Shown here: positions 1-33,747 of the stretch, piece after piece
Numbering within the stretch: the stretch's first letter is position 1
How the letters are laid out: every line of letters begins with the position of its first letter
From: Gemmatimonadota bacterium
Lineage (GTDB): Bacteria > Gemmatimonadota > Gemmatimonadetes > Gemmatimonadales > GWC2-71-9
Assembly (NCBI GenBank): GCA_029262155.1
Contig: JAJCZW010000048.1
Location: 1-33,747, forward strand
DNA: 33,747 bases
Direction: 5' to 3'
Position numbers and translations under genes: made by a program
The notes under the pieces: model-generated
Told to the model about the DNA's origin: nothing
The model's database searches: none
What the model saw: only the letters and a program-made list of their open reading frames with translations

Positions 1-341
1 CAGGTCCACCAGGTTCCCCAGACCGGCTTTCCCCAGAGCGGTCCGGTCGTCAGCATGATCACGCTGAAGACGAGGCCGACTTCCGCCGAACTGGCGGCGA
101 ACCGATCGACCCGCGCATCTCGCAACCAGAGGTAGAGGATGCTGGCGATCCCCACGAGGCTGAAGGCGAGGAGCGCAGACCAGGCAGCGGGCACGTGGAC
201 ATAGAAGATCTTTTGTGCCAGGCCTTGCCGGGCCTCAGGCGGAGTGAACTCGAGAGCCATGACATACACCACCACGAGACCCAGGAGCGCAACCACAGTG
301 AGGATGCCACCGTTTCGGATGATTCGATCTGATTGTGTCAT
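1..341 (-). CDS. ccmC: Heme exporter / cytochrome c maturation protein CcmC (N-terminal part, cut by window edge)
   Basis: This is the first ~113 residues of CcmC, the inner-membrane protein that presents heme to CcmE on the periplasmic side during System I cytochrome c maturation. The ATG at 339-341 overlaps the TGA of ccmB as ATGA, so the two are translationally coupled. The translation shows a short N-terminus, a first hydrophobic segment (about residues 13-28), the family motif KIFYVHVPAAW, a second hydrophobic segment, and the tryptophan-rich heme-handling signature GKPVWGTWWT immediately before the window ends. The C-terminal part lies outside. The CcmC/CcmF/NrfE family shares this WWD region, but the small N-terminus and the position after ccmAB make CcmC by far the best reading. 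Confidence 0.93.
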   Translation of the reverse strand, partial: MTQSDRIIRNGGILTVVALLGLVVVYVMALEFTPPEARQGLAQKIFYVHVPAAWSALLAFSLVGIASILYLWLRDARVDRFAASSAEVGLVFSVIMLTTGPLWGKPVWGTWWT

Positions 342-1015
342 TCGTCGACGATCGCCGGGAAAACGAGAAGACCGAGGGTCAGGAACACCACATCGTAGAC
401 TGCGAGAAATCTAAGCCATCCCATCACTTCACTCAACGGACGAGCCCCGAGGAGCCGGACCGTTGCCTGGACCGCCACCATGAGTGGAGGCACCAAGAAG
501 GGAAGCACCAAGATCAGTAACATCAAGTCGGCGAATCGCGTGCGGACCGCCATCGCCCCAAAGACCGTGCCCACCGCCACAAAGCCTATCGTCGCGAGCA
601 CAAGTGTCCCCACCACTCCCACCCAAGCAGACCCGAACGTGGTGTTGAAGAAGAGGAGAAAGAGGGGCACCGCCACCGCCTCGACCACGAATACAAAGGC
701 GAGGTTGGCGAGATACTTCCCAAGGAAAAGAGCCGCCGGGGTGATTGGAGTCATCCGAAGGCCGTCGATCGCCCCCTGATCGAGTTCGATGGCAAAGGCC
801 CGAGTAAAGGTGAGTGTCGACGCCAAAGTCACGGTGATCCAGAGCACGCTCGGCGCCAGTGCGGCGGTGGGGACGCCGGCGGGATCGCGCGCGAAGACGA
901 AAACAACCAAGACCAAACTGGCAAACACGATGGCTGAGAGCAGCGCGGTCCGACTGCGCCATTCGATCCGCAGATCCTTGGCCGCCAAGAGCCACACCAT
1001 CCGCCACCATCTCAT
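338..1015 (-). CDS. ccmB: Heme exporter protein CcmB (ABC transporter permease)
   Basis: This is a 225-residue integral membrane protein with about six hydrophobic segments, the usual size for CcmB. CcmB is the permease that works with the CcmA ATPase, and with CcmC and CcmD, to release holo-CcmE in cytochrome c biogenesis. The N-terminus (LLAAKDLRIEWRSR) is the conserved CcmB opening, followed by the stretch FTRAFAIELDQGAIDGLRMTP region typical of the family. I chose the ATG at 1013-1015 because it overlaps the ccmA stop as ATGA and starts exactly at the family N-terminus; an upstream in-frame extension to 1093 would run through the ccmA coding region. The ccmC start overlaps its own stop in the same way. 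Confidence 0.93.
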   Translation of the reverse strand: MRWWRMVWLLAAKDLRIEWRSRTALLSAIVFASLVLVVFVFARDPAGVPTAALAPSVLWITVTLASTLTFTRAFAIELDQGAIDGLRMTPITPAALFLGKYLANLAFVFVVEAVAVPLFLLFFNTTFGSAWVGVVGTLVLATIGFVAVGTVFGAMAVRTRFADLMLLILVLPFLVPPLMVAVQATVRLLGARPLSEVMGWLRFLAVYDVVFLTLGLLVFPAIVDE

Positions 1016-1758
1016 GCGGCCGAGCCTCCGGCCTGCCGGATCATCGATTCCATCTCCTCGATCGACCCGTTGGCAGGGCCTTGGAACAACCAAGTCCCTG
1101 CCCGTAGGACGGAGACGTGCGTGGCGATCGGCCAGAACTCATCGAAATGATGAGTCACGACGATGACGGCGGTGCCAGCCGCGAGCCGGTCGGCGAGGAG
1201 ATCCCGCACCCACTCGGTCGCTTCGACGTCGAGCCCGGTCATCGGTTCATCGAGCAACAGGAGGTCGGGTCCATGATGCAGTGCCCGCGCGATGGCAACG
1301 CGTTGCGCGGTTCCCCGACTGAGTCGGCGAACTTGCATATCGAGACAGCCCTCCAAGCGGAGCGCAGTCACCATGGCATCGATGAGTGTGCGGGGGCATC
1401 CGAAAAGATCGGCCGCGAGGTCAAGGTTTTCTCGGACCGTCAGGTCGCCGTAGAGTTGGGTTTGATGACCCACCATGCCGATGCGCTCCCGAATCGCCGG
1501 ATCGGACCGAATGGGGGTTCCGGAGAGGGAGACCGCGCCACGACGGGGCCGAACCAGGCCGGCCAGAATCCGGAGCAGCGTGGTTTTACCGACACCGTTG
1601 TGACCCAGAATGACGTGACACTGGCCGGGTTCGGCAGTGAGATGGAGTCCCGCCAAAATCGACCGCCCCCCGTAGCGATGGTGGAGGTCGTGGGCCTGTA
1701 GCAGGGGAGCGGAGTCGGTGGAGATCACCGGCACAATATATGTCGTCGCCGCGTCCAA
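1012..1758 (-). CDS. ccmA: Heme exporter ATP-binding protein CcmA
   Basis: This is a 248-residue ABC ATPase and the motor of the CcmABCD complex in cytochrome c maturation. Visible motifs in order are Walker A (GHNGVGKTT, about residues 53-61), a Q-loop region (GMVGHQTQLYG), an ABC signature variant (LSRGTAQR), Walker B (LLLLDEP) with its D-loop (GLD), and a switch histidine (VVTHH). The GTAQR form after the signature serine is close to the CcmA-type LSAGQQRR but slightly unusual. The start is a TTG preceded by GAGGAG five to six bases upstream; internal GTG codons at 1734 and 1728 are alternatives. It is the first gene of ccmABC, and a cytochrome c-like remnant lies about 110 bp upstream. 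Confidence 0.92.
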   Translation of the reverse strand: MDAATTYIVPVISTDSAPLLQAHDLHHRYGGRSILAGLHLTAEPGQCHVILGHNGVGKTTLLRILAGLVRPRRGAVSLSGTPIRSDPAIRERIGMVGHQTQLYGDLTVRENLDLAADLFGCPRTLIDAMVTALRLEGCLDMQVRRLSRGTAQRVAIARALHHGPDLLLLDEPMTGLDVEATEWVRDLLADRLAAGTAVIVVTHHFDEFWPIATHVSVLRAGTWLFQGPANGSIEEMESMIRQAGGSAA

Positions 1759-1867
1759 AGAACTCCTCGCGGTTCCGGCTCGATCATTTCACCCCTTCGA
1801 CGCGGACACTGGCCAGACACCTTCGACAATACCGGTCGGTCAGCACCGGGCCAGAAGCCGGATCATC

Positions 1868-1993
1868 CTACTTGGCAATGCTCTTGAGATAGGCGATATG
1901 CGCCGCCCGCTCTGGACTGGAGAAATTCTTTTGCGGCATCACGGTTGCCGGATTGTCGGTCTTGGGATTGGCCCATGGAGCAATCTTCAGCAT
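1868..1993 (-). pseudogene. Possible remnant of a class I cytochrome c (C-terminal end only)
   Basis: Read on the minus strand, 1868-1993 gives 41 residues ending in TVMPQKNF and PERAAHIAYLKS. This is the usual end of small class I cytochromes c: the axial methionine followed by proline, then the last amphipathic helix. No intact CxxCH heme motif precedes it. The frame is closed upstream by TGA at 2006-2008, and in another frame near 2056-2070 there is TCIAWH, which could be a CxxCH site with Cys changed to Trp. At least one frameshift and one missense change would be needed to join them. The position directly upstream of ccmABC fits a lost cytochrome c. Chance similarity of a short stretch cannot be excluded. 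The rest of 1759-2124 holds nothing else I can identify. Confidence 0.38.
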
Positions 1994-2124
1994 TGCTTCC
2001 CGCGCTCACCTCTTCCGGGGTGTGCGTCTGACAAAGATCAACTGAGCAGAGTTGGGTGCCACGCGATGCAGGTCACTCCGGTAGCAGTCGGCGCCACAGT
2101 GACCTCCCCGCCAGTTCCGGGAAA

Positions 2125-2433
2125 TCACGTCCCCTTAAACTCGAAGAGTTCGTCCAGTTTCGTCAGCGTGAGTAAGAACCGAAGTTCGTCGCTGACGCCC
2201 AACAGCACGATCGTATTCCGGCGATCGGCCGCATGCCGTTGCACCAGCATGAGGGCTCCGAGCCCCGCTGAATCGACGTTGACAGTATCGGTGAGGTCGA
2301 GAATGAGACGCCCGGCCCCTTCGGGAAGGGTGTCGATCCGGTCGATCACTTCACGACGGAAGGTCGCCCGGGTTTCGAGACCAAGCGTCTCTGGAGCGGA
2401 GAAGGTTGCTTCGCTAGGGTGCGTGGTCGCCAT
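2125..2433 (-). CDS. STAS-domain protein (anti-sigma factor antagonist-like)
   Basis: This is a 102-residue single-domain STAS protein. The core is seen as LILDLTDTVNVDSAGLGAL, in which Ser55 of DSAGLG is the residue phosphorylated by a partner kinase in SpoIIAA/RsbV-type antagonists. It is followed by a hydrophobic strand (TIVLLGVS) and a last helix. Family members release a sigma factor or act as phospho-switches in partner-switching modules. No anti-sigma kinase, phosphatase or sigma factor lies beside it in this window, so its partner is unknown. The ATG has a good GGGAGG site five bases upstream. It could instead belong to a lipid-transport MlaB-like group, but no Mla genes are near. Confidence 0.85.
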   Translation of the reverse strand: MATTHPSEATFSAPETLGLETRATFRREVIDRIDTLPEGAGRLILDLTDTVNVDSAGLGALMLVQRHAADRRNTIVLLGVSDELRFLLTLTKLDELFEFKGT

Positions 2434-2798
2434 GTCAGCCTCCCACGCCCGACAAAAAAGGGGGATCCTCCTGCTGGGCCCACCTTCGGCAGCCGAGCCA
2501 TCTCGTGAGGGGAACAGGTGTGCCCCCTCTGAGACCTCTGGATTTGCGACCCCGGATCACTCCGGGTGTGCTCTTATCGGGCGAGTCAATTGTGATACCT
2601 CTCGGGCTCTGTGCCCGCACCCGTTGAATTGCGAAACCAATGCCAAATCCGCCAACTCCTTTTCGAATCATCATTTAGCATTTCGCTCATGGACCCGCAT
2701 GCAACCTTTGTCATCGCACTCCGCCGAAGGCTCCGGAGATCTGCGAGGCCCAGGGTGGGGTTGCGCCGAGGGCATCCCGCAAGTAGAGGTTAGCAGCG
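2434..2798. other. Gene-free stretch between divergent STAS and acs genes, with several hairpins
   Basis: No convincing coding region is present; the short frames here lack family features. It holds three simple inverted repeats: GAGGGG/CCCCTC at 2507-2529, CCCGGA-TCAC-TCCGGG at 2551-2566 and CGGGC/GCCCG at 2603-2617. On the minus strand a C5T6 run at 2453-2463, just upstream of the STAS ribosome binding site, could pair alternatively with the G-run of the first hairpin. Promoters for both flanking genes should lie here, but I could not pick a convincing -35/-10 pair. Confidence 0.4.
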
Positions 2799-4799
2799 GT
2801 GGACACGCTTCACGAATCCCACTTCCCTCACACCCCCAGGCCCATGACCGATCAGATTGACACCCTCCTGACCGAGCAGCGCAGCTTCTCACCCGACGCA
2901 TCCTTTCAGGAGGCAGCACTCGGGGCGGCCGATCTGTACGCTGCCGCCAGCACCGACAGGCTCGCCTTTTGGGCCGACCAAGCTCGCGCGCTCGATTGGA
3001 TCACCCCGTGGAAGGAGGTTCTCAACTGGACCCTCCCCCACGCCCGGTGGTTTGACGGCGGCCAGCTCATCGTGGCGGCCAACTGCCTCGTCCGTCTCCT
3101 GCACGGACCCAGACGACAAAAAGCTGCTATCATGTGGGATGGCGAGCCCGTTGATCGACGGGTGTACACCTATTGGGACCTGGCCCGCGAAGTCGGTCGC
3201 GCCGCCAACGCGCTCAAGACCCTCGGAGTGACGAAAGGCGATCGCGTCGCCATCTACCTACCGATGATCCCTGAAGCGGCCATCGCCATGCTGGCCTGTG
3301 CCCGGATCGGAGCGATCCATTCTGTGGTCTTCGGAGGCTTTTCCGCCGAGTCGTTGCGGGACCGCATCAACGACGCGGAAGCCGTCGCGCTGATCACTGC
3401 AGACGGAGGATATCGTCGAGGCCAGGTGGTCCCCCTGAAGCGGTTTGCGGACGAGGCGGTCGTGGGCTGCCCTTCGATCAGGGATGTGATCGTAGTACGC
3501 CGGGTCGGTGGCGGTGAAGGTGGGGCCAGCGAGACCTTCGCGTCGATGACGGAGGGCCGGGACCATTGGTGGCATCGTCTCTTGGAGCATGCCTCTGCCG
3601 ACTGTCCCCCTGAACCGATGGAAGCCGAGGACATCCTCTTCATCCTCTACACGAGTGGCACGACCGGCGCACCCAAAGGGATCGTCCATACCACCGGTGG
3701 CTACCTCACCCATACCACCGCCACCACCAAGTATGTGTTCGACCTCAAGGACGAAGATGTGTTCTGGTGCACCGCCGACGTCGGCTGGGTCACCGGACAC
3801 AGTTACGTGGTCTACGGACCCTTGGCCCACGGCGCGACGATCGTAATGTACGAAGGTGCACCTGATTGGCCCGACCGCGATCGGTTCTGGTCGATGGTGG
3901 CCACCCACGGCGTCACCGTCTTCTATACCGCACCGACAGCCATCCGCGCCTTCATGAAGTGGGGACCCAGCTACCCTGCCAAACACGACCTCTCCACCCT
4001 TCGTCTCCTGGGCACCGTGGGCGAGCCGATTAACCCCGAGGCTTGGATCTGGTATCACGAGCAAATCGGCAAGGAACGATGTCCCATTGTGGACACCTGG
4101 TGGCAAACCGAGACTGGAGGGATCATGATCACCCCACTCCCGGGAGTCACGACAACCAAACCGGGTTCCGCGACGAAACCGTTCCCCGGTATCGAAGCGG
4201 AGTTGGTCGATGCCCAGGGCCGTCCCATGGCCGGTGGCGGCGGATTCTTGACAATCACCTCTCCCTGGCCCGGGATGCTTCGCACTATCTGGGGAGACGA
4301 CCAACGCTATCAGGAGACTTACTGGAGCCGTTTCCCGGGCCGCTACTTCGCGGGCGATGGCGCCAAACTGGATGAAGATGGGTACTGGTGGATTCTGGGA
4401 CGGGTCGACGATGTGATGAATGTGGCTGGACACCGGATTGGATCGATGGAGGTCGAGAGTGCCCTGGTCGACCACCCATCCGTGGCCGAGGCGGCGGTCG
4501 TTGGGAAGGCCCACGACCTGAAGGGCCAGGCCATCGCAGCGTTTGTCATCCTGAAGGAAGGACAGACCGCATCGCCGTCGCTCCGGGATGACCTTCGCGA
4601 TCATGTGGTCGGGAAAATCGGAGCCATCGCGAAACCGGAGGACATCTTCTTTTGCGGTGACCTGCCCAAGACCCGCAGTGGAAAGATCATGCGTCGGTTG
4701 CTGAAAGATATCGCGGAGGGACGCACACTCGGCGACACCACCACTCTGGCGGACCCTGCGGTCGTCAGTCGGTTGAAAGAGATGTACGGGGAGGAATAA
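2799..4799 (+). CDS. acs: Acetyl-CoA synthetase (AMP-forming)
   Basis: The enzyme activates acetate with ATP and CoA through acetyl-AMP, feeding acetate into the TCA cycle and lipid synthesis. It is 666 residues from the GTG at 2799, or 651 from the ATG at 2844; the family is about 650. Visible in order are the ACAS N-terminal region (LDWITPW), the P-loop-like [13 protein letters not shown], the acetate-pocket/ATP segment ([11 protein letters not shown]), [10 protein letters not shown], the hinge region [18 protein letters not shown], and the catalytic C-terminal lysine in [11 protein letters not shown] (Lys629, or Lys614 from the ATG), which is the residue controlled by acetylation in other bacteria. 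I kept the GTG because it has AGAGG nine bases upstream, while the ATG has only a weak AGG. It ends 7 bp from the convergent kup gene. Confidence 0.95.
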
Positions 4800-4806
4800 G
4801 CCCCCT

Positions 4807-6696
4807 TTACAACTGCACCTGGGCTCCGAGTTCGACTACGCGATTCGGTGGGAGTCCGAAGAACGCGGTGGCGGACCGTGCATTGCGGGTCATCAGAATG
4901 AAAAGCCGTTTCCGCCACCCGGCGAATCTCGTCTTCCCGGTTGGGAGGAGGGTTTCCCGTCCCAGATAGAACGTCGTCCGCATCATACTCTTGGTGATCC
5001 CCAACTGCTCGAGCTGCAAGAGAACCGCCGGCACATTAGGGGTTTCCATGAACCCATATCGGGCAATGACCTGGGAGAACCCCTCTCCGAATCGGGTAAA
5101 GGTCACGCGGTCCTCGGAAGATACTGTCGGAATGTTTTCGGTCTTGACCGACATCAGGACCATCTTTTCGTGGAGCACTTTGTTGTGTTTGAGGTGGTGG
5201 AGGAGCACCGAGGGTGCGACCGTCGGATCGCTGGTCATGAAGACGGCGATTCCCGGCACTCGGGGCGGTTGGTTCAACCCGACATCGTCGATGAACGCCT
5301 GGAGCCCCATGGAGTTCTCTCGGGTGTAGTCGAACAGAAGGGTCCGGCCCCGTTTCCAAGTACTCATCAGGATGTAGACCACGCCGGCAATCGCGAGCGG
5401 GATCCACCCGCCACTCGGAATCTTTTCCAGATTCGCAAAGGCGAATGCAAGATCGACCGTAAGGAACAGTCCACCGAGACTCAGCACCTTCCACAGTGCC
5501 CAACGCCATCGGGTGCGGGCAACCACCATAAAGAGCAACGACGTCGTAGCCATCGTCCCGGTGATCGCCACGCCATAGGTCGCTGCCAGGTTCGTGGAAC
5601 TCCGGAAGGTGAGCACGAGCCCAACGCAGGCCAGCATGAGAAGCCAATTGACCTCGGGGACGTAGATCTGACCGGCTTCCGACCGGGAGGTATGGACAAT
5701 CGTCACCCGAGGACAGAAACCGAGTTGAACCGCCTGTTGCGTCAGCGAGAACGCACCGCTAATCAACGCCTGTGACGCCGTAATCGCTGCGCCGGTGGCG
5801 ATGACGATCATGGGGTAGAGTGCCCATCCCGGGACCAAGTTATAGAAGGCGTTGTGCACCGCCTCAGGGTCGCGAAGGAGCAACGCCCCTTGCCCGAAAT
5901 AGTTGAGGAGCAGGGACGGAAGCACCACTGCGAACCATGCCACCCGAATCGGCCGCTTCCCGAAATGCCCCATATCGGCGTAGAGAGCCTCACCGCCGGT
6001 GACCACCAGCACCACCGCCGACAGCACCAGAAATCCGGTGAATCCATTTCGAACAAAAAAGGCCGCCGCGTGGGTCGGGGAGAGGGCGGCGAGGATGGCG
6101 GGCTCTTGCCAAATACTCACAATGCCAAGCGCCGCGATGGAGAGAAACCACACCGTGGTCACCGGTCCGAAGAGTGCGCCGACGAGCCCGGTTCCCTTTC
6201 GCTGCACCGCAAACAATCCGACAATGATGACGAGACTGATCCAGACAACCCAGTCTCCCAACCCGGGCGCGGCAATGGCGAGCCCTTCCATAGCCCCGAG
6301 GACGGAGATCGCCGGTGTAATGACGCCATCGCCGTAGAGCAGGCTGGCCCCGAAGAGCCCGAACAGGAGCAGGTACATCCGCCTTCGGTTCTGATGCTCA
6401 GGGGCAGACAGCAGCGCCATCAGAGCCAGAATACCGCCCTCACCCTGGTTGTCAGCCCGCATCATGTGCATGACGTACTTGAATGAGATCAGAAAATTGA
6501 TCGACCAGAAGATCAGCGACAAAATCCCGAGTACATTTTCCGGCGTGACCGGTACCCCGTGCTGCCCGTCAAAGGCCTCGCGGAGGGCGTACAGCGGGCT
6601 GGTCCCGATGTCCCCATACACCACACCGAGTGCCCCGACTGCCAGTGCGGCCAGGGCCTTACCTCGAGCGGGAGCTTTTGGCTGTGGTTCGCTCAT
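4807..6696 (-). CDS. kup: KUP-family potassium uptake protein
   Basis: This is a 629-residue Kup/HAK-type K+ transporter, probably a K+/H+ symporter of the inner membrane. The N-terminal motif GALGVVYGDIGTSPLYALRE is diagnostic, followed by GEGGILALMAL and LLYGDGVITPAISVL. About twelve hydrophobic segments fill residues 15-440, then comes a soluble C-terminal domain of about 170 residues (from roughly YTRENSMGLQAF) as expected for the family. The ATG at 6694-6696 overlaps the TGA of the upstream VKOR gene as ATGA and begins just before the family N-terminus, so the longer in-frame extension was rejected. Being last in an operon with disulfide-forming genes is unexpected; the coupling may simply reflect shared transcription. 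Confidence 0.95.
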   Translation of the reverse strand: MSEPQPKAPARGKALAALAVGALGVVYGDIGTSPLYALREAFDGQHGVPVTPENVLGILSLIFWSINFLISFKYVMHMMRADNQGEGGILALMALLSAPEHQNRRRMYLLLFGLFGASLLYGDGVITPAISVLGAMEGLAIAAPGLGDWVVWISLVIIVGLFAVQRKGTGLVGALFGPVTTVWFLSIAALGIVSIWQEPAILAALSPTHAAAFFVRNGFTGFLVLSAVVLVVTGGEALYADMGHFGKRPIRVAWFAVVLPSLLLNYFGQGALLLRDPEAVHNAFYNLVPGWALYPMIVIATGAAITASQALISGAFSLTQQAVQLGFCPRVTIVHTSRSEAGQIYVPEVNWLLMLACVGLVLTFRSSTNLAATYGVAITGTMATTSLLFMVVARTRWRWALWKVLSLGGLFLTVDLAFAFANLEKIPSGGWIPLAIAGVVYILMSTWKRGRTLLFDYTRENSMGLQAFIDDVGLNQPPRVPGIAVFMTSDPTVAPSVLLHHLKHNKVLHEKMVLMSVKTENIPTVSSEDRVTFTRFGEGFSQVIARYGFMETPNVPAVLLQLEQLGITKSMMRTTFYLGRETLLPTGKTRFAGWRKRLFILMTRNARSATAFFGLPPNRVVELGAQVQL

Positions 6697-7118
6697 CCCG
6701 TCCGAACAGGTCGTCGGTCGAGCAAGGACAGGACGAAAAGGGTTGTAATGATGATCGCGGAACCGACACACCAACGACAAATCGCGTGAATCACAAAGAG
6801 TTCGAGATAGGTAAGGTACAGGGTGAATACGACCCCACCGCCGGTCATGATCCGGAGCAGCGTGGTCGGCCACCGGGCCTCTTGCCACTGCGGCTGGAGT
6901 CCAAACATCGCCACGATCGTTACCGCCAGATACCCGAGCAGCCCAATCAAGGGGACCTCGATCCCGAGAAACCGACTGTAGGGACTGAGTTGGACCGTCT
7001 CACACCCGCCGGTTCCGCACGCGATCGCGCCGAGCACGCCGAGCTTATAGAGATAGAGGTAGATCGAGACCAAGACGCCGATCAGGCCGACAACTGCCAA
7101 GCCCATACGGGCTTTCAC
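6693..7118 (-). CDS. Vitamin K epoxide reductase (VKOR) family protein
   Basis: This is a 141-residue integral membrane protein with four to five hydrophobic segments. Bacterial VKOR replaces DsbB: it takes electrons from a DsbA-like partner and passes them to quinone. Two cysteine pairs are present, a loop pair Cys34/Cys39 (ACGTGGCETV) and the active-site CxxC Cys114/Cys117 (AICRWC). The conserved PYSRFLGIEVPLIGLLGY segment lies between them, including the serine/tyrosine region near the quinone site. It starts with ATG overlapping the stop of the DsbA-like gene by 4 bp and ends overlapping kup by 4 bp. The DsbA-like gene immediately upstream is its obvious redox partner. Confidence 0.92.
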   Translation of the reverse strand: MKARMGLAVVGLIGVLVSIYLYLYKLGVLGAIACGTGGCETVQLSPYSRFLGIEVPLIGLLGYLAVTIVAMFGLQPQWQEARWPTTLLRIMTGGGVVFTLYLTYLELFVIHAICRWCVGSAIIITTLFVLSLLDRRPVRTG

Positions 7119-7798
7119 GGCTGCGATGCCCCTGCAAGCGAGTCGACCAACGCTTTGATTTGGTCGGAGCCGATGGCATTGTAGAGCCGCCCTCCGATGA
7201 GTAGCGTCGGGGTTGAGTTAACACCAACCAAGAAGCCTTCATCGACGCTCGCCTGAATCCGACCGGCGAATTTCACACTATTCATGCATTCGCTATAGGC
7301 CGCCATATCGAGGCCGAGCCCATCGGCATACCCTTGGAACCGGGACCCTCCCTTCGGGTCATACGCCCACTCGGCATGGCGCCGGAAGATCACCTCATGC
7401 ATCGGCCAATACTGCCCTTGGTCGTCGGCACAGGCGGTGGCGTGGGCGGCAAGGCGGGCCCATTCATGGATGTTATCGAGCGGAAAATCCCGATAGCGCC
7501 ATCGGACCCGCCCGGTCTCAATCAACTGGGCCCTCACTGTGGGAAACTGCATTTGCTCAAACTGTTCGCAGGCCGGACATTGATAGTCGCCGTACTCCGT
7601 GATCTCGATCGCCGCGGAATCCGACCCGAGGACGTACCCTCGAAACCCAACGGTATCCGCAGCGGTCACCACAACATTCGCCGGGATGCTCTTGGGAGCA
7701 GATCCGCGTACGGCCCACCATAAAGCACCGATGCCGATTACGGCTACACCACCTAGCAGCAGGTAGAAACGTTTTAGTTGGGGTCCTGCAGTTGCCAT
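7115..7798 (-). CDS. Membrane-anchored DsbA-like thioredoxin-fold oxidoreductase
   Basis: This is a 227-residue protein with an N-terminal membrane anchor (about residues 11-30, FYLLLGGVAVIGIGALWW) and a periplasmic thioredoxin fold of the DsbA/BdbD (Thioredoxin_4) type. The active site is CPAC (Cys74, Cys77) in EYGDYQCPACEQF, and the cis-proline loop is NSTPTLLIGG near residue 200. It probably introduces disulfides into exported proteins and is reoxidised by the VKOR protein encoded next, with which it overlaps by 4 bp. One further cysteine pair (near ATACADD and SECMNS) lies in the helical insert. Its start overlaps the end of the upstream small gene by 25 bp, which supports an operon. Confidence 0.92.
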   Translation of the reverse strand: MATAGPQLKRFYLLLGGVAVIGIGALWWAVRGSAPKSIPANVVVTAADTVGFRGYVLGSDSAAIEITEYGDYQCPACEQFEQMQFPTVRAQLIETGRVRWRYRDFPLDNIHEWARLAAHATACADDQGQYWPMHEVIFRRHAEWAYDPKGGSRFQGYADGLGLDMAAYSECMNSVKFAGRIQASVDEGFLVGVNSTPTLLIGGRLYNAIGSDQIKALVDSLAGASQP

Positions 7799-8088
7799 GG
7801 TTCACCATCCTCCGTAGGGTCGTCGTCCGGGCTCCACCCGTCGTCTGCGTCGCGCACGAGTTTTCGATGCTCCGCGATTTCGGGCGTGTCGTATGTACAA
7901 CGAACTTCGTAATGGAACAACTCTGAACGGATGGTCCCCAGCTGCTGCAGCAGGTCAGCTGGGGCCTCCAGTAGGGCATCGGTCTGGTCCAACAGGAGGA
8001 TCCTGGCTGCGAGTGCCCGCAGCATCTCCCGGAGCGCCAGCGCTCTCTCCTCCCCGTAGACCTCGTCTTCGGCATCCATCGGGCGCAA
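7774..8088 (-). CDS. Small protein of unknown function, first gene of the DsbA-VKOR-kup operon
   Basis: This is a 104-residue protein that I do not recognise. It is rich in leucine, glutamate and aspartate. The first half (about residues 13-55, with ALREMLRALAARILLLDQ) looks mostly helical, and the C-terminus is acidic and low in complexity (DPTEDGEPW). It has no signal peptide or membrane segment, so it is probably cytoplasmic. Its 3' end overlaps the DsbA-like gene by 25 bp, which argues for a real co-transcribed gene. An internal ATG at 8079 is an alternative start. No function can be assigned. Confidence 0.6.
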   Translation of the reverse strand: MRPMDAEDEVYGEERALALREMLRALAARILLLDQTDALLEAPADLLQQLGTIRSELFHYEVRCTYDTPEIAEHRKLVRDADDGWSPDDDPTEDGEPWQLQDPN

Positions 8089-8128
8089 TTTACACTGGGG
8101 CCGCTACCGGCTGAACTGGAACCCGAGT

Positions 8129-8158
8129 TTGCACGAAAAGGTGCGAATCGCCTATATT
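8129..8158 (+). promoter_or_regulatory. Predicted sigma-70-type promoter of the 94-residue gene
   Basis: TTGCAC at 8129-8134 and TATATT at 8153-8158 are separated by 18 bp, close to the TTGACA/TATAAT consensus. Transcription would start near 8165, giving a leader of about 40 bases before the ATG at 8207. It is the best promoter match seen in the window; there is no experimental support. Confidence 0.5.
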
Positions 8159-8206
8159 CATGCGCTAGACACGAGAACCGCCAATCTGCCATACCAAGGA
8201 AGGTGC

Positions 8207-8491
8207 ATGTCAGGTCAACCCAGTAAGGAGAAGTCCGGCACCAAGGCGGCCCACGGGCCGTCGTTTGACCAAGCCCGAGACGAGTTGTTCAGCCATATCC
8301 TCCGGTGCGGCGTGTTGGACGCCGATGGGGTACACCAGAAGGAGTGGATGGACGATACGATGCAGTACCTGGGAGAGCGCTACACCGACCTCTCCCCCGA
8401 AGCGCTCACCGACGTCCGTGTTTTGGGTGACCGGTTTTGCCGGCCTGTCGTCGCGCGGCACCCTGAAACAGTCGGCGCGCCCGAGAGCTAG
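8207..8491 (+). CDS. Small protein of unknown function with its own promoter and terminator
   Basis: This is a 94-residue protein that I do not recognise. The ATG at 8207 was chosen because it has AAGGAAGG six to seven bases upstream; the frame remains open upstream to a TTG at 8129, but that start would fall inside the predicted promoter. The protein starts with a polar, lysine-rich tail, then a probably helical body (DQARDELFSHILRCGVL, then WMDDTMQYLGERY) containing two cysteines. It has no signal peptide or membrane segment. It is a single-gene transcription unit between a predicted promoter and a strong hairpin, wedged between two minus-strand operons. Confidence 0.65.
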   Translation: MSGQPSKEKSGTKAAHGPSFDQARDELFSHILRCGVLDADGVHQKEWMDDTMQYLGERYTDLSPEALTDVRVLGDRFCRPVVARHPETVGAPES

Positions 8492-8515
8492 GCCACCGAC
8501 AGACGATTGATTGAT

Positions 8516-8544
8516 GGGCCACCCCGACCTGGTTGGGGTGGCCC
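8516..8544. terminator. Strong bidirectional terminator hairpin between convergent genes
   Basis: A perfect 10-bp stem, GGGCCACCCC / GGGGTGGCCC, with a 9-base loop lies 24 bp after the small plus-strand gene and 16 bp after the glyS stop on the minus strand. Neither side has a perfect T-run (TTGGTGCGTTT on the plus side, ATCAATCAATCG on the minus side), but the position suits termination of both transcripts. Confidence 0.75.
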
Positions 8545-8560
8545 TTGGTGCGTTTGGGCA

Positions 8561-10645
8561 CTACTCGGCGAGGGAAGCGATGTTGGCAATGTGCCGAAAG
8601 GCGCCACCGATCCGAGCCAACAGACGAAGCCGGTTGATCCGAAGAGCGGGATCGGGATCGTTCACCAGTACGGCATCGAAGAAGCGATCCACCGGAGAGC
8701 GGAGGGATGCGAGTACGGTCATTGCCTGGCCAAACTCCTCACATTCAATCGCCGCGACAAGCTCGACCTCGACGGCTTCAAGGGCACCGTGGAGTTCGCG
8801 CTCCGACTCTTCCTTGAGCAATGCCGGATCTACCGCCTCGTCGTACACCACGCGGTCTCTTTTTTCTTCAATGGCGACAATATTCGCGGCCCGGCGCACT
8901 CCGGCGACAAGGTTTTGCCCCTCGGCCCCATCCAAGAAGGCTCCAAGAGCTTGAACCCGCTGGAGGAGTCGTACCAGGTCGTCGTCATCGTTGGTCGCAA
9001 AGACCGCTTCAATGAGATCGTGTCGGGTACCGGAGGTTCGCAGGTGCACTTTAAGTCGCTCGGCAATGAACCCGAGCAGGTCCTCGACGACACGATCGAT
9101 CTGTCCCTGGTCGAGCCGGTCACTGTAGTGCGCGTGCGTGGAACGAAAGAGATGACGGAGTGACAGTCGGAAATCGTTCTCCAGGATCAAACGGATGAGA
9201 CCAAGCGCAGCCCGACGAAGCGCAAAGGGATCTTTTGATCCGGTCGGCTTGATATTCCTCGCAAAGAATCCGACGAGCAGATCGGCGCGTTCCGCGAGGG
9301 CAAGGACAATCGAATCGGGTGCTGTGGGACAGCGATCATTGGGACCCCGCGGCGAGTATTGATCGGCGATAGCCGCCGCCACCTCGGTAGCCTCCCCCTG
9401 GGCTCGAGCGTAGTACGATCCCATTACTCCCTGCAGCTCCGGAAATTCCCCCACCATGCCGCTTACCAGATCAGCCTTGGCCAGGCGCCCCGCCCGACGC
9501 GCCCGCTCGGGGTCCGCCCCAGGAACCAACGCAGCAAGATCTCCAGCCAATTTCTCCAGCCGGCCGACGCGCTCCCCAATCGATCCGAGATCGGCATGAA
9601 ACGTCATCCGGCCGAGGGCGGGCAAGCGTTCCTCAAGGGCGACGGCTTGATCGGTCGTCCAGAAGTATCGGGCATCCCAAAGCCTCGCCCGAAGCACCCG
9701 CTCGTTCCCAGCCCGAATCGCCTCGCCTTGGTCATCGGCCTCAAGGTTGGAGACCACAATGAACCGCGGGGCGAGTCGGCCCTCTTTTGTCCGGAGAGTG
9801 AGGTACTTCTGGTGCTGGCGCATCGTCGTCGTGAGCACTTCCTCGGGGACATCCATGAATCCCGCATCGATGGTGCCTAGAAGCGATACCGGCCATTCGA
9901 CGAGTCCGGTGACTTCGTCCAGCAACCGGGGATCATCTGCTACGACGAGCCCCTCCGCATCGGCGAGGGCATGGGTTTGCTCCTCGATGCGCGCCCTCCG
10001 ACCCGCGACATCCGCCATCACATACGCCGACTCGAGTCGTGGCAGATACGTCGTCACATCGGTCAACTCGATCGCCGCAGGGGAGAGGAATCGGTGTCCC
10101 ACCGTTGTCGAACCACTGACAACTGATCCAAACTGAAAGGGCACAACGGATCCATCGAATAGACAAACGATATGCTGGAGGGGACGGACCCACCGGACGT
10201 CTGGCTCCCCATCGCCCCAGCGCATCGACTTGGGCCAGGGAAAGTTCAACAGGAGACCGGGGAGACCGTCTTGAAGGAGATCGGTGGTTGGTCGACCAGG
10301 CTCCTCAATCCGGGCCACCAGAATAGCACCCTTCTTGTCGTCTTGGGTTTCGATTGTGTGGATCGTCCCTTCGAGGCCGCGTCGGAACCCCTCTTGGGCT
10401 CCTGCAGGGGCGTCGACCCTGGGACCCCGGCGTTCGATCGCCCGATCGTCCTGTCGACTCGGAATGCCTTCGACGACGACTGCGATGCGTCGAGGAGTTG
10501 CATAGGTCCTCACGGAGTTTGCATCCCATGCGAGACCGGCGCCGGACAAGAGCGAGCACACTCCATCGGCAAGGGCTGCCCGACCGGTGGCCTGCATCCG
10601 GGCGGGGATCTCTTCTGAACAGAGTTCGAGCAGCAGATCAGCCAT
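8561..10645 (-). CDS. glyS: Glycyl-tRNA synthetase beta subunit
   Basis: This is a 694-residue beta subunit of the bacterial alpha2-beta2 glycyl-tRNA synthetase, which charges tRNA-Gly; the beta chain contributes tRNA recognition and an HD-like domain. The start [17 protein letters not shown] is the family hallmark, followed by [29 protein letters not shown], and the C-terminal DALRLSL-like core [14 protein letters not shown]. The C-terminal anticodon-binding-like region ends in [10 protein letters not shown]. The ATG at 10643-10645 fits the family N-terminus and overlaps the glyQ stop by 8 bp. A longer in-frame start at 10717 would add 24 residues lying inside glyQ and was rejected. A terminator hairpin follows. 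Confidence 0.96.
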
Positions 10646-11519
10646 GGACGGCACCGTCCGCTCGAGAGGCGAGCCATGCTTCACAGCATGCTTTGGCGAG
10701 AGCCCGCACGCGTCCAATGAAAGCCTGACGCTCGGTCACGCTAATGGCACCCCGGGCATCAAGCAGGTTGAAGAGATGACTTGCCTTGAGGCAATGATCG
10801 TAGGCTGGTAACGCCAGGCCCCGCTCGAGCACTCGGCCACACGCCTTTTCCGCATCGATGAACTGACGATGCAAGGCGTCGGTGTCGGCTATTTCGAAAT
10901 TGTAGGCCGAGAACTCCCGCTCGGACTGAAGAAAGACGTCGCCGTAGGACACTCCCTGTCCATTCCAGTCAAGGTCAAAAACATTTTCGACCCCCTGGAC
11001 ATACATCGCCAAGCGTTCGAGTCCGTAGGTGAGTTCACCTGAAACCGGCCGGCAGTCGATGCCGCCAACCTGTTGGAAGTAGGTAAACTGAGACACCTCC
11101 ATCCCATCGCACCACACCTCCCATCCTAATCCCCAGGCACCCAGCGTCGGACTCTCCCAATCGTCCTCCACGAACCGCAGGTCATGTCGCGCAGCATCGA
11201 TTCCGAGCACCTGCAAGCTGCCGAGGTATTGATCTTGAATGTCGTCGGGCGATGGCTTAAGGATGACCTGGAACTGATAGTAATGCTGGAGACGGTTGGG
11301 GTTTTCCCCATAGCGCCCATCAGTCGGTCGGCGCGACGGTTGGACGAAGGCCGCCTTCCAGGGCTCTGGCCCGAGTGCTCGGAGGGTCGTCGCGGGATGG
11401 AAAGTCCCTGCACCAACCTCGAGGTCGTACGGTTGCAGGAGAACGCATCCTTGATCCGCCCAATATCGTTGGAGGCGGAGGATGAGATCCTGGAAACTCG
11501 GGGACGTCCTCGCCGTCAT
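10638..11519 (-). CDS. glyQ: Glycyl-tRNA synthetase alpha subunit
   Basis: This is a 293-residue class II catalytic subunit of the tetrameric glycyl-tRNA synthetase, which forms glycyl-adenylate and transfers it to tRNA-Gly. Family blocks are [17 protein letters not shown] near the start, [36 protein letters not shown], and [19 protein letters not shown]. These contain the class II motif 2 and 3 residues of the GlyQ family. The ATG at 11517-11519 overlaps the upstream OsmC-like stop as ATGA. Using the in-frame start at 11579 instead would add 20 residues not seen in the family. It is coupled to glyS downstream by an 8-bp overlap. Confidence 0.96.
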
Positions 11520-11926
11520 GGCAGTTCCAGGTCGTACGTCACAGGAATCGCCGGGTCGAGTGAGTGGCGTACCGAACAATACTTCTCCAGGGACAGGTCG
11601 ATCGCCCGCCGGGCCTTCCCCAGATCGAGCCCCTCACCAGCGAGACGGACATCGAGATGGAGCGACACGTACCGCTGTGGCGGTTCGGCGCGACGCTCAC
11701 CAGTCGCCGTGATGGAACAGGTCGCAAGCGCAACCTGCATCTTGGGGAGTATGCTAACGATATCGGCCCCCATACATCCGGCAAGGGCCACCAGCAGTTG
11801 ATGCATGGGCGCTGGTCCGGTGCCCAGATCACCATCAACGACGGTTGCCGGCCCATCAGGCGGACCCCCGCTAAAGCGTAGGTCTCCGGTCCATTCCAAT
11901 GTGACCGATCGGGTATGTTCGCTCAT
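11516..11926 (-). CDS. OsmC-family peroxide-reducing protein
   Basis: This is a 136-residue OsmC/YhfA-type protein. The two reactive cysteines of the family are visible as Cys51 in [10 protein letters not shown] and Cys117 in [10 protein letters not shown]. OsmC and Ohr proteins reduce organic or fatty-acid hydroperoxides using this pair. The N-terminus resembles the YhfA/OsmC subgroup ([15 protein letters not shown]) rather than Ohr. It sits between the CDP-alcohol phosphatidyltransferase gene (20 bp gap) and glyQ (4 bp overlap), so it is probably transcribed with translation genes. The substrate cannot be told from the sequence. Confidence 0.88.
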
Positions 11927-11946
11927 GCCATCTCCACCATTAAGTA

Positions 11947-12510
11947 CTAGGTGCCGACCCTGCGCTTTGTTGCACGCGCAACCCGCACGTAATCACCGAT
12001 CGCATAGATCCCAATCCCTCCCGTGGCCCACGCCATCGGCTGCACCAAGGACGACTCCACCAAGAACGCCAGCAGGGTCAAGAGCTGCCCGACGGTCACC
12101 ATCTTGCCACCGAGCCGGGCCGGAATCGCCGAGGGGCGATGGAACACCCAGGTAGCCACAAAGGCCACAGTCGCTACCAGATCCCGTAGCAAGACCGCCA
12201 GTACTTCGAACACACCCAATCCACCCTGCAGGACGACCACCCCGAATGCAGTCGCCATGAACAGCTTATCAGCTACTGGATCGATGAACGTGCCCAGCCG
12301 TGACCCACCAAATCGTCTGGCCAACCACCCATCGAAGAGATCACTCGCCGCTGCCGCAGCCAGGATAACGAGCCGCCACGATCCGTTTCCAACCAAGACG
12401 AATGCCAAGGCCAGGGGGAACCGGAGCGCACTCACCATGTCGGCTGCCGCCCAAGACCTGCTCGGCCGGGTGGTTTCAGCCGTATCCGATCGACCGTCAG
12501 TGTCTACCAC
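11947..12510 (-). CDS. CDP-alcohol phosphatidyltransferase (PgsA-like)
   Basis: This is a membrane enzyme of about 187 residues that joins an alcohol to a CDP-diacylglycerol-type donor. The signature D-x2-DG-x2-AR-x8-G-x3-D-x3-D is complete in DLFDGWLARR and the following GTFIDPVADK. Around it are four to five hydrophobic helices. The most common enzyme of this size and type is phosphatidylglycerophosphate synthase (PgsA), but a related acceptor is possible. I favour the GTG at 12510, which has GAGAGGG about four bases upstream; a TTG at 12522 in the same frame is the alternative. It precedes the OsmC-like gene by 20 bp and follows the M16 peptidase gene by about 70 bp. Confidence 0.85.
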   Translation of the reverse strand: MVDTDGRSDTAETTRPSRSWAAADMVSALRFPLALAFVLVGNGSWRLVILAAAAASDLFDGWLARRFGGSRLGTFIDPVADKLFMATAFGVVVLQGGLGVFEVLAVLLRDLVATVAFVATWVFHRPSAIPARLGGKMVTVGQLLTLLAFLVESSLVQPMAWATGGIGIYAIGDYVRVARATKRRVGT

Positions 12511-12582
12511 GGACCCTCTCAAATCTGGCCACGTCTGCTGTGCGGCCTAAAGGTATATCCAGTCGAGAGGGATCGTAGTGAT

Positions 12583-15198
12583 TCAGGACACCCGACCGCG
12601 GATCACTCCTTCGGTGCGCCCCGCGGGATCGAAGTATCGTTCTGCCAATAGCAGAATATCGGCTGGTGTTACCCTTGCAAGGACACTCGGTCCCTGCCCC
12701 ACTTCATCCAACCCGCTCCCGATGAGCCAGGCTTCGAGGAGTTCCGCCGCCACGGCCTGTGGGGTCTGCCGACCAACAACCTCTTGTCCGCTAACGTATC
12801 GGGCCGATGCTTCCACTTCAGTGCGGGTCGGTGGGTCGGTCTGAAGGCGAGCCAGTTCGTCCAACATCGCCTGCCGAGCCTCCTCTTCGCGCTCGGGGCT
12901 GGTGGCGATGTAGGTCAGCAATCCACCCACACCCGCTCGGGTCCATGGCGCGGCAGCCACAGTGTACGCCAAGGAGCGGCGATCGCGGAGAGCGGTAAAG
13001 AGACGGCCGCCGAGCCCTCCGGAAAGCGCGGCCCACACATCCGCCACATACCGCTCCTCTGACAGCCGACTCGGCCCGGGAAACAACATGCCGATGGCCG
13101 TTTGGGCGCGCTCGCGTTCTATCACTTGCAGGCCAGGAGACGGCGTGGGCGATTCGGTCTGTGGCTCGGGTGTATCCCTGCCAATTCCGTCGAAAATACC
13201 TGCGAGCAACGCCACCATCTGTTCGGGATCGTGATTCCCAACCACCACAACCACCGGGCGACCCCGTTTGGCAGTCGCATACCAGTGTCGGACCTGTTGA
13301 CCGGTCAGGTCAGCGACCGACTCGGGGGTCCCGAGCAACGGTCGTCCGTATCCATGTCCTGCGAATCGTTTGCTCATCGCAAGTTGGATGGGGTAGCGAT
13401 ACATATCATCCGTCGCCCGGGCGGCGTCGGCCGCTAAGACGCTCACCTCGCGCGCCACCTGCTCGTCGTCACCCCGGGCTTCTTCCCAAACCATGCGAAG
13501 CAGTCGGGCCGCGGTGGCCACGCGATCGCCCAAGACCGTGGAACTGAACCCAAACGAATCGGGCCCTATGGAGGGCAAGACGACACCGCCCTGGGATTCG
13601 AAGGCCTGGGCCAAGTCGGGAGCATCGAATCGGCCGGCACCGCGGATGGCCGTGCGGACGGCCAGCACCCCGAGCCCCTCTTGCCCCTCCTCATCGAACT
13701 GCCAACGACGCTGATGGATCGCGACGGTGCTGATATGGAGGTGGGGCATCTGCGTTGCGAGGAGATCGACCCCTGGGAGTCGGGCATGGGAGACCGCGTT
13801 GGTTCTCCTGCTCGGTACCGTCGCGAGACCAGACCACTCCGGCATCGGGAGCGATGGTCGCTCCGTCCGGGTAGAGTGTACCGTGCGGTGAAGCGCATCC
13901 ACCGATAGGTCGTCGCCACGATCTTCCGGGTGATAGAGAACCGCCGAAGCCGTTTCCTCCTGAAGCCACCGCGCAGAAGCTTGACGCACCGTGTCCGAGT
14001 CTACCGTGAGGAGGCGCTCGAATTCCTCCTCCAGCGTGGCGACTCCACCGCGCGACTCGGCACTGGCCAATGCATGGGCTCTCCCCTCCACCGTATCGAG
14101 CTGGCTGGCCCATTGCACCTGCAGCAATGTGCGCACCCGATGGACGTCCTGGTCCGTGGGTCCGGAGTAACTCAGCGCATTCACTTCACCTCGCATCAGG
14201 TCGACCCCTCGGTCAATCGTTTCGGGATCGCACTGGGCACCGAGCAGGAAAACCCCGAGTTCGGTAGGGGCATATTGGTGCGCCTCGAGGCTGGTCGCCA
14301 GCCCAGTATCGCGCAACGTTCTCCCAAACCAACTTCCCCGTCCTCGGGCCAGCACCGCCGCGGCGATACTCAACGCGCTATGGTCGTCATGCTCCGGAGG
14401 CACCGTTCTCCACCCGACCAGCACGGTCGACCGCATGACGTCTCCCCGAATCGTTTTCACCCGATTGACCGGGAGACCCGACTCCACCGGCCCGCTCGGT
14501 ATCGTCACGCTCCCAGGGGCCCAGTCGGTGAGGAGCGCGGCTGCTTCATCTGCCATCTGGTCGGGGTCGTGCGGACCGACGACCGAGACAATCATGCGTC
14601 CGGGATGGTACCGACTGACGTGATAAGCTGCGACCTGTTCTTGGGTGAAGGCGGCGAGCGCGTCCTCCTGACCAATACGCCAACGCCGAATGCGATGCCT
14701 GTCGTGCAAGAGGGCATAGAGCGCTTCGACAGCCACGGCCCCCGGAGTATCCCGTTTCCGCTTGGCTTCCTCGATAATCACCAGGAGTTCGCGACGAAGC
14801 TCCTCGGCAGCAAGGATCGGATGCTGAACCGCGTCGGTCAGGACCTGGACCCCGGTTCGCCACTCCTCGGCCGGGAGAACGGTGTAGTAGCTGGTATAGT
14901 CGTAGGAGGTGGCCGCGTTGATATACCCACCGGCCGAGCGAACTGCGCGCGCGATGGATCCCGGACCGGGCCGTCTCGGCGTCCCCTTGAAGATCATGTG
15001 CTCGAGCACATGGGAAATCCCGGCGATGGCGTCGGGTTCGTCGAAAAACCCGGCGCGCACACGAACGACCACCGCCGACGCCGGGCGCTCAAGTCGTTGA
15101 GAGAGGACGACGCACCCGTTGCTCAACTGATGGCGGGAAACGCCGTTGGTCCAGCGGGGGATCATCCCTGGCGGGGACTTTGGCCCCGCCGGTGTCAT
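12583..15198 (-). CDS. M16-family zinc metalloprotease (tandem active and inactive halves)
   Basis: This is an 871-residue insulinase/pitrilysin-type peptidase with two M16 units. The N-terminal unit carries the inverted zinc motif HVLEH (His63, Glu66, His67) and the third ligand in the VIIEEAKRKRD helix (Glu143 or Glu144). The C-terminal unit (about residues 450-870) lacks HxxEH but keeps the RY-type substrate-binding segment (GGLGGRLFTALRDRRSLAY), as in the inactive half of heterodimeric or fused M16 enzymes. I see no clear signal peptide from this start, so its location is uncertain. The ATG overlaps the TPR gene stop by 4 bp, so the two products are probably made together. Peptide substrates are unknown. 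Confidence 0.92.
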   Translation of the reverse strand: MTPAGPKSPPGMIPRWTNGVSRHQLSNGCVVLSQRLERPASAVVVRVRAGFFDEPDAIAGISHVLEHMIFKGTPRRPGPGSIARAVRSAGGYINAATSYDYTSYYTVLPAEEWRTGVQVLTDAVQHPILAAEELRRELLVIIEEAKRKRDTPGAVAVEALYALLHDRHRIRRWRIGQEDALAAFTQEQVAAYHVSRYHPGRMIVSVVGPHDPDQMADEAAALLTDWAPGSVTIPSGPVESGLPVNRVKTIRGDVMRSTVLVGWRTVPPEHDDHSALSIAAAVLARGRGSWFGRTLRDTGLATSLEAHQYAPTELGVFLLGAQCDPETIDRGVDLMRGEVNALSYSGPTDQDVHRVRTLLQVQWASQLDTVEGRAHALASAESRGGVATLEEEFERLLTVDSDTVRQASARWLQEETASAVLYHPEDRGDDLSVDALHRTVHSTRTERPSLPMPEWSGLATVPSRRTNAVSHARLPGVDLLATQMPHLHISTVAIHQRRWQFDEEGQEGLGVLAVRTAIRGAGRFDAPDLAQAFESQGGVVLPSIGPDSFGFSSTVLGDRVATAARLLRMVWEEARGDDEQVAREVSVLAADAARATDDMYRYPIQLAMSKRFAGHGYGRPLLGTPESVADLTGQQVRHWYATAKRGRPVVVVVGNHDPEQMVALLAGIFDGIGRDTPEPQTESPTPSPGLQVIERERAQTAIGMLFPGPSRLSEERYVADVWAALSGGLGGRLFTALRDRRSLAYTVAAAPWTRAGVGGLLTYIATSPEREEEARQAMLDELARLQTDPPTRTEVEASARYVSGQEVVGRQTPQAVAAELLEAWLIGSGLDEVGQGPSVLARVTPADILLLAERYFDPAGRTEGVIRGRVS

Positions 15199-16313
15199 AG
15201 AATGATGCGGAGAACGCCGGCGGCCGCACTGCCCCGGATGAAAGCCTCGGCATCCGTCACCGGAATGTCGATGCCCGTTTCCGCTCGGCCTTTCGCGGCT
15301 AGGCCGTGCATGAATTCGCTGAGTGAGGCGTGCACCCAGCCCTGCTCAAGGGCTTTGAATTGCGACAGAATGTCCTCCCAGCTCCCCCGGAGCTGATGCC
15401 CTCGCAGGGTTGCGACCACATGCTCTTCGTCGCCCCCATGTTTCCGGTGCATCGCCTGCAACTCAGCTAACAGGGTCCCAAACAACTCCAGTTGGGTCGG
15501 ATCCTTCACCGTCCCACCGCCCATCTTACCTTCCACCTCAGCTAACAGGGCATCGACCGCATCCGGAGTGCCGCGGAGTGAGTCCAACCGGGCGAGCCAC
15601 GGAATCAACTCAGGATCATCCTCTGGGAGACGGTAAATCGCTTTCTTGAGTTCGATGACCCGCCAGAGGGCGAGTTCGTCGAAGTGATCCTCGGGAGCGG
15701 TCTTCTCCAGCTGCAGGAGAGCCGCCTCGTTTTCTCCACGATCGTAGAGGACGTTGGCGAGATAGACTCTTGCTTCGGCGTAATCGGGCTCAAGCTCAAG
15801 GGCACGGCGGACCCAGAAGAGCGCATCGCCCTCTCGTCCGAGCCGGTGACAGGTGTAGCCGAGGCAGGCAGCTGCATCCGCAGAGTCAGGCTGGGCAGTG
15901 ACGGCGAGGTCGAAGAACCGGTGTGCCTCAACCAACTCACTCTCCCGGAAGAGCGCCCGCCCGATCTGAAGCATCAAATCGCAATCGTCTTGAAGGCCGA
16001 GCGTCAGGAGACGTTCAAACCCTTCGAGCGCCCTATCCCGCTGCCCCAATCGGAGTAAGACCTCCCCTAACCCGGCGAGGGCGTCCTCGTGATCGGCGTC
16101 GAACACCAACGCCCGCTCAAAAGCCACCCGCGCCCACGCAATATCTTCTCGGGCGAGATAGGCATATGCCGTCCCCACATGCAGATCGACGGTATTGGGG
16201 TACAGCGTCAGGCCTTCACGCAACACCGCAAGGGCCTCGTCATAACGGCCCTGGTTATACAACCGGTGCGCTTGTTCGTCGAATTCGTCGGAGGTGCGAA
16301 ACGCATCCGACAT
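15195..16313 (-). CDS. Tetratricopeptide repeat protein
   Basis: This is a 372-residue protein whose first two thirds are TPR units, for example YNQGRYDEALAVLREGLTLYP, LRLGQRDRALEGFERLLTLG and LGREGDALFWVRRALELEP. The last 120 residues are helical without clear repeats (LFGTLLAELQAMHRKHGG). It has no signal peptide, so it is presumably a cytoplasmic scaffold or adaptor. The ATG at 16311-16313 has GGGAGG eight bases upstream. Its stop overlaps the M16 peptidase start as ATGA. A partly symmetric sequence (GTTAAC..GTAAC) lies upstream at 16334-16349 in the short gap before the previous gene. The partner is unknown. Confidence 0.88.
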   Translation of the reverse strand: MSDAFRTSDEFDEQAHRLYNQGRYDEALAVLREGLTLYPNTVDLHVGTAYAYLAREDIAWARVAFERALVFDADHEDALAGLGEVLLRLGQRDRALEGFERLLTLGLQDDCDLMLQIGRALFRESELVEAHRFFDLAVTAQPDSADAAACLGYTCHRLGREGDALFWVRRALELEPDYAEARVYLANVLYDRGENEAALLQLEKTAPEDHFDELALWRVIELKKAIYRLPEDDPELIPWLARLDSLRGTPDAVDALLAEVEGKMGGGTVKDPTQLELFGTLLAELQAMHRKHGGDEEHVVATLRGHQLRGSWEDILSQFKALEQGWVHASLSEFMHGLAAKGRAETGIDIPVTDAEAFIRGSAAAGVLRIIL

Positions 16314-16377
16314 CGGCAGGACCTCCCTAAGAGGTTAACCTAAGGTAACGGTCGGGCGGATCGCGATACAAGGGTGA

Positions 16378-17130
16378 TCACGATTCGCAGACCGTTTCTC
16401 GTCGTACCTCAATCTCCTGCTTCATCTCACTCCGCACCCGGGGAATCTCCCCTTCCCCCGCGATCGCCACCTCAATCGTAATCATCCGATGCCAATCTAC
16501 CGGGCCCGTCTGCGGTGCCCACACCATCGACCCCGTCTCACGGACGTGCTGTTCTGTCCGACCCACCTGACTATCTGCTGCGACTACCCGCCAGGGAACG
16601 GAGTGGCTCCACCGCCAGCGCTGGTACGATGCCGAGTCTTGTAACCGCTCGAATCGGTACGAGCCTTCGGAGACGAGGGCTCCCGCGGCAACAGGTCGAG
16701 TTGGGAGTCGGGGAAAGAAATCATTCAGGACCACCTGAAGATCGACGACTTCCGCGACTGCCGGGGGAACAAACGGACGGTCAATCGACTGGTAGGACCC
16801 GTTCACATGGAGTTGACCTCGAAACCGCCCGTCCAAGAACCCATCGGTGTCTGGAATCATTCTTCCCTCGGGAGTTTCCCGAAACACCGCGAGGGAATCG
16901 TACCATGCTTCGATGGAAAGACCGGCAGAGTCCGGCTCGGCATCCACAACGATCAGGCCCACGCGATCAATCCGTTCCCGACGGATGGTGGATCCAATCT
17001 GCGACTGAAGGTCGCTCGTCACCGACTCCGCGTACCCCCCACACACTGTGGCCCGAACCGTGTACCCTGCCGGTCCCTGTGCACCACCCACGAGCAGGCC
17101 TGTGAGGGCGATGACACCCAGACGGGTCAT
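16378..17130 (-). CDS. Secreted protein of unknown function
   Basis: This is a 250-residue protein with an N-terminal signal peptide (TRLGVIALTGLLVGGAQG). The mature part appears beta-rich and polar, with two cysteines, one near residue 30 (TVCGGY) and one near the C-terminus (ETVCES), which could form a disulfide. The ATG at 17128-17130 overlaps the pruA stop as ATGA and starts directly at the signal peptide; the in-frame extension to 17205 lies inside pruA and was rejected. I do not recognise a named family. Phrases such as DTDGFLDGRFRGQL suggest an outer-envelope or periplasmic beta-structured domain, but no function can be given. Confidence 0.72.
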   Translation of the reverse strand: MTRLGVIALTGLLVGGAQGPAGYTVRATVCGGYAESVTSDLQSQIGSTIRRERIDRVGLIVVDAEPDSAGLSIEAWYDSLAVFRETPEGRMIPDTDGFLDGRFRGQLHVNGSYQSIDRPFVPPAVAEVVDLQVVLNDFFPRLPTRPVAAGALVSEGSYRFERLQDSASYQRWRWSHSVPWRVVAADSQVGRTEQHVRETGSMVWAPQTGPVDWHRMITIEVAIAGEGEIPRVRSEMKQEIEVRRETVCES

Positions 17131-18755
17131 TCCTCTGACATGAACGGGTAGTCGTACACCCGCGGTGGGTCGTAGGTCTCCTTGATCGTTCGTGGAGAGA
17201 CCCATCGGAGGAGGTTGAGCATCGAACCTGCTTTGTCGTTCGTCCCGGAGGCCCGGCCACCCCCGAACGGCTGCTGACCTACCACGGCACCCGTCGGCTT
17301 GTCATTGATGTAGTAGTTGCCGGCGGCATGTCGGAGGGTGTCGGTCGCCTCACGAATCGCCGAGCGGTCCCGGGCAAAGACGGCACCGGTCAAGGCGTAG
17401 GGACTGGTACGATCGACCAACTGGAGGGTGTCGGTCCAGGCGGCGTCCGGATAGGGATACACCGTCAGAACCGGGCCAAAAATCTCTTCACACATGGTCC
17501 GGTAGCTCGGATCTGACACTTCCAACAGCGTGGGCTGCACAAAATACCCCTCTGCATCATCGGTCCCCCCTCCAAACAGCACCTTCGCGCTCGGATCTGA
17601 CTTCGCCTGCATCAGGTAACCCCGGATCTTCTCGAAGGCGCGTGGGTCGATCACGGCACCAAGGAAATTCTGGAAATCCGCGACATCGCCCATCTTGATC
17701 TCGGCGAGCATGGCACCCACTCGATCCCGGACCGCCGGCCACAGACTGGCTGGCACATACGCTCGGGACGCGGCACTGCATTTCTGCCCCTGGTATTCAA
17801 ACGCCCCACGTACCATGGCCACTGCCAAGGAATCAACATCGGCGCTGGGATGGGCCACGATGAAATCCTTGCCACCCGTCTCACCGACAAGACGGGGATA
17901 GGCGGCGTATCGATCGAGACGATCTGCCACACCACGCCAGAGCAGTTGGAACACCGCGGTCGACCCGGTGAAGTGAATACCGGCCAGCCCGCGATCATCA
18001 AGGAGCTGCGACGTGATCGCTGCAGAATCGCCATGAACAAAGTTGATGACGCCCGGGGGGAGTCCGGCTTCTTCAAAAATCTGATACACGTAATAGTTGC
18101 TGAGTGTCGCGGTTGCCGCCGGCTTCCAGATAACCGCGTTCCCCATCAGAGCGGGCGCCGACGAGAGGTTGCCCCCGATGGCGGTGAAGTTGAATGGGGT
18201 GATCGCGTAGACAAATCCTTCCAGCGGCCGATGATCCAGTCGATTCCATGCGCCGGGCCCACTGTGGGGCTGTTCTGCGAGGACTCGCTCCGCGAAATGC
18301 ACATTATACCTGAGAAAATCGATCAGCTCGCACGCGCTATCGATTTCGGCCTGGAAAGCGGTTTTGCTCTGGCCCAGCATGGTGGCCGCATTCACCACTT
18401 GGCGCCAGCGGCCCGCCAGCAGATCCGCCGCTCGGAGAAACACCGCTGCCCGATCCTCGAATCGCCATGAGGCCCACTCTCGTTGGGCTTCCTTCGCGGC
18501 TCGAATGGCGTCAGCAATCGTCGCCGTATCGGTGTGATGCACCGTAGCGATCTTATGACCGTGACGGTGAGGCATCACCACGTCGCCGGTGTCGCCACTC
18601 CGAATCGGCTTGCCGCCGACGATCGCCGGGATCTCGACGACCTGACCCGCCTGTCGTTCGAGTTCCGCCTTGAGTGCCACGCGTTCGGGAGTCCCCGGTG
18701 CATAACTCAGGATCGGTTCATTCACGGGAGACGGAGTATTGGATGTTCCACTCAT
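17127..18755 (-). CDS. pruA: L-glutamate gamma-semialdehyde (1-pyrroline-5-carboxylate) dehydrogenase
   Basis: This is a 542-residue aldehyde dehydrogenase of the group 1 P5CDH type, which oxidises glutamate semialdehyde to glutamate with NAD+ in proline and arginine catabolism. Visible residues are the cofactor loop (PFNFTAIGGNLSSAPALMGN), the Rossmann segment IHFTGSTAVF, the general-base glutamate in LVGETGGKDF (Glu292) and the nucleophile in GQKCSAASR (Cys326). Further on are CEEIFGPVLTVYPY and the C-terminal QQPFGGGRASGTNDKAG. Unlike PutA it has no proline dehydrogenase domain, and no separate prodh gene is in the window. It starts only 2 bp after the binding-protein gene and overlaps the secreted unknown by 4 bp. 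Confidence 0.94.
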   Translation of the reverse strand: MSGTSNTPSPVNEPILSYAPGTPERVALKAELERQAGQVVEIPAIVGGKPIRSGDTGDVVMPHRHGHKIATVHHTDTATIADAIRAAKEAQREWASWRFEDRAAVFLRAADLLAGRWRQVVNAATMLGQSKTAFQAEIDSACELIDFLRYNVHFAERVLAEQPHSGPGAWNRLDHRPLEGFVYAITPFNFTAIGGNLSSAPALMGNAVIWKPAATATLSNYYVYQIFEEAGLPPGVINFVHGDSAAITSQLLDDRGLAGIHFTGSTAVFQLLWRGVADRLDRYAAYPRLVGETGGKDFIVAHPSADVDSLAVAMVRGAFEYQGQKCSAASRAYVPASLWPAVRDRVGAMLAEIKMGDVADFQNFLGAVIDPRAFEKIRGYLMQAKSDPSAKVLFGGGTDDAEGYFVQPTLLEVSDPSYRTMCEEIFGPVLTVYPYPDAAWTDTLQLVDRTSPYALTGAVFARDRSAIREATDTLRHAAGNYYINDKPTGAVVGQQPFGGGRASGTNDKAGSMLNLLRWVSPRTIKETYDPPRVYDYPFMSEE

Positions 18756-18757
18756 GG

Positions 18758-19744
18758 TCAGCGTCCGGCAGTTGAAGGAGAAAAGGAATCTGAGGTCACC
18801 CGGTTCCAGTCAGGAAAAAGCGACGCCGGGGGTGTCCCGGATGCCACAGGATGGTCCATCGCAAGAAACCCAAAGGTGGTGAGAATGTGCTGTCCCTTCG
18901 GCGAGAGCACAAACCGGACAAAGTCGGCCGCGAGGTCTGGGTGGGCCGCGTGGTCCGGGATCGTCAGCGCGTAGACGATCGCCGCTCCCCGAATCTCGAC
19001 CCTTTCACCTTGGGCTCCCGGGACCGACACCCGCGCCCGCTGGTACCATGGGTTGAGCGTTGGGTCGTCGAGGGCAATGCTATCAGGCAAGGGAAGGTAG
19101 TCCGTCCCCGTCATCAGAGCATGTGACCGATAGGACCAAGCGTAGTCGAGGTCTCCGGTTTGAATCAACGCGAGCAGATCGGCTCCCTTCTCCCGCATAT
19201 ACCGGGGCGGTGAAGCCGCGAGTAGTTGATCGGTAAGACCGGAAATGGGAGAGGCCTTTCCTGCCAGCTGCATGGCCATCACTGCCCGATACCCGTTGGG
19301 ATCGCGATCCGGATCCGCCCGCCCAATCCGGAGACCTGGTTGCAACAAGATCTCAGTCCATGGCCCTGACCCCGGAGGCGCCGAGGCACTGCGCAAGAGG
19401 ACCAGCGCATTACGAGCAAAGGTGACCTGCCAGGTGGCGTAGTCGGGCATCAAGAGCGCAGGAATGACCGCCGCATCCGCTACGGCCAGCAGATCGGGGA
19501 TCTTCTCAAGGTCAGAGATTTTTCGGGCGGCTTCCAAGCTTCCGGAATGCTCCTGCACCCCCACGACCCCATCATGCTCAACGACGAAACTGTCGAGGAG
19601 CGCACGCATGGGACCGGCCAACGATCCCGCGTTGAACACGAGCAGGGTGGTGGAGGAGCCGGTACCCGCGCCGGACCGGCAGGCACCGAGCAGTAGACCG
19701 ACCAGTACGGTGGCGCGCGAGAGTCGAAACCGTGTATACAACAT
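18758..19744 (-). CDS. Molybdate/tungstate-type substrate-binding lipoprotein (ModA/WtpA-like)
   Basis: This is a 328-residue extracellular solute-binding protein. A signal peptide ends in the lipobox LLGAC (Cys22), so the protein is probably lipid-anchored outside the inner membrane. The mature N-terminus LLVFNAGSLAGPMRALLDSF and the segment RIGRADPDRDPNGYRAVMAMQLAG match the WtpA/ModA-like group that binds tungstate or molybdate. The later YAWSYRSHA and FVRFVLSPKGQHIL also fit. I chose the ATG at 19742-19744, which begins at the signal peptide. No ABC permease or ATPase gene is nearby; instead pruA follows after 2 bp. The ligand is inferred from similarity only; another oxyanion is possible. 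Confidence 0.85.
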   Translation of the reverse strand: MLYTRFRLSRATVLVGLLLGACRSGAGTGSSTTLLVFNAGSLAGPMRALLDSFVVEHDGVVGVQEHSGSLEAARKISDLEKIPDLLAVADAAVIPALLMPDYATWQVTFARNALVLLRSASAPPGSGPWTEILLQPGLRIGRADPDRDPNGYRAVMAMQLAGKASPISGLTDQLLAASPPRYMREKGADLLALIQTGDLDYAWSYRSHALMTGTDYLPLPDSIALDDPTLNPWYQRARVSVPGAQGERVEIRGAAIVYALTIPDHAAHPDLAADFVRFVLSPKGQHILTTFGFLAMDHPVASGTPPASLFPDWNRVTSDSFSPSTAGR

Positions 19745-19826
19745 GGCGAAGAAGATAACGCCCTCGACTATATTGTCTGTGACTTCATGCTCCCTTGTTG
19801 CTCGACCCCACGGCCCTGAGGATCTC

Positions 19827-20210
19827 ATGCCCCGTGTGATGCTCCTGTTCACGTTGACCGCCGCCCTTGCAAGTTGCCGAACCTACGACGCCTACGCTCC
19901 GGTCACCGACCAAGCGGGGCTGGTTCCAGCCAGCCAAGCAGCTCAGTACGGGGCCGAGCAGGCTCAAGCGATTGCCATCGGGCGCGCGCTGGGGGCGGCC
20001 TATGCCGGCGACCGGCCAACTGACTACGCTCGCCAGGTCACCGGGTCGATCGAGTATGCTCTCTCGTTGCCCGGTGTGAGATCGGTTGTGCCAGACACCC
20101 TTGGCCACCGCCTCACCGTGACCTTTGCGAGCGGCTGGCGAACTGCGGTCCTCCCCATCCCCGACGGGGTGGCTCCCGATTCCACCCCGGGGCTACCACC
20201 CCGGCCTTAA
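19827..20210 (+). CDS. Small putative lipoprotein of unknown function
   Basis: This is a 127-residue protein with a short signal peptide ending in a lipobox (LASC, Cys17). It is therefore probably a membrane-anchored envelope protein. The mature part is not recognised; it contains an alanine-rich helix (AAQYGAEQAQAIAIGRALGAAYAG) and an apparent beta-hairpin (RLTVTFASGWRTAVLPI). The ATG at 19827 has GAGG six bases upstream and starts exactly at the signal peptide; earlier in-frame codons would overlap the divergent binding-protein gene. It precedes cutA by 7 bp and is probably co-transcribed with it. An AT-rich box (TATATT, 19769-19774) in the divergent gap might be part of its promoter. Confidence 0.72.
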   Translation: MPRVMLLFTLTAALASCRTYDAYAPVTDQAGLVPASQAAQYGAEQAQAIAIGRALGAAYAGDRPTDYARQVTGSIEYALSLPGVRSVVPDTLGHRLTVTFASGWRTAVLPIPDGVAPDSTPGLPPRP

Positions 20211-20217
20211 TCGGCGC

Positions 20218-20547
20218 ATGGAACTCGCGATCGTACGGACCACAACGGCATCGTGCGCCGAAGCAGAACAGATCGGGACAGCCGTCGTACACGGACGGCT
20301 CGCTGCGTGCGTGCAGATTACCGGACCGATTCGCAGTATCTATCGGTGGAAAGGAACGGTTGAATCGAGTGACGAGTGGATCTGTGACTGTAAGACCGTT
20401 CCCGAACTTGCGGACACTCTGATGGAACGGATCAAGACCCTGCATTCGTATGAGGTCCCGGAGATCATCGTGCTCCCCGTGATGAGGGGGCATGCTGCGT
20501 ACCTCACCTGGCTGCGGGGGGAGGTGGACGACCGTCCCGCTCTGTAA
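20218..20547 (+). CDS. cutA: CutA1-family protein (divalent cation tolerance)
   Basis: This is a 109-residue protein of the trimeric CutA1 family. The family blocks are clear: an opening strand followed by AEAEQIGTAVVHGRLAACVQI, IYRWKGTVESSDEW, and HSYEVPEIIVLPV with the closing YLTWLRGEV. CutA1 is linked with copper and other divalent-cation tolerance in E. coli, but its biochemical role remains unclear. The ATG at 20218 fits the family N-terminus; there is no strong ribosome binding site, and it lies only 7 bp after the lipoprotein gene, so coupled translation is likely. Confidence 0.92.
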   Translation: MELAIVRTTTASCAEAEQIGTAVVHGRLAACVQITGPIRSIYRWKGTVESSDEWICDCKTVPELADTLMERIKTLHSYEVPEIIVLPVMRGHAAYLTWLRGEVDDRPAL

Positions 20548-20605
20548 CATCTGAAACTCTCGCCAACCGTCGCTCGTCTCGTGGAACGCACGGCCTCAAT
20601 TCCAG

Positions 20606-20637
20606 CCCATTCCAAGAGGATCCCATTCCAAGAGGAT
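20606..20637 (+). repeat. Perfect tandem 16-bp duplication carrying two ribosome binding sites
   Basis: CCCATTCCAAGAGGAT occurs twice head to tail, at 20606-20621 and 20622-20637, without mismatch. Each copy includes AAGAGGA, a good Shine-Dalgarno sequence. The second copy sits eight bases before the ATG at 20644; the first is 16 bases farther away and is out of range unless the mRNA folds. It lies outside the coding region of the YIP1 gene if the ATG at 20644 is used. Confidence 0.9.
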
Positions 20638-20643
20638 GAAGAA

Positions 20644-21372
20644 ATGACAGACACAGCCGTTGCCTCGGGCAGTCCGTGGTGGGAGGATGTTGTAGACGTC
20701 TTCATTGCTCCCGGCACCCTCTTCGACCGTCGCGCCATCACTCCAAAAATTGGCGGCGCCTTTCTGGTGCTGATCATTGGTGTCACGGTACTCTACTACG
20801 CTACCACCGCCGCAATGGCCCCGATTTACGACGCCGAGTTTCTTACGGGCGCCCAAGCTGCCATGAAGGACAACTCGAATCTTACAATGGAGCAGTTGCA
20901 GCAGGTCCGAGGTGTCACCCAGAGGTTTGCCGGCGTCCTGGTCGCACTCACCATCGCGATCGGGAGTCTCCTTCTCTCACTTGTCGTGTGGGCGGTCGGG
21001 AATCTGTTCAGCGCGAAGCTCGACTTCAAGAAGGGCTTCATGATCGCTGTCTTCGCCTTCTTTCCGCGGATGGTCGAGTTCATTACCAATGCGATCCAGG
21101 CCCTCCTGATGTCCGAAGCGAGCCTCACATCACGTTACAGCGTCAGCTTGGGCGTCGGTCGATTTCTCGACCCTAAGTCAACGGCACCCGCCGTCTTGGG
21201 GCTGTTCGGAAGGGTGGACCTCTTCACCCTCTGGGTGACGATCGTCATCACGATCGGATTGATGCGGGTCGGGAAGCTGCCGCGGAATCAAGCCATCGGT
21301 GCCGCCCTTGTCATATGGCTGGTCGGAGCGCTTCCAGCGGTGTGGGCTGCCTTCAGGGCTGCGTCGGCATAG
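20644..21372 (+). CDS. YIP1-family membrane protein
   Basis: This is a 242-residue integral membrane protein with five hydrophobic segments, at about residues 35-57, 95-122, 130-150, 175-205 and 210-235. The opening SPWWEDVVDVFIAPGTLFDRR is the usual YIP1-domain start in bacterial members, where a short amphipathic helix precedes the first membrane span. The role of bacterial YIP1 proteins is not established. The ATG at 20644 follows a duplicated ribosome binding site; the longer frame from 20581 would translate through that duplication and adds no family sequence. The next gene begins about 34 bp downstream. Confidence 0.83.
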   Translation: MTDTAVASGSPWWEDVVDVFIAPGTLFDRRAITPKIGGAFLVLIIGVTVLYYATTAAMAPIYDAEFLTGAQAAMKDNSNLTMEQLQQVRGVTQRFAGVLVALTIAIGSLLLSLVVWAVGNLFSAKLDFKKGFMIAVFAFFPRMVEFITNAIQALLMSEASLTSRYSVSLGVGRFLDPKSTAPAVLGLFGRVDLFTLWVTIVITIGLMRVGKLPRNQAIGAALVIWLVGALPAVWAAFRAASA

Positions 21373-21406
21373 ACAAGATCTGTACTCTCAGGAGGACACT
21401 GCCAGA

Positions 21407-21676
21407 ATGACACGTTCTCGTCTTCTTACCATAGCGATCATTACCGCTTTCATCGCATTTCTGGCTTGGAGTACCCTGAATTCGCAGCCGGTAACTTGCG
21501 ATGTCTGCGTCAGATACAGAGGGTTGGAGAACTGCGCCAGCGCCAGCGGCGTTTCTGAAGCAGAAGCGGCCGGCACGGCACAGACCACTGCCTGTGGGCC
21601 GCTCACAGGTGGCATGAATGATGCGATTGCTTGTGGTAACCTCCAGCCTCTCTCGCGGCAGTGCCGGACCCGATGA
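21407..21676 (+). CDS. Small exported six-cysteine protein of unknown function
   Basis: This is an 89-residue protein with a hydrophobic N-terminus (LLTIAIITAFIAFLAW) serving as signal peptide or membrane anchor. The exported part holds six cysteines (31, 34, 43, 63, 76, 86), the first two as a CDVC pair, enough for three disulfides. I have an impression that similar small proteins with a VTCxVCVRxRGxENCA-type core occur in several phyla, but I cannot name a family. AGGAGG lies about eleven bases before the ATG at 21407. It may be a client of the DsbA/VKOR pair encoded elsewhere in the window, which is inference only. Confidence 0.72.
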   Translation: MTRSRLLTIAIITAFIAFLAWSTLNSQPVTCDVCVRYRGLENCASASGVSEAEAAGTAQTTACGPLTGGMNDAIACGNLQPLSRQCRTR

Positions 21677-21729
21677 GAGCCTCCCCCCGACTACAGGGGG
21701 ATTTACAAACCGGCGGCCAGGTGGGTCCC

Positions 21730-22176
21730 ATGATCGGATCCGAACGGAACCTGACAATTCACGAGATTGAGGATGGCGAGGAATTCTCCGCTTGGCTTGG
21801 CGAACTCCTCGACAACCACCCTTCGACCCGTCTTGTTGACCTCAGCATCGAGCAGCGCCATCTGGCGTTGGCCAATGAGATTGGGGATTGGATTGGTGGC
21901 GTGCGCTACACCCTGCGCGGGGGAGTCGCAACTCTGATGGAGATTGGTGTCGTCCCGGCCGAACGTGGTCGCGGTCACGCCCTTCGCCTGCTCACTGCAT
22001 TCCAAGCCCATGCCGAGGCTGACGGGGCGCATCTCGCCGAGTTCTGGACCTCGACTCTGCAGACCGAGCCCCTCCTTTCGGCACTCGGGTGGAAGCTCCG
22101 CCTGACCCGGGACGGCTACTGGAATGGCGCTCGTTGGTATCTCTTCGAGCGGGAATTCGATCCTCTCAGCCCCTGA
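21730..22176 (+). CDS. GNAT-family N-acetyltransferase
   Basis: This is a protein of about 148 residues with the GNAT acetyl-CoA motif A visible as MEIGVVPAERGRGHALRLL (the Q/RxxGxA loop). It is followed by a helix and the segment LLSALGWKLRL, typical of motif B. The fold transfers acetyl from acetyl-CoA to an amine; the acceptor cannot be predicted. The ATG at 21730 has AGGTGG a few bases upstream; an ATG at 21673 and a GTG at 21661 in the same frame are alternatives, but these would overlap the end of the six-Cys gene or lie very close to it. The N-terminal 40 residues are acidic and not typical. Confidence 0.8.
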   Translation: MIGSERNLTIHEIEDGEEFSAWLGELLDNHPSTRLVDLSIEQRHLALANEIGDWIGGVRYTLRGGVATLMEIGVVPAERGRGHALRLLTAFQAHAEADGAHLAEFWTSTLQTEPLLSALGWKLRLTRDGYWNGARWYLFEREFDPLSP

Positions 22177-22242
22177 ACTCCTGGAACAGCCTCGCCAGCC
22201 ACTATCATTCGCACAGACCCCCGTTTGGGAAGGACGAAGCCT

Positions 22243-22830
22243 GTGAGCGCCTGGGGCGTTGCCAGTATCGTAGAGCTTATCGTGAAGGCCGTCGCCGCCA
22301 TGGGAGTCGGTGCGGCATCTCTCATCGCGGGTACCCACTACGCTGTCCGGCGTGGCTATCTCCAACCGTTCAGTCCTTGGGCCAAAGCCATCCGCCGGTT
22401 GAGCGACCCCGCGCTCAAACCGATGGAGTCCCGATTGGTGCGGTCTGGGCGGAATCCTCAAGACGCCACCCTCTGGTTGCTCGGCGGCTCATTGCTCGTT
22501 GGGGTGCTCCTCATCAGCGGGACTCAGTGGCTCGTTGGAACCATCGCGTGGTCGGCCTCGATGGCGGCGTCCGGCCCCCGGGCCATTGCGTTCCTGCTTA
22601 TCAGCGGAGCAACAAATCTGCTCATCCTCGCTCTCGCCATCCGCGTGTTCGGGTCGTGGTTTGGGGTGGGGCGCTACAGTCGGGTCGGTCGGATCGTCTA
22701 CCCGATGACCGATTGGTTTCTTGAGCCGATACGACGACGACTCCCCACCTTCGGGCCGTTCGACTTGAGCCCACTCGTGGGGTACTTCGGATTGATCGTC
22801 ATCCGGGCGCTGTTGCTCGGGCTGTTGTGA
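22243..22830 (+). CDS. YggT-family membrane protein
   Basis: This is a 195-residue protein containing two related YggT units. The first has a membrane span followed by FSPWAKAIRRLSDPALKPMES. The second has a span followed by YPMTDWFLEPIRRRLP, then GPFDLSPLVGYFGLIVIRALL, the strongly conserved YggT block. YggT proteins are inner-membrane or thylakoid proteins tied to membrane organisation and osmotic or division phenotypes; the mechanism is not settled. The GTG at 22243 has GGGAAGG about nine bases upstream; a TTG at 22225 is an alternative. Its stop overlaps the yggU-like GTG as GTGA. The YggT-YggU pairing is a common genomic neighbourhood. Confidence 0.88.
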   Translation: MSAWGVASIVELIVKAVAAMGVGAASLIAGTHYAVRRGYLQPFSPWAKAIRRLSDPALKPMESRLVRSGRNPQDATLWLLGGSLLVGVLLISGTQWLVGTIAWSASMAASGPRAIAFLLISGATNLLILALAIRVFGSWFGVGRYSRVGRIVYPMTDWFLEPIRRRLPTFGPFDLSPLVGYFGLIVIRALLLGLL

Positions 22831-23117
22831 CCGGCTGGCTGACGCCTCACGCCGAGGGTATTCGGCTCTCGGTGTATGTCCAACCTCGCGCGTCACGAAC
22901 CGAGTGCACCGGAGTGCATGGTGACGCGATACGAATTCGCCTGGCAGCACCCCCGGTCAACGGGGCGGCGAATGATGCCCTGATCCGATTTCTCGCCCAA
23001 CGTCTTGGTGTCTCCCGGGACTCGATTCGAGTTGTGCACGGGCAGACCGGTCGGCGTAAACTGGTCGAAGTCCTCGGCGTCAGCGTTCAGCAGGCTGCAA
23101 GCGGTCTTGGCGTCTAG
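22827..23117 (+). CDS. DUF167 / YggU-family protein
   Basis: This is a 96-residue protein of the YggU family. The core shows the conserved VQPRASRTECTGVHGDAIRIRL and APPVNGAANDALIRFLAQRLGV, followed by VHGQTGRRKLVEV. Structures of family members show a small alpha/beta fold; the function is unknown. It starts with GTG overlapping the stop of the YggT gene by 4 bp, so the pair is translationally coupled. About 50 bp separate its stop from the predicted riboswitch leader of metH, so metH may have its own promoter in this gap, though I could not identify a convincing one. Confidence 0.88.
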   Translation: MTGWLTPHAEGIRLSVYVQPRASRTECTGVHGDAIRIRLAAPPVNGAANDALIRFLAQRLGVSRDSIRVVHGQTGRRKLVEVLGVSVQQAASGLGV

Positions 23118-23169
23118 CCCTTGCCGACGCACAATCATCTATTAGTCTTGAGGGTAGGACAATCCATTT

Positions 23170-23219
23170 CGTGGCGATTTGCGCGATTGCGGCCACGTAA
23201 AAAAATCCGCTAAAACGCA
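23170..23219 (+). ncRNA. Predicted SAM-II riboswitch upstream of metH
   Basis: The elements lie in the SAM-II order. P1 is CGTGGC (23170-23175) with GCCACG (23192-23197). The loop strand starts GATTT (23176-23180), then GCG (23181-23183), then ATTGC (23186-23190). The A-rich strand lies at 23199-23205, then GCTAAA (23209-23214), then CGC (23216-23218). GCG pairs with CGC as the pseudoknot, and GC of ATTGC pairs with GC of GCTAAA. From memory, the crystallised metagenomic SAM-II aptamer has the same GAUUU, AUUGC and GCUAAA blocks with ACC/GGU as the pseudoknot pair, so this site keeps pairing with different bases. The known role is to bind S-adenosylmethionine and repress methionine or SAM genes; the next gene is metH. 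Confidence 0.85.
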
Positions 23220-23243
23220 GCCCTGGCCCGTTTTGGCCGGGGC
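23220..23243 (+). terminator. Hairpin directly after the riboswitch, possible attenuator
   Basis: A 9-bp stem GCCCTGGCC / GGCCGGGGC (one T-G wobble) with loop CGTTTT begins one base after the riboswitch end. The trailing sequence TTCGTATT is only partly T-rich. The 5' arm TGGCC (23224-23228) is complementary to GGCCA (23191-23195) in the 3' arm of P1, so the hairpin and an alternative fold exclude each other. It could be a SAM-dependent terminator, or only a stable element near the metH ribosome binding site (GGAG, 23252-23255). Confidence 0.45.
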
Positions 23244-23262
23244 TTCGTATTGGAGCCTCACC

Positions 23263-26200
23263 ATGGCCCACACCATTACCGCCCCGGATCCGACCCTGGA
23301 CCCTGCTCGTCGACGCAAGCATCGCATTGCGACACTTGGTCCCCTGGCCGATCGCCGTATCCTGATCTTGGATGGGGCGATGGGCACTATGATCCAAGCC
23401 CACCAACTCGACGAGGCGGGGTATCGCGGCACACGGTTCCGTGAGGCGAAACACGACCTTCGGGGGAACAACGATCTCTTGAGTCTGACGCAACCAGCCA
23501 TCATCCGTCAGATCCATACCGCGTACCTCGACGCAGGCGCAGACATCCTTGAAACCAACACCTTCAACGCCAGCGCCCCCTCCCAATCCGATTATGAGCT
23601 TGAGGCGTTAGTCGAAGAACTCAACTTCCACTCCGCCCAAATCGCGCGGGCAGCCGCCGATGAAGCCGAAGCCGCTGACCCGACACGCCCGCGTTACGTT
23701 GCCGGCGTCCTGGGGCCGACCAACCGTACCGCATCACTCTCTCCCGACGTCGGAAATCCGGCGATCCGCAATGTGACGTTCACTGAATTGGCCGACACCT
23801 ATGCGGTCGCCACCCGTGCCCTTATCGCCGGTGGCGCAGATCTCCTCCTCGTGGAGACCGTTTTCGATACCCTGAACGCCAAAGCGGCCCTCTTCGCCAT
23901 CCGGAAGGTTCAGGATGAAACCGGAATATCCCTCCCGGTGATGATCTCCGGCACCATAACAGATGCCAGCGGCCGGACGTTAAGCGGGCAGACGCCAGAT
24001 GCGTTTTGGATCTCGGTGGCACACGCCCGACCCTTCTCCGTCGGGCTGAACTGTGCCCTTGGTCCGGCCGCACTTCGGCCCCACGTCCAAGACCTGGCCC
24101 GAATCGCCCCGGTGCGCGTGAGCACCCACCCCAACGCCGGGTTGCCTGATGAGTTCGGCGACTACCTGGAAACACCCGAGGCGATGGCCACCGTCCTCGC
24201 CGAGTTTGCACGGGCCGGGTTGGTCAACATCATCGGAGGGTGCTGTGGGACAACGCCGGAGCACATTCGAGCGATGGCCGATGCGGTGAAAGAGATTTCC
24301 CCACGGCAGGTGCCGGCGGCCAGCGGGATGACTCGATTTGCCGGCCTGGAGCCGCGGGCCGTCGGCCCCGATTCGCTCTTTCTCAATATCGGCGAGCGTA
24401 CCAATGTGACCGGCTCCCGTCGATTTGCTAAACTGATCCTGGACGGCCGGTACGAGGATGCCCTGGAGGTTGCCCGCCAGCAGGTTGACGCGGGGGCCCA
24501 GATGATCGACATCAACATGGACGAAGGATTATTGGATTCCGCGGAGGCGATGACCACTTTCCTTCGCTTGGTTGCCACCGAGCCGAGTATCGCGCGGGTA
24601 CCTCTGGTGATCGATTCGTCGTCCTGGCCAGTGATTGAGGCGGGCCTCCAGAACGTGCAGGGGAAACCGCTCGTCAACTCGATCTCTTTGAAAGAGGGTG
24701 AAGACGAATTCCTCCGTGAAGCTCGGTTGGCGCAGGCCTATGGTGCGGCCGTCATCGTGATGGCCTTCGACGAGCAGGGTCAAGCGGACACCGCCGATCG
24801 CAAAGTGGCCATCGCTACACGGGCCTATCGGTTGTTGATCGCGGAGGCTGGCTTCGAGCCGCATGACATTGTCATCGACCCCAACATCTTCGCCATTGCC
24901 ACCGGCATAGAAGAACACAACAACTACGCTCAGGAGTACCTCGAGGCTATTCCCCGTATCAAAGAGGCGTGTCCGGGAGTCCTTATCAGTGGTGGGGTGA
25001 GCAACGTTTCCTTCTCCTTTCGGGGGAACGATGCCATTCGCGAAGCGATTCACAGCGTCTTTCTCTATCATGCAATTGCCGCCGGGATGGATATGGGGAT
25101 CGTGAATGCCGGCCAACTTACGATCTACGACGACATTCCCACCTCCCTCCGGGAACGGGTCGAGGATGTCGTCTTAAACCGGAGGCCCGACGCAACCGAA
25201 CGGCTGCTGGAGGTGGCCGATCAGGTGCGCGGTCGAGCGGCAACCCGCACCGCCGACCTCTCCTGGCGCGAGCAACCTGTCGGCGAACGTCTCGTCCACG
25301 CCTTGGTCGAGGGTATCACCGAATGGATCGAAGCCGATACCGAGGAAGCCCGCCAGGGGGCGTCGCACCCGATCAAGATCATCGAGGGGCCGCTGATGGA
25401 TGGGATGAACAAGGTGGGCGACCTCTTTGGGTCAGGGAAGATGTTCCTTCCCCAGGTCGTCAAGAGTGCCCGGGTCATGAAGCGGGCCGTCGCCCATCTG
25501 ATTCCATTCCTGGAAGCCCTTAAGGTCGCGGAGGGAGGCTCAGAGACCACGCACCACACCAAGGGGCGGATCCTCATGGCGACCGTTAAGGGTGACGTCC
25601 ACGACATCGGGAAAAATATCGTCGGCGTCGTGCTCCAGTGTAACAATTACGACGTGATCGACCTTGGGGTCATGGTACCATCCGCGAAGATTCTTGAGGC
25701 GGCGCGCAGCCACCAGGTCGACATCGTCGGGTTGAGCGGCTTGATCACACCATCACTGGAAGAGATGACCCATGTCGCCCGGGAGCTGGAACGGGAGCAA
25801 TTCGCCACGCCACTCTTAATCGGTGGCGCGACCACCTCCCGCACCCACACCGCCGTCAAGATCGCTCCTGGGTATTCCGGTCCGACCGTGCATGTTCCGG
25901 ACGCTTCCCGGGCAGTCGGTGTCGTTTCCCGATTTCTGAATCCTGCCGAAGCCCCCGCCGCAGCTGCCGCCCTCCGGACCGAATACGACGAGATCCGGCA
26001 GCGGCGTGCGTCTGCCAGCGAAGGACGCACCCTCGGCACCATTAGGGCTGCGCGCGCTCACCGCCTCCAACTCAATTGGGCTGGATCCCCCCCTCCCACT
26101 CCGAAGATCACCGAGCCCCTCATTCTGGACGGGTATCCCCTAGAGGAACTGGTGAGTCGGATCGACTGGACGCCGTTTTTCCATGCGTGGGAGTTCCGTG

Positions 26201-27039
26201 GGGCATACCCTGCCCTCCTCGACGACCCAACCACCGGGTCGGCAGCTCGAGATCTCTTTCAGGACGCCCAGACGCTCCTGTCGCGGATCGTCGACGAGTC
26301 GTGGCTCACCGCGCGGGGCGTGGTGGCTTTCTTCCCCGCCAACACCATCAATGACGATATCGAACTCTACGTCGACCCAACCCGCGAGGCGATCCGAGCA
26401 ACCATCCCCACCCTGCGACAGCAAATGACCAAGCGAGACGATCGCACCAACCTGTCCCTGGCGGACTTTGTAGCGCCGAAATCGACCGGAGTGGCCGATT
26501 GGATCGGTGTCTTTTCGGCAACGACTGGGATCGGATTGGACACCGTCATCCAACGATTCGAACAGGCACACGACGACTACAACGCGATCCTGGCCCGTGC
26601 GCTCGCCGATCGTCTTGCGGAAGCCCTCGCCGAACGACTCCACGAGAGGGTGCGGCGCGAATGGTGGGGATATGCGCCCGATGAAGATTTCGACAACCGT
26701 GACCTGGTGAGCGAAGCCTATCAGGGCATTCGCCCGGCGCCAGGATACCCTGCCTGCCCCGACCACTCCGGCAAGACAACCCTGCTCTCCCTCTTAGGGG
26801 ATACCGCCTCAACCGGCATCACCCTCACCGAATCATTCGCGATGCTACCCACGGCCTCGGTGAGCGGATACTACTTTTGGCATCCCAAGGCCACTTACTT
26901 CGGCGTCGGCCGGATCGGGAGAGACCAGGTTGAGGACTATGCCCAGCGCTGTGGCGTCTCCATTCCTACCGTCGAACGGTGGTTGGCCGTGAACCTGGGC
27001 TACACACCACCCTCCGCCAACGGAGACCCGTCGGCATGA
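23263..27039 (+). CDS. metH: Cobalamin-dependent methionine synthase
   Basis: This is a 1258-residue full-length MetH, which transfers the methyl group of 5-methyltetrahydrofolate to homocysteine through methylcobalamin. Module 1 binds homocysteine with zinc ligands Cys264 (GLNCALGP) and Cys327/Cys328 (GGCCGTTP). Module 2 is the pterin-binding barrel (about 365-650, [16 protein letters not shown]). Then come the cap and the B12 domain, with the cobalt-ligand His780 in DVHDIGKNI, and the C-terminal reactivation domain (about 930-1258) with [12 protein letters not shown] and [10 protein letters not shown] for SAM-dependent repair. The ATG at 23263 has GGAG about eight bases upstream; the frame open from 23179 runs through the riboswitch and was rejected. 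The stop overlaps the next gene as ATGA. Confidence 0.97.
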
Positions 27040-28874
27040 ATCCCCTTCGCGTGTTACTGGACGATGGCAAGGTGCATGTGTTCGACGGTGGGATGGGAAC
27101 CGAACTGTACAATCGAGGGGTTTTTCTCAACATCTGTTTCGATGAACTCGCGATTCGGCAGCCCGAGTTGTTGCGGGATATTCACCGTGAGTACCTCCAA
27201 GCCGGAGCCGAAGTCCTCGAGACCAATACGTTTGGAGCCAATCCGTTCAAACTCGCCCACTACGGCCTTGCCAGCGAAACCAAAACGCTCAACCGCGAAG
27301 CCGCGAGGGTCGCCTGCGAAGCCGCCCATGACCGTGCGGCGGTGGTTGGCGCGATCGGCCCCCTCGGTATCCGGATCGAACCCTTCGGCGAAACCAGTCG
27401 GGTCGAGGCGGAAGACGCGTTTCGGGTGCAAGCGGAAGGGCTGTTAGAGGGTGGAGTCAACGGCATCATACTCGAGACATTCAGCGACGTTGAAGAGTTG
27501 GGCGCCGCAGTTGCTGCGGTCCGGTCTCTGACGGACCTGCCCATCCTCGCCCAGATGACGATCGGGCCGGACGGACGGACCATCTATGGAACGGCACCAG
27601 AAAGTTTCGGCCCCGCGCTGTCGGCGATGCAGGTCGATGCGGTCGGGGTGAACTGTTCGGTGGGCCCGCAGGGGGTGCTCGAAGCGGTGGAAAAGTTGGT
27701 CAATGTCGTCACCCTTCCTGTCATCGCCCAACCCAACGCCGGCCTGCCACGTCCGGTCGGTGACCGCAAGATCTACATGGCGTCTCCCGAGTATATGGCA
27801 AGTTACGCACGACGGATGGTCGAGGCGGGAGCGCGCTTTGTCGGTGGATGTTGCGGGACGACCCCAGCCCATATCCGCGCCATCCTTGGATTTGTGCAAA
27901 GCGTGACGCCCCGGTCAGGGCCAGCCCAAGCGGTCAGTCCCCCAGATATCAAAGGGGTCGATCCAGTTCCGCTGACGGAGCGATCGGCCCTTGGGGCAAA
28001 ACTGGCAGCCGGTGCCTTCGTGACGACAGTGGAGATCGTGCCGCCCAAAGGGATCGATCCGGCGCCGATGTATGCTCAAGTACGCGCATTGAAAGAAGCC
28101 GGGGTCGATGCCGTCAATATCCCCGACGGTCCCCGAGCCCAAAGCCGGATGGGGGCGCTCCTCTCCGGAGTGATGATCGAACGGGAGGTGGGGCTGGAGA
28201 CGGTGGTCCACTACGCCTGCCGCGACCGCAACCTCCTCGGCATGTTGTCGGACCTCTTGGGGGCGTCGGCGGCAGGGTTGAGAAATCTCCTTCTGGTAAC
28301 CGGGGACCCGCCGAAGATGGGACCCTACCCCGAAGCGACTGCGGTTTTCGATATCGATGCGATTGGCCTTACCAACTTGGTCGCACGCCTGAACCATGGC
28401 CTCGACCCAGGTCACAACGCGATCGGCAAACCGACCCGCTTTGTGATCGGTGTGGGTGTGAACCCCGCTGCGACCGATCTGGAAAAGGAGTTGCGCCGAT
28501 TTGCCTGGAAGGTCGAGGCCGGCGCCGAGTTTGCCGTGACCCAACCAGTCTTTGATCTTGATCAACTTGATCGTTTCCTCAAACGGATCGAGTCGTACCA
28601 GATCCCGATCATTGGAGGTATCTGGCCGCTCGTCTCCCTTCGGAACGCCGAGTTTCTGGCCAACGAAGTTCCGGGGATCACCGTCCCGAACGAGGTCCTC
28701 AAGCGGATGCGCACGGCAAGCGAAGGCGGCAAGGAGACCGCCCTCGCTGAAGGCGTTACCATCGCGAAAGAGATGCTCGCCGCCGTCCGGCACCGGCTTC
28801 GCGGAGCCCAAGTGTCTGCCCCACTCGGCCGGGTTCCGGTCGCGCTATCGGTGTTATCTGCCGGGCTGGAGTAG
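27036..28874 (+). CDS. Bifunctional homocysteine S-methyltransferase / methylenetetrahydrofolate reductase
   Basis: This is a 612-residue fusion. Residues 1-300 form a zinc homocysteine-methyltransferase barrel ([14 protein letters not shown]; zinc ligands Cys207 in NCSVGP and Cys272/Cys273 in GGCCGTTP). From about 330 to 600 is a MetF-type flavoprotein domain, with VEIVPPKG holding the active-site glutamate, TGDPPKMG, and [13 protein letters not shown] at the C-terminal face of the barrel. MetF reduces methylene-tetrahydrofolate to the methyl form that MetH uses. The layout matches YitJ of Bacillus. ATG overlaps the metH stop by 4 bp, so both are probably under the same SAM-II leader. What methyl donor the N-terminal half uses is unclear. 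Confidence 0.94.
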
Positions 28875-28882
28875 ACTCCCTC

Positions 28883-28912
28883 CCGCTCAGCGCATCTCCC
28901 CACCCTGAGCGG
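28883..28912. terminator. Hairpin at the convergent metF-fusion / VWA gene junction
   Basis: A perfect 8-bp stem CCGCTCAG / CTGAGCGG with a 14-base loop spans the 3' end of the minus-strand VWA gene, 9 bp after the plus-strand stop. No T-run follows on either side, so a terminating role is only suggested by the position between two convergent genes. Confidence 0.35.
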
Positions 28913-30776
28913 CCACCGCCTGCTCCCGGGCGATGAGATCCATCGCTTCAACGAGTTGGACAAACTCCGCCCGGTACCCGTGGGGATCCTTCCCACGCGC
29001 CCTGCGTGCACGTGTCGCCATGCGTGCGAAGGTGGCAGTTCCCTTGAACTCCGAATCCCGGAGCACCATGCCCACCCCCGCGACCGCCGAGGCGAACCGG
29101 AAGTTCACCGAGGGTGAGGCCGTCGAGGATCGGACCACGCGTTCCAGCTTCTGACTCACGATCCCGGTTGGAGCCTTGTACCTCAGGGCGACGGTGAACC
29201 AATCATCCGACTCCCGAGCACTGGTGCGCGACACATCCTGATACCGCAAGGAGTCCACCGACCCGATGGGGACATCGAGCGGTTGGCCCACCGGCACGAT
29301 CTCATACAGTGCGGTGACTGCGTGCCCCGCACCCAGTTCCCCCGCATCCTTCGTATCGTCGTTGAAGTCCTCATCGGCCAAGAGTCGATTCTCGTAGCCA
29401 ATCAACCGATAGGCAGCGACGCGCGTCGGATTGAACTCGACTTGAATCTTTACATCCTTGGCAATGGTCATGAGCGTTGCCCCCAGCTCATTCACAAGAA
29501 CCTTCTTGGCTTCGAGCAGGTTGTCGACATAGGCGAAGTGTCCGTTCCCGTGGTCCGCAAGTTGTTCCATCTTGCTATCCTTGAGGTTTCCGGTGCCAAA
29601 TCCGAGGACCGTGAGAAACACCCCCGAAGTTCGTTCGTGTTCGATCAGCCTGATCAGATCGCCCTCACTCGACACGCCGACGTTGAAATCCCCATCGGTG
29701 GCCAGGATAACCCGGTTATTGCCACCTGGAACGAAGTGTTGCCGAGCCGCTTGGTACGCCAGGGTAATGCCTTGACCACCAGCCGTCGACCCGCCCGCCG
29801 ACAGCCGTTCAATCGCATCGAGAATTCGGTCGCGTTCGCTCCCCGACGTCGATGGGAGCACCAATCCTGCCGCGCCCGCGTAGACGACGATGGCAACCCG
29901 ATCTTCCGGGCGTAGCTGGTCGACCAACAGTCTGAACGCCGCCTTCACGAGCGGTAACTTGTTTGGGCTCCCCATCGAACCCGATACATCGAGCAGGAAC
30001 ACCAAGTTGTTGGGAGGCAGATCCTCCAAGTGGAGTCGCTGACCCTGTAATCCGATGAGGGCCAACTTGTGCCTGGAGTTCCACGGCGCGTCGGCAAGTT
30101 CCGTGGTTACGGAAAACGGCACGCCCCCTACCGGCTCAGGATAGTCGAAGGGGAAATAGTTGATCATTTCCTCGATCCGGACCGCATCCTTTGGAGGAAG
30201 GTGGTTATCCCGAATGAAGCGCCGAATATTGGTGTAGCTCGCGGCGTCGACGTCGATGGAGAAGGTGGATAGGGGACGGCGCCCTGGAGCCTGCCATCGG
30301 TTATCGATGATATGCGCGTATTCCTCGGTGTTGAACCCGCGCCGACCTCGAACCGGTGCGCTCGCGCTGAGCATTCCCTGACTCAGCTTCTGCCGCCGAG
30401 CTTGGGGAGCGTTGGCCACCATCTCATCGAGAGCGAACGGCGTCGCCGTCATCCTGAAATCGGCGGTGGTCACCTTACCGGGCACCACGTTCACACGCAC
30501 GATCTTGGACTCATATCCGTGCGCCACCGCCCGAACGCGGACAGTCCCCTCCGGCACGGAATCAATCTGGTATCGGCCATTGGCTCCGGAAACCGTATGC
30601 TGGCCAGTTCCGAGCACGGTCACGCGGGCGCCAACGACCGGCTGGCGCGTGAGGCTGGTCACCTGCCCCACCAGACTGCCTGTTCTTGCGGGTGCCTCCG
30701 CGGGGGGAGATCGGAGTGGGACCAAGAGCGCCACGATGAGAGGGGCCCCCAGAATGAAACTATGACGTCCCTTCAT
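28887..30776 (-). CDS. Secreted von Willebrand factor A (YfbK-type) protein with carboxypeptidase-regulatory-like domain
   Basis: This is a 629-residue exported protein. A signal peptide (about 1-28) is followed by a CarboxypepD_reg-like beta-sandwich (about 33-110, GSLVGQVTSLTRQPVVGARVTV), a YfbK-type N-terminal region (about 148-215, FSIDVDAASYTNIRRFI), and a VWA domain whose MIDAS metal site is intact (DVSGSMGS, Asp263, Ser265, Ser267). A C-terminal DUF3520-like region ends it. Family members are envelope proteins of uncertain role; MIDAS proteins bind divalent metals and partner proteins. The ATG at 30774-30776 has GGGAGGA a few bases upstream and begins at the signal peptide; extending to 30851 adds no family sequence. 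Confidence 0.9.
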   Translation of the reverse strand: MKGRHSFILGAPLIVALLVPLRSPPAEAPARTGSLVGQVTSLTRQPVVGARVTVLGTGQHTVSGANGRYQIDSVPEGTVRVRAVAHGYESKIVRVNVVPGKVTTADFRMTATPFALDEMVANAPQARRQKLSQGMLSASAPVRGRRGFNTEEYAHIIDNRWQAPGRRPLSTFSIDVDAASYTNIRRFIRDNHLPPKDAVRIEEMINYFPFDYPEPVGGVPFSVTTELADAPWNSRHKLALIGLQGQRLHLEDLPPNNLVFLLDVSGSMGSPNKLPLVKAAFRLLVDQLRPEDRVAIVVYAGAAGLVLPSTSGSERDRILDAIERLSAGGSTAGGQGITLAYQAARQHFVPGGNNRVILATDGDFNVGVSSEGDLIRLIEHERTSGVFLTVLGFGTGNLKDSKMEQLADHGNGHFAYVDNLLEAKKVLVNELGATLMTIAKDVKIQVEFNPTRVAAYRLIGYENRLLADEDFNDDTKDAGELGAGHAVTALYEIVPVGQPLDVPIGSVDSLRYQDVSRTSARESDDWFTVALRYKAPTGIVSQKLERVVRSSTASPSVNFRFASAVAGVGMVLRDSEFKGTATFARMATRARRARGKDPHGYRAEFVQLVEAMDLIAREQAVAAQGGEMR

Positions 30777-30853
30777 TACGTCCTCCCAGAGAGATGGGTT
30801 GTCATGGGAGATGACGACAGTGTTCGGACTTGCACACCGACCGCTATTCATCG

Positions 30854-30883
30854 ATTATGAGGGCCTATAGCTCGCCATGCCAA
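30854..30883 (-). promoter_or_regulatory. Predicted promoter of the VWA gene, overlapping a weaker plus-strand promoter
   Basis: On the minus strand TTGGCA (30878-30883) and CATAAT (30854-30859) are 18 bp apart, each one base from consensus. Transcription would start near 30847, about 70 bases before the ATG. On the plus strand TTGCAC (30830-30835) and GATTAT (30853-30858) are 17 bp apart and could serve the acyl-CoA dehydrogenase gene. The two -10 boxes share the same bases, so divergent transcription may compete. Confidence 0.42.
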
Positions 30884-30894
30884 GGAGTTGAGTA

Positions 30895-32058
30895 ATGCAA
30901 GACCTCGCGGTACGCGCACCAGCCTTGACCACGTTGTCGGAAGAAGAGGAGATGTTCCGGCAGGCGATCCGCGATTTCGCCGAGACCGAGGTGCGCCCTC
31001 ACGTCTCCCGGATGGACGAAGCCGCCCAGTTCGACCCCGCCATCATTACCAAATTCTTCGAAATGGGACTCATGGGAATCGAGGTTCCCGAGGAGCTTGG
31101 AGGGGCAGGAGGGGCCTTCTGCATGGCCACCCTGGCCATCGAAGAATTGGCGCGCGTCGACGCTTCCGCCGCGATCTATGTCGATGTGCACAATACCCTG
31201 GTGAATAACGCGCTGCTCCGCTGGGGAACCGGCGAGCAGAAACAACGATACTTCCCTCGCCTATCGTCAGAACTCTTGGGCGCGTTTGCGCTTTCGGAAC
31301 CCGACAGCGGAAGCGATGCGTTTGCCTTGACCTGCAAGGCCATCCGGGTGGGGGACCATTGGGAACTCACCGGCCGGAAGTTCTGGATCACCAATGGAGC
31401 CGAGGCAGGCTTCTTTATCGTTTTTGCCAATACTGATTTTTCCAAGGGGTACAAGGGCATCACGGCGTTCCTGGTAGAGAGGGACTTTGCAGGGTTTGCT
31501 GTTGGAAAGAAAGAAAGCAAGCTGGGTATCCGAGCCTCGAGCACCACTGAACTGATTCTTGAGCAATGCCACGTCCCCGATGCGAATGTGTTAGGTCCGG
31601 TTGGGAAGGGGTACAAGATCGCCATTGAGACGTTGAACGAAGGCCGGATAGGCATCGGGGCCCAGATGGTCGGTATTGCTCAGGGTGCCCTCGACGCCGC
31701 ACTGGCGTACATCAAGGAACGGAAGCAATTCGGAAAGACCATCGCGGAATTCCAGGGTATCCAGTTTCAGGTGGCCCAGGCCGCGACCGAAATCGAAGCC
31801 GCCCGCCTCATGGTTTACAACGCCGCTCGGCTGAAGGACACAGGGCACCCCTTTGCGACTGAAGCGGCCATGGCCAAGCTCTTTAGCTCCCAGGTCGCGA
31901 ACCATGTCACCTCCTTGGCGGTGGAGTTGTTCGGCGGATTTGGGTACTCCCGGGAATACCCGGTGGAGAAGTTCTTCCGGGATGCCAAGATTGGCACAAT
32001 TTATGAGGGCACAAGCAATATGCAGCTACAGACCATTGCGAAGACTCTGCTACAGTAG
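30895..32058 (+). CDS. Acyl-CoA dehydrogenase (short/branched-chain type)
   Basis: This is a 387-residue FAD enzyme that oxidises acyl-CoA to 2-enoyl-CoA and passes electrons to ETF. The pieces in order are the N-terminal helical domain (to about 125), the FAD and substrate segment FALSEPDSGSDAFALTCKA with KFWITNGAEA, the C-terminal helices with RKQFGKTIAEFQGIQFQ, VELFGGFGYSREYPVEKFFRDAK, and the catalytic glutamate Glu371 in IYEGTSNMQ. The position of that glutamate in the last helix is that of short-chain and short/branched-chain enzymes, not isovaleryl-CoA dehydrogenase. AAGGAG lies eight bases upstream of the ATG. The exact acyl chain cannot be assigned from sequence. Confidence 0.93.
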   Translation: MQDLAVRAPALTTLSEEEEMFRQAIRDFAETEVRPHVSRMDEAAQFDPAIITKFFEMGLMGIEVPEELGGAGGAFCMATLAIEELARVDASAAIYVDVHNTLVNNALLRWGTGEQKQRYFPRLSSELLGAFALSEPDSGSDAFALTCKAIRVGDHWELTGRKFWITNGAEAGFFIVFANTDFSKGYKGITAFLVERDFAGFAVGKKESKLGIRASSTTELILEQCHVPDANVLGPVGKGYKIAIETLNEGRIGIGAQMVGIAQGALDAALAYIKERKQFGKTIAEFQGIQFQVAQAATEIEAARLMVYNAARLKDTGHPFATEAAMAKLFSSQVANHVTSLAVELFGGFGYSREYPVEKFFRDAKIGTIYEGTSNMQLQTIAKTLLQ

Positions 32059-32078
32059 CTGCTCACTGAGGTGTGCTT

Positions 32079-33545
32079 GTGACTCTGGTTCTTCTGCTTG
32101 CCGCGCTGGTGGCCAATCCCCCCAGCGTCATCCAACCATCCGCCGTCAGGCCGGATTCGTCTGACCTTCGGTTGGTTCTGGCCGATTGGTTTCGATCCGC
32201 TGCCCGGGCGGCACCGGGCCAATGGGGGGTGGCAATCGCCGATGAGCGGGGTCAGTTTCTCTGGGGAATCAATCCAACCAAACCGCTAATCCCAGCCTCC
32301 ATCGTGAAGATTTTCACGACCGGTTTCGGACGGACGATCGTCGGCCCCAACGGCCGACAGATTACCCGCGTGATCGGTGATGGGACCCTGGATCCACTCT
32401 CCGGAGCATGGAAAGGAACCTGGGCCCTGGAGTTGAATGGCGATCCGACGTTTGAGCGAGAAGGGCGGGCGGGCGCGATGCTCTCAGACCTCGCCGATCA
32501 ACTCTACCACACCGGGATTCGGCGGCTCACCGGCCCTCTTTTGGTCAAGCAATCCAACGGCGACAATGCCGACGCCCGGTATCCCTCGGCGTGGAGTCGG
32601 CGCCATCGGGGAAAGAATTTTGCTCCTCTCGTCGGCCCCCTGACCCTCAACGAGAACTCCATTTCAATCGCTATCGCGCCGGGCAATCGGGTCGGTGGAG
32701 CGCCCGCCGTCCTGACGGCGAACCCGACGGGCATCCTGTCGTTGGTGACAATCCGTGCACGAACCGTCTCGGGGTCTCGCAACCGTTTGGTCTATCGACG
32801 GCAGGCCAGCGGGCACTGGATCGTGACCGGTTCGATCGGCGTCCGGGCTCGTCCCCGGACCTACACAGGGGTCACCAACGATCCACGCGCCATGCTCGAA
32901 GCGGCCTGGGCGCAGGCGCTTGCGGAAGCACAGATCGAATGGGTGCAAGCCGACGCACTCTCCGCCCCACCCGAAGCGACCGAACCGTCGGTCCTCGCGC
33001 AGGTCGTGTCACCAACATTCGACTCGGTGGCGAGCGAGGTCAATCGGCGAAGCTCAAATATCGGCGCCGAACTGATGTTGCGGTGGGCCGCGGCGGGCGA
33101 CCAAGGGAGTGCCGCCCTGCTGACGCAGCATGTCCGCCAGGTGACCGGCGACTACACCGGCGTTCATCTCGCCGATGGCAGTGGGCTTTCATCGGAGGAT
33201 CGCGCCTCACCGTGGTCCTTTGCATCCTACCTCGCCAACTTCCCCACCCTACCCGAGGGGCGGAACTTTCCACTTCTCCTGCCGGCCAACGGCACTGGAA
33301 CCCTTAAGCGGCTGTCCCGTTGGATCCCAGAGGAAGGGGTCGTTCGGGCAAAGACCGGGACCCTCGGCAATTCCGCGACCCTCGCCGGCTATCTCGGCCA
33401 AAAGGACGGAATGCTCGTGATTTCGCTGATGTACAACGGATCCCATGTGTATGACGCGCGTCAACAACAGTGGAGACTGTTCAGACTGTTAGGGGCAAAC
33501 GGCGTCGTCATCCCCACTGATTCGCTTGGTGCCTTTGGCGGCTAG
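32079..33545 (+). CDS. D-alanyl-D-alanine carboxypeptidase / endopeptidase (PBP4-type, family S13)
   Basis: This is a 488-residue periplasmic penicillin-binding protein of the DacB type, which trims D-Ala from or cleaves cross-links in peptidoglycan. A short hydrophobic leader is followed by the three S13 motifs: SxxK (Ser74-Ile-Val-Lys77 in PASIVKIF), SxN (Ser325-Ser-Asn327 in RRSSNIGAEL) and KTG (Lys425-Thr-Gly in RAKTGTLGN). The catalytic motif reads SIVK rather than the more usual SNTK, but all catalytic residues are kept. The big insert between SxxK and SxN is present. The GTG at 32079 has GAGG seven bases upstream; the GTG at 32073 is too close to that site. It follows the acyl-CoA dehydrogenase stop by 20 bp. 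Confidence 0.92.
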   Translation: MTLVLLLAALVANPPSVIQPSAVRPDSSDLRLVLADWFRSAARAAPGQWGVAIADERGQFLWGINPTKPLIPASIVKIFTTGFGRTIVGPNGRQITRVIGDGTLDPLSGAWKGTWALELNGDPTFEREGRAGAMLSDLADQLYHTGIRRLTGPLLVKQSNGDNADARYPSAWSRRHRGKNFAPLVGPLTLNENSISIAIAPGNRVGGAPAVLTANPTGILSLVTIRARTVSGSRNRLVYRRQASGHWIVTGSIGVRARPRTYTGVTNDPRAMLEAAWAQALAEAQIEWVQADALSAPPEATEPSVLAQVVSPTFDSVASEVNRRSSNIGAELMLRWAAAGDQGSAALLTQHVRQVTGDYTGVHLADGSGLSSEDRASPWSFASYLANFPTLPEGRNFPLLLPANGTGTLKRLSRWIPEEGVVRAKTGTLGNSATLAGYLGQKDGMLVISLMYNGSHVYDARQQQWRLFRLLGANGVVIPTDSLGAFGG

Positions 33546-33575
33546 CATCCCCCGAAGGACGAACCTGTTACTACC

Positions 33576-33747
33576 CTACCGCGTCCAAATCGATATCACG
33601 GCACAGACCCCACCGGCGGCACCAAATTCAGCTGGTATCTGCGACGCTCCACGATAGATCTCGATCGCCTCGATCGCACTCGGCAACAGATTCGGTCCGA
33701 TCTGTGCCCGATCCCGATTTCCGTCTAAGAAGAGTAGGACCCGCCCC
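33576..33747 (-). CDS. TonB-receptor plug-like protein, C-terminal end (cut by window edge)
   Basis: The minus strand from the window edge to TAG at 33576-33578 encodes about 57 residues. They read as a TonB-dependent receptor plug segment: LFLDGNRDR, then AIEAIEIYRGASQIPAEFG, then GGVCAVISIWTR at the very end. Plug domains of SusC/TonB receptors share the IEIYRG and G-C/A-V-I-IWTR pattern, but here the protein stops right after IWTR where a barrel would usually follow. Short plug-only proteins, often with a carboxypeptidase-regulatory N-terminal domain, fit this ending. The 5' part is outside the window, so domain content and start are unknown. Confidence 0.75.
   Translation of the reverse strand, partial: GRVLLFLDGNRDRAQIGPNLLPSAIEAIEIYRGASQIPAEFGAAGGVCAVISIWTR

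Follow-up and report, generated by a model that had tools for sequence, protein, structure and literature searches.

A predicted SAM-II riboswitch ahead of a metH operon in Gemmatimonadota, with a candidate antiterminator

The metH operon and its leader

The stretch of DNA analysed here, referred to as the window, comprises 33,747 nucleotides from a member of the Gemmatimonadota, whose source genome was available as a 3.2-Mb assembly of 259 contigs (90% complete). For identification of the genes at the locus, a combination of Pfam and NCBIfam models was used. The B12-dependent methionine synthase gene metH (1258 amino acids) lies at 23263-27039 on the forward strand. By Pfam, its product has the complete set of homocysteine, pterin, both B12, and activation domains, and the NCBIfam models PRK09490 (2004 bits) and TIGR02082 were both matched above cut-off. 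At 27036-28874 (+) lies a gene for a homocysteine S-methyltransferase/methylenetetrahydrofolate reductase fusion, which scored 692 bits against PRK08645 (cut-off 453) and carries S-methyl_trans and MTHFR domains by Pfam; the two target genes named in the original prediction were thus upheld. The ATG of the fusion gene at 27036 overlaps the metH stop codon as ATGA, and the two genes are therefore most likely one operon. No match to MetE was found in the source genome, at 90% completeness, so that MetH is apparently the principal methionine synthase. Two cobalamin riboswitches were noted at other sites in this genome.

The origin of the DNA had been surmised to be gemmatimonadotal, with which the relatives of metH agree. 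The nearest named ones belong to Gemmatimonadales, Gemmatimonadetes, and Gemmatimonadota bacteria (67, 65, and 63% identity, respectively), and below these identities relatives are mixed with Proteobacteria and others. A named relative within the window's own family is likewise a Gemmatimonadales bacterium (TY_FP_2_bin.28; locus L032): its SAM-II match coincides in position and score with that of a genome assigned to this family (G341), and the match of L033 coincides with that of a genome assigned to the same order (G170). From these coinciding coordinates the window can be placed in Gemmatimonadales.

In the metH leader, a Shine-Dalgarno sequence, GGAG, is found at 23252-23255 (+), 7 nt before the metH ATG. 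A standard sigma-70 scan of the leader returned no promoter. Reading by eye, a TAg-n-TTTG-like motif recurs ∼20-28 nt before the first helix (P1) of the element described below in the majority of the family's metH leaders, and on this recurrence a putative −10-type element, TAGTCTTG, was placed at 23143-23150 (+), from which transcription would start at roughly 23155-23160. The recurrent motif is reminiscent of the −7 box of Bacteroidota.

The aptamer ahead of metH

When the whole window was searched by cmscan, two Rfam matches exceeded their curated cut-offs. At 23161-23236 (+), SAM-II (SAM_alpha, RF00521) was matched with 46.8 bits against a gathering score of 36 and an E value of 1.1e-7, or 1.3e-9 when the element was searched alone. 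The class that had been proposed from inspection is therefore the one assigned, significantly, by the covariance model. The other match, unrelated to the first, was a c-di-GMP-I riboswitch (RF01051, 51.2 bits) at 2582-2485 (−), after which the same strand carries a GC-rich hairpin with a T run and then a frame of ∼100 residues (ATG near 2433) that by eye resembles a STAS-domain anti-sigma-factor antagonist. The related SAM-II long loop motif (RF01726) matched the window weakly, with 30.9 bits under a gathering score of 44, and was rejected, as was a below-threshold match to Spot 42, which was set aside.

All parts of a SAM-II aptamer are present, as originally described, within the 50 bases at 23170-23219 on the forward strand. 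The P1 hairpin (23170-23197) is built from 6 bp between CGTGGC (23170-23175) and GCCACG (23192-23197), and its loop holds GATTT (23176-23180), the pseudoknot 5′ strand GCG (23181-23183), which a script identified as giving the longest pairing with CGC, and ATTGC (23186-23190). There follow an A-rich strand (23198-23208), the SAM-core strand GCTAAA (23209-23214), and the pseudoknot 3′ strand CGC (23216-23218). These parts correspond to those of the known metA element, or SAM_alpha (RF00521; PMC1273637), namely P1, GAUUU, AUUGC, an A-rich strand, GCUAAA, and a pseudoknot; that element also sits before methionine genes, with a hairpin between aptamer and gene. The H-type pseudoknot aptamer of the Sargasso Sea metX element (PDB 2QWY; PMC5352136, PMC10907184) is similarly alike.

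Conservation of the motifs in orthologous leaders, on which the assignment was expected to stand or fall, was found in an alignment of 23 leaders from the window's family: GATTT, TTGC, and GCTAA are invariant, and the sixth base of GCTAAA is G once, in the second of two copies at one locus (L131). An over-threshold RF00521 match lies directly upstream of metH in 28 of 30 loci of this family; of the other two, L126 has an upstream match of 32.8 bits and L133 has none. No RF00521 match was obtained in 14 control genomes. A degenerate or chance match without function can be given a negligible probability, since the score lies 10.8 bits above cut-off, the only SAM-II copy in the source genome stands exactly before metH, and the element is conserved across these 28 orthologous leaders. 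We conclude with high confidence, from sequence comparison, that the element is a SAM-II riboswitch, predicted to bind SAM, with the metH operon as its target.

For the pseudoknot, it had been proposed that pairing is kept while the bases change. GCG is kept in all 23 aligned family leaders and CGC is nearly invariant, and other leaders of the phylum carry GGC/GCC, CGC/GCG, or GCC/GGC at the matching places, in line with that proposal. At least three Watson-Crick pairs between loop and tail could be formed in 65 of 78 distinct phylum aptamers (GGC/GCC, GCG/CGC, CGC/GCG, and others), to be compared with a mean of 51.8 and a maximum of 65 of the 78 in 2000 shuffles of the tails; the GC-rich letters raise the background, so that support from covariation is only moderate.

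The expression platform and mode of control

A GC-rich hairpin of 10 bp, AGCCCUGGCC-CGUUUU-GGCCGGGGCU, with a calculated stability of −20.5 kcal/mol, is located at 23219-23244 (+). It is terminator-like, but the U tract after it, UCGUAUU, is weak; a generic terminator scan found no terminator in the window's leader. A GC-rich hairpin follows the aptamer in nearly all leaders examined, and in relatives the equivalent hairpin is usually followed by at least 5 T in 10 bases. Because the U tract of the window is poor, termination here may be weak or assisted, and the mode of output is less certain.

The 3′ part of the aptamer is complementary to this hairpin. A proposed antiterminator would join GCTAAAACG at 23209-23217 to CGUUUUGGC at 23229-23237 (both +) through 9 bp, one of them G-U, with a stability of about −9 to −10 kcal/mol; a complement of this length was equalled by 0.2-1% of dinucleotide shuffles. 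Across the window's family, the sequence CGUUUU(A/G)GC, which is complementary to the aptamer's GCUAAAACG, spans the hairpin loop and the first bases of the 3′ arm, and in the leader alignment the TTT of the loop is invariant and the flanking arms are variable. Among 20 metH leaders of the family type (tail ACGC), 17 have a complement of at least 8 bp, although related leaders are not independent and pooled shuffle statistics therefore overstate the complementarity. At one locus (L136, the same element as L015), a core strand GCTAAAAAGC (GCUAAAAAGC) is accompanied by a matching GCTTTTTGGC (GCUUUUUGGC). Outside the family the complement is mostly absent, reaching p ≤ 0.02 in 23 of 109 phylum aptamers; since strong complements are confined to the window's family, the idea of an antiterminator common to the phylum was rejected. 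A tail-GCGC subgroup (e.g. L184, L186, and L033), often found before metF, has a loop of GGAGGC or AAGGC with the tail GCGCC; the antiterminator of the family was not seen in the expression platform of this subgroup.

The SAM pocket with its pseudoknot, the antiterminator, and the hairpin compete for shared bases and cannot all form at one time. When growing prefixes of the leader were folded, the antiterminator was the minimum at 23237-23239 and the hairpin afterwards. As the hairpin (−20.5 kcal/mol) is far stabler than the antiterminator, switching would need to be kinetic.

The arrangement of aptamer, antiterminator, and hairpin is the usual one for an OFF switch by attenuation, and it is likely that the SAM-II leader lowers expression of the metH and fusion gene operon in this way when SAM is plentiful. 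Transcription would start a few bases ahead of P1. When SAM is scarce, the free 3′ strand GCUAAAACG would pair with CGUUUUGGC as the antiterminator, which would block completion of the hairpin at 23219-23244 and allow RNA polymerase to read into metH. When SAM is bound, GCUAAA and CGC would be held in the SAM pocket and in the GCG/CGC pseudoknot, respectively; the antiterminator could then not form, and the hairpin would form in its place and stop transcription ahead of the ribosome-binding site. For attenuation by way of this particular antiterminator, the complementarity and the folding order tip our judgement somewhat in favor.

Terminators often follow published SAM-II elements (PMC1273637, PMC2258182), and the metZ element of S. 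meliloti (PMC9373788) has a predicted SAM-promoted Rho-independent terminator downstream of its aptamer, as proposed here, although its target gene and lineage are different and the U tract of the window is weak. The poor U tract would also suit control of translation, in which SAM alters access to GGAG at 23252-23255 and the hairpin at 23219-23244 is a spacer. The minimum-energy fold of the leader pairs 23210-23213 with a UUGG overlapping GGAG, and four other leaders of the phylum (L007, L008, L011, and L014) carry AGGATG right after the pseudoknot strand, which is a layout for direct occlusion. In the window, however, the Shine-Dalgarno sequence begins 34 nt past that strand, outside the aptamer, unlike the Sargasso Sea metX element, whose ribosome-binding site is part of the pseudoknot strand and is occluded directly, and the pairing with GGAG is just 4 bp long and was not seen to be conserved in other metH leaders, whereas U tracts are usual after the hairpins of relatives. 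We therefore regard translational control of this operon as rather unlikely. In the genomes of L007, L011, and L014 (G232, G111, and G114), no metH was found and the fusion gene alone follows the SAM-II element; AGGATG stands only a few bases past the pseudoknot strand in these leaders, as also in L008, pointing to direct occlusion rather than a terminator there.

The same minimum-energy fold could be taken to describe an ON switch, in which SAM would free the 3′ strand from pairing in the Shine-Dalgarno region and so raise metH expression. That pairing is short and was not seen in relatives, and in the literature SAM-II turns methionine genes off (PMC1273637, PMC9373788), making such a direction of control very improbable. 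Returning to attenuation, our confidence is evenly balanced on a wider proposal: that the family's SAM-II element has a conserved platform in which the SAM-binding strand GCUAAAACG pairs with the loop and 3′ arm of the hairpin and is thus used either for the ligand pocket or for the antiterminator, and that this element governs metH and a one-carbon fusion enzyme, targets unreported for SAM-II in the surveys consulted.

Occurrence in Gemmatimonadota and relation to known SAM-II elements

Searches of 395 genomes of the phylum gave RF00521 matches in 262, in 221 of them above cut-off. Among 109 distinct phylum aptamers, the first downstream gene is metH in 47, the fusion gene in 17, and metF in 11; O-acetylhomoserine sulfhydrylase (6), metX-like genes (4), hom, thrC, and a few others make up further targets. 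These counts are biased towards metH because 30 of the loci were fetched through MetH, and, as the longest frame nearby was counted as the downstream gene, small classes (e.g. panB) may be misassigned.

The possibility that metH-linked SAM-II is general among bacteria with related metH loci was set aside: among the 80 nearest named metH loci it was seen only in L032 and L033, both from Gemmatimonadota, using a signature script that recovers 23 of 30 controls and may thus miss some loci. L032 is the same-family relative TY_FP_2_bin.28, with SAM-II at C203:23727-23800 (46.2 bits). In L033, from another family of the same order, the element (3984-4059) stands ahead of a frame that on inspection looks like metF, metH lies beyond it, and the order of the operon differs from that of the window. 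Two loci, L131 (1384-1460 and 6226-6301) and L139 (1379-1453 and 6144-6218), have separate SAM-II elements for metH and the fusion gene, in tandem; there each gene has its own element, whereas in the window one element is shared by both.

In the surveys consulted, SAM-II elements come from other lineages, and Gemmatimonadota are named in none of them. Corbino et al. (PMC1273637) reported SAM-II in alphaproteobacteria and, in a few instances, in other proteobacteria and in the Bacteroides group, and the holders given by Barrick and Breaker (PMC2258182) include alpha- and gamma-Proteobacteria and Bacteroidetes. Within Proteobacteria, Leyn et al. found SAM_alpha in Rhizobiales and Rhodobacterales only, with metY as its core target and hom, metA, metX, metC, and metW as others; in one family, metH is instead a target of the SAH riboswitch. 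The window thus differs from published elements in lineage (Gemmatimonadota versus Proteobacteria or Bacteroidetes), in targets (metH and the fusion gene versus metA, metX, and metY), and in the letters of its pseudoknot, GCG/CGC. In full-text literature searches, which covered papers outside subscription, no joint account of SAM-II and Gemmatimonadota was found. Since the existing Rfam model has no difficulty in finding these elements, automated annotation may already list members from this phylum. The suggestion that the element widens the range of SAM-II holds against the surveys consulted but not in the sense of an exception: being phylum-wide and found by the existing model, it is an extension of range.

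The understanding of SAM-II itself is unchanged by these results, and its wide use in the phylum, together with the gene targets, is modest news. A riboswitch class that the surveys consulted describe from Proteobacteria and Bacteroidetes, mostly for earlier steps of the methionine pathway, occurs widely in a phylum with few cultured members, where it is predicted often to control the last, B12-dependent step of methionine synthesis. The result can be used to annotate methionine control in Gemmatimonadota, and it offers a simple case in which transcription attenuation by SAM-II could be studied.

Follow-up and report, generated by a model that had tools for sequence, protein, structure and literature searches.

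The SAM-II aptamer in front of a methionine synthase gene in this Gemmatimonadota genome raises the question of how it acts on expression and which of its strands does the switching. We analyzed the window, by which we mean the whole stretch of 33,747 nucleotides, together with SAM-II leaders from its relatives. The source genome (3.2 Mb, 259 contigs, 90% complete) holds a single SAM-II copy, which sits upstream of two overlapping methionine-pathway genes:

23263-27039, plus strand: metH, cobalamin-dependent methionine synthase (Pfam Met_synt_B12, S-methyl_trans, Pterin_bind and B12-binding), with ATG 23263 as its likely start
26979-28874, plus strand: homocysteine S-methyltransferase/methylenetetrahydrofolate reductase (MTHFR) fusion gene (Pfam S-methyl_trans and MTHFR), overlapping the end of metH

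Among named genomes, the nearest MetH proteins are found in Gemmatimonadales/Gemmatimonadota records (67, 65 and 63% identity), and one Competibacteraceae bin also reaches 63%. Two aptamers in the window match Rfam at gathering scores, SAM-II and c-di-GMP-I. The c-di-GMP-I riboswitch (window 2485-2582, minus strand, 51.2 bits) is followed, some 700 bases downstream and on the same strand, by genes for an ABC transporter ATPase and then CcmB.

SAM-II is present in 58 of the 61 genomes of the group, the window's own included, in at least 93 of the 102 genomes of the family, and in 137 of 200 genomes sampled from the phylum. The three weakest matches of the 61-genome search were left out of the leader set. 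The family search added 80 further places taken among the matches listed, with partial matches (model 10-62) and the rest left out, and the phylum sample gave 18 new loci (6 being places already in the set) and 20 more. With a scored aptamer scan, 170 loci yielded 168 distinct leaders (two came from L002, L156 is the same place as L002, and L232 and L247 gave none). We refer to 101 of these as metH-type, comprising 72 metH leaders and 29 nearer the fused S-methyltransferase/MTHFR gene. For Alphaproteobacteria, 9 of 18 loci from one search were combined with 29 new ones; 37 of these 38 were retained by the scan, 35 of them with a hairpin.

Hairpins were accepted with a dG below -7, a start within 32 nt of the core (45 nt for Alphaproteobacteria) and at least 3 T in the following 8 bases. 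These filters dropped leaders before the comparisons below, except for the tail test, which was repeated without the T rule. Of 32 listed leaders with a complement of the SAM-binding core, 27 were aligned (L003, L020, L113, L128 and L167 were left out).

Outside the metH type, the largest group of leaders precedes what looks like threonine synthase (22 leaders, assigned by reading translated starts rather than from a database). Translated starts also place SAM-II before genes for ketopantoate hydroxymethyltransferase, homoserine acyltransferase, MetF, homoserine dehydrogenase, O-acetylhomoserine sulfhydrylase, homoserine kinase, aspartokinase and others. By these starts, Gemmatimonadales relatives carry SAM-II before genes of the threonine branch in addition to methionine genes, which goes beyond the Proteobacteria regulon described in passages of PMC4239095.

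The RF00521 (SAM-II) model matches window positions 23161-23236 with 46.8 bits, above the curated gathering score of 36. Judged by this likeness, the RNA would be expected to bind SAM. Its parts are as follows:

23170-23197, plus strand: P1, CGUGGC (23170-23175) with GCCACG (23192-23197), six pairs, -8.8 kcal/mol, from the RF00521 match
23176-23180, plus strand: loop L1, GAUUU, fitting the Rfam consensus and invariant in the 27 aligned leaders
23181-23183, plus strand: 5' strand of the P2 pseudoknot, GCG, complementary to 23216-23218; GCGC at 23181-23184 is invariant in the 27 aligned leaders
23209-23214, plus strand: conserved SAM-binding core, GCUAAA, from the Rfam alignment, invariant or at least 90% conserved in the 27 aligned leaders
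23216-23218, plus strand: putative 3' strand of the P2 pseudoknot, CGC, invariant or at least 90% conserved in the 27 aligned leaders

By analogy with the published SAM-II structure, the window RNA would form the P2 pseudoknot. The pairing may be extended by U23180-A23219, and a register using 23183-23185 is possible in the window alone. Because both complementary P2 strands are invariant or nearly so, the 27-leader alignment shows no P2 covariation.

Further upstream, the word ACAA stands at window 23159-23163. Among the leaders of 97 relatives, 72 repeat it no more than 20 nt ahead of P1, usually at a distance of about 11 nt, and many leaders have a TA-rich box about 13 nt further upstream. 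Together, the two elements possibly mark the promoter and transcript start. Reading ACAA as belonging to a -10 box, we found a TTGACA-like box 16-18 nt upstream of it in 1 of 72 leaders, and a simple consensus scan for promoters listed none at the leader.

Immediately behind the aptamer and before metH lies the strong hairpin that a first, sequence-only reading of this DNA had described, followed by a U-tract:

23220-23243, plus strand: terminator hairpin, with 5' arm 23220-23228, loop 23229-23234 and 3' arm 23235-23243, from folding
23244-23251, plus strand: U-tract UUCGUAUU, interrupted, 5 U in 8, from the sequence and the tail test

This is the layout of an intrinsic terminator, a GC-rich hairpin (nine pairs, -18.9 kcal/mol, or -20.6 with an extra A23219-U23244 pair) and then a U-tract. 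The hairpin has a z of -2.11, with 7 of 200 shuffles folding equally well, and its tail reads TTCGTATTGG, where the U-run is broken by CG and A. A simple consensus terminator scan listed none at 23220-23243, a miss that possibly comes from counting A23219-U23244 within the stem.

The relatives share this arrangement. A terminator-like hairpin stands close behind the aptamer in 87 of the 101 metH-type leaders. When hairpins were searched for without the T rule, 55 of 91 relatives had five or more T among the 8 bases behind the best hairpin, versus 0 of 72 control hairpins; the mean was 4.37 T, versus 1.24 behind control hairpins in the coding region. The 5 T of the window tail are the commonest value among relatives. 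These hairpins and their T-rich tails support the earlier proposal of a SAM-controlled attenuator with the hairpin as its intrinsic terminator, and we infer that transcription terminates at this hairpin and U-tract. The weak T-tract had been named as the main doubt; the tract is indeed interrupted, but the tails of the relatives reduce that doubt without removing it. A transcription platform had further been regarded as unusual for SAM-II, which it is not, because SAM-II attenuation and putative terminators have already been published (Corbino 2005; passages of PMC9373788).

An attenuator of this kind needs a strand that competes with the terminator, and the comparative data point to the SAM-binding core. 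The candidate strands are:

23209-23217, plus strand: antiterminator 5' strand, GCUAAAACG, the core plus the P2 3' strand, forming nine pairs with 23229-23237 and enriched in relatives
23229-23237, plus strand: antiterminator 3' strand, CGUUUUGGC, the terminator loop plus the top of its 3' arm, from folding and comparison

The pairing is worth -7.9 kcal/mol, or -9.8 when extended by CC 23207-23208 with G23239-G23240. We compared eight aptamer-to-hairpin pairings in 85 metH-type leaders with dinucleotide-shuffled hairpins and with the permuted hairpins of other leaders. The core plus P2 3' strand against the loop plus 3' arm gave the largest excess of the eight, with a mean of -9.12 kcal/mol for the leaders' own hairpins, -6.74 for shuffled ones and -8.07 for those of other leaders (z 5.9, reached in 0 of 2000 permutations). 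For this pairing, 38% of metH-type leaders lie at p<=0.05, compared with 9% for the next-best pairings.

A six-base complement of GCUAAA, G-U pairs allowed, occurs in the loop or 3' arm of 38 of the 85 metH-type leaders versus 0.9 in shuffles, in 9 of 60 other-gene leaders versus 1.0 expected, and in 0 of 35 alphaproteobacterial leaders versus 1.1. Similarly, an exact complement of the core strand of at least 6 nt was found in 37 of 86 metH-type leaders versus 1.3 in shuffles. By gene type, 34 of 69 metH and 6 of 18 fused-type terminator-bearing leaders carry the core complement. The remaining 47 of the 85 metH-type leaders are without the full six-base complement, which counts against the core strand as the switching strand.

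Related pairings gave smaller signals in the metH-type leaders. The same core strand against the 5' arm plus loop shows a weaker excess (z 4.2, 0 of 2000 permutations reaching it), part of which may come from the shared loop. Taken by itself, the P2 3' strand beats all but 26 of 2000 permutations (z 2.4). In other-gene leaders, the core strand shows no excess over permuted hairpins (z 0.2). A mixed sliding scan of 151 leaders of all genes gave the core strand against the loop plus 3' arm a t of 9.5 versus shuffles and 2.6 versus permuted hairpins; against the 5' arm plus loop, most segments exceeded mononucleotide shuffles, with P1 at t 7.0 and 2.7 (permuted). Because most segments beat mononucleotide shuffles in that scan, we relied on metH-type leaders, dinucleotide shuffles and permuted hairpins. 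Two other candidates were set aside, namely the P2 5' strand with the hairpin 5' arm as the metH-type antiterminator (weaker than permuted, z -3.0) and the P1 5' arm with the hairpin 5' arm (own -5.34, weaker than the shuffled -5.95, metH-type leaders).

The sequence-only reading had assigned the switch to the 3' arm of P1. The two segments that it named, GGCCA at 23191-23195 and TGGCC at 23224-23228, are present and complementary, with a duplex energy of -9.0 kcal/mol. Folded as a hairpin, this pairing yields -4.7 kcal/mol, compared with -8.8 for P1 and -18.9 for the terminator. The word GGCC is palindromic and is present in three copies in the leader, so that the same P1 letters also pair with the other hairpin arm, and more strongly (CGGCCA with TGGCCG, -6.75 versus -4.7 kcal/mol).

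That reading had also proposed looking for the complementarity in relatives, a test that it fails in the metH-type leaders. Of the 86 distinct ones that have a terminator-like hairpin, 5 (the window among them) show P1 3' and hairpin 5' arms that are exactly complementary over 5 nt or more, versus 10.0 expected from shuffles. The mean energy in 85 metH-type leaders is -6.48 kcal/mol for their own hairpins, -6.47 for dinucleotide-shuffled ones and -6.39 for those of other leaders (z -0.3). In the 27 aligned leaders, 46.7% of cells pair, rising to 59.3% when the strands are slid by one, and one of the five proposed pairs forms in 1 of 27. Other-gene leaders do slightly better (own -7.49, permuted -7.22, z 2.0, 46 of 2000), as do all Gemmatimonadota leaders taken together (z 2.0, 51 of 2000), and the mixed sliding scan points the same way (own -8.87, permuted -8.34).

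Whether the core strand and the hairpin have evolved together was judged from the letters flanking the core. Some leaders with different P2 3' letters carry the matching partner letters: ACG with CGT, AAG with CTT, and GAG with TTC. AAG with CTT occurs in L008 (13 pairs) and in four threonine-synthase-type leaders, and the GAG with TTC case comes from a different order of the class. Among the AAG/AGG metH-type leaders compared, L008 alone pairs at all of c+6 to c+8, and most of the others extend their pairing beyond the opposite end of the core. Seven flanking positions had played no part in choosing the register. Of these, c+7 (14 of 2000) and c-2 (0 of 2000) beat permutation in metH-type leaders, and c+6, c+8, c+9, c-1 and c-3 did no better than permutation. 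In other-gene leaders, no flanking position beats permutation, and c-2 goes the opposite way (1977 of 2000).

Ancestry plays no part in these permutation tests. In a tree built from 113 N-terminal protein pieces before the metH/fused split, and containing at least one place twice (L189, L307), the c+7 letter shows at least 7 changes and the hairpin preference 12. Letter and preference agree in 72 of 100 leaders (36 + 36), with 1 leader going the opposite way; of the 63 leaders with C at c+7, 27 have a hairpin without a preference for the ACG strand. Only 4 supported independent pairs have different letters at c+7. The hairpin changes along with the letter in about 1.5 of them, against it in 0.1 and not at all in 2.4 (sign test p 0.5, a test that cannot reach significance here).

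The 27 aligned leaders are 94% identical in the antiterminator strand and 75% and 69% identical in the hairpin arms, with 5 different antiterminator strands and 17 different 5' arms, a contrast that is inflated because these leaders were chosen for the core complement. No antiterminator pair shows a two-sided change in this alignment. Within the limits of the tree, a pairing of the core strand with the loop and 3' arm that is mutually exclusive with the terminator is kept in relatives. At the level of sequence comparison, conservation of the core-strand complement is well supported, and coevolution of the core strand and hairpin is only suggested.

To these comparisons we added folding of the growing transcript. 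The apo RNA was folded at increasing length, and locking of the core served as a stand-in for SAM and P2, since the folding tools used model neither a pseudoknot nor SAM. With the 3' end of the apo transcript at 23238, the antiterminator has a probability of 0.99 and the terminator 0.00. The terminator reaches 0.86 at 23242 and 1.00 from 23244, where the antiterminator falls to 0.00. Locking the core brings the terminator to 0.43 with the 3' end still at 23238. Fifty leaders selected for carrying the core complement were folded as well; in 49 of them the antiterminator rises above 0.5 while the transcript is growing, and in their final state the terminator wins in 45 and the antiterminator in 5.

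At equilibrium, the window's terminator stands at 0.98-1.00 from 23244 on, locked or not. The antiterminator is therefore not the more stable of the two in the ligand-free RNA, as a thermodynamic switch would have it; a kinetic switch needs no such thing. As the terminator wins at equilibrium either way, control must be kinetic, and in these models the choice between antiterminator and terminator would be made during transcription. About 12-15 bases of RNA are hidden inside the polymerase, so that the antiterminator strand would emerge at about the time the polymerase is on the U-tract.

Taken together, we consider it likely that this SAM-II aptamer is an OFF switch acting by transcription attenuation before metH, with the core strand as the antiterminator strand. 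Without SAM, GCUAAAACG (23209-23217) would pair with CGUUUUGGC (23229-23237) once the latter leaves the polymerase. This pairing would occupy the loop and the top of the terminator 3' arm, and transcription would continue into metH. With SAM, the core and P2 3' strand would be held in the P2 pseudoknot and binding pocket, blocking the antiterminator; the hairpin 23220-23243 would then close and transcription would stop in the U-tract near 23244-23251, giving the presumed OFF logic. Such a mechanism predicts that simple loop mutations would separate antitermination from termination.

Translational control is an unlikely alternative, in which an additional hairpin would sequester the Shine-Dalgarno sequence with the terminator hairpin as its competitor. 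The elements concerned are:

23252-23255, plus strand: likely Shine-Dalgarno sequence GGAG, from the sequence and its spacing to ATG 23263
23239-23259, plus strand: private alternative hairpin, 23239-23246 with 23252-23259, -11.0 kcal/mol, not conserved

This hairpin of eight pairs would pair the Shine-Dalgarno sequence and exclude the lower terminator stem, and its duplex (-14.1 kcal/mol) is the strongest of 54 leaders. Moreover, of the 14 metH-type leaders without a terminator-like hairpin, 11 have their likely start codon 12-16 nt downstream of the core start. However, sequestration is not conserved: that by the terminator 3' arm, tried as a candidate and rejected, gives own -5.62 against permuted -5.81 (z -0.9) in relatives. 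The T-rich hairpin tails of the relatives also speak against it, as does the order of synthesis, in which the more stable terminator stem is transcribed before the Shine-Dalgarno hairpin, and we see no evident route by which the aptamer would favor that hairpin with SAM.

The terminator-less leaders with a start codon at this short distance are L007, L009, L163, L168, L171-L174, L177, L188 and L250. Leaders of the L007 type apparently use direct occlusion, a translational platform. In gene type, 11 of the 14 terminator-less leaders precede the fused S-methyltransferase/MTHFR gene.

It is quite unlikely that the hairpin is a terminator indifferent to SAM, like the separate terminator behind the S. 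meliloti metA SAM-II aptamer, which is predicted to be unaffected by SAM (passages of PMC9373788). Equilibrium folding, which gives the terminator in both states, fits such an element. Yet it would leave unexplained both the conserved core complement in the loop and 3' arm and the absence of that complement from 35 alphaproteobacterial terminators.

Very improbable is the P1 switch itself, in which GGCCA would pair with TGGCC without SAM and SAM would lock P1 and free the hairpin, given its null result in the metH-type leaders, its low stability beside P1, and probing of a metX SAM-II RNA in which, according to passages of a review, P1 is protected with or without ligand and P2 and L1 respond; in the preferred reading, P1 is part of the aptamer and not a switching arm.

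We return to the preferred reading, the core strand as antiterminator, and to its place among known systems. The best-studied SAM-II riboswitch is compact and translational, and many natural examples have predicted terminators, according to passages of PMC9373788. Putative terminators were noted in many SAM-II representatives by Corbino 2005. The window shares with the RF00521 family (metA motif) its aptamer sequence, its predicted P1/pseudoknot layout, its placement before a methionine gene, a putative terminator between P2 and the gene and, presumably, the OFF logic. It differs in its host, placed in Gemmatimonadota by its MetH, and in its proposed antiterminator strand, which is the binding core.

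SAM-II is common in this phylum (137 of 200 sampled genomes), and we found no paper linking it with Gemmatimonad- names in the open-licence literature searched. In the literature passages covered, no mapping of the switching strands of predicted SAM-II terminators was found, and passages from open-licence papers, as distinct from subscription papers and supplementary figures, did not name the core strand as a SAM-II antiterminator. The choice of the core strand looks new, and the attenuator platform looks to be of a known general kind; a drawing of a SAM-II antiterminator may already be in print somewhere. Our comparative data point to particular switching strands in one lineage.

Two systems known from text passages come closest. 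In S. meliloti, the SAM-II aptamer of metZ is likewise directly followed by a Rho-independent terminator predicted to depend on SAM, and an sRNA whose size would fit was seen (passages of PMC9373788, Scheuer 2022). The comparison covers the features described in those passages. In our set, 0 of 35 alphaproteobacterial leaders carry the six-base core complement. For Gluconobacter oxydans, RNA-seq showed 20-fold more 5'-UTR than gene coverage at a SAM-II leader, suggesting termination, and a computed terminator and antiterminator are cited for it (passages of PMC5756330); these passages leave the antiterminator strands unnamed.

Closer to the window, the other-gene leaders of Gemmatimonadota have the same aptamer and a hairpin with at least 3 T in the next 8 bases, the latter being a condition of the search. 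They differ in that the P2 5' strand is complementary to the hairpin 5' arm plus loop (59 leaders, own -11.44, permuted -9.74, z 8.0). In Alphaproteobacteria, the P2 3' strand against the terminator 5' arm exceeds shuffled hairpins but not permuted ones (own -9.39, shuffled -6.46, permuted -9.26, z 0.4). Tentatively, and with somewhat less than even confidence, we propose a wider picture. In Gemmatimonadota metH-type SAM-II leaders, the terminator loop and upper 3' arm would capture the core, ligand and antiterminator would compete for it, and the choice would fall at 23238-23243; the phylum would have a second arrangement, using the P2 5' strand, for other genes. A third, pairing the P2 3' strand with the 5' arm, would perhaps occur in Alphaproteobacteria, making several separately evolved antiterminators on one aptamer. 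The comparison suggests that, from one lineage or gene to another, the same aptamer is coupled to different expression platforms.
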